Shown: piece after piece, positions 1 to 64,000 of the stretch
Layout: each line of letters starts with the position of its first letter
How positions within the stretch are numbered: position 1 is the stretch's first letter
From: Tsuneonella mangrovi
Lineage (GTDB): Bacteria; Pseudomonadota; Alphaproteobacteria; Sphingomonadales; Sphingomonadaceae
DNA: 64,000 nucleotides
Direction: 5' to 3'
Assembly: GCF_002269345.1 (NCBI RefSeq)
Contig: NZ_CP022889.1
Location: 62,001 to 126,000, forward strand
Translations under genes and position numbers: made by a program
The notes under the pieces: generated by a model
Databases searched by the model: none
The model's input: only the letters and a program-made list of their open reading frames with translations
What the model was told of the DNA's origin: nothing

Positions 1-159
1 GCATCGGCGGCGGACCCGCAAGCCGCGCTTGCAAGCAATTCTGCGATGGCGTGGGATGGTCTGATCGGATGGATTCCGGTGATCATGCTGGTCGTCTTCG
101 GAGTGATGAATTCGGATCCCGGCCCGAACAAATACGGGGACGAACCGGTCCGCTTCTGA
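1..159 (+). CDS. C-terminal fragment of a DUF805-like small membrane protein
   Basis: The reading frame is open from base 1 to a TGA at 157-159, so only about 52 C-terminal residues are seen. They contain one hydrophobic segment (LIGWIPVIMLVVFGVM) followed by the tail SDPGPNKYGDEPVRF. A GPNxYG tail directly after a last membrane segment is the usual end of DUF805 inner-membrane proteins, whose function is unknown. The start lies upstream of the window. The family call rests on this short tail alone. Confidence 0.55.
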   Translation, partial: ASAADPQAALASNSAMAWDGLIGWIPVIMLVVFGVMNSDPGPNKYGDEPVRF

Positions 160-219
160 CCGTCTGCTGCTTCACGGCAGGGGATGACGCGCACTGGCGA
201 TTGGCCTAGGGGCTGAGCG

Positions 220-2493
220 ATGCCTCACCGCCGCCAGCCCGGCTTGCCCAGCCGCGAACAGATCCTCGAATTCATCCAGACTTCGCCCACGCCTGCCGGC
301 AAGCGCGAGATCGCCAAAGCGTTCGGGCTCAAGGGACAGGAAAAGATCGCGCTCAAGAAGCGGCTGAAGGACATGGCCGAAGAAGGCCTGATCGACGGCA
401 AGAAGACCGCCTATCACCGGATGGGCGGGGTGCCAAAGGTAACCGTGCTGCGTGTGCTCGAGATCGACGATGGCGAGGCGTTCGCGATTCCAGACGCGTG
501 GAGCCCCGACGATGCCAGCCCGCCGCCGCGCCTGCGAGTGATCGAAGGCAAGGGCAAACGCGCGCGCCAGCCTGCGCTCAAGGTTGGCGATCGTATCCTC
601 GCCCGTACCGAGGAGACCGGGCGTGGCTGGATCGCGCACCCGATGAAGAAGCTGCCCGCGCGCACCGAAGGGCTGATGGGCGTGGTCGAGATCGACAAGG
701 CGGGCAAGGGCTGGCTCGCGCCGGTCGACAAGCGGGTGCGCAATTCTTCCCCCATCGCCGACCTCGGCGAGGCCGAGGCAGGGCAACTGGTGGTGGCCGA
801 GCCCGCGGGCCGCTCGCCGCGCGCCGGAGTCAAAGTGGTCGAAGTGCTCGGCGATCCGCTCGCGCCCAAGGCGTTCAGCCTGATCGCCATCGCCAAATAC
901 GGCATCCCGCACGTGTTCCCCGAAGAAGTGCTGGCCGAGGCCGAACTGGCGGCGAAACTGCCGCTCTCGCACGAAAACCGCGAAGACTTGCGCGAATTGC
1001 CGATCGTCGCGATCGACCCGGCCGACGCACGCGACCACGACGATGCGATCTGGGCTGAGCCCGATGACGAAGGCGGTTACCGTGCTGTCATCGCGATCGC
1101 CGACGTCAGCTTCTACGTCCGCCCGGGCAGCAAGCTCGACCGCGAAGCGAGGAAGCGCGGCAACTCGGTCTATTTCCCCGACCGGGTGGTGCCAATGCTG
1201 CCCGAAGTGCTGAGCGCCGATGTCTGCAGCCTCAAAGAGGGGCAGGATCGCGCCGCGATGGCGTGCCACATCCGCATTTCGCCGCAGGGCAAGGTCACCA
1301 AATGGCGCTTCACCCGTGCGCTAGTGCGGATTGCCCACAACATCGCTTACGAGGACGCGCAGGCCCTGGTCGATAGCGGGGAGCCGCCCGAATGGCTCGC
1401 CAACCTGTGGGGTGCATGGAAGCTGCTTGCCGCTGCCCGTTCCGAGCGCGATCCGTTGGAGCTCGAGCTTCCCGAACGCCGCGTTGTGCTCGACGACCAA
1501 GGCAAGATCGCCGAGATTGCGGTGCGCGAGCGGCTCGACGCGCACCGGGTGGTCGAAGATTTCATGATTGCCGCCAATGTCGCTGCGGCCAAGGCGCTCG
1601 AAAGCAAGACCGCGCCGGTGGTGTACCGCGTCCATGAGCCGCCGAGCCGCGAGAAGCTGATCGCCTTGCGCGACTACATGAAGACCTTTGGGCACACCCT
1701 CTCTCTCGGGCAGGTGATCACGCCGAGCCTGTTCAACCGGATGCTCAAGGACATCGTTGACGAGAGCGAGAAAGCGCAAGTGATGGAGGCGGTGCTGCGC
1801 AGCCAGACGCAGGCCTATTACGGGCCGGCGAATGCCGGGCACTTCGGCCTCGCGCTCGGCTCCTACGCGCACTTTACCTCGCCGATCCGCCGCTATGCCG
1901 ACCTGCTGGTGCATCGCGCGCTGGTCGACGCCTTCCAACTCGAACAACCCAAACCCAAGGGCGACTTGCCACCGACTTCGGGCCTGTCCGACCGCGACCG
2001 AGAAGACCTCTCGAAGGTGTCCGACGCGATCAGCCAGGCCGAGCGCCGCGCGATGGAAGCCGAGCGCGATACGATCGACCGCTATGTCGCCGCGTGGCTC
2101 GCCGGGCGGGTAGGGGAAGTGTTCGAAACCCGCATAACAGGGGTGCAGGGCTTCGGGTTCTTCGCGACGATCATGGGGATGGGCGGCGACGGACTGGTGC
2201 CGGTCTCGACACTGGGTCGCGAGCATTTCCGTTACGACGAAGCTTCGCAGACGCTCACCGGCGAAGCCAGCGGGACCAGCTATGCACCCGGCAACCGGTT
2301 GCAGTTGCGATTGGCCGAAGCAAACCCGCTCACCGGCGCCCTCAAGTTCGAGCTGCCCGACGGTGAAGGCCGGATCGAGCCGCGCGGCAATCGCCCCGAA
2401 CCGCGGCGAAGCGCCAAGCCCAAGGGCAAGTACATACAGGGCCAGCGCGGACGCCCGAAGAACATCCGCCACCAAGGCCGCAAGCGGAAATAG
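220..2493 (+). CDS. rnr: Ribonuclease R (VacB/RNB family exoribonuclease)
   Basis: A 757-residue 3'-to-5' exoribonuclease that degrades structured RNA. The order is typical of RNase R: an N-terminal winged helix (about residues 8-75), a cold-shock-like region, the RNB catalytic domain with the acidic motif AIDPADARDHDDA (about 264-277), an S1 domain from about residue 628, and a very basic tail (KPKGKYIQGQRGRPKNIRHQ). Length fits the family. The start ATG has AGGGG nearby upstream. It converges with the stress protein gene, leaving only six bases between the stop codons. Confidence 0.96.
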   Translation: MPHRRQPGLPSREQILEFIQTSPTPAGKREIAKAFGLKGQEKIALKKRLKDMAEEGLIDGKKTAYHRMGGVPKVTVLRVLEIDDGEAFAIPDAWSPDDASPPPRLRVIEGKGKRARQPALKVGDRILARTEETGRGWIAHPMKKLPARTEGLMGVVEIDKAGKGWLAPVDKRVRNSSPIADLGEAEAGQLVVAEPAGRSPRAGVKVVEVLGDPLAPKAFSLIAIAKYGIPHVFPEEVLAEAELAAKLPLSHENREDLRELPIVAIDPADARDHDDAIWAEPDDEGGYRAVIAIADVSFYVRPGSKLDREARKRGNSVYFPDRVVPMLPEVLSADVCSLKEGQDRAAMACHIRISPQGKVTKWRFTRALVRIAHNIAYEDAQALVDSGEPPEWLANLWGAWKLLAAARSERDPLELELPERRVVLDDQGKIAEIAVRERLDAHRVVEDFMIAANVAAAKALESKTAPVVYRVHEPPSREKLIALRDYMKTFGHTLSLGQVITPSLFNRMLKDIVDESEKAQVMEAVLRSQTQAYYGPANAGHFGLALGSYAHFTSPIRRYADLLVHRALVDAFQLEQPKPKGDLPPTSGLSDRDREDLSKVSDAISQAERRAMEAERDTIDRYVAAWLAGRVGEVFETRITGVQGFGFFATIMGMGGDGLVPVSTLGREHFRYDEASQTLTGEASGTSYAPGNRLQLRLAEANPLTGALKFELPDGEGRIEPRGNRPEPRRSAKPKGKYIQGQRGRPKNIRHQGRKRK

Positions 2494-2499
2494 CCCGCC

Positions 2500-2952
2500 T
2501 CAGGCCAGCCGGTCGATATCCTCGTCGGTGAACGTGCCGGGCACGATATAGACCGGGCAGGGCAGGGCGCCCGCCTGGCCGCTGAAATAGGTCACCAGCG
2601 GGCCGGGCCCACCTTCGGCGGCGGTGCCGAGCACCAGCGCGGCGACCTCGGCGTGTTCGTCGAGGTACTGGCGGATCACCTTCTGGGTATCGCCTGTGCG
2701 CACCGCGATCACCGGCATCTTGCCGATCTCTGCAAACAGGCTACCCGCCGCGCTATGGGCAATCACTTCGGCGCGGTCGAGCGCCTCCTGCTCGATCGTC
2801 GCCTGCACACCGCCGAACGCGTTGAAGCTCTCGCGCTGGACCGGCGCGAGGATATGGACGTTGCCGCCGGTCTTCATCGCGCGGCGCGAGGCAAACCGCA
2901 GCGCCTTCAGCGCTTCGGGCGTCTCGTCCATGATCACGAGGTAGATCCGCAT
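2500..2952 (-). CDS. Universal stress protein (UspA family)
   Basis: A 150-residue single Usp domain. It opens with [20 protein letters not shown], the beta-1/alpha-1 start of the fold, and ends with the segment [20 protein letters not shown] before a final PVYIVPG strand. The usual ATP-binding signature GxxGxxxxxxGS is not well preserved here ([10 protein letters not shown]), so nucleotide binding is uncertain. It is divergent from the pyruvate dehydrogenase E2 gene and convergent with rnr. Cytoplasmic, probably stress responsive. The specific role cannot be read from sequence. Confidence 0.85.
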
Positions 2953-3084
2953 TCTTGCCCCCTGTCGTTGCGCGCACGGTATCTTCCGAAATCGTATTCA
3001 GGGCAAGAACCTTGCTCCATCCAGCGCATTGCGCCAAAGCGACGCTACGTAATCCGCACGTATAGCGAAGGACTGCCCGCTCGT

Positions 3085-4368
3085 ATGCCGACGCCGATCA
3101 AGATGCCTGCCCTGTCCCCGACGATGGAGGAGGGAACGCTCGCCAAATGGCTCGTGAAAGAGGGCGATAGCGTCGCTGCCGGCGATATCATGGCCGAAAT
3201 CGAGACCGACAAGGCGACGATGGAATTCGAAGCGGTCGACGAAGGCACGATCGCCAAGATCGAAATCCCCGAAGGCACCGAAGGGGTCAAGGTCGGCACC
3301 GTGATCGCGATGCTGGCGGGAGACGGAGAGGATGCGAGCGACATGGCGGCATCGGCTCCCGCGCCTGCACCTGTACCGGCAAAGGAAGCGACGACACCGG
3401 CACCGAGTGCGGCTTCCGCCCCTGCTGCAACGCCTGCGCCTGCCAAGAGCGCTCCGGTTGCCACCGGGGACCGTATCATCGCCTCGCCGCTCGCCAAGCG
3501 GATTGCCGAACAGAAAGGTATCGACCTCTCGACCGTGATCGGCTCCGGGCCCAACGGGCGGATCGTCAAGGCAGACCTCGAAGGCGTTGCATCGGGCGCG
3601 GCCCCGGCAAAGGCAGCCGAGGGCGCGGCTCCTGCCGCCGCTCCGGCCACGGCCCCCGCTACAGTGCCCGATTTCGGCATTCCTTACGAAGCGGAGAAGC
3701 TCAACAACGTCCGCAAGGTCATCGCGCGCCGCCTGACCGAGGCCAAGCAGACCGTGCCGCACATCTACCTCACGGTCGACGTCCAGCTCGACAAGCTGCT
3801 CAAGCTGCGCAGCGAACTCAACGCCGCGCTCGAGGCGCAGGGCGTGAAGCTCTCGGTCAACGACCTGCTGATCAAGGCGCTCGCCAAGGCGCTGGTGCAG
3901 GTTCCCAAGTGCAACGTCAGCTTTGCGGGCGACGAGCTGCGCAAATTCTCCCGTGCGGATATCTCGGTCGCGGTGGCGGCGCCTTCCGGCCTGATCACCC
4001 CGATCATCGTCGATGCCGGGGCGAAAGCGATCAGCACGATCAGCACCGAGATGAAGGAACTGGCCGGCAAGGCGCGCGACGGCAAGTTGCAGCCGCACGA
4101 ATACCAGGGCGGCACTGCCAGCCTGTCGAACCTCGGAATGTTCGGGATCAAGCAGTTCGAAGCGGTGATCAATCCGCCGCAGGGCATGATCCTGGCGGTC
4201 GGTGCGGGCGAGAAGCGGCCGTACATCGTGGATGACGCGCTCGGCGTAGCCACCGTGATGAGCGCCACCGGCAGCTTCGACCACCGCGCGATCGACGGCG
4301 CCGATGGGGCCGAGTTGATGAAGGTGTTCAAGGAACTGTGCGAGGCACCGCTGGGGCTGGTGGCTTGA
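3085..4368 (+). CDS. pdhC: Pyruvate dehydrogenase complex E2, dihydrolipoamide acetyltransferase
   Basis: A 427-residue E2 core enzyme that transfers the acetyl group from lipoamide to CoA. It has one lipoyl domain (residues 1-78) with the lipoylated lysine at K43 in [11 protein letters not shown], an Ala/Pro-rich linker, a peripheral-subunit-binding domain near [18 protein letters not shown], a second Ala/Pro linker and the catalytic domain ending with HRAIDG (H400, D404). The frame is open upstream to about 2653. The ATG at 3085 is chosen because [17 protein letters not shown] is the standard E2 N-terminus. The E1 genes are not in the window; E3 follows two genes later. Confidence 0.95.
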
Positions 4369-4769
4369 GTTGGTCACTTGCAGCTAGATCGGCAATTGTC
4401 GCCTTGATCGCGGCAGTTGCTGCCGGACTACCAATGGCAGTACTTCTGACTTGGGATGTAGACCCGACAATGCGGCTTGGTGTTGCATTCAATTATATCG
4501 AGTTCGCGATGGCCGGTTCGTTCCTCATCGGTTTGCCTGTCGCAATAGGTATTTTCTTCGGTTTCAGAGAGTTACCGGACTTTCGGTTTCCGCATTTGTT
4601 GCTGCTGGCAAACTTCATCGCAGCCCTCCTAATTTTCATAATTGTTGGGATGTCCGGCGCATTTGGCGCTGTGTTCTTGGGCGTTCCGATTCTTTTCGCA
4701 GCCAATGTTTTCGCGATTGCAGGGTGGTTCATGGTGTTCCGCCCATATCAGATGAAGCATGTTGACTGA
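4365..4769 (+). CDS. Small four-TM membrane protein of unknown function
   Basis: About 134 residues starting at a TTG that overlaps the pdhC stop (TTGA), which suggests translational coupling. Hydrophobic segments sit at about residues 9-29, 41-61, 69-91 and 97-125; the end [10 protein letters not shown] is charged and probably cytoplasmic. An ATG-like start within pdhC (4338) is possible but would force a 31-base overlap. Base composition is clearly lower in G+C than in its neighbours. Its last 11 bases overlap the thioesterase gene. It interrupts what is otherwise an acyl-CoA/pyruvate dehydrogenase run. I do not recognise the family. Confidence 0.7.
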
Positions 4770-5154
4770 ACGCGACCCCCTCATTCGCATCACCGCGATG
4801 CCGACCGATCTCAACCCCTATGGCGGGGTGTTCGGTGGTTGGCTGATGAGCCAGATGGCACTTGGTGCAGGCGCGCTGGCGAGCCGGGTCGGGAAGGGCA
4901 AGGCGGTGGTCGTCTCGGCCACCGATTTCGCCTTTCCCGGCGCGATGGCGGTGGGCGACGAGCTCAGCATCTATTGCGACATTCTCGCCACCGGCAACAC
5001 TTCGCTGACAATCGCTGCCGAGGGCGTCGCCCGTACGCGCAACGGTGAGGCCACTACCCGAGTTGCCAGTGGCCAGTTCAAGTTCGTGCTGCTTGATGAA
5101 AACGACCGACCGCGCCCCGTGGGCGAAGCGGCCCCGGAATTGACAAGGACCTGA
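4759..5154 (+). CDS. Acyl-CoA thioesterase, hotdog fold (YciA-like)
   Basis: A 131-residue single hotdog domain. The N-terminus LIRITAMPTDLNPYGGVFGGWLM is close to YciA/acyl-CoA hydrolases, where the NxxGxxxGGW segment holds the substrate region and DFAFPGAMAVGDEL forms the following strand. Expected to hydrolyse short or medium acyl-CoA esters in the cytoplasm. It overlaps the preceding membrane protein by 11 bases and is followed six bases later by lpdA, so the four genes pdhC-(membrane protein)-thioesterase-lpdA look like one transcript. Substrate range cannot be inferred. Confidence 0.88.
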   Translation: MLTERDPLIRITAMPTDLNPYGGVFGGWLMSQMALGAGALASRVGKGKAVVVSATDFAFPGAMAVGDELSIYCDILATGNTSLTIAAEGVARTRNGEATTRVASGQFKFVLLDENDRPRPVGEAAPELTRT

Positions 5155-5160
5155 TCGATC

Positions 5161-6597
5161 ATGGCTGATCAATACGACGTAATCGTTCTCGGCTCCGGAC
5201 CCGGCGGCTATGTCGCGGCGATCCGCTGCGCGCAGCTGGGGCTGAAGACCGCCATCGTCGAACGCGAGAACCTCGGCGGCATCTGCCTCAACTGGGGTTG
5301 CATCCCGACCAAGGCGCTGCTGCGCTCGGCGGAGATCCTGCACTACGCGCAGCACGCCAAGGACTATGGCCTCAAGATTGCAGGTAGCATCGAAGCGGAC
5401 CTGGAGGCGGTGGTGAAGCGCAGCCGCGGCGTCGCCAAGCAGCTCAACCAGGGCGTCACGCACCTGATGAAGAAGAACAAGATTGCGGTGCACATGGGCG
5501 AAGGCACGCTGACCGGTCCGACCAGCCTCACCGTGAAGGGTGACCCCGGATCAAGGTCCGGGGCAGGAAAGGGCGAGGAGAAGCTCACCGCCAAGCATAT
5601 CATCGTTGCCACCGGTGCGCGTGCGCGCGACCTGCCGTTCGCGCCGGCCGACGGCAAGCGCGTGTGGACCTATCGCCATGCGATGACCCCGCCCGAAATG
5701 CCCAAGAAGCTGCTGGTGATCGGCAGCGGCGCGATCGGGATTGAATTCGCCAGCTTCTATAACGATATGGGCTGCGAAGTGACCGTGGTCGAAATGCTCG
5801 ACCGGATCGTGCCGGTGGAAGATGTCGACGTCTCCGCATTCCTCGAAAAGAGCCTCACCAAGCAGGGCATGACAATCATGACCGGCGCGGGCGTGGAAGA
5901 CATCAAGGTCTCCGCCAGCGGCGTGAAGGCGAAGATCAAGGACAAGGCGGGCAAAGTCTCCGAGAGCGAATTCAGCCACTGCATCGTCGCGATCGGCATC
6001 GTCCCGAACACCGAGAATGTCGGGCTGGAAAAGCTGGTCGAAATGGACCGCGGGTTTATCCAGATCGACCCGTACGGCCGCACCAGGTCCAAGGGGCTGT
6101 GGGCGATCGGCGATTGCACCCCGGGGCCGTGGCTGGCGCACAAGGCGAGCCACGAGGGTGTCACAACAGCCGAGGCGATCGCCAAGGAGCTGGGCAACAA
6201 GGATGTCCACCCGCACCCGCTCGACCGAAACAACATCCCGGGCTGCACCTATTGCCACCCGCAGATCGCCAGTGTGGGCATGACCGAGGCCAAGGCCAAG
6301 GAAGCCGGGTACACCGTGAAGGCGGGCACGTTCCCGTTCATCGGCAATGGCAAGGCGATCGCACTGGGAGAAGCGGAAGGCTTCACCAAGACGGTGTTCG
6401 ACGCGAAGACCGGCGAACTGCTCGGCGCGCACATGGTCGGCGCGGAAGTGACCGAAATGATCCAGGGCTTCGTCGTTGGCAAGACGCTGGAGACGACCGA
6501 GGCGGAACTGATGCAGACGGTGTTCCCGCACCCGACGATCAGCGAATCGATGCACGAAAGTGTGCTCGCATCCTACGGACGCGCACTGCACATCTGA
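5161..6597 (+). CDS. lpdA: Dihydrolipoyl dehydrogenase (E3)
   Basis: A 478-residue FAD flavoprotein that reoxidises the dihydrolipoyl groups of the 2-oxoacid dehydrogenase complexes with NAD+. The FAD motif GSGPGGY is at residues 11-17 and the redox pair is C42/C47 in GGICLNWGCIPTKALL. The C-terminal HPHPTISE supplies the catalytic His/Glu. An RBS (AAGGA) precedes the ATG. Residues about 127-142 (GDPGSRSGAGKGEE) look inserted relative to normal E3. They are encoded by a palindrome at 5544-5563 and account for the roughly 12 extra residues over the usual length near 465. Confidence 0.96.
   Translation: MADQYDVIVLGSGPGGYVAAIRCAQLGLKTAIVERENLGGICLNWGCIPTKALLRSAEILHYAQHAKDYGLKIAGSIEADLEAVVKRSRGVAKQLNQGVTHLMKKNKIAVHMGEGTLTGPTSLTVKGDPGSRSGAGKGEEKLTAKHIIVATGARARDLPFAPADGKRVWTYRHAMTPPEMPKKLLVIGSGAIGIEFASFYNDMGCEVTVVEMLDRIVPVEDVDVSAFLEKSLTKQGMTIMTGAGVEDIKVSASGVKAKIKDKAGKVSESEFSHCIVAIGIVPNTENVGLEKLVEMDRGFIQIDPYGRTRSKGLWAIGDCTPGPWLAHKASHEGVTTAEAIAKELGNKDVHPHPLDRNNIPGCTYCHPQIASVGMTEAKAKEAGYTVKAGTFPFIGNGKAIALGEAEGFTKTVFDAKTGELLGAHMVGAEVTEMIQGFVVGKTLETTEAELMQTVFPHPTISESMHESVLASYGRALHI
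5544..5563. repeat. In-frame palindromic repeat element inside lpdA (family A)
   Basis: The sequence CCCCGGATCAAGGTCCGGGG is a 7-bp perfect stem with a 6-base loop. Its reverse complement, CCCCGGACCTTGATCCGGGG, is nearly the same as the core CCCCGGGCTTGACCCGGGG found at both ends of the GIY-YIG cassette at 21886 and 22271. It lies within lpdA without breaking the frame, in a surface-loop region between TLTGPTSLTVK and LTAKHIIVATGA. Confidence 0.75.
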
Positions 6598-6671
6598 TCG
6601 CGCAGGCGACGCAATTGTTTGCCCGCGCCGCTACGCTATCATGTGAATACGGATCGGAAATGCGAGGAAAG

Positions 6672-6747
<76 letters not shown>

Positions 6748-6858
6748 ACACCGTCGTTTCCGGGCCGGTCTGGCTGGCCCCCGAATCGTCGGGAGAGGCG
6801 CATATAGCCGCTCGCGCGCGGATGCCAAGGGGTTTGCCGGGTTTTTGTGCGGAACGCC

Positions 6859-7974
6859 TCAACCGAGCCCGCGCCGGCCGCTTTTTGCGTTCCACCGGTT
6901 GATCATCATCAACGTGCCGATGCAGATCATGTTGGTCATCATCGAGCTGCCGCCGTGGCTCATGAACGGCAGCGGGATGCCGACCACGGGCGCAAGGCCC
7001 ATCACCATCATCAGGTTGATTGCGACGTAGAAGAACACCGTCGCCACCATCCCGCCCGCGAGCAGCCGGGCGAAGCGGTCTTCCGATGCGAGCGCCACTT
7101 TCCAGCCCCATCGCAGGATCAGGAAGAACATCGCGAGGACGAATATCCCGCCGAGGAAACCCCATTCCTCCGCCATCGTCGCGAACACGAAATCGGTGTG
7201 CGGTTCGGGCAAGTAGTTGAGATGGCTCTGCGATCCCTGGTCGAACCCCTTGCCGGAAAATCCGCCCGAACCGATCGCGATCTTCGACTGGGTGATGTGG
7301 TAGCCATCACCCAGCGGATCGCTCTCCGGATCCATGAAGGTGAACACGCGCTTCTGTTGGTAGGGCTTGAGCCCGAAAAAAAACGCGATCGGGGCGGCAA
7401 TCAGCCCGGCGATTGCACCTCCGGCGAACCAGCGCATCGGCAATCCGGCGAGGAACATCACCACCACGCCGCCGAAGCCGATCGCCAGCGCCGTGCCGAG
7501 GTCGGGCTGGGCGAGCACCAGCAGCATCGGCATGCCGATCAATACGCCCGCCGGGATGATCGAGCGCCAGGTCGGGACCATGCCCGACGGCAGTGAGGCG
7601 TAGAACCGCGCGAGCGCCAATACGATCACCGGCTTCATCAGCTCGGACGGCTGGAGCACCAGCGGCCCCAGGTTGATCCATCTTTGGCTGCCGCCGCCGA
7701 TCGCACCAACCGCCTCGACCGCAACCAGCAGCAGCAGGACGACGACATAGGCCGGGTAGGCGACCAGTTGCACGAAGTCCTTGGGCACGAGCGTCATCAC
7801 CGAAGCGACCCCGAGGAACACCGCGAACCGGATCAGATGCGACAGGGCATAGGGCTGCAAATGCCCTCCGCCTGCCGAGTAGAGCACCGCTCCGCCGAAG
7901 CAGACCAGCGCGATCAGCGGGATCAGCATCTGCCACGGTTGGCGCAGCACGGCGGCAGGGATGATCGAGTTCAT
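6859..7974 (-). CDS. rodA: Peptidoglycan glycosyltransferase RodA (SEDS family)
   Basis: A 371-residue polytopic inner-membrane protein with about ten hydrophobic segments. SEDS hallmarks are present: GGSQRWINLGPLVLQPSE, the long periplasmic stretch with GSGGFSGKGFDQGSQSHLNY, and PEPHTDFVFATMAEEWGF followed by PFMSHGGSSM. It polymerises glycan strands for side-wall growth with PBP2. The frame runs further upstream, but the ATG at 7974 starts MNSIIPAAVLRQPW and overlaps the PBP2 stop by four bases (ATGA), the usual coupling in this operon. It is the last gene of the mre cluster. Confidence 0.96.
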   Translation of the reverse strand: MNSIIPAAVLRQPWQMLIPLIALVCFGGAVLYSAGGGHLQPYALSHLIRFAVFLGVASVMTLVPKDFVQLVAYPAYVVVLLLLVAVEAVGAIGGGSQRWINLGPLVLQPSELMKPVIVLALARFYASLPSGMVPTWRSIIPAGVLIGMPMLLVLAQPDLGTALAIGFGGVVVMFLAGLPMRWFAGGAIAGLIAAPIAFFFGLKPYQQKRVFTFMDPESDPLGDGYHITQSKIAIGSGGFSGKGFDQGSQSHLNYLPEPHTDFVFATMAEEWGFLGGIFVLAMFFLILRWGWKVALASEDRFARLLAGGMVATVFFYVAINLMMVMGLAPVVGIPLPFMSHGGSSMMTNMICIGTLMMINRWNAKSGRRGLG

Positions 7975-10007
7975 TCGCTTGTGCCCGTTGGTGGGGCGGC
8001 CGGGGCTGTCGCTCCTGCCTTGGCGGCCTGCGCTTTGGCGACCATCTCCGCGCGGCTTTCTGCATCGACCCGCGAGTTGGCAGGGGGCGCTTCGATCTCC
8101 TGGTTCGCCAGTTCGATCCCCGCCTCGCCGACGAATGCGGCATATTCGCGCACCATGCGCTGCTCCGGCGTGCCGCCCCAGCTCTTCTCGAGCGCGTGGA
8201 GAGTATCCATTGCAGAGACGGGATCGAACAGGAAGGTCATTACATCCTTGGCGATCGGCGCGGCGGCACGGGCGCCAAAGGTGCCGTGTTCGACCACCAC
8301 CGCCATCGCGTAGCGCGGCTTGTCGGCCGGTGCGAAACATATGAAAAGAGAGTGATCGCGCGATTTCCAGTCGCCCACGTGGCCTCGGCTGACAAGCTTT
8401 TGGACCTGCGCGGTGCCGGTCTTCCCGGCCATCTGGATGCCGCCGATATTGATCCGGGCGCTGCTTGCCGTGCCCGCGCCGTTGACCACGCGGAACATCC
8501 CGTCGCGCGTTACCTGGAACTGGTCGGGTGTGAACGGAAGGGTCGGACCGAGCGGCTTGGGGTGCCCGAACAGCAGCGACGGGTTCAGGTCGCGCCCGGT
8601 GGCGATCCGCGAGACCATCACCGCAAGTTGTAGCGGCGATACAAGCACATAGCCCTGGCCGATCACGGCGTTGAGCGAATCCGCATCAGTCCATTTCTTG
8701 TCGAAGCGGTGCATCTTCCACTCGGAATCGGGTACCGTGCCGTATCGTTGCGAAGTGCCGGGAAGGTCGAATTCGTGCCCCAATCCGAACATCTTCGCGA
8801 CCGGCGCGATCGCGTCGTATCCGACACGATGCGCCATCGTCCAGAAGTAGGTGTTGCAGCTCTTCTCGATCGCGCCGCGCATATCGAGCGAGCCGTGGAC
8901 CGCGTCGCAGCGAAAGAACCGGTTGCCGAGGCGATAACCGCCGGGGCAGAAAATGTGCTCGTCGGGCGAAACACCGAGCGATTGCAGTGCCAGCGTCGCC
9001 ATCGGCTTGACCGTCGATCCGGGGGGGTAGAGGCCGCGCACAGCCTTGTTGAGCAGCGGGATGTGGTCGTTGCTGTTGAGCATCTTCCACCGCAGCCGCC
9101 CGATCCCGCCGACGAAACTGTTGGGATCGAACGACGGCATCGATGTCATCGCCAGGATGCCGCCTGTCTCGCAGTCGATCACCACCACTGCGCCCGACTC
9201 GAGCCCGGTGCGGCGGGCAGCGAAGTCCTGCAGCGGACCGTCGATAGTCAGCTTGACCGGTTTGCCCTGGATATCTTCGCGGGTTTCGAGTTCGCGCACG
9301 ATCCGCCCCTGCGCGGTCACTTCGACCCGCCGGGCACCGGGCACGCCGCGTAGCGCTTGCTCGAAATCCTTCTCCAACCCATCCTTTCCGACTTTGAAGC
9401 CGGGGGTGATCAGCAGCGGATCGTGGTCCTTTTCGTATTCCTCGGCCGATGCAGGTCCGACGTAACCGATCAGCTGGCCAACCGATGGGCCGGTTGGGTA
9501 GTAGCGTGAGAAGCCGCGTTGGGGGATTACTCCCGGCAAGTCGGGCAGCCGGACGCTGACCGCGGCAAACTGGTCATACTTGAGCCCGCTGGCAACTTCG
9601 ATCGGGGCATAGCCGTGAGTCTTGCCGACCTTGTCGAGCAGGTCCTGTTTCTTGTCGGGACCGAGCGACAACAGCGAGGCGAGCTCGTCGATCTCCTTCT
9701 TCGGATCGCGCATCCGGTCAGGGAAGATATCGACCCGGAAATCGGCGCGGTTAGAGGCCAGCGGAGCGCCGTTGCGATCGAGTATCCATCCCCGGCGCGG
9801 GGGGACGAGCGTGAGGTTCACCCGGTTACTTTCGGATTCGGTGCGATACTTGGCGTGCTCGAAGATCGACAGGTAGCCGAGCCGTGCCGCAAGGATCACG
9901 CCGATCCCCCCCTGGACGCTGGCGATGGCGAAGCTGCGACGGTCGAAGCTGTTGCTCAGCGTGGCCGGGGTCACGATCTCGCGCGCGCGTTTGCGCCACT
10001 TGCGCAT
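7971..10007 (-). CDS. mrdA: Penicillin-binding protein 2 (elongasome transpeptidase)
   Basis: A 678-residue class B PBP. It has a short cytoplasmic N-terminus, one membrane anchor (about residues 24-48), the PBP dimerisation domain (RGWILDRNGAPLASN) and the transpeptidase domain. Active-site residues are S331 and K334 in the STVK motif, SCN in EKSCNTYFW, and K529 of the KTG motif. It cross-links side-wall peptidoglycan with RodA. The ATG at 10007 overlaps the mreD stop by one base (TGATG). Much longer frames upstream read through mreD and are artefacts. The C-terminal Ala/Pro-rich tail is likely disordered. Confidence 0.96.
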   Translation of the reverse strand: MRKWRKRAREIVTPATLSNSFDRRSFAIASVQGGIGVILAARLGYLSIFEHAKYRTESESNRVNLTLVPPRRGWILDRNGAPLASNRADFRVDIFPDRMRDPKKEIDELASLLSLGPDKKQDLLDKVGKTHGYAPIEVASGLKYDQFAAVSVRLPDLPGVIPQRGFSRYYPTGPSVGQLIGYVGPASAEEYEKDHDPLLITPGFKVGKDGLEKDFEQALRGVPGARRVEVTAQGRIVRELETREDIQGKPVKLTIDGPLQDFAARRTGLESGAVVVIDCETGGILAMTSMPSFDPNSFVGGIGRLRWKMLNSNDHIPLLNKAVRGLYPPGSTVKPMATLALQSLGVSPDEHIFCPGGYRLGNRFFRCDAVHGSLDMRGAIEKSCNTYFWTMAHRVGYDAIAPVAKMFGLGHEFDLPGTSQRYGTVPDSEWKMHRFDKKWTDADSLNAVIGQGYVLVSPLQLAVMVSRIATGRDLNPSLLFGHPKPLGPTLPFTPDQFQVTRDGMFRVVNGAGTASSARINIGGIQMAGKTGTAQVQKLVSRGHVGDWKSRDHSLFICFAPADKPRYAMAVVVEHGTFGARAAAPIAKDVMTFLFDPVSAMDTLHALEKSWGGTPEQRMVREYAAFVGEAGIELANQEIEAPPANSRVDAESRAEMVAKAQAAKAGATAPAAPPTGTSE

Positions 10008-10564
10008 CAGCCGATCACCCGCACCCGGGTGAGGCGAAGTCTGTCGAGTATCGCGACCATGCGAGCGATAATGGGGAACATCGGGATCGACAGCAAGAGT
10101 TGGGGCGCTATCACCGCGAAGGTCACGCCGTCGATCCGACTGCCGGAAACCAGCGCGGATACGATCAGGTAGCCCGCGATGAACACCGTCGCGACCAGCC
10201 AGTCCTGCACGAAGGCGCGCCATGGAAACCGCGCTTCGAGCGCTTCGATGCCGATCATCGCGACCGACCACAGCAGGATCGCGCTGCCGAACGGCTGGCC
10301 GCTGAAGAGGTCGTTGAATGCGCCGAGGAACACCCCGCACCACACCGGCAACAGGCCGGGACGGACGAGCCGCCAGGCGAGCAGCATCATGAATCCCAAC
10401 GGCGGAACCAGCGGGATGGCCGAGGCGATCGGGAATTGCGGCACCAGCGATCCAAGCATGATCGTCGCCCAGGGAATCGAATACGCCAGCAGCGGCGAGT
10501 GCGTGCGGTTGATCTTGCTGCCGTAGTGGTCGCGGCGGGCGCGGGCGGAGATCGGGTCGATCAT
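10007..10564 (-). CDS. mreD: Rod shape-determining protein MreD
   Basis: A 185-residue hydrophobic inner-membrane protein with five or six predicted membrane segments. Positive charges lie at the N-terminus (ARARRDHYGSK). The conserved MreD stretch is WCGVFLGAFNDLFSGQPFGSAILLW. Position between mreC and mrdA, with a four-base overlap at the mreC end and a one-base overlap at the mrdA end, supports the call more than sequence similarity, since MreD is poorly conserved. It is part of the elongasome that links MreB filaments to wall synthesis. Confidence 0.92.
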   Translation of the reverse strand: MIDPISARARRDHYGSKINRTHSPLLAYSIPWATIMLGSLVPQFPIASAIPLVPPLGFMMLLAWRLVRPGLLPVWCGVFLGAFNDLFSGQPFGSAILLWSVAMIGIEALEARFPWRAFVQDWLVATVFIAGYLIVSALVSGSRIDGVTFAVIAPQLLLSIPMFPIIARMVAILDRLRLTRVRVIG

Positions 10565-11478
10565 TCGTCGGCCACGTTGGCTGCCGGTTCAGCGCCGACT
10601 TCGAGGTGGACCGGGGTCTTGGCAGTCTCGACTGCCCTCGGCTGCCAGATCGGTTCGACCGCGACGAAGTCGGTCGCAGCCGGGTCGGCGATGACTCGCG
10701 CGATCCCGCCATCGGAAGTAACCGTGTCGAGGATCGCGACCGCGATGCCCGGCTGGTAATACCCACCCGCGCCGCTGGTCACGAACACGTCGCCCGGCTT
10801 GAGCGGGTTGAGGCCAAGGTTGATCAAGCGGATCCGCAAACGCCCGTCACCGCGCCCTTCCGCGAATGCGACCACGTTGTCCTTCGTGCGGCGCACCGGA
10901 ACCACGCTTTCGGTGTCGGCCAGCAGAAGGACCCGGGCGCTATCGGCTCCGGCTTCGAGCACGCGTCCGACGATCCCACGCGGAGAACGAACCGGCATTC
11001 CGGGAGTCACCCCTTGGTCCCGCCCCGCCCCGAGATAGGCGAAGCGGCGGGTGCTGGCGGCAGACGATCCGACCAGCCGCGTCACCACCACCGGCGGCAA
11101 GTTGCTGTCTTTCAGCTTGAGCAAGGTCTTGAGACGGGAATTTTCCTGCCGGATCGCGTCGGCTTCCTTCAGCCGGATGCGTGCGAGCTCGACTTCCTTC
11201 TTCAGTCGGGCGTTCTGGCTGCCTGCCCGCAGGTAACCAGAAATCGCGTCGAACAGCCCCTGGCCGTCGGCCCGCACGGTCGCGCCCGCCTCGCCGGCAG
11301 GGGCGACCACGTCACCGGCAACCGAACGCACCCCGTTGAACGATGTGGGGCGCCACAGCGAAATGGCGAGCAGGACAGCGCCCAGCAACGCGCCGACCGT
11401 CGCCAGGACATAGCCGGTAAAAAGTCCGTATTGCGCCCTTCGCGAATGCCCCGAGCGCCGTGATGAAGTCGGCGCCAT
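10561..11478 (-). CDS. mreC: Rod shape-determining protein MreC
   Basis: A 305-residue bitopic protein. After a basic cytoplasmic start (SSRRSGHSRRAQYG) there is one membrane helix (about residues 20-44), a periplasmic coiled coil (NARLKKEVELARIRLKEADA), and two beta-barrel domains. The latter include the typical VVTRLVGSS and YLGAGRDQGVTPGMPVRSPRGIVGRV segments. It organises PBP2/RodA in the periplasm. The ATG lies 14 bases after mreB, so the two are probably co-transcribed. Confidence 0.94.
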   Translation of the reverse strand: MAPTSSRRSGHSRRAQYGLFTGYVLATVGALLGAVLLAISLWRPTSFNGVRSVAGDVVAPAGEAGATVRADGQGLFDAISGYLRAGSQNARLKKEVELARIRLKEADAIRQENSRLKTLLKLKDSNLPPVVVTRLVGSSAASTRRFAYLGAGRDQGVTPGMPVRSPRGIVGRVLEAGADSARVLLLADTESVVPVRRTKDNVVAFAEGRGDGRLRIRLINLGLNPLKPGDVFVTSGAGGYYQPGIAVAILDTVTSDGGIARVIADPAATDFVAVEPIWQPRAVETAKTPVHLEVGAEPAANVADE

Positions 11479-11492
11479 GTCCTCTCAGCTCC

Positions 11493-12560
<1,068 letters not shown>

Positions 12561-12728
12561 TCATGCCTTTGCCGCGCCAAGGCACGAACAATGCATCCCG
12601 GGTAATACGAGGAATGCGCGACCCTTAGACAAACAGTCAAAAAGGGGCAAAATTTTTGTGCGGTAACCCACGGGTAATCCACACCGCCTGCCTCGAAAAA
12701 CCCGCCATTGGTCGCTAGAACCCGGTCG

Positions 12729-14558
12729 ATGCCGCAAATTCGCCGCCTGCCAGACGAACTCGTCAACCGGATTGCCGCAGGCGAAGTGGTCGAGCGACCC
12801 GCCGCTGCGCTCAAGGAGCTGGTCGAGAACGCGATCGATGCCGGCGCGCGCACTATCGCGGTTTCGCTGGTCGAAGGCGGGTTAGACCGGATCGAAGTGA
12901 TCGACGATGGGTGCGGGATGACGCCCGATGAAATGGCGCTTGCGCTCGAACGCCATGCTACGTCGAAACTGCCCGACGATGCGATCGAACAGGTCGCGAC
13001 ACTGGGCTTTCGCGGCGAAGCTTTGCCTTCGATTGCCAGTGTTGCCCGCTTCACGCTCGAAAGCCGTCCGAAGGGCGCTGTGCAGGGCTGGCGCAAGGTC
13101 GTCGATCATGGTGCGCAGGTGGAAGACGGACCGGCCGCGCTGCCGCCGGGCACCCGGGTCCGGGTCGAACACCTGTTCGCCAAGGTTCCCGCACGGCGCA
13201 AGTTCCTGCGCACGCCGCGCAGCGAATACGCCGCTTGCCTCGATGTCGTGCGGCGGCTGGCGATGGCGCGGCCCGATGTTGGGTTCTCGCTCGAGCACGG
13301 CGGGCGACGGATCCTTGCGCTGCAGCCGGGGCAGGGCCTGGTCGAGCGGGTCGCGCAAGTCGTCGCACGCGAGTTGAAAGACAACGGCGTGCCGATCGAT
13401 CTCGAACGACCCAGCGGCTCGGGCGCTATGCGGCTCGGCGGGATCGCGGGCCTGCCGACCTTCAACCGCGGGGTCGCCGACCACCAGTACCTGTTCGTCA
13501 ACGGTCGCCCGGTGAAAGACCGGCTGCTGGTCGGTGCGGTGCGCGGTGCCTATGCCGATATGCTCGCGCGCGATCGCCACGCGGTGCTGGCACTGTTCCT
13601 CGAGCTGCCGCCCGAGGAAGTCGATGTGAATGTCCACCCGGCCAAGACAGAGGTCCGCTTTCGTGATCCGAATGGGGTGCGTGGATTTATCGTTTCGGGC
13701 CTGCGTCTCGCGCTGTCGGCTGGCGACCGGCGCAGCGCGCAGGCACCCGATGCGGCGGCAATGGGCCGCTGGCAATCGGAACCGGTAGGACCCGACCCGG
13801 CACCGGCGCTGGCATCCATCTTCACCGGGCGCGATTGGTCAGGTTCGACAACGGGTGTGCGCGAAGCCTCGCAAGCATGGCGCGGCCAGGTAGCGAACGT
13901 GATGACTGCGCCGAACGACGCCGCGCCTGCGGGCCGGGCGGAAGAAGCGGCGCAGCTCCCCGAGAACTTTTCGGATTACCCGCTCGGCATCGCGCGCGGA
14001 CAGGTCGCGGAGACCTATATCGTGGCCGAGGCGGAAGACGGGCTGGTGATCGTCGACCAGCACGCTGCGCACGAGCGGTTGGTGCTCGAACGGCTCCGTG
14101 CCGCCGGTGCTGACGAAGCAGTCGCCCGCGCGCAAGCGCTGCTTATCCCCGAAGTGGTCGAACTCGACGAGCCCGATTGCGACCGGCTCGAAGGCGCGAT
14201 CGACAAGCTTGCGGGCATGGGTCTCGCGATCGAGCGGTTCGGCCCAGGCGCGATGCTGGTACGCAGCCTGCCGCACGCGCTCGCCAAGGCCGATCCGCAC
14301 AAGCTGCTCGCCGACATTGCCGATGACCTCGCCAAGCACGGCGAAGCACTGCTGCTCGGCGAAAAGCTCGACCTCGTGCTGGCGACGATGGCGTGCCATG
14401 GTTCGGTTCGCGCTGGCCGGGTGCTGACCGTCGCTGAAATGAATGCCCTGCTGCGCGAGATGGAGCGGACCCCGCGTTCAGGCCAGTGCAATCACGGCAG
14501 GCCGACATGGGTCAAACTGTCGATGGGTGATGTCGAGAAACTGTTCGGGAGGCACTGA
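12729..14558 (+). CDS. mutL: DNA mismatch repair protein MutL with endonuclease motif
   Basis: A 609-residue GHKL ATPase. The N-terminal motifs are ELVENAIDAGA (about residues 31-41), DDGCGM (58-63) and TLGFRGEALPSI. The C-terminal domain contains DQHAAHERLVLE beginning at D443, the DQHA-x2-E-x4-E metal-binding motif of MutL proteins with intrinsic nicking activity. That fits an organism without MutH. ATG at 12729 gives the canonical start MPQIRRLPDELVNRIAAGEV; a frame extension to 12708 is unlikely. The stop overlaps the next gene by one base. Confidence 0.97.
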   Translation: MPQIRRLPDELVNRIAAGEVVERPAAALKELVENAIDAGARTIAVSLVEGGLDRIEVIDDGCGMTPDEMALALERHATSKLPDDAIEQVATLGFRGEALPSIASVARFTLESRPKGAVQGWRKVVDHGAQVEDGPAALPPGTRVRVEHLFAKVPARRKFLRTPRSEYAACLDVVRRLAMARPDVGFSLEHGGRRILALQPGQGLVERVAQVVARELKDNGVPIDLERPSGSGAMRLGGIAGLPTFNRGVADHQYLFVNGRPVKDRLLVGAVRGAYADMLARDRHAVLALFLELPPEEVDVNVHPAKTEVRFRDPNGVRGFIVSGLRLALSAGDRRSAQAPDAAAMGRWQSEPVGPDPAPALASIFTGRDWSGSTTGVREASQAWRGQVANVMTAPNDAAPAGRAEEAAQLPENFSDYPLGIARGQVAETYIVAEAEDGLVIVDQHAAHERLVLERLRAAGADEAVARAQALLIPEVVELDEPDCDRLEGAIDKLAGMGLAIERFGPGAMLVRSLPHALAKADPHKLLADIADDLAKHGEALLLGEKLDLVLATMACHGSVRAGRVLTVAEMNALLREMERTPRSGQCNHGRPTWVKLSMGDVEKLFGRH

Positions 14559-15058
14559 TGCGTGGCATTGCGGTGGCGATCTGTCTGTTCGCGCTGGCGG
14601 GTTGCGGGCAGGGCCTGACCCAGGCTGAGCGGCAAGCGCAAGATGCCAAAGACGTCGCCGAAGTGAAGGCAGCCAACACACCTCCTCCCAAGATGATCAC
14701 CCCGCAGGCGATCCTCTACCCCGATATCGAGAAGGCCGGGATCTATGGCGCATCGTGCGGCTTCGTGCCCGATGGCGGGGGGCTGCGGGCAATCGCCATC
14801 GCGATGGAAGACCAGGGCTACATGAAGATCGATGGCGAGATGGTGATCTTCGCTGCCGACAAGGGCAGCCGCCAGCTGCCCGGCGCTGCGCGCGAGCATT
14901 ATGACGCGCACGATTACGGTTTCACGCTCGATATTGCGGAAAACCAGAGCTCGGGCACCGATCCGGAATCGCACAACTATCCGGCCGTTTTCGTGCTGCG
15001 CGACGGACAGGGCCGCTCGGTCTTTGAAGCGCAAGGCATGGCGCAATGCGGATCATAG
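14558..15058 (+). CDS. Hypothetical lipoprotein downstream of mutL
   Basis: A 166-residue protein with a signal peptide and lipobox LAGC (cysteine near residue 16), so probably an outer- or inner-membrane lipoprotein. After a charged spacer (QAERQAQDAKDVAEVKAAN) comes a compact domain containing two further cysteines, C68 in GASCGFVPDG and one at the very C-terminus (MAQCGS), which could pair in the periplasm. The ATG overlaps the mutL stop (TGATG), indicating translational coupling. I do not recognise a named family. Confidence 0.8.
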   Translation: MRGIAVAICLFALAGCGQGLTQAERQAQDAKDVAEVKAANTPPPKMITPQAILYPDIEKAGIYGASCGFVPDGGGLRAIAIAMEDQGYMKIDGEMVIFAADKGSRQLPGAAREHYDAHDYGFTLDIAENQSSGTDPESHNYPAVFVLRDGQGRSVFEAQGMAQCGS

Positions 15059-15105
15059 AAGCGAAGTAAGCCAAGTTCGAAACAGGCGATCGCCCTAAAT
15101 CCGGG

Positions 15106-15906
15106 TTAACCCGCGATCCGCGTCGTCCAATCCGCAAATGCATACCAGGTTTCGGTGTGAGAGATCGGGATCTTGAGGACCAGCGTCGCAACCGCCACGA
15201 CGAGCGCAATGGTCCACGCCGGGTGGACCGACCCGCGTCGGCGCTTGTCGGCGATCATTCCGGCCACAACCAGCAGCTGAAGCAGTAGGCCGACGACTGT
15301 GGGCATGGCTTCGGGAGGGAGGGGAGCCGTTCCCGGGCGTAGCCCCGGGGCAAATCCTGCGGCCATCAGGAAGGCGAACCGCGCAGCCGCCGCATCGATC
15401 AGCGAAATCGTACCTGCCAACATCAGCCGCTTGTGCAATTCGGGGCAGTTCACGCAGGCGATCGCTGCGCCGGTAAAGATAGCGAAGAGGGTCATCGCCG
15501 ATAGTGGTGTCGTCAGGAAAGCGCGGGCTTCGTTACCGCCGCCCTGAGCGAGCCGGTGGGACAGGCTCGAAATCGCGGTAACGTAGCCGATCACCACGAC
15601 CAACGATGCGAAAGAAATGCCCGCCAGCCCCCAACTGCGGTGGCTGCGCATCCTGCCTTGCGAGCCGAGCCATGCCTGCATGATCAGGAAGAGCACCCAA
15701 GCCGTGCTGAGCACTCCATGTATCTGCAGCAGTGGCGGACCGTTGAAGGTGCCTGCCGGAAGCTGCAGCCAGTAGGTTGGCGCGAACCCTATGATGGCAA
15801 TCGCCGCGCATGCCACCGCCAGCCAGAGATATTCACGACTTCGCAAACCTGCGCCCCGGTTCGTGCTTTCGGACCGGCCTATGCGTTCGTCGGACTCTGT
15901 TGCCAT
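15106..15906 (-). CDS. Polytopic membrane protein of unknown function
   Basis: A 266-residue protein with about seven hydrophobic segments. The N-terminus is hydrophilic (ATESDERIGRSESTNRGAGL). The first helix ends near FAPTYWLQLPAGTFNGPP and the second carries QIHGVLSTAWVLFLIMQAWL. The combination IHG-x6-W with a later SHRSWG loop resembles a group of uncharacterised sphingomonad membrane proteins. Start ATG at 15906 has GGAGG eight bases upstream; a Met 12 residues earlier is possible. The loop GFAPGLRPGTAPLPPEA coincides with a GC-rich palindrome (15332-15350) that may be an inserted repeat. Confidence 0.75.
   Translation of the reverse strand: MATESDERIGRSESTNRGAGLRSREYLWLAVACAAIAIIGFAPTYWLQLPAGTFNGPPLLQIHGVLSTAWVLFLIMQAWLGSQGRMRSHRSWGLAGISFASLVVVIGYVTAISSLSHRLAQGGGNEARAFLTTPLSAMTLFAIFTGAAIACVNCPELHKRLMLAGTISLIDAAAARFAFLMAAGFAPGLRPGTAPLPPEAMPTVVGLLLQLLVVAGMIADKRRRGSVHPAWTIALVVAVATLVLKIPISHTETWYAFADWTTRIAG
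15332..15350. repeat. Candidate in-frame GC palindrome in the membrane protein gene
   Basis: CCCGGGCGTAGCCCCGGGG forms a GC-rich stem around GTA and matches the family A core (CCCCGGGCTTGACCCGGGG) except in the centre. It encodes the Pro/Gly loop of the membrane protein. The similarity is short and GC-driven, so it could be chance. Confidence 0.3.
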
Positions 15907-15989
15907 TCCGGTCACCTCCGCCAAGCAAGAACGCGCCCACATTCGGTCATCCGCCAACGGGAAAGGTTGCGAGCGCAATCGCCGAAAAA

Positions 15990-16919
15990 TCAATGCAGGC
16001 CGTAAACCTCCGTGCTTAGGTACTTGATGCCGGTATCGCACATCAGGGTCACCACGGTCGCATCCGGTCCAAGGCGTTCGGCCAGCTTGAGGGCGGCCAC
16101 AACGTTCGCTCCCGACGATGCGCCACCGAACAAGCCTTCCTCCCGCGCGAGGCGTCGAGCCATGGACATTGCATCGGCGACCGGAACGGGAATGATCTCG
16201 TCGACGATGTCCGGTCTCCAAAGCGGCACAACGAATCCCATACCGATCCCTTCGATGTGGTTGTCGCCCGACGGGCCGCCCGAAAGTACTGCTGACTCGG
16301 CAGGCTCGACCGCCACGATCCTGATGTCGCTTGTATGTCGGCGCAGCGATTCTGCCGTACCACGCAGCGATCCGCTCGTTCCGACCGCTTGGACAAATGC
16401 GGTTACATTGCCGCCGGTTTGTTCCCAGATCTCGTCGCCAAGCTTGGCATAGCCCTTCAATACGTCGGTATTGTTGAACTGATCGGCCCAGAAATGGCCC
16501 GGCTTCAGGCTGAGTTGACGCGAAGTCTCGATGAGTTTTTCGACAAGTTCTGAAGTGATGTTCTTGTTGTCGCTTTTGATGAGCTGGAGCTCGGCTCCCA
16601 GCGCACGCATGTGATCGAGCTTTTCCGAACTGAATGCGTCGGACGAGACCAGCAGGCATTTGTAGCCGAGCGCGATGGCAACGCTGGCAAGCGAGGTCCC
16701 CGTGCTACCGCTGGTGCATTCGACGATCGTGTCGCCCGGTTCGAGCCGTCCATCCTCAGCGGCACAACGGATGATGGCCAGCGCCGCACGGTCCTTCATG
16801 CTGCCCGTCGGATTGGCTGCTTCGAGCTTGACCAGAACCCGCGCGTGGTGTGGCGAAACAACCTTGCGGAGCTGGATAAGCGGCGTGTTGCCGATCAGTT
16901 CGATTACGCTCTGATGCAT
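15990..16919 (-). CDS. Cysteine synthase / cystathionine beta-synthase-like PLP enzyme
   Basis: A 309-residue fold-type II PLP enzyme. The Schiff-base lysine is K42 in NPTGSMKDRAA. Two phosphate or substrate loops differ from O-acetylserine sulfhydrylases. The substrate loop is TSGSTG (69-74), with Ser72 where CysK/CysM normally have Asn. The PLP phosphate loop is GTSGS (180-184) instead of GTGGT. It lacks the CBS regulatory domain and the N-terminal heme region. The likely chemistry is beta-replacement on an activated serine, but the substrate may not be O-acetylserine. It stands alone between unrelated genes. Confidence 0.85.
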   Translation of the reverse strand: MHQSVIELIGNTPLIQLRKVVSPHHARVLVKLEAANPTGSMKDRAALAIIRCAAEDGRLEPGDTIVECTSGSTGTSLASVAIALGYKCLLVSSDAFSSEKLDHMRALGAELQLIKSDNKNITSELVEKLIETSRQLSLKPGHFWADQFNNTDVLKGYAKLGDEIWEQTGGNVTAFVQAVGTSGSLRGTAESLRRHTSDIRIVAVEPAESAVLSGGPSGDNHIEGIGMGFVVPLWRPDIVDEIIPVPVADAMSMARRLAREEGLFGGASSGANVVAALKLAERLGPDATVVTLMCDTGIKYLSTEVYGLH

Positions 16920-17048
16920 TGACGCCGTCCCCCAGGAAGGTCGATGCCGTTGCAGGTCGACTTAGTTCCGGGATCGAAATGTTGCAAGAAATGTCGCGCG
17001 CGCCGACCGGCGGCGTCCCCACCCGACGCGAACCTCGGCTTGAGCGAT

Positions 17049-17255
17049 TCAGCCGCCGAGCGCGTATTCCTCCGCGGTCACCGGATCGCCGTTTGGCGTG
17101 CGCAGCGACAGCGCTCCGCTGATCCAGACGACCGACAGAAACAGGATCACCAGCGCCAGGCCGACCAAGAGGACGTAGCGCATTACGCCCGGCGTATCGG
17201 CACCGCGCGCTTCGGAGGTTTCAATGTGGACTTCATCGCCGTTTCTAAACATCAA
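17049..17255 (-). CDS. Small single-TM hypothetical protein
   Basis: A 68-residue protein with a charged N-terminal part (FRNGDEVHIETSEARGADTP), one strong membrane helix (about residues 26-47, YVLLVGLALVILFLSVVWI) and a short tail ending VTAEEYALGG. The clean helix and charge layout, and the lack of a better gene on either strand, support it as coding. No named family recognised. A 90-base gap separates it from the MaoC gene. Confidence 0.6.
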   Translation of the reverse strand: MMFRNGDEVHIETSEARGADTPGVMRYVLLVGLALVILFLSVVWISGALSLRTPNGDPVTAEEYALGG

Positions 17256-17345
17256 TCGTCTCCCACGCGATGTTTTGAACGGTCTCCCTTTTACCAGAAA
17301 CGGCGGGATCGGACAATCGAGACAGACCTGTCTGCCTGTCTGCCG

Positions 17346-17810
17346 CTAATCCTCTATCGGCGCCCCGGGATCGCGCACCGCGATCAGGCCGTTGGCGATC
17401 ATCGTCATTACCGGTTCGCCATGCTGGTTGAACACGGTGTTGCGCGACTTCATGATGCCCATCTCGCGGCGCGACTTGCTGCGGCGCTTTTCGAGCAGCT
17501 CGCTCTCCACCCGCAGGGTGTCGCCGGGATAGACCGGCTTGAGCCAGTACAGCTCATCCATTCCCGGAGAGCCGAGCCCGGCCTGCCGGTTTTCCTTCAT
17601 GTTCGCGACCATCATCGCCATGGTCATTGCGCAGGTATGCCAGCCGCTGGCGGAGATACGCCCGAAATGGGTCTTGGCGGCGGCTTCGTCGCTCAGGTGG
17701 AACGGTTGCGGATCGTATTTGGCTGCAAATTCGAGAACCTCTTCGCGGGTCACTTCGTAGTGGCCGTAGGAGCTCTTCCTGCCGACGACGAGATCTTCGT
17801 AATAATCCAT
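17346..17810 (-). CDS. MaoC family dehydratase (R-specific enoyl-CoA hydratase-like)
   Basis: A 154-residue hotdog-fold hydratase-2 protein. The catalytic Asp/His dyad is D33 and H38 in YDPQPFHLSDEAA, followed by GRISASGWHTCAM. Expected to hydrate trans-2-enoyl thioesters in the cytoplasm. A longer reading with 17 more residues is possible, but ATG 17810 has a GGGGG ribosome-binding stretch just upstream and gives the usual start MDYYEDLVVG. It is followed (minus strand) by the 68-residue membrane protein; the substrate pathway is not indicated by neighbours. Confidence 0.9.
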   Translation of the reverse strand: MDYYEDLVVGRKSSYGHYEVTREEVLEFAAKYDPQPFHLSDEAAAKTHFGRISASGWHTCAMTMAMMVANMKENRQAGLGSPGMDELYWLKPVYPGDTLRVESELLEKRRSKSRREMGIMKSRNTVFNQHGEPVMTMIANGLIAVRDPGAPIED

Positions 17811-17900
17811 ATTCCCCCTGCTCGATCCATTCATTGCAACAAGTAAGCGAATACCGTCCACGCCGAACCTGACGTTATTGTAAGGCTCCCGTTCAATGCG

Positions 17901-19001
17901 TCAGACGTTGAACTTGAACAGCATCACGTCGCCGTCCTGCACGAGGTATTCCTTGCCTTCCTGGCGCAGCTTGCCCGCTTCGCGCGCACCGCTTTCACCG
18001 CCGAGCGCGACGTAGTCGTCGTAGGCGATGGTTTCCGCGCGGATGAAGCCGCGTTCGAAATCGGTGTGTATCTCGCCGGCCGCCTGCGGTGCCTTGGCGC
18101 CCGCAGGGAAAGTCCACGCGCGCGCTTCCTTGGGGCCGACGGTGAAGAAGGTCTGCAGGCCAAGCAGCGTATAGCCCGCCCGGATCACGCGGCTGAGGCC
18201 GCTTTCGGTGAGGCCCAGTTCGGCGAGGTATTCGGCGCGCTCCTCGGTATCCATCGCCACCAGCTCGCTTTCGATCGCGGCGGAGACGACCACTGCCTGC
18301 GCGCCTTCGGCAGCGGCCTTTTCGAACACCTTGGCGGACAGCTCATTGCCGTTGGCGGCATCTTCTTCCGCCACGTTGCACACGTAGAGCACCGGCTTGG
18401 CTGTAAGCAGCTGCGCATTGCGGAAGATGTGCGCCTCCTCGTCGTCTTTCGGCTCGGTCAACCGCGCAGGCTTGCCTTCGCGCAGCAGGTCGAGCGCCTG
18501 GCCCAGCACGCTGGCGGTCAGCTTGGCTTCCTTATCGCCCGCGGTTGCCTTCTTGGCCGCGGCGGGGACGCGCTTTTCGAGGCTCTCGAGGTCGGCCAGC
18601 ATCAGCTCGGTCTCGACCACTTCGGCGTCCGCAATCGGATCGACCTTGTTGGCGACGTGCTGGATGTCGTCGTCTTCGAAGCAGCGTAGTACGTGGACGA
18701 TCGCATCGACCTCGCGGATATTGCCGAGGAACTGGTTGCCGAGGCCTTCGCCCTTGCTCGCGCCTTTCACGAGGCCGGCGATGTCGACGAACGCGAGCTG
18801 GGTTGGCACGATCTTGGCGCTGCCACCGATCTTGGCGATCGTGTCGAGCCGCGCATCGGGCACCGCGACCTGGCCCACGTTGGGCTCGATCGTGCAGAAC
18901 GGATAGTTCGCCGCCTGCGCCGCCTGCGTCTCGGTCAGCGCGTTGAACAGGGTGGACTTGCCGACATTGGGCAGCCCGACGATTCCGCAACGGAAACCCA
19001 T
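17901..19001 (-). CDS. ychF: Redox-regulated ATPase YchF (Obg-family)
   Basis: A 366-residue universally conserved TRAFAC P-loop protein. The G1 motif GLPNVGKS is at residues 9-16. It carries the YchF-type NYPFCTIEPNVG switch, FVDIAGLVKGASKGEGLGNQ and a C-terminal TGS domain (FTVGPKEARAWTF...GFIRAETIAYDDY). It prefers ATP and binds ribosomes. In most bacteria ychF directly follows pth. Here 3.3 kb of accessory DNA separates them, so ychF must have its own promoter or depend on read-through. Confidence 0.97.
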   Translation of the reverse strand: MGFRCGIVGLPNVGKSTLFNALTETQAAQAANYPFCTIEPNVGQVAVPDARLDTIAKIGGSAKIVPTQLAFVDIAGLVKGASKGEGLGNQFLGNIREVDAIVHVLRCFEDDDIQHVANKVDPIADAEVVETELMLADLESLEKRVPAAAKKATAGDKEAKLTASVLGQALDLLREGKPARLTEPKDDEEAHIFRNAQLLTAKPVLYVCNVAEEDAANGNELSAKVFEKAAAEGAQAVVVSAAIESELVAMDTEERAEYLAELGLTESGLSRVIRAGYTLLGLQTFFTVGPKEARAWTFPAGAKAPQAAGEIHTDFERGFIRAETIAYDDYVALGGESGAREAGKLRQEGKEYLVQDGDVMLFKFNV

Positions 19002-19707
19002 GAATTACTCCGGATGGTAGGTGTGGCGCGCCCGATAGGCGGGTAGCGCGCGAAAAGCTAGGGGCTTGGGGCTTCTGCGGATGGTCGACGATCGAACGGC
19101 GACCCGGCGGGGGCGGAACGCTATCCGCAGCTTTGAAGGATGTGACTTTTGGCGAAATCGCGTGCGATCATAGCGGTTTGCGTGCGTTGATGGATTGCGC
19201 GGTGTGACTTTCCAGAATTGAGAAGTCCACACATGGCGCGGGCCGGGAAGGCAGATGTGCGCGAAGAATGATGGCGTGCCGGTCATGCCGGGCAGGGTGG
19301 CCGATTTACCCCGTGTAGGACAGGGCGAAGTTGCTGGCCGAATTCTGTCCTGTGTGGTGACCGAGGGCGCCGAAAGCGGACATTCCGCTAACGACCCGAA
19401 TGCGGACATTGAAGGGACTCTTAGATTGAAGCATCGCCAATCAGACACCCAATCCTCCCGATGTCTCGAACGGCTCACTCGGCCTCCGCGCTCCTAGCAA
19501 CCCGCGTCCAAGCATTGCGACTGCCCTCAGGCAAGACCGCATTTTTCACGCCATAGGACTTAGAACCAAAGGTCGTCGCATTCTGCTTCAGCCTAGCTAA
19601 TCAGTGTCTCGGAATGGGCCAATTGGATGGCAAATCCGGCCGACCAATTGTCAATTGCTGTTCTGCCGATAAGACTGAAGGAATCAGAATGAGGTGGGGA
19701 CGTTGAG
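19002..19707. other. 706-bp gene-free left part of an accessory insertion
   Basis: I see no credible gene here; the open frames lack start signals and have unrelated composition. The ychF promoter must lie near 19002-19200. The stretch holds an inverted pair AGGACAG/CTGTCCT (19317-19323 and 19345-19351) and a repeat-rich block at 19373-19413. From about 19415 the base composition drops towards that of the low-G+C gene that follows, suggesting a junction between native and acquired DNA. Confidence 0.6.
19373..19413. repeat. Family B repeat, left copy (GCGGACATT doublet)
   Basis: GCGGACATT occurs twice (19376-19384 and 19402-19410) around TAACGACCCG. The 22-bp segment 19389-19410 matches 21852-21873 at 19 of 22 positions in the same orientation, so related copies bracket the spermidine-synthase-like gene. 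Confidence 0.6.
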
Positions 19708-21729
19708 TTGGAGCCAGTAGTTCCTTCGACGGATGTGAAGCTCGTAGTTCGGAAGACAATCGTTCGATTGGTTCTTTCGAGCTTTCTAATGCTCTTTGTC
19801 GAACTCGCGCTAATTCGATGGCTCGGCGCGAACATCGTTCACCTTTCCTACTTTTCAAATTTTGTTCTTCTGGGTTCGTTTCTCGGCGTTGGGGCCGGAT
19901 TCCTGATCAGCCGAAAGGAGTGGTCGATTTGGCCATTCTCACTTCCAATCTTGTCGATCCTTGTGATCTCAGTTTTGCTGTTCCCCGTTTCGATCGAACG
20001 GGCCGGCTCCGATGTTATCTACTTTACTTCGCTTGAGGTCAGTGGGCCGCCCGCGTGGCTCGCTCTGCCGGTTGTATTCGTGCTGGTCGCGACCATCATT
20101 GCTGGCCCTGCCGAAATAGTCGGGCGTTGCTTCGGCGAGCTGCCACCACTCTCTGCCTATCGATATGATTTGATCGGCTCCCTTCTTGGCATCGGCGCGT
20201 TCACCGCGCTCAGCTTCCTGCAAGCGCCGTCGATTGCATGGGGCTTGATTGCCATCGTTTTCTATCAAGTCCTGGCAACGAAGGGCCGACGAGTTGTGAA
20301 CCTCGCATGGAGCGCGTTTCTTGCCATTGCCCTATGCGTTGAAACATTCACCCCCGGTGTGAGTTGGTCGCCCTACTACAAGATAACCACCTATCGCTCT
20401 GACCGCGATGCTCCGGGTTTTCTGCTCATAAAGGCGAATGGCGTTCCGCACCAATTGATGGCGCCCGCTAGCTGGAAGGTAAAACAGGGAGAGCGCATCT
20501 ACGAAGCTCCATATCTACGTTTGCCGACCAACAAACTGGATGACGTTCTGATTATTGGCGCTGGTTCAGGATCAGACGTTGCGATCGCTCTTCAGGAACA
20601 TGCGAAGCGTATTGATGCAGTCGATATTGATCCTCGAATTTTGCAGATCGGTACCAATCAGAATATTGACCGCCCATACGCCAACCCCAACGTCACCAAG
20701 CACGTCAATGACGGTCGCGCCTTTTTGGAAAGTACTAACCGCAAATATGACCTGATCCTATTTGCACTGCCGGACTCGCTTACACTCGTCAGTGGCGCCT
20801 CTCAGATCCGACTTGAATCGTTCCTATTCACGAAACAGGCAATCGAGTCCGTTCGGCGACATCTGAAGCCTGATGGCGCTTTTGCGATGTACAACTACTA
20901 TCGCGAAACGTGGCTCATAGATCGCCTGGCTGGCACTGTTGCCAAAGTCTTCGGCCATTCCCCGTGCGTCGACACATTTGCAGGCGCACAAGCGACGATA
21001 AGTGTTGCAATGAAGCAATCCGCGCAGCGGTGTCAGTTGTCATGGAACCCAGCTTCGACAGGGTCGATTATCGAGCCAGCGACGGATGACGCACCTTTCC
21101 TTTATTTTCGAGGTGATGATTTTCCTCCGCTCTATACCATAACCCTTCTCGGCATCCTGATTACGTCGCTCGTCGTCGTACGTTCACTAGGCGGTCCTCT
21201 GAAGGGGATGCGTCCTTATGCCGACCTGTTCTTCATGGGGGCAGCGTTTCTCCTCCTTGAGACTAAGAATATTGCGACCTTTGCCTTGCTCTTTGGCACG
21301 ACTTGGTTCGTCAATGCATTGGTCTTCACAGGTGTCTTGCTAATCGTGCTTGCCGCTGTGGAGACAACGAGGCGGCTAAGAACCCCGCCACTTCCCGTTG
21401 TTTATGCCGCGATCGCCGCTTCATTGGCTACGGCGTGGATAATCCACCCGGAATGGTTGCTACCATTGCCATTCTTACCGCGCCTTGCTGCGGCTACCCT
21501 GCTAGCATTCATGCCAATCTACTTGGCCAACGTCGCTTTCTCGAAGCGCTTCCAGGAAACTGCAGATTCTCAATCGGCCTTTGCCATCAACCTGCTAGGA
21601 ACGATCGTGGGAGGGTGTCTTGAATATTGCGCTTTGTATTTGGGTTACAACAACTTGTTGATCGTAACCGGACTACTTTATCTGATCGCGTTTCTGTTGG
21701 TTCCTCGCCAAATGGCAAAAGTTGCCTGA
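19708..21729 (+). CDS. Membrane-bound spermidine synthase-like protein
   Basis: About 673 residues in three parts. An N-terminal block has six or so membrane helices (FVELALIRWLGANIVHLSYF is typical of polytopic aminopropyltransferase-like proteins). A central Rossmann methyltransferase/spermidine-synthase domain carries VLIIGAGSGSDV, DAVDIDPRIL and YDLILFALPDS. A C-terminal membrane block follows. The start is uncertain: TTG 19708 gives the longest product, and an internal ATG at the MLFVELALIRW segment is an alternative. Catalytic acids of true polyamine synthases are not all evident, so the substrate is unknown. G+C and codon choice are well below neighbours, which suggests transfer. Confidence 0.8.
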   Translation: MEPVVPSTDVKLVVRKTIVRLVLSSFLMLFVELALIRWLGANIVHLSYFSNFVLLGSFLGVGAGFLISRKEWSIWPFSLPILSILVISVLLFPVSIERAGSDVIYFTSLEVSGPPAWLALPVVFVLVATIIAGPAEIVGRCFGELPPLSAYRYDLIGSLLGIGAFTALSFLQAPSIAWGLIAIVFYQVLATKGRRVVNLAWSAFLAIALCVETFTPGVSWSPYYKITTYRSDRDAPGFLLIKANGVPHQLMAPASWKVKQGERIYEAPYLRLPTNKLDDVLIIGAGSGSDVAIALQEHAKRIDAVDIDPRILQIGTNQNIDRPYANPNVTKHVNDGRAFLESTNRKYDLILFALPDSLTLVSGASQIRLESFLFTKQAIESVRRHLKPDGAFAMYNYYRETWLIDRLAGTVAKVFGHSPCVDTFAGAQATISVAMKQSAQRCQLSWNPASTGSIIEPATDDAPFLYFRGDDFPPLYTITLLGILITSLVVVRSLGGPLKGMRPYADLFFMGAAFLLLETKNIATFALLFGTTWFVNALVFTGVLLIVLAAVETTRRLRTPPLPVVYAAIAASLATAWIIHPEWLLPLPFLPRLAAATLLAFMPIYLANVAFSKRFQETADSQSAFAINLLGTIVGGCLEYCALYLGYNNLLIVTGLLYLIAFLLVPRQMAKVA

Positions 21730-21784
21730 CTTCAGACCACAGGCGCTATTGCTTTCAGATATCGCATACCACCCTAGACGATTT

Positions 21785-21803
21785 GTCCGCTTTCCACCCC
21801 AAA
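21785..21803. repeat. Family B repeat, middle copy (first half)
   Basis: GTCCGCTTTCCACCCCAAA matches 22286-22304 at 17 of 19 positions in direct orientation. Together the two bracket the hairpin, the second half-repeat and the GIY-YIG cassette. Confidence 0.6.
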
Positions 21804-21804
21804 C

Positions 21805-21832
21805 GTGACCTAGCTGACAGTCAGCTCGTCAC
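21805..21832. terminator. Strong stem-loop after the spermidine-synthase-like gene
   Basis: GTGAC-CT-AGCTGA, loop CAG, TCAGCT-C-GTCAC pairs over 11 base pairs with a small internal bulge. It lies 76 bases after the stop codon. There is no T-tract, so it may be a processing or repeat-associated hairpin rather than an intrinsic terminator. Confidence 0.4.
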
Positions 21833-21851
21833 CTAAAAGCGGCTGGTCAGG

Positions 21852-21873
21852 TAACGACCCGGAAGCGGACGTT
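21852..21873. repeat. Family B repeat, middle copy (second half)
   Basis: TAACGACCCGGAAGCGGACG begins this 22-bp segment, which matches 19389-19410 at 19 of 22 positions in direct orientation. It sits 13 bases before the left inverted repeat of the GIY-YIG cassette. Confidence 0.6.
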
Positions 21874-21885
21874 AGCCTTTTACAA

Positions 21886-21916
21886 CGTCGCCCCGGGCTT
21901 GACCCGGGGTCCCGCT
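21886..21916. repeat. Left 31-bp inverted repeat of the GIY-YIG cassette (family A)
   Basis: A 31-base segment with core CCCCGGGCTTGACCCGGGG, itself a hairpin. It equals the reverse complement of 22241-22271 at 30 of 31 positions; the only difference is the central T/C. The nuclease start codon lies 18 bases inside it. Confidence 0.9.
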
Positions 21917-21934
21917 TCCCTTTTTCCTGGATTC

Positions 21935-22234
21935 ATGGACAGGGAAAATCGGGGTGGCTGGGTCTACATCATGACCGACCGCTATCGCGGCACATTGTAT
22001 GTCGGCGTGACGTCCGACCTTGCGTCTCGCATTCACCAACACCGGACCGGGACCGGCTCCGATTTTTGCGCGCGCTACCGTCTGACGCGACTGGTGTGGG
22101 CCGAGTTCGGCGAATCCATCACCGAGTGCATCACGCACGAAAAGCGCATCAAGAGATGGCACAGGGCGTGGAAGATCGAGATGATCGAACGCGCCAATCC
22201 TTCGTGGGACGACTTGTTCGATAGCCTTGTCTGA
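21935..22234 (+). CDS. Single-domain GIY-YIG endonuclease
   Basis: A 99-residue protein made only of a GIY-YIG catalytic domain. The motif reads VYI-x10-LYVG (GIY-YIG equivalent), with the catalytic Arg region SDLASRIHQHR and the metal-binding Glu in CITHEKRIKRWHRAWK. ATG 21935 is preferred because it gives the usual start MDRENRGGWVYIM; the frame extends to 21899 into the left repeat. No DNA-binding domain is attached. It sits 18 bases after and 6 bases before inverted copies of a 31-bp palindromic element. Similar small GIY-YIG proteins are common in alphaproteobacteria; their role is not established. Confidence 0.9.
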   Translation: MDRENRGGWVYIMTDRYRGTLYVGVTSDLASRIHQHRTGTGSDFCARYRLTRLVWAEFGESITECITHEKRIKRWHRAWKIEMIERANPSWDDLFDSLV

Positions 22235-22240
22235 AGGAAC

Positions 22241-22271
22241 AGCGGGACCCCGGGTCGAGCCCGGGGCGACG
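22241..22271. repeat. Right 31-bp inverted repeat of the GIY-YIG cassette (family A)
   Basis: Reverse complement of 21886-21916 with a single mismatch; internal palindrome CCCCGGGTCGAGCCCGGGG. It begins six bases after the nuclease stop codon and could also act as its terminator hairpin. Confidence 0.9.
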
Positions 22272-22285
22272 AAAGTGGCAGGCTA

Positions 22286-22304
22286 GTCCGCCTTCCGCCC
22301 CAAA
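22286..22304. repeat. Family B repeat, right copy
   Basis: GTCCGCCTTCCGCCCCAAA, 17 of 19 identical to 21785-21803, same orientation. It lies 14 bases before the pth stop and marks the right edge of the accessory insertion. Confidence 0.55.
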
Positions 22305-22318
22305 GCAGAATTCCTCGC

Positions 22319-22924
22319 CTAATCCTGCTGCCTCAGTGCCACGTCGCTCATGAAGCGCGCATCGTCGCCTTTCGCCAGCTGATCCGCCTCCGCGCCGATC
22401 GCACCGAGCATATCGGCAAGGTCGTCCATTTCCGCCTTGGCGTAGTTTCCAAGGACGTAGCCAGTCACCCGGTCCTTGTGCCCGGGATGGCCAATGCCGA
22501 TCCGCACGCGGCGAAAGGCTCCCCTGAGCCCTGTCGAAGGGTCGGGGCCCCCAAGTCCGGCAACGTGCTGATCGATGCTCCGCAGCCCGTTGTGCCCCGC
22601 CAGCCCGCCGCCAGTGCGGACCTTGACCTTGAACGGAGCGAGGTCGAGCTCGTCGTGGAACACCGTCAACGCGTCGGGCTCCAGCTTGTAGAACCGCATT
22701 GCTTCGCTGACCGATCGGCCGCTTTCGTTCATGTAGGTCGCAGGCTTTAGCAGCAGGATCTTCTCCCCGCCGATGCGGCCTTCCTGCACCCAGCCGGAGA
22801 ACTTCTTCTGCACCGGGCCGAACCCGTGCATATCGGCGATCACATCCACGGCCATGAAGCCGACGTTGTGCCGGTGCATCGCGTATTCCGGTCCGGGATT
22901 GCCGAGGCCTGTCCAGATCTGCAT
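22319..22924 (-). CDS. pth: Peptidyl-tRNA hydrolase with an extra internal loop
   Basis: A 201-residue Pth that frees tRNA from stalled peptidyl-tRNA. Conserved blocks are WTGLGNPGPEYAMHRHNVGF (catalytic His19 in RHN), KPATYMNESGRS, FHDELDL, the GGGLAGHNGLRS region and FRRVRIGIGHPG. Between SIDQH and FRRVRIG about 14 residues (AGLGGPDPSTGLRGA) are added. They correspond to a palindromic repeat at 22521-22541 and explain why the protein is longer than the usual near-190 residues. It is downstream of rplY, with an intrinsic terminator-like hairpin between them. Confidence 0.95.
   Translation of the reverse strand: MQIWTGLGNPGPEYAMHRHNVGFMAVDVIADMHGFGPVQKKFSGWVQEGRIGGEKILLLKPATYMNESGRSVSEAMRFYKLEPDALTVFHDELDLAPFKVKVRTGGGLAGHNGLRSIDQHVAGLGGPDPSTGLRGAFRRVRIGIGHPGHKDRVTGYVLGNYAKAEMDDLADMLGAIGAEADQLAKGDDARFMSDVALRQQD
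22521..22541. repeat. In-frame palindromic repeat element inside pth (family C)
   Basis: The core CCCTGAGCCCTGTCGAAGGG (22522-22541) resembles the dispersed element CCCTGAGCCTGTCGAAGGG that I recall as frequent in sphingomonad and related genomes. It encodes part of the extra Pth loop without disrupting the frame. Confidence 0.6.
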
Positions 22925-22959
22925 CGGCGCCTCCTATGCGTCGCGGGTGCAAATGAAAA

Positions 22960-22987
22960 GCGCCGACCCTTTCGCAAGGGCCGGCGC
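22960..22987 (-). terminator. Intrinsic terminator/attenuator between rplY and pth
   Basis: On the minus strand GCGCCG-G-CCCTT, loop GCGA, AAGGG-T-CGGCGC pairs over 11 bp, followed at once by TTTTCATTT. It lies 36 bases after the rplY stop and upstream of pth, so it should at least attenuate read-through from rplY into pth. Confidence 0.8.
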
Positions 22988-23022
22988 CAATCGGTTCCGT
23001 AGGCCGGAAGGGCGTGTTCGGA

Positions 23023-23697
23023 TTACTCCTCGCCGCCTTCTTCCTCTTCGCCTTCGTCGCTGGCTTGCGCGGAAGCGGGCACGTCAGCAGCGGCCACTTC
23101 TTCGCCTTCCTCGCTCTCGCTCTTCTTGAGCGCGGACGGAGCGACCAGCGTGGCGATGGTGAAGTCGCGATCGGTAATCGCGCTCTCGCTGCCTTCAGGC
23201 AGCTTCACTTCGCTGATGTGGATCGAATCGCCGACGTCCTTGCCGGTCACGTCGATCTCGATTTCGCCGGGGATCTTGTCCGCATCGCAGACGAGGTCCA
23301 GCTCGTGGCGAACCACGTTGAGCACGCCGCCCTTCTTGAGGCCGGGGCTGGCTTCTTCGTTGGTGAACACCACGGGCACCTGCACTTCGACCTTCGCGCC
23401 CTTGGCGAGGCGGAGGAAGTCTACGTGGACCGGGCGGTCGGTCACCGGATGGAAAGCGACATCCTTGGGCAGGGTGCGGACGGCCTTGCCGCCGACATCG
23501 ATCATCACGATCGAGTTCATGAAGTGGCCGGTGTCGAGCTGGCGAACCAGCTCCTTGGCCTCGACGTGGATTGCCACAGGGTCTTCCTTGCCGCCATAAA
23601 TCACGGCGGGGACACGGCCTTCGCGACGCAGTGCCCGGGAGGCTCCCTTGCCAGCCCGGTCGCGCGTCTCGGCCGGCAGGGTCAGAGCGTCGCTCAT
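23023..23697 (-). CDS. rplY: 50S ribosomal protein L25 / general stress protein Ctc
   Basis: A 224-residue TL5/CTC-type L25 that binds 5S rRNA. The N-terminal L25 domain includes [22 protein letters not shown], followed by the CTC beta domain ([20 protein letters not shown]) and an acidic, probably disordered tail of about 30 residues ([12 protein letters not shown]). Length fits the long alphaproteobacterial form. It is the first gene of the rplY-pth-(ychF) group. Confidence 0.96.
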
Positions 23698-23830
23698 CGT
23701 ACAGTGCCTTTCGAAATGCGTTTGATACTATTCGGTCCGCCACGCCTCCAGGGATGACCATGACGCCGAAGCGCGCGCCATTAGGGGCATGGGCCGCAAA
23801 AGGCAAGGCCCGAGGGCAGGGAAGGGAGGC

Positions 23831-24229
23831 TTAGTGGACTCCGGCAGCGACGCCGAGCCGTTCGAACACCGTTTCGTGGAGCAATTGCTCGAATTCGAGC
23901 CCGGCCTTGCCGTTTTCGACCCACAGGACCTCGGCAGCGAGCGATTCGAGCCCGTCGAAGCGCACGAACAGGCTGTCGCCCGGCTTGAGCGAGCAGGTCC
24001 GGCAATCGAGCATGCATCCGGCAAGCGACAGGTCGAGTACTTCGAAATCGATCTTCGATCCGGTCCTGGTGCGGCATTTCGCTCTCATCTTCCGCATCCT
24101 TTCAAGGTTTGCTTCCGAGGCGTCTCCCGATGCCGAATATCGTCCTAACTGCCTAAGGCCCTCCTTCGAGGCAGCGTTAGTTTCATTCTTCGAGGTATCC
24201 TGAAGCGGCCGGTAACCTTCTGGCTTCAC
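23831..24229 (-). CDS. PilZ-domain protein
   Basis: About 132 residues starting at a GTG that overlaps the aminotransferase stop (GTGA), which implies coupled translation. After a charged N-terminal tail (about 45 residues) a PilZ domain is seen. The R-rich start RMRKMRAKCR is followed by DLSLAG, the D/NxSxxG c-di-GMP-binding motif, then FVRFDGLESLAAEVLWVENGKAGLEFEQ. It may bind cyclic di-GMP. An internal ATG at RMRKM would give a domain-only product. Why it should be coupled to an exported PLP enzyme is unclear. Confidence 0.78.
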   Translation of the reverse strand: MKPEGYRPLQDTSKNETNAASKEGLRQLGRYSASGDASEANLERMRKMRAKCRTRTGSKIDFEVLDLSLAGCMLDCRTCSLKPGDSLFVRFDGLESLAAEVLWVENGKAGLEFEQLLHETVFERLGVAAGVH

Positions 24230-25539
24230 GCTTCTCGGTCGAGCGTCTCCAATGCCGTCGCCAGCGAATCGACGTCGGCGAACGAATTGAACAGCGCGGG
24301 CGTGATCCTGACGCACGCCCCCGAGGCGAGGTCGGTCCGGTGGACGGAAAAGATGCCGAACCGCTTGAGCAGCGTCGCGGCGAGCGCCTTGTTGTCCTCC
24401 ACCGAGGTCTTTCCGCGCACCCGGAACGAAGTGATCCCCACGTGCATCCGCGGATCGTCGGGCGTCATTACTTCCATGCTGGCGAGCTTGCGCGCGCGGG
24501 CCACCCACCGGTCGCGCAATGCCCGCAGGCGCGCTTCGCGCAGCGGACCGCCGATGCTCGCCTGGAACGCCAGCGCTTGCGGGACCGTGAGTTGCGTCGC
24601 GAAATCGACCGTGCCGGTGTGCAACCGCGTCTCGATGCTGTCAGGATTGCGCGGGGCCTCGGCGATGTCATGATCGATCGCGGGCAATCGGCTGCGACGG
24701 ATATACATGATCCCTACGCCCAGCGGGGCGCCGATCCACTTATGCAGGTTGATGCCGACGAAATCGGCATCGAGATCGGGCAAGGTAAAGTTCGCCTGCC
24801 CCAGGCTGTGCGCGGCGTCGACGATCGCATCGATCCCGCGTTCGCGCGCCATGGCGACGATTTCGCGCACCGGGATCATCAGGCCGGTCCGGTGGCTGAT
24901 ATGGGTCAACAGGACGAGGCGGATGGTGGGATCGGCATCGAACGCCTCACGGTAGGCCGCGAGGACATTGTCGTGGCTTGCCGGTTCGGGCAGCGCGATC
25001 TTGGTGACCTTCGCCCCGCGCTTCGCCATCGACGAGACAAGGCTTTCCTGCATCGAATCGTAGTCGAGGTCGGCGTAGAGCGCGGTCTCGCCCGGCTTGA
25101 TCCGGTTGTAGTTGCCGATCAGCGCCTTCAACGCTTCGGTAGCATTGCGGGTGAACAGGATCTCGTCCGGATCGACCTTCAGGAAGTCGGCGACCGCGTC
25201 GCGCGATTTCTCGAGGTCCGCACCCATCCCGCGCCGCGCGTAATAGCTGTTGTCGCGGTTCACCCGGTCGATGTGCACCTTGTAGGCATCGAGCACCGGG
25301 CGCGCCATCATTCCCCAATTGCCGTTCTCGAGCTGGATGATCTCCCGGGTGACGTCGTAATGCGAGGCGACCTGCGCCCAGTATGCCTCGTCGAGCACTT
25401 GCTGCATGATCGTACCTCCGGCGGGTGTCGCCGCAAAAGTTCGTGGCGCCAGCGTACTTGCTCCCGCCGCAGCCATCGCGGTCGTAAGGGCCGACCTGCG
25501 GCTCATGTTCGGGCCCTGGCGAGTTGTCTTGTCCGACAT
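24226..25539 (-). CDS. Tat-exported class V aminotransferase (isopenicillin-N-epimerase-like)
   Basis: A 437-residue fold-type I PLP protein. The N-terminus has a twin-arginine signal (MSRRSALTTAMAAAGASTLA) ending near AAT, so export to the periplasm as a folded holoenzyme is expected. The PLP lysine is in GINLHKWIGAPLG; the Asp/His pair is DAAHSLGQ. Related proteins are annotated as isopenicillin N epimerase or cysteine desulfurase-like, but the substrate is unknown. The stop is shared with the PilZ start, and three bases separate it from the upstream GumN-like gene. Confidence 0.88.
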   Translation of the reverse strand: MSDKTTRQGPNMSRRSALTTAMAAAGASTLAPRTFAATPAGGTIMQQVLDEAYWAQVASHYDVTREIIQLENGNWGMMARPVLDAYKVHIDRVNRDNSYYARRGMGADLEKSRDAVADFLKVDPDEILFTRNATEALKALIGNYNRIKPGETALYADLDYDSMQESLVSSMAKRGAKVTKIALPEPASHDNVLAAYREAFDADPTIRLVLLTHISHRTGLMIPVREIVAMARERGIDAIVDAAHSLGQANFTLPDLDADFVGINLHKWIGAPLGVGIMYIRRSRLPAIDHDIAEAPRNPDSIETRLHTGTVDFATQLTVPQALAFQASIGGPLREARLRALRDRWVARARKLASMEVMTPDDPRMHVGITSFRVRGKTSVEDNKALAATLLKRFGIFSVHRTDLASGACVRITPALFNSFADVDSLATALETLDREA

Positions 25540-25542
25540 CGT

Positions 25543-26421
25543 TCACTCCACCCGCGTCACGCGGAAACCCTTCGCCCGCAGCAGTTCAGGCAAGCCGGCG
25601 GGCGGGGCAAGATGCGCCGCACCAACCGCGACCAGAGGCATCTTGCCGGAATCGAGCGCTAGCGCGATCGTGTCGGCCCAGCGCTTGTTGCGGTCGGTCA
25701 ACAGGGCTTTCTTGAGGTCGGGATCCGCCAGCATCCCGGTGTCGCCTTCCTTCGAGATCGCCACCATGTCGCCCTTGAGCCACAGCCTCTCGAGCTTGGC
25801 GGTATCTTCGGTGTTCATCGTGTCGTCTTCGAGCACCGCGCCGAGCAGGTCCTCCTGGTCCTTCTCGGGCAGCTGATCGAAGATCGCGAACTGGCCTTCG
25901 ATCCCTTCGAGCTCGACCACGTCGCGCGCGCGGAAATCGCGGATCAGTGCCTTGTCGACCCCATTCTCCCCGGTCGACTTGTCGGCCAACTGCGCGAGCA
26001 TCAGCGCCGCGCCCCAGGTCTCGATCGCCTTGAAGTCGGCTTCGCGATAGCCGCCCTTGGCGAGCAGCGCCTGCAGCTTGCCGCGCAGCCGCTCGGGCAC
26101 CCGCTGGCTCAGCGGTGGAAGGCCGTCGGTATGCGACATGCGGGTGAAAGTAGCCGAGAGTTTCACGGTGTCGTCGAGATCCTTGACTTCGACGATCAAT
26201 TCTCCGGCATCGACGATCACCTTGTCGAGCCTGGGGGTGCGCCACTCGGTATCCCGCGGCAGCGCGTGGATCGTGCCGAACAGCCAGCCGACCGTCTTGC
26301 CGGTGCCGTCGGCCACTTGCCACAGCGCGGGCGATGGGGCCGGCTGGGCCGGTTCATGCGACTTCTGGCTGCATGCCGCGAGCGCGATGGCGAGCAGGGC
26401 GATCGCGAGCTTGCGGATCAT
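25543..26421 (-). CDS. TraB/GumN family lipoprotein
   Basis: A 292-residue protein with a lipoprotein signal (IALAAC, cysteine near residue 17) and the TraB/GumN fold. The N-terminal strand LWQVADGTGKTVGWLFGTIH ends in GTIHALP, a second conserved block is around KALIRDFRARD, and the C-terminus has PLVAVGAAHLAPPAGLPELL. The GxxH and GxxH motifs are those proposed as an active site in the Tiki/TraB superfamily. The function is not established. It overlaps its paralogue upstream by four bases. Confidence 0.88.
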   Translation of the reverse strand: MIRKLAIALLAIALAACSQKSHEPAQPAPSPALWQVADGTGKTVGWLFGTIHALPRDTEWRTPRLDKVIVDAGELIVEVKDLDDTVKLSATFTRMSHTDGLPPLSQRVPERLRGKLQALLAKGGYREADFKAIETWGAALMLAQLADKSTGENGVDKALIRDFRARDVVELEGIEGQFAIFDQLPEKDQEDLLGAVLEDDTMNTEDTAKLERLWLKGDMVAISKEGDTGMLADPDLKKALLTDRNKRWADTIALALDSGKMPLVAVGAAHLAPPAGLPELLRAKGFRVTRVE

Positions 26422-27368
26422 TGGACGCGCTCCACCTTGATGCCCATCGCGGCGAGATCGTCCTGCACGCTGCCCTTGCCCGCGAGATGTCCCGCGCCGA
26501 CCGCCAGGAACACCGTACCCGGCTTGTCGAGCCGCTGCTTGATCCAGCTGGCCCAGTTGCGGTTGCGCTGGTAGAGTAGCTGGTCGAGCAATTGCGGCTC
26601 GTCGATGTCTTCGTTCATCAGCTTGGCAAGGCCATCGGCATCGCCTGCCAGCCAGTCGGCGATCATCGCGTCGAGCTGGGCCTTGATGTCGTCTTGCCCG
26701 TCGATCGTCTTCATCAGGAAATCGATCTGCGTCGCTTGCGGAAGGGTGTCGAACAGCGAGAGCTGGTAGTCGACCGTCTCGAGCGCGCCGCGCGCCTTGT
26801 CAGGGCCAGCCTCGGCCTGCAGCTTCTTTTCTACCCCGTTGGCACTGGCGATCCCCTGCTTGGCGAGCGGGATCATCGTGAACAGCAGCGTGGCATACCA
26901 CGGTTCGAACCGGTCGAATGCGGCGACCGGCAACCCGAGGTCGGTCATTGCGGCATCGTATTTCGTGCGCTGCTCGTCGCTCAGCAGGCCACGCAAGGAT
27001 TGCCCCTCAGGCAGCACGCCCTTTGCCATGACAATGTCCTTCACCTTCGCGGTGTCGTCCGGCGTCATCGCAATTTCGGTCACCAGCGTGTCGGACGACT
27101 GGAGCGCCGGAGCAATCTTTCCGCGTAGCCAGTCGACGCCCTTGGGCAGCGCGTGGACCGTGCCGAACAGGAAGATCGTGGTGTCCTCGTCCCTCACTTC
27201 CCACAACGCGGGGCCGGGCGGCAGCGACGGAGTGGCAGCGGTAACTGCGGTTGCGACAGATGCATCCGGCTGTGCCTGTTCCGCGAAGGCCGGCAGGCCC
27301 GAAAGCAGCAGTGAAACCGAAGCGATGGTGGCTGTCGCAGCGCGACGGAGCGAACGGGAAACGACCAT
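26418..27368 (-). CDS. TraB/GumN family exported protein (tandem paralogue)
   Basis: A 316-residue homologue of the downstream gene, with a cleavable signal peptide (LLLSGLPAFA) rather than a lipobox. The same landmarks are present: LWEVRDEDTTIFLFGTVHALP near the start and VFLAVGAGHLAGKGSVQDDL near the end. The two genes look like a tandem duplication that has diverged in localisation: one soluble or periplasmic, one lipid-anchored. First gene of the minus-strand unit that continues through the aminotransferase and PilZ genes. Confidence 0.88.
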   Translation of the reverse strand: MVVSRSLRRAATATIASVSLLLSGLPAFAEQAQPDASVATAVTAATPSLPPGPALWEVRDEDTTIFLFGTVHALPKGVDWLRGKIAPALQSSDTLVTEIAMTPDDTAKVKDIVMAKGVLPEGQSLRGLLSDEQRTKYDAAMTDLGLPVAAFDRFEPWYATLLFTMIPLAKQGIASANGVEKKLQAEAGPDKARGALETVDYQLSLFDTLPQATQIDFLMKTIDGQDDIKAQLDAMIADWLAGDADGLAKLMNEDIDEPQLLDQLLYQRNRNWASWIKQRLDKPGTVFLAVGAGHLAGKGSVQDDLAAMGIKVERVQ

Positions 27369-27441
27369 GCACCTGCTTTGGGGCGCTGCACGGCTGTGTC
27401 AAGCGATCCGCGCCCCATTGACCGGTTGCGGGCCATGCGCC

Positions 27442-27456
27442 ATGGGCCGCGCCCAT
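27442..27456 (+). promoter_or_regulatory. Inverted repeat covering the glyQ start codon
   Basis: ATGGGC-CGC-GCCCAT is a perfect 6-bp stem with a 3-base loop. The A and T of the glyQ ATG (27455-27457) lie in the right arm and there is no clear Shine-Dalgarno sequence. If it folds in the mRNA it would hide the start codon. Confidence 0.3.
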
Positions 27457-28366
27457 GAATGCCGTGCCTGCCCGCGACCCGAAGACCAGCTTCCAGGACA
27501 TGATCCTGGCGCTCCACGATTTCTGGAGCGCGCAGGGCTGCGTGATCCTCCAGCCGTACGACATGCGGATGGGTGCGGGCACGTTCCACACCGCCACCAC
27601 GCTGCGCGCGCTGGGTCCGGAGCCGTGGAATGCCGCCTTCGTCCAGCCGTGCCGCCGCCCGACCGACGGGCGCTATGGCGAGAACCCCAACCGGTTGCAA
27701 CACTATTACCAGTACCAAGTGATCCTCAAGCCGAGCCCGCCCGACCTGCAGGAGCTCTATCTCAAGAGCCTCGAAGTGATCGGGATCGATCCGCTGAAGC
27801 ACGATATCCGCTTCGTCGAAGACGACTGGGAAAGCCCGACGCTGGGCGCGTGGGGCCTCGGCTGGGAAGTCTGGTGCGACGGGATGGAAGTGACCCAGTT
27901 CACTTATTTCCAGCAGATGGGCGGGTTCGACTGCAAGCCGGTTGCGGGCGAGCTGACCTACGGCCTCGAACGCCTCGCGATGTATATCCAGGGCGTCGAC
28001 TGGGTCTACGATCTCGATTTCAACGGCCGCGGGGTAACCTACGGCGAAGTATTCCTCGAAAACGAGAAGCAGATGTCGAAGTGGAACTTCGAGGTCGCCG
28101 ACACCGATGCGCTGTTCGACCTGTTCAACAAGGCCGAGGCGGAGTGTCAAAACTGCCTCGCCAACGACGTGCCTATCGCCGCCTACGAGCAGGCGATCGA
28201 GGCGAGCCACGTGTTCAACCTGCTGCAGGCGCGCGGGGTGATCTCCGTGCAGGAACGCGCCAGCTACATGGGCCGCGTACGTGATCTCGCGCGTGGTTCG
28301 TGCGAGGCCTACATGGCCAAGGAGAAGGACCGCTGGGCGCGCGACTTCGACGGGTGGACGGCATGA
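27455..28366 (+). CDS. glyQ: Glycyl-tRNA synthetase alpha subunit
   Basis: A 303-residue catalytic subunit of the bacterial alpha2beta2 GlyRS. Class II landmarks are [77 protein letters not shown] and LERLAMY. It activates glycine and charges tRNA-Gly together with GlyS. The first 12 residues are not conserved and the start lies in an inverted repeat; Met16 (MILALHDFW) is a weaker alternative. glyS follows after a 97-bp spacer that contains a paired repeat element. Confidence 0.96.
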
Positions 28367-28384
28367 TGGGCATCCTGACCCAAC

Positions 28385-28449
28385 CGTTCGTGTCGAGCGC
28401 AGTCGAGACACGTCAGCACCAGCACCTCTCGACTACGCTCGAGGCGAAC
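28385..28449. repeat. Paired inverted repeat element between glyQ and glyS (family D)
   Basis: The left half CGTTCGTGTCGAGCGCAGTC (28385-28404) and the right half ending CTCGAGGCGAAC (28438-28449) are imperfect inverted copies around a short spacer. Each half is built on TCGA motifs and is itself a partial palindrome. Open frames of glyS read through it as a Ser/Arg-rich peptide, but glyS starts 14 bases downstream. This type of TCGAG-rich element is familiar from alphaproteobacterial intergenic regions. Confidence 0.65.
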
Positions 28450-28463
28450 GGGGAGGCAGTGCG

Positions 28464-30875
28464 ATGAGCGACTTCCTCCTTGAGCTGCGCTGCGAGGAAA
28501 TCCCTGCGCGGATGCAGGCCGGTGCCCGCGCCGACCTGGAGCGGCTGTTCCGCGCCGAGATGGCCGCAGCAGGTCTGGCGGTCGAGAACATACGCGTATG
28601 GTCTACCCCACGGCGACTTGCGCTGGTGGTCTACGACGATCTGCCCGAAACGACCGAAGCGGTCAGCGAAGAGGCCAAGGGGCCACCCGAAGGCGCGCCC
28701 GATGCCGCGATCGACGGGTTCTGCCGCAAGAACGGCGTCACCCGCGACCAGCTGACCTTGCGCGACGTGAAAGGCCGAAACACCTATTTCGCGGTGATCG
28801 AAAAGCCGGGTAGGGCGGTGAAGGACGTCCTCGCCGAGTCGATCCCGGCGATTATCCGCGCATTCCCGTGGCCCAAGTCGATGCGTTGGGGTGCAGCCTC
28901 GATCAGCACCGAGAGCTTGCGCTGGGTGCGCCCGCTTTCGGGAATCGTGGCGCTGTTCAATGGCGAAGTGGTCGCGTGCGAAATCGACGGTATTCGCTCG
29001 GGTCGCGAAACACTGGGGCACCGGTTCCACCATACGGGCCCGATCGCGATTGAAAGCGCGCACACCTATGCGTCGCAGCTGCTCGATGCGCGGGTGATCG
29101 TCGAACACACCAAGCGCGAAGCTCTGATCCGTCAGGGCGCGGCTGAAGCTGCCTCCGCCGCCGGGCTGACGCTGGTCGCGGACGAGGGGCTGGTGATCGA
29201 GAACGCCGGGCTGACCGAATACCCTGTCCCGCTGCTGGGCCGGTTCGACGAGGCGTTCCTCGACGTGTCGCCCGAGGTCATCCAGCTTACCGCGCGGGTG
29301 AACCAGAAGTATTTCGTGTGCGAGGGCGCGGACGGCAAGCTCGCCAACGCGTTCGTGTGCACCGCCAATATCGAGGCGGCGGACGGCGGCGCGGCGATTG
29401 TCGACGGCAACCGAAAGGTCCTCGCCGCGCGGCTTTCCGATGCGCGGTTCTTTTGGGAACTCGACCAGAAGACCATGCTCGAAGAGCACGCGAAGAAGCT
29501 GGAGCGGATCACCTTCCACGAGAAGCTCGGCACCGTCGCCGACAAGGTTGATCGGGTGGCGAAGCTGGCGAGGTGGCTGGTCGAATCCGATATCGTCGTC
29601 CCAGCGAAAGCTGGGACCGCTGTCGGCTCGGACAAGCAACCGATCCCAGCTTCCGCTGGGATGACGAAAGAGGAACTGGCCGACCTCGCCGAACAGGCAG
29701 CGCGCCTCGCCAAGGCGGACCTCGTCACCGAGATGGTCGGCGAATTCCCCGAGCTGCAGGGCGTGATGGGCGGCTACTACGCCCGCGCCGAGGGGCTGCC
29801 CGATGCCGTCGCCGACGCGATCCGCGATCACTACAAGCCGGTCGGGCAGGGCGACGAAGTGCCCACCGCGCCGGTGACGGTGGCGGTGTCGCTGGCGGAC
29901 AAGCTAGATACGCTTTCCGCCTTCTATTTTGCGGGCGAAAAGCCAACCGGCTCTAAAGATCCCTTCGCTCTCCGCAGGGCAGCGCTGGGCGTCATTAGAC
30001 TGACTAGCGAAAACGCATTGCGACTTCCTCTGCAGGCCCTGCTGGAAGCCGCAATCGGCCCGCTGAGCATTTCCGCTGCGCGTGCGGCTTTCAGCGGGCA
30101 ACCGCTCCTCGACATTCTTTCGAAAGGTTTTCCGTCAGCGATGGCCCTTGGTCGCGCCAAAGATGACGGAACACACGACATTTCGATTGATGGTGTGAAC
30201 TTGGAAGGTGTTCCGTCCAAATTTGTTCAACCATTGGTCGACTGGATAGAGCGCTCGTCAAACAATGCGAGTTGGCGGGAGGAACTCCTCGACTTCTTCG
30301 CCGACCGCCTGAAAGTCCAGCAGCGCGAAGCGGGTGTCCGCCACGACCTGATCGACGCGGTGTTCGCGCTTGGTGGCGAGGACGATCTCGTTCGCCTGCT
30401 CGCCCGCGTCCACGCGTTGCAGGCATTCATGGAAACCGAAGACGGCGCGAACCTGCTCGCGGGCTACAAGCGCGCGGCCAATATCCTCAAGAAGGAAGGG
30501 TGGGAGAACGCGACCGACCGGATCGCCCGCACCGGCGACGAGGACCCGATGGAGAACGTCGACGATCCGCAGATGCGCGCGATCTATGCAGCGCGGGCCG
30601 AGAATGCGCTTTCTTACACACCCGAACCTGCCGAAAAGGCGCTGATCGACGCGCTCGATGCCGCCGAACCGAAGGCGGCTGCGGCGATCGAGGCAGAAGA
30701 CTTCGCCGCCGCGATGGCCGCGCTCGCATCCTTGCGCGCACCGATCGACCGGTTCTTCGATGAAGTGACGGTAAACGCCGATGAAGAAAACAAGCGCCAA
30801 AGCCGCCTCGCGCTCCTTGCGCGGTTCCGTGCTGCAGTGCACAACGTGGCCGACTTCTCCCGCATCGAGGGGTAG
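28464..30875 (+). CDS. glyS: Glycyl-tRNA synthetase beta subunit with inserted segments
   Basis: An 803-residue GlyS, longer than most (about 690-750). ATG 28464 gives MSDFLLELRCEEIPARM, the canonical start; the frame extends to 28281 through the upstream repeat. The B3/B4-like, HD and C-terminal DALR-type regions are recognisable (LRWVRPLSGIVALFNGEVV, GYYARAEGLPDAVADAI, LDFFADRLKVQQREAGVRHD). Two oddities are present. Residues about 377-402 are translated from a paired palindromic element. Residues about 493-608 are encoded by a lower-G+C patch and include roughly 30-40 residues I would not expect. Confidence 0.94.
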   Translation: MSDFLLELRCEEIPARMQAGARADLERLFRAEMAAAGLAVENIRVWSTPRRLALVVYDDLPETTEAVSEEAKGPPEGAPDAAIDGFCRKNGVTRDQLTLRDVKGRNTYFAVIEKPGRAVKDVLAESIPAIIRAFPWPKSMRWGAASISTESLRWVRPLSGIVALFNGEVVACEIDGIRSGRETLGHRFHHTGPIAIESAHTYASQLLDARVIVEHTKREALIRQGAAEAASAAGLTLVADEGLVIENAGLTEYPVPLLGRFDEAFLDVSPEVIQLTARVNQKYFVCEGADGKLANAFVCTANIEAADGGAAIVDGNRKVLAARLSDARFFWELDQKTMLEEHAKKLERITFHEKLGTVADKVDRVAKLARWLVESDIVVPAKAGTAVGSDKQPIPASAGMTKEELADLAEQAARLAKADLVTEMVGEFPELQGVMGGYYARAEGLPDAVADAIRDHYKPVGQGDEVPTAPVTVAVSLADKLDTLSAFYFAGEKPTGSKDPFALRRAALGVIRLTSENALRLPLQALLEAAIGPLSISAARAAFSGQPLLDILSKGFPSAMALGRAKDDGTHDISIDGVNLEGVPSKFVQPLVDWIERSSNNASWREELLDFFADRLKVQQREAGVRHDLIDAVFALGGEDDLVRLLARVHALQAFMETEDGANLLAGYKRAANILKKEGWENATDRIARTGDEDPMENVDDPQMRAIYAARAENALSYTPEPAEKALIDALDAAEPKAAAAIEAEDFAAAMAALASLRAPIDRFFDEVTVNADEENKRQSRLALLARFRAAVHNVADFSRIEG
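29593..29668. repeat. In-frame paired palindromic element inside glyS (family E)
   Basis: Two hairpins in inverted orientation. GTCCCAGC-GAAA-GCTGGGAC (29598-29617) and ATCCCAGC-TTCC-GCTGGGAT (29643-29662) each have an 8-bp stem with a 4-base loop. The outer ends TCGTCGTCCC and GGGATGACGA are also complementary, with one mismatch, to each other. It is translated as IVVPAKAG...PIPASAGMT within GlyS without a frameshift. The same kind of element is familiar from intergenic regions of Caulobacter and Erythrobacter relatives. Confidence 0.85.
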
Positions 30876-30891
30876 CGAAACAATACTCAGG

Positions 30892-30915
30892 ACCGTGTTC
30901 CATGTGTTCCACGGT
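30892..30915. repeat. Tandem 9-mer and dyad upstream of ppdK
   Basis: ACCGTG (30892-30897) and CACGGT (30910-30915) form a dyad enclosing two copies of GTGTTCCA (30895-30902, 30904-30911). It lies 20 bases before the ppdK start, so it could be an operator or leader hairpin. No cognate regulator is known. Confidence 0.35.
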
Positions 30916-30935
30916 TCAGGCAGGACGGAACTGAG

Positions 30936-33608
30936 ATGAACAACACGGTCTACCCCTTCGGCGGCGACGCCCCGCATTCCGATCCGCGGCAGAAGGACAA
31001 GACCGTCACCGGCGGCAAGGGCGCGAACCTGGCGGAAATGGCCAGCATCGGCCTGCCGGTGCCCCCGGGTTTCACCATCACCACCGAGGAGTGCGTCCGC
31101 TACCTCACCGAGGGCAGCGATTTCAGCGACGCGCTGCGCGCCGATGTCGCCAAGGCGCTGGCGCATATCGAGAAGGCGGTGGGCAAGCGCTTCGGCGATG
31201 CGGCCGATCCGCTGCTGGTCTCGGTCCGTTCGGGCGCGCGGGTGTCGATGCCCGGCATGATGGACACCGTGCTCAACCTCGGCCTCAACGATGCGACGGT
31301 GGAAGGGCTGGCGGCAACCAGCGAAGACCCGCGGTTTGCGTGGGACAGCTATCGCCGGTTTATCCAGATGTATTCCGACGTGGTGCTCGGCCTCGATCAC
31401 GGGCTGTTCGAGGAAGCGCTCGAGATCGCCAAAGAAGACAAGGGTTTCTACGCCGATACCGAGATGGAAGCGGAGGACTGGCAGGCACTGGTCGCCGAAT
31501 ACAAGGGTATCGTCGAACAGGAGCAGGGCAGCCCGTTCCCGCAGGACGTGACCGAGCAGCTGTGGGGCGCGATCCGCGCGGTGTTCGACAGCTGGGACAG
31601 CGACCGGGCGAAGGTCTATCGCCGCTTGAACGATATTCCCGGCGACTGGGGCACCGCAGTCAACGTGCAGGCGATGGTGTTCGGCAACATGGGCGATACC
31701 AGCGCCACCGGCGTCGCCTTCACTCGCGATCCGGCGACCGGCGAGCGCGCCTACTACGGCGAATGGCTGGTCAACGCGCAGGGCGAAGACGTTGTCGCGG
31801 GCATCCGCACGCCGCAGTATCTCACCAGGGCTGCACGCGAGGCTGCCGGGGCCAAGCCGCTCAGTATGGAAGAGGCGATGCCCGATGCCTACGGCCAGCT
31901 GGCCGAGGTGTTCGACCTGCTCGAGAAGCACTACCGCGACATGCAGGACATCGAGTTTACCGTCGAACGCGGCAAGCTCTGGATGCTCCAGACGCGCAGC
32001 GGCAAGCGCACCGCCAAGGCTGCGCTCAAGATGGCGGTCGAAATGGCGGGCGAGGGCCTGATCGACGAGGAAACCGCAGTGTTGCGGGTCGATCCGATGG
32101 CGCTCGACCAGTTGCTCCACCCGACGCTCGATCCGGATGCGGCGCGCGACGTGCTGACCACCGGCCTGCCTGCCTCGCCCGGCGCGGCGAGCGGCAAGAT
32201 CGTGCTCGATGCCGATACGGCGGAAGCGTGGGCGGCGCGCAGCGAGAAAGTGATCCTCGTGCGGGTCGAGACTTCGCCGGAGGACATCCACGGAATGCAC
32301 GCGGCGCAAGGCATCCTCACCGCGCGCGGCGGCATGACGTCCCACGCGGCGGTGGTCGCACGCGGGATGGGTCGCTGCTGTGTGTCGGGCGCATCGGCGG
32401 TATCGATCGACCTCAAGACCCGCACGCTGCGGATCGGCGGGCGCGAGCTGGCCGAAGGCGACACGATCACGCTCGACGGCGGTAATGGGCAAGTGATGGC
32501 GGGGGAAGTCCCGACGATCGAGCCCGAGCTGGCGGGCGATTTCGGCACGATCATGGAATGGGCCGACCGGCATCGCCGGATGAAAGTGCGCACCAACGCG
32601 GAGACCCCGGCGGACTGCGCGATGGCGGTGCAATTCGGTGCCGAGGGCATCGGCCTGTGCCGGACGGAGCACATGTTCTTCGATGCCAGCCGCATCAGCG
32701 CGGTGCGCCAGATGATCCTCGCCGAAGACGAAGCCGGGCGGCGCAAGGCACTGGCCAAGCTGCTTCCCGAACAGCGCGCCGATTTCCGCGCGATCTTCGA
32801 AGTCATGGCGGGCCTGCCGTGCACCATCCGCCTGCTCGACCCGCCGCTGCACGAGTTCCTGCCGACCGGCGATGCCGAGTTCGAGGAACTGGCCGATGCG
32901 ACCGGATACGGCGTCGATCACTTGCGGCGCCGGGCGGAAGAGCTCCACGAATTCAACCCGATGCTGGGCCATCGCGGGTGCCGACTGGGGATCACCTACC
33001 CCGAGATCTACGAAATGCAGGCGCGCGCGATCTTCGAAGCGGCGTGCGAAGTGGCCGAAGCGAGCGGTGAATCGCCGGTGCCCGAAGTCATGATCCCACT
33101 GGTGAGCACCAAGCGCGAACTCGAACTGATGAAGGCGCTGGTCGACAAGGTTGCGGGCGAAGTGTTCGCCGAGAAGGGCCGGACGCTCGACTATCTCGTC
33201 GGCACGATGATCGAACTGCCGCGCGCCGCACTGATGGCGGGCGAGATCGCCAGGGAAGCGAAGTTCTTCTCGTTCGGCACCAACGACCTGACGCAGACGA
33301 CGCTGGGCGTTTCCCGCGATGACGCCGGGCGGTTCCTCGGCACATATGTCGACAAGGGCATCTTCGCGCGCGATCCGTTCGTAAGCCTCGATGTTGAAGG
33401 GGTCGGGCAGCTGGTGCAGATGGCGGCCGAGCGGGGCCGGGCAACCTTGCCTGCGATCAAGCTCGGCATATGCGGCGAACATGGCGGCGATCCGGCGAGC
33501 ATCGCGTTTTGCGAGGAAGTCGGGCTCGACTACGTCAGCGCCTCGCCCTATCGCGTGCCGATCGCAAGGCTGGCAGCAGCGCAAGCAGCCCTGGCGCGAA
33601 AAGCCTAG
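30936..33608 (+). CDS. ppdK: Pyruvate, phosphate dikinase
   Basis: An 890-residue enzyme interconverting pyruvate, ATP and Pi with phosphoenolpyruvate, AMP and PPi. Domain order is the nucleotide-binding N-terminal part (VTGGKGANLAEMASIGLPVP), the central swivelling phosphohistidine domain with H470 in GGMTSHAAVVARGMG, and the C-terminal TIM barrel with the catalytic cysteine C846 in LGICGEHGGDP. Length matches the family (about 870-900). Its stop overlaps that of the convergent methyltransferase gene (CTAG read on both strands). Expected to supply PEP for gluconeogenesis. Confidence 0.97.
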   Translation: MNNTVYPFGGDAPHSDPRQKDKTVTGGKGANLAEMASIGLPVPPGFTITTEECVRYLTEGSDFSDALRADVAKALAHIEKAVGKRFGDAADPLLVSVRSGARVSMPGMMDTVLNLGLNDATVEGLAATSEDPRFAWDSYRRFIQMYSDVVLGLDHGLFEEALEIAKEDKGFYADTEMEAEDWQALVAEYKGIVEQEQGSPFPQDVTEQLWGAIRAVFDSWDSDRAKVYRRLNDIPGDWGTAVNVQAMVFGNMGDTSATGVAFTRDPATGERAYYGEWLVNAQGEDVVAGIRTPQYLTRAAREAAGAKPLSMEEAMPDAYGQLAEVFDLLEKHYRDMQDIEFTVERGKLWMLQTRSGKRTAKAALKMAVEMAGEGLIDEETAVLRVDPMALDQLLHPTLDPDAARDVLTTGLPASPGAASGKIVLDADTAEAWAARSEKVILVRVETSPEDIHGMHAAQGILTARGGMTSHAAVVARGMGRCCVSGASAVSIDLKTRTLRIGGRELAEGDTITLDGGNGQVMAGEVPTIEPELAGDFGTIMEWADRHRRMKVRTNAETPADCAMAVQFGAEGIGLCRTEHMFFDASRISAVRQMILAEDEAGRRKALAKLLPEQRADFRAIFEVMAGLPCTIRLLDPPLHEFLPTGDAEFEELADATGYGVDHLRRRAEELHEFNPMLGHRGCRLGITYPEIYEMQARAIFEAACEVAEASGESPVPEVMIPLVSTKRELELMKALVDKVAGEVFAEKGRTLDYLVGTMIELPRAALMAGEIAREAKFFSFGTNDLTQTTLGVSRDDAGRFLGTYVDKGIFARDPFVSLDVEGVGQLVQMAAERGRATLPAIKLGICGEHGGDPASIAFCEEVGLDYVSASPYRVPIARLAAAQAALARKA

Positions 33609-34360
33609 TTTTTCCAGCCGGTCAGGGTCAGAACCTCGAGCGTTTCGACCACCTTCCCGGCGCTGTCTGCGCCATCGAGGAAGGCCGCGCGGGCCCGCTC
33701 CAGCCCGGACTTGGTGAGCGGTGGGGCGCTGTCCGCCAAGGTGCTGGTGAGGCCCTGCGCGCGCAGGTCCGCGACCAGCGTGTCGAGCGAGGAATAGCGC
33801 AGCCGCAGCGTCCAGCTGTCGGACACCTGGCGGGAGAAACCGGCCCGTTGCAGCAGTGCCGCCCCGGCTTGCGCATCGACTGCGGGGTGGAGCCGGGCAG
33901 CGGGTCGCTCGGCATCAGCCGCGAGCAGCGCGGAGCGCAAGCGCGGCAGGCTGCCGGCACCGATCATGCTGGCGATCGCGATCCCGCCGGCCCTGAGCGC
34001 GCCGCGCAAGTGGATCAGCGCGCCGGGCAAGTCGTTGACCGTTGCCAGCGTGCCGAGGCTGGCAATCAGGTCGAACTCGCCCACCGGCCACGGCTTCTCG
34101 TGATCGAGCGCCTGTGCGTCGGTCACTACGACCCGCGCGCCCTTCGCTTCGAGCGCAGCGGCGAGCCGATTGGCCCCGGCACCCACCGCGAGCGCGCGAC
34201 GCGGAGCAAGGCGCATGAAGTCGATCCGCTCGAGGGTATCCTCGACCAGCGATTCGGCGAGCCAGTCGGCTGCATCGGGCCGGCCCTGGAGTGCCCGCGC
34301 CCGCGCTGCCCGCGCTTCGCGCCGGGTCGGGCTGAATATCGTCGGCGGCCCGTTGGTCAT
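33605..34360 (-). CDS. SAM-dependent methyltransferase, BioC/NDUFAF5-like
   Basis: A 251-residue class I methyltransferase. The start TIFSPTRREARAARARALQ matches the group that carries a basic N-terminal helix before the Rossmann fold. The SAM loop is ALAVGAGANRLAAALEAKGA (less acidic than usual, AVGAGAN), motif II is VVVTDAQ, and FDLIASLGTLATVNDLPGAL follows. The family includes malonyl-ACP O-methyltransferase BioC and the complex I assembly factor NDUFAF5. The weakened SAM motif leaves the activity open. It is divergent from comF, 54 bases away. An earlier Met (34396) is possible. Confidence 0.82.
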   Translation of the reverse strand: MTNGPPTIFSPTRREARAARARALQGRPDAADWLAESLVEDTLERIDFMRLAPRRALAVGAGANRLAAALEAKGARVVVTDAQALDHEKPWPVGEFDLIASLGTLATVNDLPGALIHLRGALRAGGIAIASMIGAGSLPRLRSALLAADAERPAARLHPAVDAQAGAALLQRAGFSRQVSDSWTLRLRYSSLDTLVADLRAQGLTSTLADSAPPLTKSGLERARAAFLDGADSAGKVVETLEVLTLTGWKN

Positions 34361-34414
34361 GGCGGGCCTCGTGCGCCTGACATCGGCGCGATGCAAGTGC
34401 TAAGGACCGCGTGA

Positions 34415-35221
34415 ATGAACAGGCTTGTCCGTCACTTGCGCGATGGAGTCGCTCCGCTGGTGGACCTCGTCTATCCGCCGCGCTGCCCGCTATGCGGGTG
34501 CGCGATTGCCAGCCAGTCGGGTCTTTGCGCTGATTGCTGGAGCGAGTTGCGCATCCCGGGCGAGCCGGCGTGTGCAACCTGCCAGCGCCCGCTTGAAGGT
34601 ACGGCGGCGCAAGACGGCGCGGTTTGCGCAGTGTGCCTTGCCAAGCCGCCCAAGCACGACGGGATTGCTGCCGGAACGCTCTATAGCGATGGCTCGCGCA
34701 AGCTGGTGCTGTCGTTAAAGCACGGCCGGCGGATCGCACTCGCACCGCTGATGGCGCGGCTGATCGCTGCTCGCCTGCCGCAACTGGAGGGAGAGTGGAT
34801 CGTCGTCCCGGTCCCGCTCCATCGCTGGAGACTATGGTCGCGCGGATTCAACCAAGCCGCACTGTTGGCCCGCGAAATCGCCCGACTCAAGGGTGCGAAA
34901 TTGGTCGTTGATGGATTGTTGCGGACGAAGCGAACGCCGATGCTGGGCGGGCTCGGAAAGCGCGCGCGTGCTCGCGTTCTGGCGGGTGCGCTGGCAGCCC
35001 ATCCGCAGCGGCTGGCCGAGATAGAGGGAGCGCAAGTGATCCTCGTGGACGATGTCCTGACCAGCGGCGCAACCAGCGATGCCTGCGTCGGGACGCTCAA
35101 GCGGGCAGGAGCAACGAAAGTGATCGTGGCGTGCTTTGCCCGGGTACTCGACGAAGTCGACGGCCATGCACCGGTGCCCCAAACGGAAACGCCCGGGGCG
35201 TTAACCCCGGGCGTACCGTGA
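34415..35221 (+). CDS. comF: ComF family phosphoribosyltransferase-like protein
   Basis: A 268-residue protein with an N-terminal double zinc-ribbon (CPLCGCAI...CADCWSEL and CATCQRPL...CAVCLAKP) and a C-terminal PRTase domain with the PRPP loop VILVDDVLTSGAT. Related to ComFC of natural transformation, but also present in non-competent bacteria, probably acting on DNA or nucleotides in the cytoplasm. The last dozen codons (TPGALTPGVP) overlap a perfect 10-bp palindrome, so the C-terminus doubles as a terminator-like hairpin. Confidence 0.9.
   Translation: MNRLVRHLRDGVAPLVDLVYPPRCPLCGCAIASQSGLCADCWSELRIPGEPACATCQRPLEGTAAQDGAVCAVCLAKPPKHDGIAAGTLYSDGSRKLVLSLKHGRRIALAPLMARLIAARLPQLEGEWIVVPVPLHRWRLWSRGFNQAALLAREIARLKGAKLVVDGLLRTKRTPMLGGLGKRARARVLAGALAAHPQRLAEIEGAQVILVDDVLTSGATSDACVGTLKRAGATKVIVACFARVLDEVDGHAPVPQTETPGALTPGVP
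35189..35214. terminator. Terminator-like hairpin inside the 3' end of comF
   Basis: ACGCCCGGGG-CGTTAA-CCCCGGGCGT is a perfect 10-bp stem that ends five bases before the comF stop. On the plus strand no T-tract follows. On the minus strand it is followed by TTTCCGTTT, so it would end transcripts arriving from the comF-hisI intergenic region better than comF mRNA. Confidence 0.6.
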
Positions 35222-35541
35222 CGAAATTCTCGGGACCCGCCTTGCGGCTATGGCAACCACCCCCTTTTGGCTGCCTGGGTCCGATCCCTCATCGTCCACC
35301 GGTGCGTCGCGTCTAGCGCGTGGCGCCGATCCGGCGGTTCCCTGAACCTGGCGCTCTACTGGCACCGGCGTTCCGGTTTGCGGCCTTCCCTAAAGGCTGC
35401 GCAGGCTCATTCCCATTTTTGCCCGGGAGAGGGTAGCGGGAACACGCATCGGCGTGGATTTTGGGGATTATCTGTGGTTATCCTGCAACAAGCGGCTTGC
35501 CCGGCTTGCATGCCACATTCGCCATCGGAAGGACTTCAAGC
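35222..35541. other. 320-bp gene-free region with structured RNA potential
   Basis: No plausible gene is present on either strand. Several strong hairpins are visible, including GGCAACCA/TGGCTGCC near 35250-35275 and CGGCCTT/AAGGCTG near 35380-35398. A minus-strand promoter-like TTGTTG...TAATCC lies near 35462-35490. The hisI promoter must also be here. Confidence 0.55.
35262..35410. ncRNA. Structured RNA candidate (6S-like rod possible)
   Basis: Nested stems line up into one rod: CCGGTGC (35299-35305) with GCACCGG (35362-35368), GCGCC (35323-35327) with GGCGC (35350-35354), and GGTTC (35336-35340), loop CCT, with GAACC (35344-35348). Asymmetric internal loops of about 17 and 7 bases remain. 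A long rod with a central bubble is the shape of 6S RNA, but I cannot match a family by eye. Coordinates and strand are approximate; either strand can form the stems. Confidence 0.3.
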
Positions 35542-35919
35542 GTGACCAGCACCCACGATCATCAGCGCGAAGCGGGGGCCGAATTCATGCCGAAGTTCGA
35601 TGCGGCGGGGTTGCTCAGCGCGGTCGTTGTCGATGCGGTGAGCAAGGATGTCTTGATGGTTGCCTTCATGGATGCCGAGGCGCTTGCTGCGACGCGTGAA
35701 ACGGGGTTCGCCCACTTCCACTCGCGCTCGCGTGGGAAACTCTGGAAGAAGGGCGAGAGCTCGGGCAACGTGCTCAAGGTCGAGCGGATCAGGGTCGATT
35801 GCGACCAGGATGCACTGGTGCTCGAATGCACCGCCGCCGGGCCGGCTTGCCATACGGGTGCGACGAGCTGCTTCTATCGGATACTCGAGGATGGCGCTCT
35901 CCAACACGTCAAGACTTGA
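35542..35919 (+). CDS. hisI: Phosphoribosyl-AMP cyclohydrolase
   Basis: A 125-residue HisI, third step of histidine synthesis. Motifs are [27 protein letters not shown] and [11 protein letters not shown], whose cysteines bind the catalytic zinc and metal. The GTG start at 35542 has GGAAGGA nearby upstream and gives [23 protein letters not shown] 35587 would remove conserved N-terminal residues. It stands apart from other his genes. Its stop codon overlaps a palindromic operator candidate for the following MerR gene. Confidence 0.94.
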
Positions 35920-35931
35920 CGCAAACGTAAA
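35916..35931 (+). promoter_or_regulatory. LiuR-like palindromic operator before the MerR gene
   Basis: TTGACG-CAAA-CGTAAA is a near-perfect dyad (TTnACG and CGTnAA). It contains a good -35 hexamer and lies 19 bases before the MerR start, overlapping the hisI stop. It resembles the TTTACG/CGTAAA operators I recall for LiuR-type MerR regulators of acyl-CoA catabolism, which would make this an autoregulated promoter also driving the dehydrogenase. Confidence 0.5.
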
Positions 35932-35949
35932 CCTCTGCAATCAAGGGAC

Positions 35950-36393
35950 ATGGCCCAGACCGCTTCCGAACCGTCGCGCAAACATTCCGGTGCCCACCTT
36001 GAGCGACCCGACGAACTGGGGCGCGACCAGTTCTCGATTTCCGACCTGACCGAGGAATTCGACTGCACCGCGCGGGCGCTGCGTTTTTACGAGGATGAAG
36101 GCCTGATCGCCCCGCGGCGCGTGGGCCTCGCCCGTATCTATTCGAAGCGCGACCGGGCCCGGCTCGCGTGGATCATGCGTGCCAAGAACGTCGGCTTCAG
36201 CCTGTCCGAAATTCGCGAGATGATCGACCTGTACGACCTTGGCGATGGCCGTGCGGAGCAGCGCCGGGTCACGATCGAGAAATGCCGCGCGCACGTTGCC
36301 AAGCTCAAGCGGCAGCGTGCCGATATCGATTCGGCGATCACTGACTTGACCGACTTCATTGCCCAGGTCGAGCAGGTGATCGACGAGGGCTGA
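35950..36393 (+). CDS. MerR family transcriptional regulator (LiuR-like)
   Basis: A 147-residue protein. The winged helix-turn-helix reads [30 protein letters not shown], followed by [36 protein letters not shown] and a long dimerisation coiled coil ([21 protein letters not shown]). No metal-binding cysteine pattern of MerR/CueR is seen (the single Cys in EKCRAH is probably structural). Placement 32 bases upstream of an acyl-CoA dehydrogenase, with a LiuR-like dyad in front, suggests control of acyl-CoA catabolism. Confidence 0.85.
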
Positions 36394-36425
36394 GTGCCCT
36401 AAACCGTCCAGTCCAAGGATCAGAC

Positions 36426-38231
36426 ATGCCAACTTATACCGCCCCCACGCGCGACACGCGCTTCGTCGTCAATGAAGTCCTCGATCTGCCGAGCTATGGC
36501 AACTTGCCGGGGTTCGAGAGCGCGAGTGCGGACATCATCGACACGGTGATCGACGAATGCGGCAAGTTCGCCGCGCAGGTGCTCCAGCCGATCAACCAGT
36601 CGGGCGACGAAGAAGGCTGCACTCGCCACCCGGATGGTTCGGTCACTACGCCCAAGGGCTTCAAGGAAGCATTCGAACGATATCGCGATGCCGGCTGGGG
36701 CACGATCTCGCTGCCCGAGGAATTCGGCGGACAGGGCATGCCGCACGTTCTCGGCTTCGTGGTCGAGGAATTCGTTTCGTCCGCAAACCAGGCCTTCGGG
36801 ATGTATCCGGGCCTGACCAACGGCGCGGTGAACGCGATTTTCGCCAGTGCGAACGAAGAGCTCAAGGCGAAGTACTTGCCCAACATGATCGCCAACAAGT
36901 GGCTCGGCACGATGAACCTGACCGAACCGCAGTGCGGCACCGACCTGGGCCTGATCCGCACCAAGGCCGAGCCGCAAGCGGACGGCAGTTACCTGGTGAC
37001 CGGCACCAAGATTTTCATTTCTGCCGGTGAGCACGACCTGACCGAGAACATCATTCACCTGGTCCTCGCCAAGACCCCGGGCGCGCCCGATTCGAGCAAA
37101 GGCATCAGCCTGTTCATTGTGCCCAAGGTGCTGGTCAACGAGGACGGTTCGCTGGGCGAGCGCAATGCGGTCCAGTGCGGCTCGATCGAACACAAGATGG
37201 GCATCCACGCCAACGCCACCTGCGTGATGAACTACGACGGGGCGAAAGGCTGGATGGTCGGCGAGGAGAACAAGGGCCTCGCGGCGATGTTCGTGATGAT
37301 GAACGCGGCGCGGCTCGGTGTGGGCATCCAGGGCCTGTCGCAAGCCGAAGTCGCTTACCAGAACGCAGTGGCCTACGCGAAGGACCGGCGGCAGGGACGT
37401 GCACTGACCGGACCGGAAGATCCCGAAGCCAAGGCCGATCCGATCCTCGTCCATCCCGACGTGCGGCGGATGCTGATGGACGGCAAGGCGTTCACCGAAG
37501 GAATGCGCGCGCTGTACCTGTGGGGCGCGTTGCTCGAAGACCTGACTCACAAGTCCCAGAGCGAGGAAGAGCGCGCCGAAGCCGACATGCTGCTCGGCCT
37601 CATGACCCCGGTGATAAAGGGTTACGGCACCGACAAGGGCTACGACGTCGCGACAAACATGCAGCAGGTCTTTGGCGGCCATGGCTACATCGACGAATGG
37701 GGCATGGGCCAGTTCGTGCGCGATGCCCGGATCACGATGATCTACGAAGGCACCAACGGGGTGCAGGCGATGGACCTGTGCGGCCGGAAACTGGCCAGCA
37801 AGGGCGGCGCGGCGATTCAGAAGTTCTTCGCACTGTGCGACGAGGAAGTGGCCGCTGTGAAGCAGGTCGAAGGGCTCGCGCCGCTGGCCGAAGCGTTCGA
37901 CAAGGCGCTGGGCCAGCAGAAGGCCGCGACGATGTGGTTCATGCAGAACGCGATGGCCAACCCCAACAACCTCGGGGCGGGCGCGCATCACTACATGCAC
38001 ATCATGGGCATTGTGACGCTGGGCCTGATGTGGCTGCGGATGGCGAAAGTCGCTGCGGCCAAGCTGGCCGGGGGCACCGATGACAAGGCATTCTACGAAG
38101 CCAAGCTGACCACGGCGCGCTATTTCATGGATCGGTTTGCGCCCGATGCGGGCGCGCTGCGCCGCAAGATCGAAGCCGGATCGGATTCGATGATGGCGCT
38201 GGACGCAGACGCGTTCGATACGGCTGCGTAG
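36426..38231 (+). CDS. Acyl-CoA dehydrogenase, long DmdC-like type
   Basis: A 601-residue flavoprotein. The N-terminal extension (PTYTAPTRDTRFVVNEVLDL) and the C-terminal extra domain (about residues 470-601) mark the DmdC-like group rather than short-chain acyl-CoA dehydrogenases. The FAD/substrate segment is MNLTEPQCGTDLGLIRTKA, the helix QVFGGHGYIDEWGMGQFVRD follows, and the catalytic base is E441 in IYEGTNGVQ. It oxidises acyl-CoA to enoyl-CoA and passes electrons to ETF; the ETF-quinone oxidoreductase is also in this window. Whether the substrate is fatty or methylmercaptopropionyl-CoA is unknown. Confidence 0.93.
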   Translation: MPTYTAPTRDTRFVVNEVLDLPSYGNLPGFESASADIIDTVIDECGKFAAQVLQPINQSGDEEGCTRHPDGSVTTPKGFKEAFERYRDAGWGTISLPEEFGGQGMPHVLGFVVEEFVSSANQAFGMYPGLTNGAVNAIFASANEELKAKYLPNMIANKWLGTMNLTEPQCGTDLGLIRTKAEPQADGSYLVTGTKIFISAGEHDLTENIIHLVLAKTPGAPDSSKGISLFIVPKVLVNEDGSLGERNAVQCGSIEHKMGIHANATCVMNYDGAKGWMVGEENKGLAAMFVMMNAARLGVGIQGLSQAEVAYQNAVAYAKDRRQGRALTGPEDPEAKADPILVHPDVRRMLMDGKAFTEGMRALYLWGALLEDLTHKSQSEEERAEADMLLGLMTPVIKGYGTDKGYDVATNMQQVFGGHGYIDEWGMGQFVRDARITMIYEGTNGVQAMDLCGRKLASKGGAAIQKFFALCDEEVAAVKQVEGLAPLAEAFDKALGQQKAATMWFMQNAMANPNNLGAGAHHYMHIMGIVTLGLMWLRMAKVAAAKLAGGTDDKAFYEAKLTTARYFMDRFAPDAGALRRKIEAGSDSMMALDADAFDTAA

Positions 38232-38245
38232 GGAGGAAATCGGCC

Positions 38246-38274
38246 TGCGGGGTCGCCCGGAAGGCAACCCCGCA
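38246..38274. terminator. Bidirectional terminator-like hairpin
   Basis: TGCGGGGT (38246-38253) pairs with ACCCCGCA (38267-38274) around a GC-rich loop. It sits between the convergent acyl-CoA dehydrogenase and tautomerase genes, 15 bases after the first stop and 12 bases before the second. No long T-tract follows. Confidence 0.6.
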
Positions 38275-38285
38275 AACCGTTTGGC

Positions 38286-38507
38286 CTAGGCGGCCTGCTT
38301 GCCGAGGGCGTGGACGTCGGCCGCGCCGAGCAGCTGCCCGCCGATACCCCAGTCACCCTGTTCGACTTCCATGATTCGAACCCAGGTCACCGGGCGCATC
38401 GCTTCACCTTCGACCGAAACCATCGCTTCGGTGACCTGCGAAATCAGGTCCTTCTTCTGGTCCGGGGTGAAAACGTCCTTGATTACGTCGATCGTTACGA
38501 GAGGCAT
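38286..38507 (-). CDS. 4-Oxalocrotonate tautomerase family protein
   Basis: A 73-residue tautomerase subunit. After loss of the initiator Met the catalytic proline is residue 1 ([20 protein letters not shown]). The beta-alpha-beta unit continues with [28 protein letters not shown]. The typical Arg at position 11 is replaced here (KDVF), so true 4-oxalocrotonate activity is doubtful. It is a homohexamer-type cytoplasmic enzyme of unknown substrate. Confidence 0.88.
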
Positions 38508-38641
38508 TTCAATTCTCCTGTCTGGTCATTCCATCGGGTGCTTCCGATGACCTCTTGCTACGCCGCTCGTTCCGGCCATGCTTGACGGCGACGTGAATTT
38601 GCCTGACCTTTTCGTGAAGAATTTGGGGAGGTGGGGACCGA

Positions 38642-40234
38642 TTGACCGATTTCGGCGCCGCTCTGTATCGATTCGACGGATTCGCGCTCGACAGCGCAAA
38701 GTTCGAGTTGCGCCGTGACGGCGAGCAGATTGCCGTCGAACCCCAGGTCCTTTCGTTGCTCATGCTGCTGGTGGCCAACCAGGACCGGATGGTCTCGCGT
38801 GACGAGATCGTCGATGTCGTGTGGGACGGCCGGATCGTTTCGGAATCGGCGATTTCGGCCCGGATCAAGTCGGCCCGCAAAGCAATTGGTGACGACGGCA
38901 CGCGTCAGGCGCTGATCCGCACGATCCACGGGCGCGGGTTCAGGTTCGTGGGACAGGCCGTCGTCGATGCCGCGTCTGGCACAATGACTCCGGTCCGCAT
39001 CGCCGCGCCTCAATCGGAGGAGGTTCCTGCGGCAATGGATCAGGCCGATAGTCGCCCTTCGATCGCGGTGCTCCCGTTCGACATCCTCGGCGATGCCGGC
39101 TCGCATGCCATCGTGGCCGACGCCTTGCCGGCCGATATCATCATGGACCTCTCGCGGATGCATTGGCTGATGGTTATCGCGCGTGGGTCGAGCTTTCGTT
39201 TTCGTGGCGGGGAAGTGGGTCCGAACGAGATCGGGCGGCGGCTTGGGGTGCGCTATTGCCTGAGCGGCACGCTCGAGTTGGCAGGGGTGGAACTGATCAT
39301 CAGCGTTGCGCTGGTCGAAACCGCCACCCGCAACACGATCTGGTCCGAGCAATACCGTGCACCATTGGCGGAAGTGCAACAGATGCGGGCGGTGATCGAG
39401 GAGAGCGTTGTAGCTGCCCTTGCAGTGCAAATTCCGCAAAACGAAGTCCGGCGCGCGCGAACGCGGCCAGCGTCGGAGCTCGATGCGTGGGCGAGTTTCC
39501 ACCTTGGCCTCGATCACATGTACCGCTTCAACCAAACCGACAACGCGCGCGCTGCGGAGCTGTTCGAGCAGTCGCTGGCGCGCGATCCATATTTCTCGGG
39601 CGCTTTCGCCGGCCTTTCGTTTACTCACTTCCAGAACGCATTCATGCGTTATCGCGAAGAGCCGCGGGCGGAAATCGAACACGCGCGGCAGTTGGCCCAG
39701 CGAGCGGTCGAGACCGACCGGCTCGACCCCTTTGCGCATTACAACATGGGGCGGTGCCTGTGGCTGGAAGGGAACCTGGAAGAGAGCATGAGCCTGTTCG
39801 ATCAGGCGACCAGCCTTAGCCCCAACTTCGCGCAAGGGGTCTATAATCGCGGTCTCGTCGGGACGATCGCCGGGCACGCGGAGGCAGCCGACCGCGATCT
39901 CGAGACTGCCTTGCGACTGAGCCCGATCGATCCGTTGTCCTATGCCATGGTCTCGAGCCGGGCGCTGACGCACATCCAGTTCGGCGACTATGCGAAAGCT
40001 GCCGAATTCGGCGTGCGCGCTGCGACTATGCCGGGCGCGCACAAGCACATCGAGCTGATCGCTGCCTTCGCTTGCCACCTGGCCGGGCGAACTGGCGATG
40101 CACGGCAATGGCTCGAGCGAGCGCGCAAAAAGGATCCCGGCATTGGGGCGGACGCTTTCTTCAATGCATTTCCTTACGCGCAGACCGCATCGCGCGAACT
40201 GATCGAGAGGGCGCTAAGCGATCTCGGCGTGTGA
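38642..40234 (+). CDS. Winged-helix (CadC/ToxR-like) regulator with TPR domain
   Basis: A 530-residue protein beginning at TTG 38642, seven or so bases after GGGGAGG. Residues about 8-105 form an OmpR/PhoB-type DNA-binding domain (FDGFALDSAKFELRRDGEQ...RTIHGRGFRFVG). There is no receiver domain and no clear membrane helix. Then comes a TolB-like segment (PSIAVLPFDILGDAGSHAIV) and TPR repeats (DNARAAELFEQSLARDPYF, AHYNMGRCLWLEGNLEESM). The layout resembles one-component regulators that sense through protein or ligand binding to the TPR array. Target genes are unknown. Convergent with the radical SAM gene. Confidence 0.85.
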   Translation: MTDFGAALYRFDGFALDSAKFELRRDGEQIAVEPQVLSLLMLLVANQDRMVSRDEIVDVVWDGRIVSESAISARIKSARKAIGDDGTRQALIRTIHGRGFRFVGQAVVDAASGTMTPVRIAAPQSEEVPAAMDQADSRPSIAVLPFDILGDAGSHAIVADALPADIIMDLSRMHWLMVIARGSSFRFRGGEVGPNEIGRRLGVRYCLSGTLELAGVELIISVALVETATRNTIWSEQYRAPLAEVQQMRAVIEESVVAALAVQIPQNEVRRARTRPASELDAWASFHLGLDHMYRFNQTDNARAAELFEQSLARDPYFSGAFAGLSFTHFQNAFMRYREEPRAEIEHARQLAQRAVETDRLDPFAHYNMGRCLWLEGNLEESMSLFDQATSLSPNFAQGVYNRGLVGTIAGHAEAADRDLETALRLSPIDPLSYAMVSSRALTHIQFGDYAKAAEFGVRAATMPGAHKHIELIAAFACHLAGRTGDARQWLERARKKDPGIGADAFFNAFPYAQTASRELIERALSDLGV

Positions 40235-40237
40235 GCG

Positions 40238-41350
40238 TCAGAACAGCCGAAGCTGCCCGCCGACCGATGGCGGCCTGAACTGCGAGCAATCGAGCGTGAA
40301 CCGCTCCTTGCCGATTCCGGCACGCTTGCACGCGATGCGAAAGCGGGCGCGGAACAGGTCTGCCCACACGCCGCTCGGCTTCATGCGGGAAAAGAAGTCC
40401 GGATCGTTGTCGCGGCCCTGGCGGATTGAACGCACGATGCTCATCACCTTGCTCGCACGATCGGGGAAGTGAACGTCGAGCCATTCGCGGAACAGCGGCG
40501 AGACCTCGTGCGGCAGGCGCAGCGCGATCCATCCCGCCGAGCGGACGCCCAGCGCTGCCGCGCGCTGGACGATCTCTTCCATGAACGGGTCGGTGATTGC
40601 GGGAATAACCGGCGCAGCCGAGCAGTGCGCGGGGATGCCCACCTCGACCAGTTTTCCGAGCGCCGCGAGCCGCTTGGCGGGAGCTGCGGCGCGCGGTTCG
40701 AGCTTGCCCGATAGCACCGGATCGAGCGTCGTGACGGAGATCGCCACCGCGACAAGGTTGCGCTCGGCCAACTGCGCCAACAGGTCGAGATCATCGAGCA
40801 CTCGGTCCGATTTGGTGGTGATCGTTACCGGATGGCGCGCATCGAGACATACCTCGAGCACTTGCCGCGTGATGCGATAGCGCCGCTCGATCGGCTGGTA
40901 GGGATCGGTATTGGTTCCCATCGCGATCGGCTTGGGCCGATATCGGGGCCGTGCCAGCGTTTCGCGCAGCAGCCTTGCGGCATCGGGCTTGGCGAACAGC
41001 TTGGTCTCGAAATCGAGCCCTGGCGACAGGTCGTGATAGGCATGGGTGGGCCGGGCGAAGCAATAGATGCAGCCATGCTCGCATCCGCGATAGGCATTGA
41101 TCGAGCGGTCGAACGGGATGTCGGGCGAACCGTTGAACGAAAGGATCGTCTTCGGGTGCTCTTCCGTGACGGTCGTGCGCAGCTTGACCGGCGGGCCGTC
41201 CAGCATTTCCATGTAGTCGCGCCAGTCGCCTTCCATCTCGCGATCCGCTAGTCCGAATCGCTGCGGCACCTGCCCGGACTGCGCTCCGCGGCCCCTAACA
41301 GGTGAACTGGGAAGGGGTGGTTTGTCTCGCTGCTCCTTCGATTGGAACAT
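40238..41350 (-). CDS. PA0069-family radical SAM protein
   Basis: A 370-residue radical SAM enzyme. The cluster motif CEHGCIYC lies in SINAYRGCEHGCIYCFARPT, preceded by the strongly conserved SFNGSPDIPFDRSI, and TTKSDRVLDDLDLL follows. It belongs to the spore-photoproduct-lyase-like Rv2578c/PA0069 group, whose substrate is unknown. ATG 41350 gives MFQSKEQRDKPPLPSSPVRG, near the typical start; a longer form to 41437 would overlap the upstream gene. No partner gene in the neighbourhood points to a substrate. Confidence 0.88.
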   Translation of the reverse strand: MFQSKEQRDKPPLPSSPVRGRGAQSGQVPQRFGLADREMEGDWRDYMEMLDGPPVKLRTTVTEEHPKTILSFNGSPDIPFDRSINAYRGCEHGCIYCFARPTHAYHDLSPGLDFETKLFAKPDAARLLRETLARPRYRPKPIAMGTNTDPYQPIERRYRITRQVLEVCLDARHPVTITTKSDRVLDDLDLLAQLAERNLVAVAISVTTLDPVLSGKLEPRAAAPAKRLAALGKLVEVGIPAHCSAAPVIPAITDPFMEEIVQRAAALGVRSAGWIALRLPHEVSPLFREWLDVHFPDRASKVMSIVRSIRQGRDNDPDFFSRMKPSGVWADLFRARFRIACKRAGIGKERFTLDCSQFRPPSVGGQLRLF

Positions 41351-41379
41351 ACGGGGAACACACCGAGTCGGGAAGTGAT

Positions 41380-41988
41380 TTACCGTTTCTTGCGGCAGGG
41401 ACTCGACATAGCGGTGCGATAATCCCTTTCGAAACAATCGCGCAGTCCTTGCAGCACGCCGATCTGGCGCCGGGCGAAGGCGTCGTCGGGGTGCTTGCGG
41501 AGGCCCGATTGAGCGAATTCGATGCCTTGTCGGTCATGATCGAAAAACGCGAGAACCCCGCGCAGGTAAATGTTCCACACCTCGGCATGGGGATCGTCAC
41601 TGCCGGGCGTACGAAACGCCTGTGCGGCGAGTTTTCTGGCCTGCTTCGTCCGCCCGATAAATGCCAACAGTTGCGCCCGGTGAAGGGTGCCAATGCCTTT
41701 GGCGCGAGCGTTGGGAAACCCGGGCCCGTTCTCCAGCCAATCGTCGTAGGCCGCTAGTGCAGCGCTAGGACAACCTTTTTCGGCGAGTCCGCGGAAGCTG
41801 CCGGCTTGTTCACCAACTTGGTCGAATTCATTCCATTGCAGAGCCCGCGCCTCGTCCTGTTCGGCGAGACTTACACGGCATTTCTCTCCGGAGTCGATCG
41901 CCGCAATGTTGGCAGCGGACTGTTGTCCTGCGATCGCAAGAGCTGGCGAAGCCAGAATGCCAAGTGCGAAGAGAGCGACCGCCCTCAT
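41380..41988 (-). CDS. Exported hypothetical protein with TPR-like helices
   Basis: A 202-residue protein with a signal peptide (VALFALGILASPALAIAG). The mature part has helix pairs such as AQLLAFIGRTKQARKLAAQ and VRGVLAFFDHDRQGIEFAQ-like repeats (LRGVLAFFDHDRQGIEFAQS). Four cysteines (in EKCRVS, KGCPSA, RDCFER and SPCRKK) could form disulfides in the periplasm. Three bases separate its start from the moaB stop, so it is probably co-transcribed with moaB. No named family recognised. Confidence 0.75.
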   Translation of the reverse strand: MRAVALFALGILASPALAIAGQQSAANIAAIDSGEKCRVSLAEQDEARALQWNEFDQVGEQAGSFRGLAEKGCPSAALAAYDDWLENGPGFPNARAKGIGTLHRAQLLAFIGRTKQARKLAAQAFRTPGSDDPHAEVWNIYLRGVLAFFDHDRQGIEFAQSGLRKHPDDAFARRQIGVLQGLRDCFERDYRTAMSSPCRKKR

Positions 41989-41991
41989 CGA

Positions 41992-42519
41992 TTACTTCTC
42001 CATGAGGCGCGGCATCAGTTCGACGAAATTGCACGGGCGATTACGGCTGTCGAGCTGCTCGGCGAGGATCCCGTCCCACCCGTCCTTCACCGCGCCGTTC
42101 GATCCCGGCAGGGCGAAAATGTAGGTCCCGCGCGCGACCACTGCGAGCGCGCGGCTTTGCACGGTGCTGGTGCCGATGGTCTTGTAGCTGAGCCAGCGGA
42201 ACAGTTCTCCGAAGCCAGGGATTTCCTTATCCTTGATCCGTTCGAGCGCTTCGGGTGTCACGTCGCGCCCGGTTAGCCCGGTGCCGCCGGTGCTGACAAT
42301 CGCGTCGATTTCGGGATCGTCGATCCAGTTATCGAGCCGGGTCACGAGCGTATCGGCATCGTCTTTCTCGATCGCGCGCGCAGCGAGGCGGTGACCTGCG
42401 GCCTTTACGCGCTCTGCCAGGATGTCGCCGCTGGTATCGTTTGCCCCAGTCCGGGTGTCGGACACGGTCAGAACCGCGATGTTGATGGGCTTGAACGTAC
42501 GGTCGGGGTCGATCGCCAT
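41992..42519 (-). CDS. moaB: Molybdopterin adenylyltransferase / MoaB-like protein
   Basis: A 175-residue MoCF-biosynthesis domain protein. Motifs are [19 protein letters not shown] near the start, the MPT-binding loop [21 protein letters not shown] and [18 protein letters not shown] near the end. It acts in molybdenum cofactor assembly by adenylating molybdopterin, as MogA does in other bacteria. No other moa gene is in the window. The start lies five bases from the lytic transglycosylase stop. Confidence 0.92.
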
Positions 42520-42523
42520 CAGA

Positions 42524-44320
42524 TCAGGGTCGCACCGAAACCGGAGCGTCGTTTACCGACAGCCGAACCGCGCCGGTTCCTGAAAGTTCAGGGAAGGTCG
42601 GCCACATGCCCTGCGCCAGCGCCTTGCGGCTGTCCGATGCGCCGCCTGCCTGCCGCTCGTACATCCAGTAGTTTCGCATCACGATTGCGACATAGGAACG
42701 GGTTTCCCAGTACGGGATGCTTTCCATGTAAAGTAGCGGATCGCCCTCGTCGTTGACCTGCGTATTCCACCGGGTGACCGGGGTCAGGCCGGCGTTGTAG
42801 GCGGCCATGATCTTGGGCAGCAGCCCGCCGGTGGCCGGAGCATCACGCAACATCTCGAGGTTTTCCTGCCCGAACGCGAGGTTGGTGCCGGGATCGCTCA
42901 GGTTGACGTAGCTGGCACTCATGTTGAGCCGCGGGGCGTGTTCACGCACTGTGATCGGAGTGATCTGCATCAATCCGCGCGCCTGCGCCGGACTGACTGC
43001 CGAGGTGCGGAAGTTCGATTCCTGCAGCGCGTGGGCATAGGCGAGGGCCGGATCGACCTGCCAGCCGTTGACCGGTTTCCAGCGCGGGGCCGGGAAGCGC
43101 AACGCACGTTCGGCTTTCGCGCCAATCGGGACATTGTGCGCCATCCACAGTTGCGTGGAGGGCAGGCCGAGCTCGCGGGCAAGGCGGCTCAAAGAATCGT
43201 ATTCGGAAGGATCGCCGATCTTGGCTTCGTAACGCAGCACCGTGTCGGCATCGTCATCGCGGCCGATTTCCGACAGCGCGACTGCGGTGCGCACGTTGGG
43301 CACTTCGCGCAGGCGCTTCCAGTCAGTGAGGTCGAAATCCGGCCCGCGATCTTCGCGCGGCAGGCGCTCGCCGAGTTGTTCGCGGGCGAGCATCCCGTAG
43401 AGCGTTTCGTCGAGCTGGGCGGCACCGCGCAATTGCTCGGCGGCCTTCTCCGGCTGGCGGCTGCGGATAAGGGCGCGGCTTGCCCAGTAATAGGCGGCAG
43501 CCGTTAGCTCGGGGTTTTGCGAGCTAAGAGACGCGTTCCGGAACGAATCGGCGGCCTGGCCGAACTCGTTGAGGCGCCAGGCTGCAAGGCCCGCAGCCCA
43601 GTATCCTTCGGCGACCCATGCGCCCGCGCCGTTGACCGGCACCGTCTGCGCCATTGCTAGTGCCTGCGCGTCCTGGTTCTCAATATAATACGACCACGCA
43701 ACGCGCTGGCGCCATTCGGCGCGCGCTTCGGGCGAGAGGTTGGCGTCGATCCCGTCGAGCAGAACCCGGGCGCCGTCAGGATCGTCAGCGACGATCTTCT
43801 GCTTGATCGCATTGGCGATCGAATCCGGCATGGTGCCGTCATCGACGCTGCGCGGCAGGGTACGCTTGGGGGCGTAGGACTGGCTCACCAGCATCTGCTG
43901 GCTGGGCAGGTCCGGTGGATTTTCGAGGCCGCGCTTGAGCCCGAGCTGGATGATCTGGTCGGCCTGCGGCAGGTCGACGCCGTTCGCCAGCCATGCCTGG
44001 ATCTGGTCGAGATCAACCTTGGGGCTCTTGGGGTCGAGGTAGTATTCAGCGCGGGCGAAGTGGTGCAGCGGGCCGTCGGGCCGATCTGCGAACATCTGCT
44101 GGACGGTTGGCCAGTCCTCGCTGTCGATCGCGGCGAACAGCGTCTTGTACCAGTCCTTGTCCGAATTGCTCAGCAGTTCGGGGACGTTGGTGGAATTGGC
44201 GCGGTTGCGGAAGTATTCGGCGGCGCTCGAGTTGGCGAGGGCGGGTGACGACACCGCCAGGAACGCAAGCGTGCCCGCAATCGCGAATGCCATTTGACCC
44301 CGAGAAAACCCCCGAACCAT
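42524..44320 (-). CDS. slt: Soluble lytic murein transglycosylase
   Basis: A 598-residue periplasmic enzyme cleaving the MurNAc-GlcNAc bond to 1,6-anhydro ends. It has a signal peptide (IAGTLAFLAVSSPALA) and a long alpha-helical superhelix with TPR-like hairpins. The C-terminal SLT domain has catalytic E434 in ALQESNFRTSAVSPAQARGLM, followed by GQENLEMLRD and MAAYNAGLTPVTRW. Length fits Slt70-like proteins. A second in-frame Met (MAFAIAG) near residue 10 is an alternative start. It follows the UDG-like gene by six bases. Confidence 0.94.
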   Translation of the reverse strand: MVRGFSRGQMAFAIAGTLAFLAVSSPALANSSAAEYFRNRANSTNVPELLSNSDKDWYKTLFAAIDSEDWPTVQQMFADRPDGPLHHFARAEYYLDPKSPKVDLDQIQAWLANGVDLPQADQIIQLGLKRGLENPPDLPSQQMLVSQSYAPKRTLPRSVDDGTMPDSIANAIKQKIVADDPDGARVLLDGIDANLSPEARAEWRQRVAWSYYIENQDAQALAMAQTVPVNGAGAWVAEGYWAAGLAAWRLNEFGQAADSFRNASLSSQNPELTAAAYYWASRALIRSRQPEKAAEQLRGAAQLDETLYGMLAREQLGERLPREDRGPDFDLTDWKRLREVPNVRTAVALSEIGRDDDADTVLRYEAKIGDPSEYDSLSRLARELGLPSTQLWMAHNVPIGAKAERALRFPAPRWKPVNGWQVDPALAYAHALQESNFRTSAVSPAQARGLMQITPITVREHAPRLNMSASYVNLSDPGTNLAFGQENLEMLRDAPATGGLLPKIMAAYNAGLTPVTRWNTQVNDEGDPLLYMESIPYWETRSYVAIVMRNYWMYERQAGGASDSRKALAQGMWPTFPELSGTGAVRLSVNDAPVSVRP

Positions 44321-44326
44321 CGATCC

Positions 44327-45085
44327 CTATCCGTCCGTCCAATCCAGCCAGCGTTGCCAGAGCCTCGCCCGTGTGGCTGCATTTGCCAGCAGCCGCTCCG
44401 GGCCGACTTCGGCCATCGCCGGAACCCTGACCCCTTCATGGTTAAAATTCCGTAAGGCGGCAGGGCCTTGCGCCGGATCGTGCCCGCAAAGCGGCAGGAT
44501 GTTGCGTCCGAGGACAAGGATTCGTTTTGGAGCGCCCAGAGCGACATGGTGCGCCAGCAGCTCGCCCATTCTGCCAGCAGCCAGTGCACGCCAGTCGGGC
44601 AGGGGCGTATGGCGCGGCAGGACGGCCACGAACGAGGCGTTTTCGGCAGCGATTCCGGCAGCGGCCAGGAATCCCGCCAGCAGCTTGCCTTGCGGACCGG
44701 TTAGCAACTGCTCGCGGTCCTGCTCTTCGGGCTGTGCGACGATTATCATCAGCTCCGCGCCGCTGTTCCCGCGCGAGGCGATTCGCGGCGCCAGTCCGCC
44801 GTCGTCGAGACTTGGCTCGGTGAGCCACCATTGGCGGAACGCGGCAAGATCGCTCGGCCAGCCTTCTTTCGCACCGCCGATTTGCGGTCTCTCTGGGGTC
44901 GACTGCGCATCGCCGTTTTCGTGCGTGGCGACCGCCGTGGCTGGAGCCGCCTCGGGTTCACTCTCCACATCCGCCAGCCAGCCGCTCGCTTCGTCGGAAA
45001 AGTCCGCATCGACGCCTGCTTCGCGCCACCAGTCGAGCGCGGCGGCTACCTGTCGGTTCAGGGAGAGGGATGTCTTGCCGGTCAT
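44327..45085 (-). CDS. Uracil-DNA glycosylase superfamily protein, probably degenerate
   Basis: About 252 residues. The C-terminal 150 follow the family 4/5 UDG fold order: a first strand motif at LMIIVAQPEEQDREQLLTGPQGKLLAGFL, then FVAVLPRHTPLPDWRALA and ILVLGRNILPL. The catalytic motif A GEAPGxxED reads VAQPEEQDRE and the C-terminal HPS motif is replaced near FNHEGVRVPAM. No 4Fe-4S cysteines are seen. The N-terminal 100 residues are acidic and low complexity. Glycosylase activity is therefore doubtful. ATG 45085 is preferred over 45127. Confidence 0.65.
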   Translation of the reverse strand: MTGKTSLSLNRQVAAALDWWREAGVDADFSDEASGWLADVESEPEAAPATAVATHENGDAQSTPERPQIGGAKEGWPSDLAAFRQWWLTEPSLDDGGLAPRIASRGNSGAELMIIVAQPEEQDREQLLTGPQGKLLAGFLAAAGIAAENASFVAVLPRHTPLPDWRALAAGRMGELLAHHVALGAPKRILVLGRNILPLCGHDPAQGPAALRNFNHEGVRVPAMAEVGPERLLANAATRARLWQRWLDWTDG

Positions 45086-45179
45086 GGGATATTCGCGTGC
45101 AGGTCTTGACCTGCCCCGCGCGGGCAATCAAGCACGTCGGTAGATTTTGCGCGGGAATAGACAGGGAAGAGCGAAGCCG

Positions 45180-46829
45180 ATGGTCGAACGTGAATCGATG
45201 CCGTGTGACGTGGTGATCGTCGGGGGCGGGCCGGCTGGCCTTGCTGCCGCGATCCGCCTCAAGCAGCTCAACGACAGCCTCGAAGTGGTGGTCCTCGAAA
45301 AAGGCTCGGAGATCGGCGCGCACATCCTGTCAGGCGCGGTGGTCGATCCCAAGGCGATCGATGAGCTGCTGCCGGAATGGCGCGAACAGGGCTGCCCGAT
45401 GGCGGAAACCCCGGTGACCGACAACTGGCACTGGGTGCTGACCAAAAGCGGGCATTACGCGCTGCCGCACATCATGATGCCGCCTTTCATGTCGAACCAC
45501 GGCACCTACACCGGCAGCCTCGGCAATATGTGCCGCTGGCTTGCTGAACAGGCCGAAGCGCTGGGCGTGATGGTGTTCCCGGGCTTTCCTGCCGCCGAAG
45601 TGCTGGTGGGCGAGGATGGCGCGGTCGGCGGGGTCATCACGCAGGACATGGGCGTTGCCGCAGACGGTTCGCACAAGGGCGATTTCCAGCCGGGGATGGA
45701 GATCCACGCGAAATACACGCTGTTTGCCGAAGGTGCGCGCGGAAACCTCACCAAGCGGATGAAGGCCAAGTTCGACCTCGAGGCCGATTGCCAGCCGCAG
45801 GTCTATGGCCTCGGCATCAAGGAGCTGTGGGATATCGACCCGGACAAGCACGTGCCGGGCCGGGTGATCCACACCCAGGGTTGGCCGCTGTCGGAAAGCG
45901 AAAGCTGGGGCGGCGGGTTCCTCTACCACCAGGCCGGCGGGCAGGTCGCGCTCGGATTTGTCACCGCGCTCGACTACAAGAACCCGTGGGTCAGCCCGTT
46001 CCAGGAATTCCAGCGCTGGAAGCAGCACCCCGCGATCCGCGAATACCTCGAAGGTGGCAAGCGCGTGGCTTACGGCGCGCGCGTGATCAACGAAGGCGGC
46101 TGGCAGTCGGTGCCCAAGCTGGCGTTCCCCGGCGGTGTGCTGATCGGGTGTGCGGCGGGCTTCGTCAACGTCCCGCGCATCAAGGGCAGCCACACCGCGA
46201 TGAAGAGCGGGATGCTCGCTGCCGAAGCGGTCGCTGCTGCGATCGCGCGCGGAGAGGAAAAGACCGAGCTGATGGACTACGACGCAGCCGTGCGCGACAG
46301 CTGGATCGCGACCGAGCTCAAGAAAGTCCAGAACGCGCAGCCTGCGGTCGCCAAGTACGGCGGCACGCTCGGCACGGTGCTGGCAGGCGCGGATATGTGG
46401 ATGCGCCAGCTCAAGATCGGCCTGCCGATCGCCATGAAGCACGAGCCGGACTACGAACTGACCGGGCGCGCGGACCTGTTCCCCAAGATCGACTATCCCA
46501 AGCCCGATGGCGAGATCAGCTTCGATCGACTGACTTCGGTCAGCTTCAGCTACACCAACCATGCCGAAGACCAGCCCTGCCACCTGATCGTGAAGGACAT
46601 GGAGCTCCAGAAGAGCAGCGAACTGGGCGTCTATGGCGGACCATCCAACCGCTATTGTCCGGCCGGCGTCTACGAATGGCTGGAAGACGAAGCGACCGGG
46701 GCGATGAAGTTCCAGATCAACTCGCAGAACTGCGTCCACTGCAAGACCTGCGACATCAAGGATCCCAACCAGAATATCACCTGGACCACGCCGGAGGGTG
46801 GCGGCGGGCCGAACTATCCGAATATGTAA
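45180..46829 (+). CDS. Electron transfer flavoprotein-ubiquinone oxidoreductase
   Basis: A 549-residue inner-membrane-associated enzyme passing electrons from ETF to ubiquinone, linking acyl-CoA dehydrogenases to respiration. The FAD motif is VVIVGGGPAGLAAAIRLKQL; the ETF-QO signature GAHILSGAVVDPKAIDELLP follows. The C-terminal 4Fe-4S cluster is bound by CPAGVYEW and NCVHCKTCDIKDPNQNI. ATG 45180 has GGAAGAG upstream; a TTG 33 bases earlier is unlikely. Functionally tied to the acyl-CoA dehydrogenase at 36.4 kb. Confidence 0.96.
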   Translation: MVERESMPCDVVIVGGGPAGLAAAIRLKQLNDSLEVVVLEKGSEIGAHILSGAVVDPKAIDELLPEWREQGCPMAETPVTDNWHWVLTKSGHYALPHIMMPPFMSNHGTYTGSLGNMCRWLAEQAEALGVMVFPGFPAAEVLVGEDGAVGGVITQDMGVAADGSHKGDFQPGMEIHAKYTLFAEGARGNLTKRMKAKFDLEADCQPQVYGLGIKELWDIDPDKHVPGRVIHTQGWPLSESESWGGGFLYHQAGGQVALGFVTALDYKNPWVSPFQEFQRWKQHPAIREYLEGGKRVAYGARVINEGGWQSVPKLAFPGGVLIGCAAGFVNVPRIKGSHTAMKSGMLAAEAVAAAIARGEEKTELMDYDAAVRDSWIATELKKVQNAQPAVAKYGGTLGTVLAGADMWMRQLKIGLPIAMKHEPDYELTGRADLFPKIDYPKPDGEISFDRLTSVSFSYTNHAEDQPCHLIVKDMELQKSSELGVYGGPSNRYCPAGVYEWLEDEATGAMKFQINSQNCVHCKTCDIKDPNQNITWTTPEGGGGPNYPNM

Positions 46830-46845
46830 GGCGCGAGGTCGCTTC

Positions 46846-47160
46846 ATGGTCGGATCCACCGCATATAATCGGCTGATGCATGAATTGTGCGCTGTCAGAG
46901 GCTGGTGCGGGGGAATCGTCGACCGCGAACCTTCACATGTCGACGATTTCATTCCTGATTCCGGTGAAGTGACCGCAAATGAATTCATCGATTGGTTGTT
47001 TAAGGCAGAGGGTTATGAACCATCGCATGAGCCTCCCGAGCGGGTTGCAGCTTTCCGAACGGAATTCTTTGCTCTCTTCGTCCAAGTGATGGGCGCTGCC
47101 CAAGTCGATGCTACTCAGCTAAAGTGGGACCTCGATGATCCCAAACTCAATCGGGATTGA
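46846..47160 (+). CDS. Small hypothetical protein between ETF-QO and ispE
   Basis: A 104-residue soluble protein, starting at ATG 46846 after GCGAGG. The sequence is mixed charged and aromatic (HELCAVRGWCGGIVDREPSH, EFIDWLFKAEGYEPSHEPPE) with no signal peptide or membrane helix. The second half of the gene is visibly lower in G+C than the neighbours. It ends 19 bases before ispE. I do not recognise a family; size and acidity would fit an immunity-type or regulatory protein, but nothing nearby supports either. Confidence 0.65.
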   Translation: MVGSTAYNRLMHELCAVRGWCGGIVDREPSHVDDFIPDSGEVTANEFIDWLFKAEGYEPSHEPPERVAAFRTEFFALFVQVMGAAQVDATQLKWDLDDPKLNRD

Positions 47161-47179
47161 GGCGACTACACTCAAAGCT

Positions 47180-47989
47180 ATGCGCGAAACCGCCTACGCC
47201 AAGATCAATCTCGCGCTGCATGTCCGGCGGCGGCGCGAGGACGGGTATCACGAGATCGAGACGCTGTTCGCGTTCGTGAACAAGGGCGACACGCTGCGCG
47301 CCGACTCGTCGCGCTATGACAGGGTGCGGGTTTCCGGCGAATTCGCGGGCGCGCTGACCGATCCGATCGACAATATCGTGATGCGCGCGCTCACCGTTCT
47401 GCCGCGGTTCGAGGGGATGGAAATCTCGCTCGAAAAGAACTTGCCGGTCGCCGCCGGGCTGGGCGGCGGATCGGCGGATGCGGCGGCGGTGTTCCGCATG
47501 ATCGAACTCGCCCACGGCCTGCCCGATGACTGGCAAGCGCGGGCCGCTAAGCTCGGCGCGGACGTGCCCGCCTGCGTTGCCAGCCGGATGTGCCTTGGCC
47601 ACGGGACCGGAACCGAATTGGCGAGCGTTGAGAATGACTTGCAAGGCACACCTGTCATCCTTGTGAACCCGCGCGTGCCGCTGGCCACCGGTCCGGTGTT
47701 TGCGGGTTGGGACGGTCAGGATCGCGGGCCGTTGCCCGAAGGCCCGGCCTCGAAGATCGCTGCCGAAGGGCGCAACGATCTCGAAGCATCGGCGATCGAT
47801 TTGTGCCCTGCGATCGCCGATGTGCTAGAGGTGCTCGGCGGAACGGATGCCTTCGTCAGCCGTATGTCCGGTTCGGGGGCAACCTGTTTCGCCCTTTTCC
47901 GCAGTCGCGAAGCGCAGAGCGCGGCAGCGGACTTCCTTGCCCGGACCCGGCCCGACTGGTGGTGCTTGAGCGGAGAATTGCGCGCGTGA
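47180..47989 (+). CDS. ispE: 4-Diphosphocytidyl-2-C-methyl-D-erythritol kinase
   Basis: A 269-residue GHMP kinase, fourth step of the MEP isoprenoid pathway. The start RETAYAKINLALHVRRRRED is the conserved substrate strand (AKINL), the ATP loop is LPVAAGLGGGSADAAAV (about residues 88-104), and the C-terminal motif SRMSGSGATCFALF follows. ATG 47180 is chosen over 47135 because it begins directly at the conserved strand and avoids overlap with the preceding gene. The stop overlaps the next gene's start (GTGA). Confidence 0.95.
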   Translation: MRETAYAKINLALHVRRRREDGYHEIETLFAFVNKGDTLRADSSRYDRVRVSGEFAGALTDPIDNIVMRALTVLPRFEGMEISLEKNLPVAAGLGGGSADAAAVFRMIELAHGLPDDWQARAAKLGADVPACVASRMCLGHGTGTELASVENDLQGTPVILVNPRVPLATGPVFAGWDGQDRGPLPEGPASKIAAEGRNDLEASAIDLCPAIADVLEVLGGTDAFVSRMSGSGATCFALFRSREAQSAAADFLARTRPDWWCLSGELRA

Positions 47990-48726
47990 ACGAATGGCAA
48001 CCGTACCGGCAAGTCGGCCTCAGTGACGAGCCGCGCAAGGGCGGCATCGTCTGCGTCGCCGACCACGCATCCAACTTCGTGCCCGATGACATTCCGCTCG
48101 GCATTCCGCCGAATCTGCTCGATTCGCATATTGCGGTCGATATCGGGGTCGAGGGCGTGGCCGAACGAATGGCGCGTCGCCACCATATCCCGGCGCACCT
48201 TGCCTGCGTCAGCCGCCTGGTGTGCGATTTCAACCGCGAGGAAGACCATGCGGGGGTCGTCCCGACCACCAGCGACGGGCACCTGGTCCCGGGCAATATC
48301 GGGGCCGATCTCGAAATGCGACTGGGGCGATTCCATCGCCCCTACCACCAGGCTTGCAGCAAGTTCATCGCGGCCCTGCAGCCGCGGCTGGTCATCTCGC
48401 TGCATTCGTTCACGCCCAAGCTGGAAACCAAGCCTGATGAGGACCGCCCGTGGGAAGTCGGGGTGCTCTATAACGAGGACGATCGCGCTGCGCGTCACGC
48501 GATCCGGCTGCTTTCCCAGCAAGGGCTGACCGTGGGCGACAACCAGCCCTATTCGGGGCGCGAGCTCAACGGATCGATGGACCGGCACGCCGAGGCCGAG
48601 GGCGTCCCCTACCTGACGTTCGAAATCCGCAACGACCAGATTCGCACCGAAGCGGGGCAGGCGCGCTGGGCGGCGATGATCGCCGATATCGCCGGGCGCG
48701 TCTCGGTAATGGTCGAACTCGCCTGA
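47986..48726 (+). CDS. N-formylglutamate amidohydrolase family protein
   Basis: A 246-residue zinc hydrolase-like protein. GTG 47986 overlaps the ispE stop, and the frame upstream reads through ispE and is not coding. Family landmarks are VCVADHASNFVPDDI, VSRLVCDFNREEDHAGVVP, RFHRPYHQACSKF, LVISLHSFTPKL and TFEIRNDQIRTEAGQARWA. Members hydrolyse N-formylglutamate at the end of histidine degradation, but many stand-alone copies like this one have no hut genes nearby and may act on other N-acyl amino acids. Confidence 0.87.
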   Translation: MNEWQPYRQVGLSDEPRKGGIVCVADHASNFVPDDIPLGIPPNLLDSHIAVDIGVEGVAERMARRHHIPAHLACVSRLVCDFNREEDHAGVVPTTSDGHLVPGNIGADLEMRLGRFHRPYHQACSKFIAALQPRLVISLHSFTPKLETKPDEDRPWEVGVLYNEDDRAARHAIRLLSQQGLTVGDNQPYSGRELNGSMDRHAEAEGVPYLTFEIRNDQIRTEAGQARWAAMIADIAGRVSVMVELA

Positions 48727-48833
48727 TCCTGCTAGCGGCGCGGCTGTAGCGGCCTAAAGAAATTCGCGTTAGACCCTCGCTGCTTCGCCGCGCAGGGCGA
48801 CGGCACCCGAGTTTGCTGACCGAGTTTGAGACC

Positions 48834-50690
48834 ATGCCCGATTATCGCTCCCGCACATCGACCCACGGCCGCAACATGGCCGGCGCCCGCGGCCTGTGGC
48901 GCGCGACCGGCATGAGGGATGATGACTTCGGCAAGCCGATCATCGCGGTGGTCAATTCGTTCACCCAGTTCGTGCCGGGTCACGTCCACCTCAAGGACCT
49001 GGGCCAGATGGTCGCGCGCGAGATCGAGGCGGCGGGCGGCGTCGCGAAGGAATTCAACACCATCGCGGTCGATGACGGTATCGCGATGGGGCACGACGGG
49101 ATGCTCTATTCGCTGCCCAGTCGCGACCTGATCGCCGACAGCGTGGAATACATGGTCAACGCGCACTGCGCCGATGCGATGGTGTGCATTTCGAACTGCG
49201 ACAAGATCACGCCGGGGATGCTGATGGCCGCGCTGCGGCTCAATATCCCGGCGGTATTCGTCTCGGGCGGACCGATGGAAGCGGGCAAGGTCGTGGTGAA
49301 AGGCAAGGAAGTCGCGCTCGACCTGGTCGATGCGATGGTTGCCGCTGCCGACGAAGCCTATTCGGACGAGGAAGTCGCCAGCATCGAACGCTCGGCGTGC
49401 CCGACCTGCGGTTCGTGCAGCGGCATGTTCACCGCGAACTCGATGAACTGCCTGACCGAAGCACTTGGCCTGTCGTTGCCCGGCAATGGTTCGACGCTTG
49501 CGACCCATGCCGACCGCCAGCGCCTGTTCGAGCGTGCGGGCAAGCTCTCGGTCGAGATGTGCCGCCGGTATTACGAGGAAGGTGACGAAAGCGTCCTGCC
49601 GCGCTCGGTCGCCAGCTTCGCCGCGTTCGAGAACGCGATGAGCCTCGATATCGCGATGGGCGGATCGACCAACACTGTGCTTCACTTGCTCGCCGCTGCG
49701 CATGAAGCGGGCGTCGATTTCACGATGGCCGATATCGACCGGTTGAGCCGCAAGGTGCCGTGCCTGTGCAAGGTCGCCCCCGCGAAAAGCGACGTGCATA
49801 TGGAAGACGTCCACCGGGCGGGCGGGATCATGGCGATCCTCGGTGAGCTCGACCGGGCGGACCTGATCAACACCGCGCTGCCGACCGTTCACAGCCCGAC
49901 GATGGCCGACGCGCTCGACGCGTGGGACGTTGCCCGCACCAACAACCCGGCGGTGCAGGAGTTCTTCCGTGCCGCGCCGGGCGGAGTGCCGACCCAGACC
50001 GCGTTCAGCCAGGACAAGCGGTGGGACGAGCTCGATCTCGATCGGCAGGGCGGGGTGATCCGCAGCGCCAAATACGCCTTCAGCCAGGATGGCGGGCTTG
50101 CGGTGCTGTTCGGCAACCTGGCCGAAGACGGCTGCATCGTGAAGACCGCCGGGGTCGACGATTCGATCCTCAAGTTCTCGGGCCCTGCAAAGGTCTACGA
50201 GAGCCAGGATGCTGCGGTCGCTGCGATCCTCACCGACCAGGTGCAGGAAGGCGACGTAGTCGTGATCCGCTATGAAGGGCCGCGCGGCGGGCCGGGAATG
50301 CAGGAAATGCTCTACCCGACCAGCTACCTCAAATCGAAGGGGCTGGGGAAAGCCTGCGCGCTGATTACCGACGGGCGCTTTTCCGGCGGCACATCGGGCC
50401 TGTCGATCGGCCACGTCTCGCCCGAAGCGGCGGAAGGCGGGGCGATCGCGCTGGTCGAGGATGGCGATACGATCGAGATCGATATCCCGGGCCGCAAGAT
50501 CGACCTGGCGATCCCGGAAGCCGAACTGGCCGAACGTCGGGCACGGATGGAAGCAAGCGGAGATGGTGCATGGCAACCCGCCAAGCCGCGCCCGCGCAAG
50601 GTGTCCGATGCGCTCAAGGCCTATGCCGCGATGACCACCAGTGCCGCGCGCGGCGCGGTGCGCGATGTGAGCCAACTCGTCCGCAAATGA
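48834..50690 (+). CDS. ilvD: Dihydroxy-acid dehydratase
   Basis: A 618-residue iron-sulfur dehydratase of branched-chain amino acid synthesis, converting 2,3-dihydroxy-3-methylacids to 2-oxoacids. Cluster ligands are in [10 protein letters not shown] and [31 protein letters not shown] and [19 protein letters not shown] are typical. Length equals the E. coli-type enzyme. ATG 48834 gives [20 protein letters not shown], the usual start; an ATG seven codons earlier is unlikely. The stop overlaps the next gene by three bases. Confidence 0.97.
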
Positions 50691-51049
50691 TCCGTTCGCT
50701 CGCCGCGCTAGGGCTCGTGGCCCTGTTGGCCGCCTGCAACCGGGGCGATCCGCAGCCGCAAGCGGAACCCGGCGCAAAGCGTATTGAGTGCGCCTTGGGG
50801 CCGGGCAGCACGTTCTCTCCCGCCTGCCTGGTCGAAAAGACCGAAGGCGAACAGGGACCGGAATTTGTCGTTCGCCATCCCGATGGCAGCTTTCGCCGCC
50901 TTCGCATCGCCCCGGATCGTAGCGGGATGATGGCGATTTCGGGCGCGGCAGATGCGGTCAACGAGCTGGTGGGCAATCCCAAGGTGCTGCAAGTGACCGT
51001 GGGCGACGATCGTTATCGTTTCCCGGCAGACCTCGATGCCGGCAAGTGA
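50687..51049 (+). CDS. Small hypothetical lipoprotein
   Basis: A 120-residue protein with a lipobox (LVALLAAC, cysteine near residue 17) and a short globular part containing two further cysteines (RIECALG and SPACLVEK) and the strand pattern [20 protein letters not shown]. The ATG overlaps the ilvD stop (ATGA) and the end overlaps the NAD(P)HX gene by 14 bases, so all three are translationally linked. Periplasm-facing, unknown role. Similar small proteins are common in sphingomonads next to ilvD, by memory only. Confidence 0.78.
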
Positions 51050-52433
51050 CCAGGTCCTCACCGCAGCGCAAATGCGCGCGGGCGAGGAGGTGCTGGTCGC
51101 GCAAGGAATTTCGGTCGACGAACTGATGCAGCGCGCCGGGCAGGGTGCCGCCGATTGGGTCTGGCGCGTCGCGATGGGCGGCGCGGTGACGGTGCTGTGC
51201 GGCCCCGGCAACAACGGCGGCGACGGCTACATGATTGCCGAGACTCTGCGGGCGCGCGGGCTGGAGGTGAAGGTTGTCGCGCCGATCGAACCGAAGACCG
51301 ACGCTGCGCGCAATGCGAGAGCGGCGTGGCAGGGTGAAGTTGTTGAAGGTGCCGACAGTGTGCACGGCGCGGTGTTCGTCGATTGCCTGTTCGGCTCGGG
51401 GCTCACGCGACCCTTGTCGAGCGAGCACGCGAAGTTGATAGCCCAGCTGGCGTCCAACCACCGCCATTTCGTTGCGGTCGACCTGCCGAGCGGGGTGGCG
51501 ACCGATGACGGCACCTTGCTCGGCGAAGTCGTACATTGCGACCTGACGCTAGCGCTTGGCGCATGGAAACCGGCGCATTTCCTGATGCCTGCCCTCGAAC
51601 GTCTCGGAGGGGTTCGGCTGGTCGATATCGGCGTCGAGCCGGTTGCCGGTGCTGCTCACGTCGTTCCGCGCCCTGTGCTGGCTTCACCCGACCGCGCGGC
51701 ACACAAGTATTCGCGCGGCCTGTTGGGTGTGGTTGGAGGAGCGATGCCCGGTGCTGCGATGCTCGCGTGCAAGGCTGCGATGCGCGCGGGGGCAGGCTAT
51801 GTAAAATTGTTCGCGAACGAACCAGTGGTTGGCGCACCCGATGCGCTGGTGACAGTGAGCGATCCCCTTGAACCGGCGCTGGCGGACAAGCGGCTCTCCG
51901 CTTTGCTGGTCGGACCGGGCTTGGGCCGGAGCGAAGCCGCGCGCGGGCGGCTGGCTGCGGTACTGGAGGCGCGGGTTCCGGCGGTGCTTGATGCTGATGC
52001 GCTGCACCTGCTCGACGAAGACCTGCTCGAAGGGGTCGATACCTCGCGGTTGCTTGTTACGCCCCACACTGGCGAACTGGCGAAGCTGTGCGAAACCTTC
52101 AGGATTGCCGAACCGACCAAGCGCAGCATGGCCCAGGGTTTGGCAGAGGCCACGGGTCTTACCGTGCTCGCGAAGGGACCGGACAATCTGTTGGTGGCGC
52201 GTGATGGCCGGACGGCGTTCTTCCCGCCCGCTTCGAGCTGGCTGGCCAATGCGGGAACCGGCGATGTCCTCGCCGGAATCGCGGCAAGTCGTCTGTCCAC
52301 TGGGCGCGACCCGTTCGGCGCTGCCGGCGAAGCGGTCTGGCTGCATACCGAGGCTGCGCGGATCGCTGGCCCTGCGTTGATGGCAGACGACCTTGCCGCC
52401 GCCGTTTCTGCCGCCTACGCGCGCTTCCTGTGA
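51036..52433 (+). CDS. nnr: Bifunctional NAD(P)H-hydrate epimerase / ADP-dependent dehydratase
   Basis: A 465-residue repair enzyme for damaged NAD(P)HX. The N-terminal YjeF epimerase domain (about 1-205) has TVLCGPGNNGGDGYMIAETL and VFVDCLFGSGLTRPL. The C-terminal ribokinase-like dehydratase domain has HKYSRGLLGVVGGAMPGAAM, the GPGLGRS region, LVTPHTGELAKL and the catalytic NAGTGDVLAGIAASRL. Both halves look intact. The start overlaps the preceding lipoprotein by 14 bases and the stop overlaps the following GTG start (GTGA). Confidence 0.95.
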   Translation: MPASDQVLTAAQMRAGEEVLVAQGISVDELMQRAGQGAADWVWRVAMGGAVTVLCGPGNNGGDGYMIAETLRARGLEVKVVAPIEPKTDAARNARAAWQGEVVEGADSVHGAVFVDCLFGSGLTRPLSSEHAKLIAQLASNHRHFVAVDLPSGVATDDGTLLGEVVHCDLTLALGAWKPAHFLMPALERLGGVRLVDIGVEPVAGAAHVVPRPVLASPDRAAHKYSRGLLGVVGGAMPGAAMLACKAAMRAGAGYVKLFANEPVVGAPDALVTVSDPLEPALADKRLSALLVGPGLGRSEAARGRLAAVLEARVPAVLDADALHLLDEDLLEGVDTSRLLVTPHTGELAKLCETFRIAEPTKRSMAQGLAEATGLTVLAKGPDNLLVARDGRTAFFPPASSWLANAGTGDVLAGIAASRLSTGRDPFGAAGEAVWLHTEAARIAGPALMADDLAAAVSAAYARFL

Positions 52434-53620
52434 GCGAACCTGAAACGATTATCCGCGTAGCTGCGCGCGGCGACGGCGTGACCGCGAACGGTCGGCATGT
52501 GCCGTTTGCCGCACCGGGCGACATTGTATTGCCCGATGGTTCGGTGCAGCCGGGGCCGCATCACGCCAACCCGCCGTGCCGCCATTTCGGACGCTGCGGC
52601 GGATGCCAGTTGCAACACCTCGACGAAGAGGCGCTCGCCGATTTCGTCCGCGACCGCGTGCTTCACGCCGCGCGCGGGCAGGGTATCGAACCGCAAGTGC
52701 TCGCCCCGGTGCATCTCTCGCCGCCCCGCAGCCGCCGCAGGGCCAGCCTGTTGGCAATTAACGGCGGCGGCAAGCCGCTGATCGGGTTTCGCGAAGGTGG
52801 ATCGCACAAGGTCGTCGGCCTTGCCGAATGCCATGTGCTGCACCCTGAATTGTTCGCGTTGCTTGAACCGCTCCGCACGCTGCTGACAACGCTGGGTAAA
52901 CGCTACGCGGTCGAAATAGAGCTGACCCTGGCCGACCAGGGGATCGATTGCGGCTTGAAGAACTTCGCGATGGAAGGGCTCGAAGCGACCGAAGCGACGC
53001 TCGGCTTCGCGCGCGAATACGGGCTGGCGCGGCTGTCAGTCGATTTGGGCTTCGGCGCGGAGAGTGTTTGGGAACCCGAGCCGGTTACCGTGACACTGGG
53101 CGAAGTGCCAATTGCGCTGCCCTCGGGCGCATTCCTGCAGGCCACCGCCGATGGCGAAGCGGCGCTGTCCTCCGCCGCGCGCGAGTGGCTCGGCGCGTGC
53201 AGCCATGCGGCCGACTTGTTCTCCGGTCTCGGGACATTTGCATTCGGCATCGGCACGCAGGTTTCCGCGTACGAGGCCGCGCGCGACGCGCATCTGGCAT
53301 GCCGCGCGGCGGCGAGCAGGGCGCGTAGGCCCGTAACGGCGATCCACCGCGACCTGTTCCGCAACCCGCTGAGGCCTGACGAACTGGCGAGCTTCGACGG
53401 CGTCCTGCTCGATCCGCCACGGGCCGGTGCGCGCGAGCAAGTGGCACAGATCGCCGCAAGCGAGGTCGGTCGTGTGGCCTACATCAGCTGCAATCCTGCG
53501 AGCTGGGCGAAGGATGCCGCGAAATTGGTCGAAGCGGGGTTCAGGCTGGCCGAACTGCGCCCCGTCGGCCAGTTCCGGTGGTCGACGCACGTCGAACTGG
53601 CCAGCCTGTTCCTGCGCTAG
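52430..53620 (+). CDS. 23S rRNA/tRNA m5U methyltransferase (RlmC/RlmD/TrmA-like)
   Basis: A 396-residue RumA-type methyltransferase starting at GTG 52430. The 4Fe-4S ligands are CRHFGRCGGC plus the later C in AECHVL. The SAM region is HAADLFSGLGTFAFGIG, motif IV is FDGVLLDPPRAGAREQV and the catalytic nucleophile is C354 in VAYISCNPASW. The N-terminal TRAM-like part is reduced. Which rRNA or tRNA uridine it methylates cannot be decided. It converges with the XrtA hydrolase gene; the stops overlap as CTAG. Confidence 0.9.
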   Translation: MSEPETIIRVAARGDGVTANGRHVPFAAPGDIVLPDGSVQPGPHHANPPCRHFGRCGGCQLQHLDEEALADFVRDRVLHAARGQGIEPQVLAPVHLSPPRSRRRASLLAINGGGKPLIGFREGGSHKVVGLAECHVLHPELFALLEPLRTLLTTLGKRYAVEIELTLADQGIDCGLKNFAMEGLEATEATLGFAREYGLARLSVDLGFGAESVWEPEPVTVTLGEVPIALPSGAFLQATADGEAALSSAAREWLGACSHAADLFSGLGTFAFGIGTQVSAYEAARDAHLACRAAASRARRPVTAIHRDLFRNPLRPDELASFDGVLLDPPRAGAREQVAQIAASEVGRVAYISCNPASWAKDAAKLVEAGFRLAELRPVGQFRWSTHVELASLFLR

Positions 53621-54390
53621 CCTTTGAGCGCGGCGATGATCTGTTGGTCGAGGAATTCGCGCGCGCGCGGCTCGACCCATGCGTGGGTGGCCCGATCGCA
53701 GCGGGCAATGCGCGGATCGTCGCGATCCCAGCTTTCGGCAAAGGCCTGCGCGGTGCGGTCGGAAGTCGCAAGGAGGATTTGCACCGGGCCGTCGTACTCG
53801 GCCAGACCAGCGGCCATTTCTCCCGCCAGCGTGGTAGGCGCCGACTTGGCCTTGCTCGCCTGGCGGAGCCCCTTGGCCAGTTTTCCGAGGTTCACACCGC
53901 CTGTAACAAGCCGCAATATTTCCTTGGGATCCTTGAGTTTTTCCATATAGCGCGCGCGAACCGCGGATGGGGGAGGCGTGTCGTCCGCATCATCGATGGT
54001 CCACGGATTGGAGAGGATCAGCGCATCGCACCCCGCGCCGCTTGCCAGCATCAGCGCGCTGGCCGCATCGCAATTGCCGAAGCCCACCACCCGATCGACC
54101 GTCGGGGCGATGGCCTTGAATGCCGCCAGCGCCGCTTCGATATCGCGCTTGCTGCGCCGGAAGCCGCGATTTTCGCCGCCACTGTCACCCACACCGCGCC
54201 GGTCGAAACGGAACACGGGAAAGCCCGCTGCGGCTATCCGCGCGGCCAGTGCCGCCTGCCCGCTGAATGCACCCGAGCGGACTTCGTTGCCACCGGTCAC
54301 GAGCAGTAGCCCGGTGGTGCCCTTGGCTGCATCGAGCGTGCCCGCGAGCATCGAATCGACGCACTCGAAGGTCATGTGCAGCCGGGTCAT
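53617..54390 (-). CDS. Exosortase A system-associated hydrolase 1
   Basis: A 257-residue alpha/beta-hydrolase of the XrtA accessory set. Landmarks are GLLLVTGGNEVRSGAFSGQA (oxyanion strand with the typical GGPQ-like GGNE), FPVFRFDRRGVGDSGGENRG, VGFGNCDAASALMLASGA and a C-terminal HAWVE. In GNCDAAS the usual nucleophile Ser is replaced by Cys or Asp, which is common in this group. Start overlaps the hydrolase 2 stop (ATGA). Its role in EPS or PEP-CTERM protein processing is not known experimentally here. Confidence 0.85.
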   Translation of the reverse strand: MTRLHMTFECVDSMLAGTLDAAKGTTGLLLVTGGNEVRSGAFSGQAALAARIAAAGFPVFRFDRRGVGDSGGENRGFRRSKRDIEAALAAFKAIAPTVDRVVGFGNCDAASALMLASGAGCDALILSNPWTIDDADDTPPPSAVRARYMEKLKDPKEILRLVTGGVNLGKLAKGLRQASKAKSAPTTLAGEMAAGLAEYDGPVQILLATSDRTAQAFAESWDRDDPRIARCDRATHAWVEPRAREFLDQQIIAALKG

Positions 54391-55076
54391 TGTTCGTCAC
54401 CCATGCCGATGGCGAGGATCGCCGCAAGGGCGTCGGCTTGCTCGGGATCTTCGTCGGGCTCGGCGCGCAACCACAGGCCGGGCCCGCCGAGATCGGACTG
54501 CGCGATGGCCGCGAGTTGGCTTGATGGTTCGGCCGTTTCGAGCTCGCGAAACATCGCTGCGCCGAGCTTCCACCCGGCCAGTTCGATGCCCTGTTCGCGA
54601 CCGATCGCCTGCAGGTCCTCGGTTTTCTCAGGCCTTCCCGCTTCCTTCGAAGCGATTGTCCGCGCACGCAGCATCGCTCGCAACGCCTGTCTGCCGCCTG
54701 TCGGTGCCCATGCCCATCCGGGCAAATCTGCCGGAGCGAGGACCGCGCCCGCGCGCGCCGTCAGGAGATGGGTTGCTTTGAAATGCTTTGCCGCCGCTGC
54801 TGTCGCCTTGCGCCAATCGGCAACGGTCTGGCTATCGAGCTGCGCGGTGCTCTCGTTGCAACCCGGCAGGTCGGGCAGGATCGTATCGATCTCCGACATG
54901 TCGAGGCGGCGCATGACTTCGGCGGTCTGGCGGCGCAGCTTGTTCGCTTCGTCGAACCATGCGGGCAGGACCAGCAGCCGCCGCTCGCGCCCGCGATCGA
55001 ACGCCATCGCCATTTCGGTGTGCTCGCTGTCGCCCTCGAGCGGGCAAGGCCAGCTGACGAGAGTGAACGGTGTCAC
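54387..55076 (-). CDS. Exosortase A system-associated hydrolase 2-like protein
   Basis: A 229-residue protein starting at GTG 55076, overlapping the ACP stop (GTGA). The segment LLVLPAWFDEANKLRRQTAEV followed by DTILPDLPGCNES corresponds to the N-terminal strand and loop of XrtA hydrolase 2, where PFxEExNKxRR is usual. The remainder is divergent, with no clear nucleophile elbow (HLLTARAGAVLA), so it may be catalytically inactive. Placement between the ACP and hydrolase 1 supports the family call more than the sequence alone. Confidence 0.75.
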   Translation of the reverse strand: MTPFTLVSWPCPLEGDSEHTEMAMAFDRGRERRLLVLPAWFDEANKLRRQTAEVMRRLDMSEIDTILPDLPGCNESTAQLDSQTVADWRKATAAAAKHFKATHLLTARAGAVLAPADLPGWAWAPTGGRQALRAMLRARTIASKEAGRPEKTEDLQAIGREQGIELAGWKLGAAMFRELETAEPSSQLAAIAQSDLGGPGLWLRAEPDEDPEQADALAAILAIGMGDEQ

Positions 55077-55363
55077 GCTTCGCCGGCTTTGGCCTCGGCA
55101 AAGGCGAGCAGCCCGCCGTAGGTTTCGAGCATTTCGCCATCGACATCGTCGTCGTCGATCATGATATCGAGCCGGTCCTCCATCTCGGTGAGGAGGCCTG
55201 CAACAGCCATCGAATCGAGCTCGGGCAAATGGCCGAACAGGCCGCTGTCGGCGTCGAATTCGGCGACTTGGGCAGCATCGAGCCCCAGGACATCGGCAAG
55301 GATCGAACGCAGCTGCGTATCGATCGCGCTGCGAACCTGTGCCGGATTGTGCTCGTCAGACAT
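55073..55363 (-). CDS. Acyl carrier protein of the XrtA cluster
   Basis: A 96-residue ACP. The phosphopantetheine serine is in LPELDSMAVAGLLTEMED. The protein is strongly acidic (DDDDVDGEMLETYGG), as expected. It probably carries an acyl group activated by the ligase at 56.4 kb for use by the FemAB-like acetyltransferase or the hydrolases. Start lies 33 bases after the FemAB-like gene on the minus strand. Confidence 0.9.
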   Translation of the reverse strand: MSDEHNPAQVRSAIDTQLRSILADVLGLDAAQVAEFDADSGLFGHLPELDSMAVAGLLTEMEDRLDIMIDDDDVDGEMLETYGGLLAFAEAKAGEA

Positions 55364-55396
55364 TCAGAATTGCCCCTTAACCAAACGCGCGCCGCC

Positions 55397-56383
55397 CTAG
55401 CTTTGGCGGACACCCGGCGCAAGTTCGAGAACCTTTCGCTTGGCAAAGGGCAACCATGCCTTGGGCTGGGCGGGGTCGAGGCAATCGAGCATGAAGCGCG
55501 GGCGGACCGCTTCCATCCAATCCGCCTTGTAGCGGTCGTTACCGGTTCCGAAATCGATCCAGTCGACCCTGTCGAGGTCGATCGCGCGTTCAAACAATGC
55601 CGCGCTTAGCGTGGTCCCGGCGGATAGTGGCTTCATGCTTTCGAGGTGCGCCAGCTTATGAATGTAGGCGACGCCGTTTTCGACGGTCCAGAATTGGGCC
55701 GCAACCGGTTGTCCTTCGTGGCGCGCGATGCCGAGCCGGATGCGGCCTGCAGCACCTTCATCTTCGGCGAAGCGGCGCAGCAAGGCCGGATCGCCTTCCT
55801 CGGGCTTCCAGCTTTCGGCGTAGATGTCTTCATAGGCGTGCCAGGCGTCGGGATCGAACCGGTCGAGGATTTCGACCTCGACCTTCTTGGCCTTGCGCTT
55901 GAGGGTTGTCCGCATCTTGCCCGGACGAGCGGCCCAATATTCGGCAAAGCTGCGCCCGCCGACTTCGAGCACGTGGTTGTGATCGCACTGGGTCCGTGAA
56001 ACGGACCACCGAGCAGCGCGGAAGGCGGTTTCGAGCCGGGTGGCCGATCCGTCTTCGTCGGGAACCGGCCATAGCGTCACGCGGTGGCTGCGCGTCTTGA
56101 GGTCGCGGGCGATTTCGGCGAGCAGGCGCTCTCCGTCAGGGCTATCGGCGGCCAGCTGGCGCCAAGTGAACGAATACCAGTTGCGCAGCGGTTCGAGCCG
56201 CCCGTTCGCCTCGGTCAGCGCGAGCGCGGCCATGTCGCTGCCATCCTGCGCCAGCGCGACAAGCGGGCGCTTCCCTGCATTGGCCAGCAACGCGAACCAT
56301 TCGGGCCGGTCGAAGGGGCCCACTTGGTTTGCGCGTGTCCCTTGCAAGACGTTAACCGTGTCGTGATAGCTGGCAGCGATCAC
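55397..56383 (-). CDS. FemAB/GNAT-like protein of the XrtA system
   Basis: About 328 residues of the FemAB/BioF2 acetyltransferase-like type: FDRPEWFALLANAGKRPLVA at the N-terminus, SFAEYWAARPGKMRTTLKRK in the middle (a typical peptidoglycan- or sugar-modifying GNAT signature) and AAQFWTVENGVAYIHKLAH with DFGTGNDRYKADW at the end. GTG 56383 is chosen because AAGGGGA lies nine bases upstream. The ATG at 56410 would overlap the start codon of the divergent ligase gene and has no suitable ribosome-binding site. Likely acyl transfer to an EPS precursor. Confidence 0.82.
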   Translation of the reverse strand: MIAASYHDTVNVLQGTRANQVGPFDRPEWFALLANAGKRPLVALAQDGSDMAALALTEANGRLEPLRNWYSFTWRQLAADSPDGERLLAEIARDLKTRSHRVTLWPVPDEDGSATRLETAFRAARWSVSRTQCDHNHVLEVGGRSFAEYWAARPGKMRTTLKRKAKKVEVEILDRFDPDAWHAYEDIYAESWKPEEGDPALLRRFAEDEGAAGRIRLGIARHEGQPVAAQFWTVENGVAYIHKLAHLESMKPLSAGTTLSAALFERAIDLDRVDWIDFGTGNDRYKADWMEAVRPRFMLDCLDPAQPKAWLPFAKRKVLELAPGVRQS

Positions 56384-56408
56384 AGCGTTTGTTCCCCTTG
56401 GAGTACTC

Positions 56409-57923
56409 ATGCCTTCTGCGCTCGATTCGCGACCCCGGCCGCTCGATCACCTCGCTGAGCGCGGTGAAGCGAATGCGTCGGCGCTGGTCTTGCGCGACCG
56501 CGTGCTTAACCATCAGGACTTAAGAACCCGTGTCGGCCAGTTGGCTGCATGGTTGCTCGAGCACGCCAGCAAGGGCGACCGGGTGGCGAGCTGGGCCGCC
56601 AAGGGCGAAGCAACCTGCCTCTTGCCGCTGGCCTGTGCGCGGGCCGGGATCGTCCACGTGCCGATCAATCCGCTGCTAAAGCGAATGCAGGTCGCGCATA
56701 TCCTTTCCGACAGCGGCGCGGTGATGCTGATCGCCAACAATGCGCGGCTGAAGGGACTCGAGCATGGCGACGTTCCTTCGGGATGCGCGGTCGGTGCTGA
56801 AGAAGATCTATGGGCGCAGGTCGATGAATGCGAACCGCTCGGCCCGTCGGACCACGATCCGGAGGAATTGGCGGCGATCCTCTACACATCCGGTTCGACC
56901 GGGCGACCCAAGGGCGTGATGCTGAGCCACACCAACATGTGGCTCGGTGCGGTCAGCGTCGCGAGCTATCTCGGGATCGAACCTGACGATGTAGTGCTGG
57001 CGGTGCAGCCGCTCAGCTTCGATTACGGCCAGAACCAGCTGCTTTCGACATGGTACGCTGGAGGCAGCGTGGTGCCGCTCGATTACCTCCTTCCGCGCGA
57101 CGTGACCAAGGCCTGCGCGAAGCATGGCGTGACCACGCTGGCGTGCGTACCGCCGCTGTGGGTCCAGCTGACCGAGATCGAGTGGCCCCAAGAGGCAGTC
57201 GCGTCGATGCGGCGGCTGACCAACACCGGCGGTGCCTTGACGGTCGGCCTGGTGAAGGATCTGCGCCGCATCTTCCCGGATGCGCGCCTGTTCCCGATGT
57301 ACGGGCTGACCGAAGCGTTTCGTTCAACCTATCTCGATCCTTCGCTTGTCGACAGTCATCCGACATCGATCGGCAAGGCGATCCCGTTTGCGGAAATCCT
57401 TGTGATCGATGACCAGGGCAACGTTGCTGCACCGGATGAGGAAGGCGAACTGGTCCACTGTGGCCCGCTGGTCGCGCACGGTTACTGGCAGGATGCCGAA
57501 CGCACCGCGGAACGCTTTAAACCAGCTCCTGCAGCCTCGACCTATGGCGGCACGGCTGTGTGGTCGGGCGACCGGGTCAGGCGCGATGCACAAGGGCTGC
57601 TCCATTTTGTCGGGCGGCGCGATTCGATGATCAAGAGCGCGGGCAACCGCATCAGTCCGCAGGAAGTCGAAGACGCGGCGATCGCGACCGGGCTGGTTGT
57701 CGAGGCGGTGGCGGTGGGTAAACCCGATCCCAAGCTCGGCCATGCGGTGTGCCTCGCGGTGCGTCCGGCGGAAGGGTATTCCGAAGAGGCGTTGAAGAAG
57801 GCGTTGGCGCAGGCATTGCCGAATTTCATGCAGCCGCGGTTCTATCGTGCTTATGATGCAATTCCACGCAACCCGAATGGCAAGCTCGATCGCAATGCCA
57901 TCACGCAGGAGTTCGCCCGGTGA
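56409..57923 (+). CDS. Acyl-CoA ligase (AMP-forming), exosortase A system-associated
   Basis: A 504-residue ANL-superfamily enzyme. The P-loop is ILYTSGSTGRPKGVMLSH, the A5 motif FPMYGLTEAFRSTY and the A8 hinge GRRDSMIKSAGNRISPQEVE, with the C-terminal lysine in NPNGKLDR. It activates a carboxylic acid, presumably loading the ACP encoded in the opposite arm. GGAG lies seven bases before the ATG. First gene of the plus arm; the next gene starts within its stop (GTGA). Confidence 0.92.
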   Translation: MPSALDSRPRPLDHLAERGEANASALVLRDRVLNHQDLRTRVGQLAAWLLEHASKGDRVASWAAKGEATCLLPLACARAGIVHVPINPLLKRMQVAHILSDSGAVMLIANNARLKGLEHGDVPSGCAVGAEEDLWAQVDECEPLGPSDHDPEELAAILYTSGSTGRPKGVMLSHTNMWLGAVSVASYLGIEPDDVVLAVQPLSFDYGQNQLLSTWYAGGSVVPLDYLLPRDVTKACAKHGVTTLACVPPLWVQLTEIEWPQEAVASMRRLTNTGGALTVGLVKDLRRIFPDARLFPMYGLTEAFRSTYLDPSLVDSHPTSIGKAIPFAEILVIDDQGNVAAPDEEGELVHCGPLVAHGYWQDAERTAERFKPAPAASTYGGTAVWSGDRVRRDAQGLLHFVGRRDSMIKSAGNRISPQEVEDAAIATGLVVEAVAVGKPDPKLGHAVCLAVRPAEGYSEEALKKALAQALPNFMQPRFYRAYDAIPRNPNGKLDRNAITQEFAR

Positions 57924-59146
57924 AGCCGCTTGGACCGATCCCTGACGGTTACACAGCGATCGATGGCGAACTGGCCGTTGGCGGTATTGCCGCGAGCGAA
58001 CTCGTCGATGAAGCAGGTGGCACCCCGCTGTTCGTTTATTCGCGCGAACTGCTCGATCGCCGCATGGCCGAACTGCGCTCCGCAATGCCCGAGCGACTTG
58101 CGATCCACTACGCGGTGAAGGCGAACCCGTTCGGGCCGGTGCTCGAACATATGGCCGGGCTGGTCGACGGGTTCGACATTGCGTCGGGCGGCGAGCTGGC
58201 GATGGTAACCAAAGCCGGGATCGATCCGACGCTGGTCAGTTTTGCCGGCCCAGGCAAGCGAGACGAGGAGCTTGAAGCGGCGATCTCCGCCGGGGTAACG
58301 CTCAACTGCGAGTCCGAAAGCGAAGCGCACCGCGCAATCGCCATTGCCGAGCGCTTGGGTGTGACGCCGCGTCTGGCGATCCGGGTCAATCCCGACTTCG
58401 AACTACGCGGATCGGGCATGAAGATGGGTGGCGGTGCCAAGCCGTTCGGCCTTGACGCCGAGCGCGTTCCTGCGTTGGCAAAGGAAATCATCGCTGCCGG
58501 AGCCGACTGGCGCGGCCTGCACATCTTCACCGGCAGCCAGGCACTGGACGCTGAAGCGATTGCCGAAACGCAGGGCAACGTGCTCGACCTTGCAGCAAAG
58601 CTCGCGAAGGAAATCGGCGCTGCACTGCCCAAGCTCAACATGGGCGGCGGCCTCGGGATTCCCTATTTTGCCAACGATGTGCCGGTCGACCTTGATCTCG
58701 TGGGTGAACGTTTGGCGGCGCGTTTTGCCGAACTACCTGATTCGCTTGTGGAAACCCGACTATGTATCGAGCTTGGCCGGTTCCTTGTCGGCGAGGCGGG
58801 GGTCTATTTGTGCCGGGTAGTCGACCGTAAGGTCAGTCACGGCGAGACTTACCTGATCACCGACGGCGGACTGCATCACCAGCTCGCCGCATCGGGCAAC
58901 TTCGGGACAGTCGTGCGACGAAATTACCCCGTTGCGATCGCCAGCCACTTCGATGCCGAGGGCAGCGAAGAAGTGCACGTTGTCGGGTGCCTTTGCACCC
59001 CGCTCGACCGGCTGGCCGACAAGGCGATGTTGCCCCGCGCCGAAGTGGGCGATCTGGTGGCGGTATTCTGTGCCGGTGCATACGGCGCGAGCGCGAGCCC
59101 GGCGATGTTCCTCGGGCAAGGTCCGGCGCGCGAAATCCTCGTTTAA
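57920..59146 (+). CDS. PLP-dependent decarboxylase, exosortase A system-associated
   Basis: A 408-residue fold-type III (alanine racemase/ornithine decarboxylase-like) enzyme starting at GTG 57920. The PLP lysine is in IHYAVKANPFGPVLEHMA; FDIASGGELAMVTKAG, MGGGLGIPYF (phosphate loop) and CIELGRFLVGEAGVYLC are typical. The C-terminal cysteine motif reads VGCLCTPLDRLADKA. It is close to diaminopimelate decarboxylase, but this lineage is found with XrtA clusters and its amino-acid substrate is unknown. Confidence 0.92.
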   Translation: MKPLGPIPDGYTAIDGELAVGGIAASELVDEAGGTPLFVYSRELLDRRMAELRSAMPERLAIHYAVKANPFGPVLEHMAGLVDGFDIASGGELAMVTKAGIDPTLVSFAGPGKRDEELEAAISAGVTLNCESESEAHRAIAIAERLGVTPRLAIRVNPDFELRGSGMKMGGGAKPFGLDAERVPALAKEIIAAGADWRGLHIFTGSQALDAEAIAETQGNVLDLAAKLAKEIGAALPKLNMGGGLGIPYFANDVPVDLDLVGERLAARFAELPDSLVETRLCIELGRFLVGEAGVYLCRVVDRKVSHGETYLITDGGLHHQLAASGNFGTVVRRNYPVAIASHFDAEGSEEVHVVGCLCTPLDRLADKAMLPRAEVGDLVAVFCAGAYGASASPAMFLGQGPAREILV

Positions 59147-59244
59147 CCATTGCTTTAAGGCTGTCCCGCGTTGGGACTGCCATCAACGAGGCAACTTCTG
59201 CCTAACGGTATATTCACCAATTTCCGCGACATGACAGCTTGATA

Positions 59245-59297
59245 CCGCAGGTGCGGGGGATCCGGGTCGCGCCCGGCCACCGCGCGCACGCCTGCGG
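59245..59297 (+). promoter_or_regulatory. Stable nested hairpin in the leader of the EPS export operon
   Basis: CCGCAGG (59245-59251) pairs with CCTGCGG (59291-59297) and the inner CCGGG (59262-59266) pairs with CCCGG (59272-59276). TGCG/CGCA extends the outer stem. The structure ends 21 bases before the export lipoprotein start. It could be an attenuator, mRNA stabiliser or protein-binding site. A weak hairpin GTCCC/GGGAC at 59163-59177 after the decarboxylase gene may end the previous transcript. Confidence 0.45.
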
Positions 59298-59318
59298 ACT
59301 GCTCAAGGATGTACATCG

Positions 59319-59963
59319 ATGTCGAAGTCTCGAATGCCCGCAATCCTTGCCAGCTGCGCTGTCGCGTCGCTGGCCCTGGCCGGTTGTGCCACGACCAACG
59401 CAGGCCAGCTTCCACCCGCTTCGTTCGTCGCGATGCAGGAAGGGCCGGGCGAGGATTACGTGATCGGGCCGCTCGACGAATTGACGATCAATGTCTGGCG
59501 CAATCCCGAGCTCAGCGCGCAAAACATCCAGGTCCGTCCCGATGGCCGGATCACCACTCCGCTGGTCAACGACATGCCGGCGGTGGGCAAGACCCCGGCA
59601 ATGCTGGCGCAGGACATTCGCCTGCAACTGTCGCAATACGTCCAGGACCCGCTGGTCAGTGTGATCGTCACGAAGTTCGCGGGCACATTCAGCCAGCAGA
59701 TCCGCGTGATCGGCGCGACCGAGAAGCCGGCCAGCATTCCCTATCGCGCGAACATGACAGTGCTCGACGCGATGATCGCGGTCGGCGGCCTCAGTGAATA
59801 CGCGGCGGGCAACAAGGCCAAGCTGGTCCGGTTCGACAAGCAGACCGGCAAACAGCGCGAATACAAGCTGCACCTGGGTGACCTGCTCAAGAAGGGCGAC
59901 ACCAAGGCCAACGTGATGCTCCAGCCGGGCGATGTGATCATCATCCCCGAAAGCATGTTCTGA
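59319..59963 (+). CDS. XrtA-type polysaccharide export lipoprotein (Wza/EpsE-like)
   Basis: A 214-residue outer-membrane auxiliary protein. The signal peptide ends at the lipobox LAGC (C23). The polysaccharide export domain starts at GEDYVIGPLDELTINVWRNP and is followed by QNIQVRPDGRITTPLVND and a SLBB repeat (FSQQIRVIGATEKPASIPYR). Expected to form the translocation channel for capsule or EPS with the chain-length determinant. The C-terminus ends MLQPGDVIIIPESMF, the usual last strand without the extra helix of E. coli Wza. Confidence 0.93.
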   Translation: MSKSRMPAILASCAVASLALAGCATTNAGQLPPASFVAMQEGPGEDYVIGPLDELTINVWRNPELSAQNIQVRPDGRITTPLVNDMPAVGKTPAMLAQDIRLQLSQYVQDPLVSVIVTKFAGTFSQQIRVIGATEKPASIPYRANMTVLDAMIAVGGLSEYAAGNKAKLVRFDKQTGKQREYKLHLGDLLKKGDTKANVMLQPGDVIIIPESMF

Positions 59964-59982
59964 CGAAGGGTCGGCAAGCCAG

Positions 59983-61488
59983 ATGAACGAAGTCTTCGAA
60001 GAACTCCGGGCAGCGGCCTACTCCGCCTGGCACCGCAAGTGGCTGGTGCTGGCGGTAGCGTGGGGCGTGTGCGTGCTGGGCTGGATGGCCGTGGCGATGG
60101 TGCCCAACAAGTACGAATCTAGCGCGCGGATCTACGTCCAGCTCGACGACGTTCTGACCGACCAGCTCAACATCGCCAACGGCGGCAAGGACCAGATTGC
60201 CCGTGTCCGGCAGACCTTGGCAAGCGCGGTGAACCTCGAAAAGGTCATTCGCGGGACAGGGCTGGGTAACGGCATCGTCTCGCAGGAGCAGATGGACCGG
60301 GCGGTCAAGTCGCTGGCTCAAGACGTCAAGATCGTTAGCCAGGAAGACAACCTGTTCACGATATCCGCCGATGTGGGCAAAGGCAGCCTGTCGGATGCCG
60401 ACAACGCAAAGCTCAGTCGCGACGTCGTCCAGAAGCTGATCGACATCTTCCGCGAAGAAAATATCGCCGGCAACCGCGGCGAAGTGGCCGACACGTTGGT
60501 GTTCCTCGACCAGCAGCTCGACCAGCGCAAGAACGATCTCGATGCAGCCGAGCAGAAGCTTTCCAAGTTCGAGGCCGAACACCCTGAACTGATCGGTGGA
60601 AGCACGGCGATTTCGGGGCGCATCGCCGCCACGCAAGACCAGTTGCGCGGGGTCGACGCGGATCTCGCCGCAGCGCAGAGTTCGCTTGCCGCGATCACTG
60701 GCCAGCTCGCCTCGACGCCGCGAACTCTCGCGATCGGGGCCGACGGTAGCGGCAGCGCACTGGCACAGGCGCAAGGACAGCTTGCCGCGATGCAGGCGCG
60801 CGGCCTGACCGACAGTCATCCCGACGTGATCGCGATGAAGAAGCAGATCGCGCTGCTCCAGCGCGCGGGCGGCGGCGCTGCGGGCGGGATACCGAACCCG
60901 GCCTATTCATCGCTGGTTGCGACCAAGGCCGAGCGCGAAGCGAACGTCCAGGCGCTCTTGTCGCGAAAGGTCGCTTTGCAATCCGACCTCTCGAAGTCGC
61001 TGGCAGATCAGTCGACCGAGCCGACGGTTTCGGCCGAGGCCAACCGGATCAGCCGCGATTACGACGTGCTCAAGAAGCAATACGATAGCCTCTTGCAGGA
61101 CCGCGAGGAAATGCGCCTGCGCGGCCAGGTCGAAAGCGAACGAGCGAGCTTCAAGTTCGACGTGGTCGATCCGCCTACAATGCCGCTCAAGCCCGCTTCG
61201 CCAAACCGTCCGCTGCTGCTCTTCGGCGTGCTGATCGTCGGGTTGGGCGCAGGCGTCGGTGCCGCATTCGCGCTCGGCCAGCTTCGGTCGACCTTTGCCA
61301 CCGCAAACGGGCTCGAACGCGGGTTGGACCTGCCTGTGATCGGGACGATTTCCGAGAGTTTGAGCGAGGGCGCAAAGCTATTGAACGCCAAGCGGATGAA
61401 GCTCTTTTACGCCGGGAGCGGATCGCTGTTCGGCCTGTTCTTGGTGCTGCTGACGGTCGAATTCGTCCAGCGCGGCATGGTGGCGTGA
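59983..61488 (+). CDS. XrtA system polysaccharide chain-length determinant (Wzz-like)
   Basis: A 501-residue inner-membrane protein. The first membrane helix is at about residues 19-40 (WLVLAVAWGVCVLGWMAVAM), followed by the Wzz domain (NKYESSARIYVQLDDVLTDQ), a long periplasmic coiled coil (residues about 170-400, e.g. LDQRKNDLDAAEQKLSKFEA), and two helices at about 405-430 and 468-492. It lacks a fused kinase domain, which is supplied by the next gene as in XrtA clusters. It controls polymer length and couples synthesis to export. Confidence 0.93.
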   Translation: MNEVFEELRAAAYSAWHRKWLVLAVAWGVCVLGWMAVAMVPNKYESSARIYVQLDDVLTDQLNIANGGKDQIARVRQTLASAVNLEKVIRGTGLGNGIVSQEQMDRAVKSLAQDVKIVSQEDNLFTISADVGKGSLSDADNAKLSRDVVQKLIDIFREENIAGNRGEVADTLVFLDQQLDQRKNDLDAAEQKLSKFEAEHPELIGGSTAISGRIAATQDQLRGVDADLAAAQSSLAAITGQLASTPRTLAIGADGSGSALAQAQGQLAAMQARGLTDSHPDVIAMKKQIALLQRAGGGAAGGIPNPAYSSLVATKAEREANVQALLSRKVALQSDLSKSLADQSTEPTVSAEANRISRDYDVLKKQYDSLLQDREEMRLRGQVESERASFKFDVVDPPTMPLKPASPNRPLLLFGVLIVGLGAGVGAAFALGQLRSTFATANGLERGLDLPVIGTISESLSEGAKLLNAKRMKLFYAGSGSLFGLFLVLLTVEFVQRGMVA

Positions 61489-61498
61489 GGAGATTGCG

Positions 61499-62524
61499 AT
61501 GACCGACCAGAGCAATATCCCTGTCCCCGGTGAAGGCGAGGAAGAGCGGGCAAGCTCGTTGTTCGAGCGTGCCAGCGGTGCGTTCGGCTTTGACGCGTTC
61601 CGACCGTCCCCGGTTCCCGGCAAGCTGGCAGAACCACCGATGAAGCGCGCGCGCATGGTCAAGAAGGCCGAAGCAGCCCAGGAAGCGCCTTATGCCGCAC
61701 CGGTCGAAGACAGCTTCGAAGCAGTGACGACGAATGTTCCTGCCACGGTGCCGTCGGCACCGGTAGTGATCGAAGGGCCTGCCTCGGCGGTCAAATTCGC
61801 GGGCGAGAAGCATCCGGTCGATCGCAAGCGGCTCAAGGAACGCGGCATGATCGTGCCCGACGGCAAGGTAAGTTCGCTGCTCGAGGAATTCCGCATCGTG
61901 AAGCGCCAGCTGATCGCCTCTGCCGACCAAATCGGTACTGCGCGCTCGCGCCGCATCCTGGTGTGCTCACCGCTTCCGGGCGAAGGCAAGACCTTCACGT
62001 CGGTCAACCTCGCGATCGCGATGGCGAGCGAGCGCGACGGCGAAGTGCTGCTGGTCGATGCCGATTTTGCCAAGCCGTCGGTGCTTTCGACGCTCGGCCT
62101 GCCCAAGGGACCTGGCCTTCTCGACGCACTTTCCGATCCGTCGCTCAAGGTCGAGGACCTGGTGATCGGGACTGATATTCCGGGCTTGTGGATTCTTCCC
62201 GCGGGCAATCAGACCGACGCAGACAGCGAATGGCTGGCGAGCGCCCGCACGGCCGAAGTGCTCGACCGGCTGACCGCCGGCGCGCCGCACCGAATGGTGA
62301 TCTTCGACAGTCCGCCTGCGCTCGCCGCGTCACCTGCCGCCGATCTTGCCAAACACGTCGGGCAAGCACTCCTCGTCGCCCGTGCGGACCAGACCGGCCG
62401 CAGTGCGCTTGAGGATGCGGTCCAGCTGCTCGGCGCGTGCCCGGACATCAAGCTCCTGCTCAATGCTGCCACTTTCAGCCCGAGCGGTCGGCGCTTCGGG
62501 ACATATTACGGGTACGAAGGGTAA
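61499..62524 (+). CDS. XrtA-associated tyrosine autokinase (BY-kinase)
   Basis: A 341-residue cytoplasmic BY-kinase. An acidic, Ala-rich N-terminal linker (about 120 residues) precedes the P-loop SPLPGEGKT (157-165, K164), Walker A' LLVDADF and Walker B MVIFDSPPAL. The C-terminus ends FGTYYGYEG, with only two or three tyrosines, a shorter cluster than in Wzc. It phosphorylates itself and activates the Wzz-like partner ten bases upstream. Confidence 0.93.
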   Translation: MTDQSNIPVPGEGEEERASSLFERASGAFGFDAFRPSPVPGKLAEPPMKRARMVKKAEAAQEAPYAAPVEDSFEAVTTNVPATVPSAPVVIEGPASAVKFAGEKHPVDRKRLKERGMIVPDGKVSSLLEEFRIVKRQLIASADQIGTARSRRILVCSPLPGEGKTFTSVNLAIAMASERDGEVLLVDADFAKPSVLSTLGLPKGPGLLDALSDPSLKVEDLVIGTDIPGLWILPAGNQTDADSEWLASARTAEVLDRLTAGAPHRMVIFDSPPALAASPAADLAKHVGQALLVARADQTGRSALEDAVQLLGACPDIKLLLNAATFSPSGRRFGTYYGYEG

Positions 62525-62528
62525 GCCG

Positions 62529-64000
62529 ATGAAACGCAACGCCCTCTATCTAGCGAGTGCGATCAGCGCAGTGGCTTTTGCCGCGCCGGCGATCGCGCAA
62601 TCCGCGCCCGAAACGCGTGAACATCGCGCCGGGCCCGTGCAGATTGCGCCCTACATTGAAGCGAGCCAGGTGATCTCCAGCCAGATTTCGCCGGGCAACG
62701 AGACCGTCACTTATACGCAAGTGGCTGCCGGCGTCGATGCGACGGTTACCGGACGCAACAACGGCGGTTCGGCGTCGATCCGTTACGAACGCACCTTCGG
62801 CTACGACAATCAGGTGTCAGATAGCTCGACGCTCAGCGGCGTCGTGCGCGGTTATGGCTCGATCGTTCCGCAGGCAGTAACCTTCGAAGCGGGCGGCCTT
62901 GCCGCACGGACGCGGATCAACGGTAACGGCACTTCCTCGCTGGCCATCAGCGGGAGCAATGTCGCCGAAAGCAAGGTCTACGCGGCCTACGCTGGGCCGA
63001 ACGTCCACGCCCAGCTCGGCGACGCACAGGTCAATGCCAACTATCGCCTCGGTTACGCGCGGGTCGACGCGCCGAACGCTACGCCGGTTGCGCCTGGCGC
63101 GCAGCCGACCCAGGTGTTCGAGGACAGTTGGGCGCAAAGTGCCAACCTCCATGTCGGAACCCGTCCGGGCGAACCGCTTCCGGTCGGTGTCGGCGCTGGC
63201 GTAGGCTACAACCGCGAAGATATTTCCAACCTCGACCAGCGGCTGGAGGATTTCCACACGCGCGGCGACGTGACCGTGCCGGTTTCGCCGAACGTCGCGC
63301 TGGTCGGCGGCGCAGGGTACGAGAAGGTCCAGGTGTCGAGCCGCGATGCGCTGCGCGACGCCAATGGCAACCCGGTGGTCGATTCCGCCGGCCGGTTCGT
63401 GACCGACAAAAGCGCACCACGCCAGATCGCCTACGATACCTCGGGCCTGATCTGGGACGTGGGCGTGATGTGGCGTCCGTCGCCGCGCACGTCGCTGGAA
63501 GCGCACGTCGGTCGCCGCTACGATTCGACCACTTACTACAGCAGCTTTGCGTGGGCACCGAGCCGTCGCAGCGCACTCAATATTGCCGCGTATGACGGGA
63601 TCACCGGGTTCGGCGGCCAGTTGACGACTGCGCTGGCGGCGCTGCCGACCGACTTCACCGCCAATCGCAATGCGGTGACTGGTGACCTCACCGGATGCGT
63701 TGCCAGCCTCCAGGGCGGCAGCTGCCTCACCGGTGCGCTCGGTTCGATCCGTTCGGCGGTGTTCCGCGGACGCGGGATCGCCGCGACCTACGCCGAGCAG
63801 GTGGGCCGCATGAGCGCCGGCGTGGGTGCGGGCTATGATCGTCGCACCTTCATTGCTGCACCGGGGACTGTCCTGGCTGTGGCCAATGGCGTGATCGACG
63901 AGAGCTATTGGGCATCGGCTTTTGCATCGGGCCAGATCGACCGTCGGTCGAGCTTTGCAGTCAACGCGCACGTGAACTGGCTCAAGAGCGGCTTCGCCAA
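62529..64000 (+). CDS. PEP-CTERM/XrtA-associated outer-membrane beta-barrel protein, partial
   Basis: The frame is open from ATG 62529 to the end of the window (about 490 residues), with no stop seen. A signal peptide (ALYLASAISAVAFAAPAIA, cleaved at AQS) is followed by VQIAPYIEASQVISSQISPG, the typical start of the family sometimes mislabelled preprotein translocase subunit YajC. Alternating hydrophobic strands with aromatic ends (SIRYERTFGYDNQV, VGVGAGVGYNREDI, WDVGVMWRPSPRT) suit a large beta-barrel, perhaps the EPS secretion porin. The start is four bases after the autokinase stop. The C-terminus and the exosortase itself must lie further on. Confidence 0.88.
   Translation, partial: MKRNALYLASAISAVAFAAPAIAQSAPETREHRAGPVQIAPYIEASQVISSQISPGNETVTYTQVAAGVDATVTGRNNGGSASIRYERTFGYDNQVSDSSTLSGVVRGYGSIVPQAVTFEAGGLAARTRINGNGTSSLAISGSNVAESKVYAAYAGPNVHAQLGDAQVNANYRLGYARVDAPNATPVAPGAQPTQVFEDSWAQSANLHVGTRPGEPLPVGVGAGVGYNREDISNLDQRLEDFHTRGDVTVPVSPNVALVGGAGYEKVQVSSRDALRDANGNPVVDSAGRFVTDKSAPRQIAYDTSGLIWDVGVMWRPSPRTSLEAHVGRRYDSTTYYSSFAWAPSRRSALNIAAYDGITGFGGQLTTALAALPTDFTANRNAVTGDLTGCVASLQGGSCLTGALGSIRSAVFRGRGIAATYAEQVGRMSAGVGAGYDRRTFIAAPGTVLAVANGVIDESYWASAFASGQIDRRSSFAVNAHVNWLKSGFA

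Follow-up and report, generated by a model that had tools for sequence, protein, structure and literature searches.

A small GIY-YIG nuclease gene between inverted CGTC-tagged palindromes in Tsuneonella mangrovi: a candidate minimal REPtron-like mobile unit

The window analysed here is a stretch of 64,000 nucleotides from the 2.70-Mb genome of Tsuneonella mangrovi (G000:C1:62001-126000). Within it lies a unit of 386 bp in which a short nuclease gene is framed by two inverted palindromes; two further palindromic features are found inside the coding genes lpdA and glyS. All coordinates refer to the window unless stated otherwise.

5544-5563, no strand assigned: single related palindrome CCCCGGATCAAGGTCCGGGG, in frame inside lpdA (5161-6597)
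21886-21916, + strand: left CGTC-tagged palindrome, tag outward, 7-bp stem, 5-nt loop, inner tail TCCC; class GGGCTTGACCC
21935-22234, + strand: GIY-YIG nuclease gene, assigned by PF01541, alignments, the AlphaFold2 model and the nearest sequences and folds
22241-22271, - strand: right CGTC-tagged palindrome, an inverted copy of the left one (30/31)
29598-29662, no strand assigned: inverted pair of CCAGCG-class palindromes, REPIN-like, in frame inside glyS

The two 31-nt arms are inverted, match at 30 of 31 positions (97% complementary) and stand 324 nt apart. They enclose a gene of 99 codons plus stop with margins of 18 and 6 bases; a longer in-frame ORF, from a TTG at 21899, is also listed. 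Each arm starts with the CGTC tag and has seven perfect stem pairs, then a G opposite a T, and a loop of 5 nt. The first-pass annotation had described near-perfect 31-bp inverted ends, each itself a hairpin, around nothing but a 99-residue GIY-YIG gene; re-measurement gave the same figures, and the coordinates and the Pfam match agree with that description. Allowing up to 3 mismatches, the 19-nt arm core occurs in the window only in the two arms (two matches in 0 of 100 shuffles) and 15 times in the whole genome. Six of those 15 matches pair at all seven stem positions, namely the two arms and four others, so the own genome, with only four further full copies at up to 3 mismatches, does not hold this palindrome in high copy number. 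Outside the palindromes, GCGGAC on the left and GTCCGC on the right were noticed (21860-21885 and 22272-22300), as also in loci L018, L133 and L139. We discarded this outer pair as a target signal, as it shows a weak excess, 8 (left) and 10 (right) of 102 units versus 116 of 3136 background windows.

The window protein matches the Pfam family GIY-YIG (PF01541) with 51.1 bits (cut-off 22.6), residues Y10, Y21, G23, R31, H35, E68 and N87 (numbering of window:21938-22231) are conserved or nearly so in alignments, and its AlphaFold2 model is confident (mean pLDDT 93.2). Family match, conserved residues and fold place it in the GIY-YIG superfamily. The closest solved sequence is UPF0213 BH0048 (1zg2, profile E 9e-16), and a Foldseek search with the model returned 1zg2 first (E 0.003) and then Slx1, the partner of Slx4, with no match below E 0.001. 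The small GIY-YIG proteins of UPF0213 presumably correspond to COG2827. By sequence and fold its nearest relatives are UPF0213 and eukaryotic Slx1; unlike the case here, no link to palindromes was found reported for either. No match in NCBIfam or PHROGs names the subfamily, and no transposase family of Pfam or NCBIfam matches the protein. According to PDB titles Slx1 acts on branched DNA, which would suit a hairpin or cruciform as the substrate of our nuclease.

The same genome contains four GIY-YIG matches. One, in a 662-codon reading frame taken to be uvrC, has no palindromic arms. A second small gene (G000:C1:2630611-2630886), whose product shares 62% identity with the window protein, lies between 32-nt inverted arms (94%) of another palindrome, ATCCCAGCGAAAGCTGGGAT. 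For the third (L016/L036) one search returned no inverted pair and another a weak pair of some other repeat, with a score of 16. The arm family had been said to occur inside lpdA as well: a related palindrome does lie there, at a point where the best PDB homologue has 7 residues fewer, but it falls outside the 3-mismatch core search. The pair inside glyS had been overlooked. It coincides with about 25 extra residues relative to the best PDB homologue, the segment 29592-29668 folds as one long hairpin (z -8.2), and its palindrome class is that of the second, 2630611-2630886 nuclease.

Association between arms and nuclease genes was scored as the best ungapped inverted repeat within 250 bp on either side (match +1, mismatch -2), with a threshold of at least 16. 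Among the best 80 of 576 confirmed homologues, 62 have arms and 18 have none at this threshold, compared with 1 of 480 equally sized random placements within those loci and 9 of 435 neighbouring ORFs (odds ratio 163, p 2e-53). A further 78 loci gave 63 with arms, near-copies included, and the first set dereplicated at 70% identity gave 40 of 50. The best matches of a phylum-wide search have arms in 18 of 25 cases, a count that leaves out two loci at contig edges (L249, L265). Forty regions were picked by hand, by kinship and score, before their flanks were seen: those from other classes of the phylum have arms in 6 of 20 loci and a mixed set in 15 of 20. All loci outside Alphaproteobacteria within the phylum amount to 9 of 26 (6/20 and 3/6), so the link is strongest in Alphaproteobacteria. 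From a plasmid collection 33 records matched and seven of nine scored loci have arms: two Sphingobium, one Sinorhizobium, one Novosphingobium, two Shinella and one Neisseria; two homologues on Rhizobium plasmids (R. tumorigenes and Rhizobium sp. K1/93) have none. The Neisseria gonorrhoeae record is chromosome-sized (L193), and its gene sits among six ATTCCC...GGGAAT hairpins within 300 bp, which by their consensus we take to be dRS3. The first-pass annotation had asked whether such genes lie near palindromes beyond chance and held that bare homologues, or equal density at other genes, would speak for coincidence; the counts above answer the question positively and run against coincidence. As for the control ORFs, the nine with strong flanking inverted repeats could belong to other mobile units.

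The shape of the palindromes was compared across a set of 158 loci, which leaves out L144 (contig edge), the split gene L032/L034 and the fragmentary copies of G080, G031 and G120 (L175-L180, L183, L184). In 122 of them the score was at least 16 and the gene had no stop and at least 70 aa; seven without a clear hairpin were dropped. The 115 oriented arms contain 68 distinct cores, and most share one frame, cGTC-A-stem-loop-stem-T-CC. Arms of one locus match each other with a median score of 28.5, versus 7.0 between different loci (at least 16 in 39 of 310). Stems of 8-9 bp are found in many relatives, and the tail is CCC in the window arms and CCA, CCC, CTC or CGC in relatives. Once the arms are oriented by their tagged side, 89 of 115 have CGTC within the 7 nt preceding the stem, and 97 of 115 have GTC directly at the stem or shifted by one base. 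Left arms taken without that orientation step have the tag outward in 89, inward in 8 and unclear in 18 of 115. Across the 158 loci the nearest one-sidedly tagged hairpin points outward rather than inward in 107 versus 21 cases upstream and 106 versus 26 downstream. When overlapping hairpins are counted separately, 424 of 487 strong hairpins close to the genes have GTC next to them; for those in the rest of these loci the figure is 206 of 769.

Palindrome and nuclease also vary together. On a tree of 103 nucleases (12 more loci fell in no class) the seven palindrome classes require 20 changes, against a mean of 61.8 after shuffling and no value as low in 200 shuffles; owing to the shortness of the protein, 51 of 100 inner branches are drawn open, and tests of this kind are inflated by near-copies. 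Where a genome has at least two diverged flanked nucleases, the nearest foreign nuclease has the same palindrome class in 27 of 38 loci and a different one in 11, whereas within one genome diverged nucleases agree in class in 4 of 52 pairs, or 8 of 104 when both orders are compared. Foreign pairs at large share it in 1006 of 5187 (19%). The palindrome thus goes mainly with the enzyme and not with the host. Copy numbers of CCAGCGNANGCTGG in 119 genomes of the family follow the same line: the 17 genomes with the cognate clade have a median of 24, the 68 with other relatives one of 5 and the 34 with none one of 4, and at least ten copies are present in 15 of 17, 21 of 68 and 3 of 34, respectively. 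The reversed pattern, as a control, has medians of 4, 2 and 2.5; the clade threshold of 3e-43 was set after the table had been seen. High palindrome copy numbers are found in several relatives (e.g., G096, G062, G123). Genome G021 has 130 matches to the CCAGCG palindrome pattern without the cognate clade, and ten other such genomes have at least 20; the nuclease may have been lost there, or another enzyme may be responsible. Taken as a whole, association and cognate pairing of nuclease and palindrome are almost certainly real and not a coincidence.

Some relatives have multiplied the unit. Genome G080 carries nine copies in unrelated flanks. Five are full-length, about 460 bp and 94-97% identical. 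A 47-bp deletion is common to two others, and a larger one, with the same right end, to the remaining two; defective copies thus seem to have spread in the manner of MITEs. The block shared by the copies runs some 50 bp to the left and 25 bp to the right beyond the palindromes, hence the moved segment would not be exactly arm to arm. By eye, no target duplication was seen in the G080 copies, and the search for an empty site of one of them yielded just an 87-bp match in its only genus relative, which was not usable. In G031 two units on different contigs are 99.8% identical over 458 bp, both with broken reading frames. Genome G096 contains nine gene-less inverted palindrome pairs of 91-173 bp, mostly about 160, whose outer and inner ends are mostly those of its nuclease unit L143; the pairs were chosen because two pattern matches lay close together, so the figure of nine of 20 gives no frequency. 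A REPIN consists of two REPs in inverted orientation, separated by a spacer and dispersed in the genome, and this arrangement is seen in the nine G096 pairs and at 29598-29662 of the window. By their ends, we regard the G096 pairs as REPIN-like derivatives of the unit. Such units are very probably mobile in relatives.

Palindromes of this shape were described as CGTC REPs by Di Nocera, De Gregorio and Rocco in 2013 (PMC3733652). In the parts of that survey drawn on here, these repeats have a CGTC tag (or TGTC or CCTC), a stem of 8-9, a loop of 4-5 and mostly a CCA tail; they form inverted dimers, occur mainly in Alphaproteobacteria (all orders), some inside genes, and include Neisseria dRS3 (CGTC-1 of Neisseriae) and Rickettsia RPE-4 and RPE-6. 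Its Table 1 enters "-" under association to TPAse genes, the text says that they "seem lacking a dedicated transposase", and the authors' guess is that CGTC REPtrons may have disappeared early. The palindromes of our unit likewise have an unpaired CGTC at one end, a stem near 8 bp (seven perfect pairs in the window arms), a loop of 4-5 and a short tail, form inverted dimers, belong mostly to Alphaproteobacteria and occur also inside genes. The window arms differ in their tail (CCC, not the commonest CCA) and in their first pair (G-T, not A-T). In tag and general shape the palindromes fit the CGTC REP superfamily. Unlike the repeats in the published passages, which report no transposase gene, ours have a GIY-YIG gene between them.

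Closer in organization are REPtrons, i.e., RAYT/TnpA-REP genes with GTAG REPs. As far as the portions cited go (PMC3116915, PMC8266576), these too combine one small nuclease gene with inverted, tetranucleotide-tagged palindromes, show class-specific pairing and have gene-less inverted pairs dispersed as REPINs. The unit differs from them in having a GIY-YIG and not a HUH Y1 enzyme, and CGTC instead of GTAG; it can also be present as numerous near-identical copies, while the cited part of PMC3116915 describes RAYTs as single-copy genes. Since the gene belongs to PF01541 and not to PF01797, and the tag is CGTC and not GTAG, the unit works like a REPtron but is not one, and since it carries a gene it is not a REPIN. 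The layout had been likened from the start to REPs around RAYT transposases with another nuclease fold, and the comparison holds on both points. Inverted arms are also a mark of insertion sequences; no transposase family matches the protein of the unit. Mobile genes with the GIY-YIG fold include homing endonucleases and the Penelope elements that carry it, but the 386-bp unit shows no sign of an intron, intein or reverse transcriptase. Among the matches listed from the open-licence PMC literature, without preprints, none was seen to link GIY-YIG genes to REPs, in keeping with the first-pass annotation, which knew of no established link.

We therefore hypothesize, with a probability of roughly 0.7, that the 386 bp form a minimal mobile unit of REPtron-like kind: its GIY-YIG nuclease, standing in for RAYT, would mobilise both itself and pairs of CGTC palindromes. 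Many relatives are framed likewise, each gene lineage mostly by its own palindrome, and units have multiplied in some genomes, which makes the nuclease a good candidate for the agent that spreads a common class of bacterial palindromes. A minimal self-mobilising or palindrome-dispersing unit had been proposed at the outset, and the multiplied units and empty sites of relatives lend support to it. The enzyme would recognise the CGTC-tagged hairpin of its own class, either single-stranded at the replication fork or extruded as a cruciform, much as Slx1 acts on branched DNA. It would nick at both ends, close to the tag or the loop, and host repair would copy or move to a new place whatever lies between two outward-tagged palindromes. 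The same enzyme may act in trans on shortened units and on gene-less palindrome pairs, which would explain REPIN-like CGTC dimers. The exact chemistry may be transposition or a homing-like copying.

Sites with and without the unit bear on this last point. On Sphingobium Tom plasmids, the stretch upstream of fnrL is covered in full by seven records, of which four lack the unit. Where TYG46, MM7A, TYG73 and MM15 carry it, TYG64 and TYG74 have a solo palindrome with CGTCA on both sides, corresponding to the outer halves of the left and right arms put together; the sequence of TYG72 and TYG65 is a different one there. Between gltA and lpxB, S. meliloti Ak57 has a decayed unit and an intact gene, and Sinorhizobium K101 a solo palindrome together with a second, imperfect one. 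None of three Shinella sites that lack the unit (L236-L238) has such a palindrome, and at the acd/mmsA site L350 has a 72-bp spacer without any. For the flanks of the copy on N. aromaticivorans pNL2, the plasmid set contains no other record. Palindromes can hence travel with the unit, and the solo ones may be targets or scars. If they are targets, the nuclease would cut a solo symmetric palindrome (CGTCA...TGACG) and repair would copy the unit into its loop, the palindrome being a landing site and not a transposon end. GIY-YIG is a homing-endonuclease fold, and the solo palindromes of TYG64, TYG74 and Sinorhizobium K101 are what such a process would use. However, slippage between two self-complementary arms would leave the same solo scar, the other empty sites (L350, L236-L238, TYG72) have no palindrome, and the paralogous G080 copies lie in unrelated flanks, unlike homing into one allele. 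We consider a homing-type process rather unlikely.

The preferred reading, a unit that moves by its own nuclease, must also accommodate signs of long residence. At the acd/mmsA site the unit is present in 8 of the 30 species retrieved from one genus (where 61 genomes matched; nine of the 30 loci stop short of mmsA, and L342 has no readable interval), and it can thus be inherited for long without moving. Six nuclease pairs from this orthologous site have dN/dS of 0.08-0.15 and a seventh 0.31; six further diverged pairs have 0.10-0.17 and six pairs with few changes 0.07-0.76, with two pairs saturated and the pairs overlapping, thus not independent. The diverged nucleases, as the comparison shows, are under purifying selection. 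Such selection and a position shared across species, together with UPF0213 and Slx1 as the nearest relatives in sequence and fold, would also suit a resident enzyme of genome maintenance or regulation that trims cognate cruciforms, the palindromes spreading by other means and the unit not being selfish. Against this stand the multicopy units and the patchy presence of the gene, which is matched in 9 of 11 genus genomes, some copies having stops or being split. Moreover, the unit was not found within 520 bases of pth in 16 relatives (16 of 29), and we find such a host function improbable. As the 520 bases beyond pth differ in all 16, they offer no precise pre-insertion site for the window copy; the comparison of occupied and empty sites proposed in the first-pass annotation succeeded in relatives and gave no clean site for this copy. 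At acd/mmsA, the nuclease tends to be bordered on each side by a complete REPIN of two palindromes, often dissimilar, and the stems vary from species to species although the site is orthologous (L333, L335, L338, L343, L344, L346, L348, L359).

Could the nuclease gene be mere cargo, with RAYT or another transposase spreading the CGTC palindromes? The 2013 survey, in the part used here, suggests that a wide range of transposases may mobilise CGTC elements (PMC3733652), and some palindrome-rich genomes lack the cognate clade. However, the Y1 transposase PF01797, the one transposase family searched for, is absent in 11 of 12 carrier genomes, G000 included, the exception being a split match in G100. 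RAYT acting in trans was rejected on this ground, and the palindrome class follows the nuclease clade, so we give hitchhiking little credence. A role of the palindromes as transcription terminators, or as hairpins in the mRNA of an ordinary gene, is most improbable: many REPs are transcribed and may act as RNA elements according to the part of PMC3733652 cited, but no terminator-like or promoter site was found in 21700-22400, and the hairpins stand on both sides, matched and mostly tagged outward, an arrangement that control genes rarely have.

If the GIY-YIG nuclease does mobilise its palindromes, the pairing provides a concrete candidate enzyme for each palindrome class. The system would be an independent parallel to that of RAYT and REPINs, built on an unrelated nuclease, and the unit, at under 0.5 kb, possibly one of the smallest self-mobile coding units. 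Many lone genes annotated as "GIY-YIG nuclease family protein" would find an explanation as well. A wider proposal, which we put forward tentatively and at slightly less than even odds, is that the dedicated mobilisers so far missing for CGTC REPs are small GIY-YIG nucleases and that a broader GIY-YIG class, including a CCGTTCGTnCTGAGCnTGTCGAAGGAC-flanked UPF0213-like subfamily, is the driver of many among the commonest dispersed palindromes in bacteria, such as dRS3, the GIY-YIG enzyme being the only protein of this element class.

Two minor observations concern other palindromes. In the second GIY-YIG subfamily, UPF0213-like and with a motif like YILRCADGS, inverted palindromes of the CCGTTCGTnCTGAGCnTGTCGAAGGAC or CTCGACTTCGCTCG type, which we assume to be very common dispersed repeats, flank 8 of 13 loci (L294, L296, L297, L299, L300, L302, L303, L305); L036 represents this subfamily in the own genome. 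Longer palindromes with the same GTCAT frame, e.g., GTCATTGCGAGGAGCGAAGCGACGAAGCAATCC or GTCATCCTGAATAGCGAGGC...GTTCAGGATC, occur in the units L261, L270, L306 and L287.
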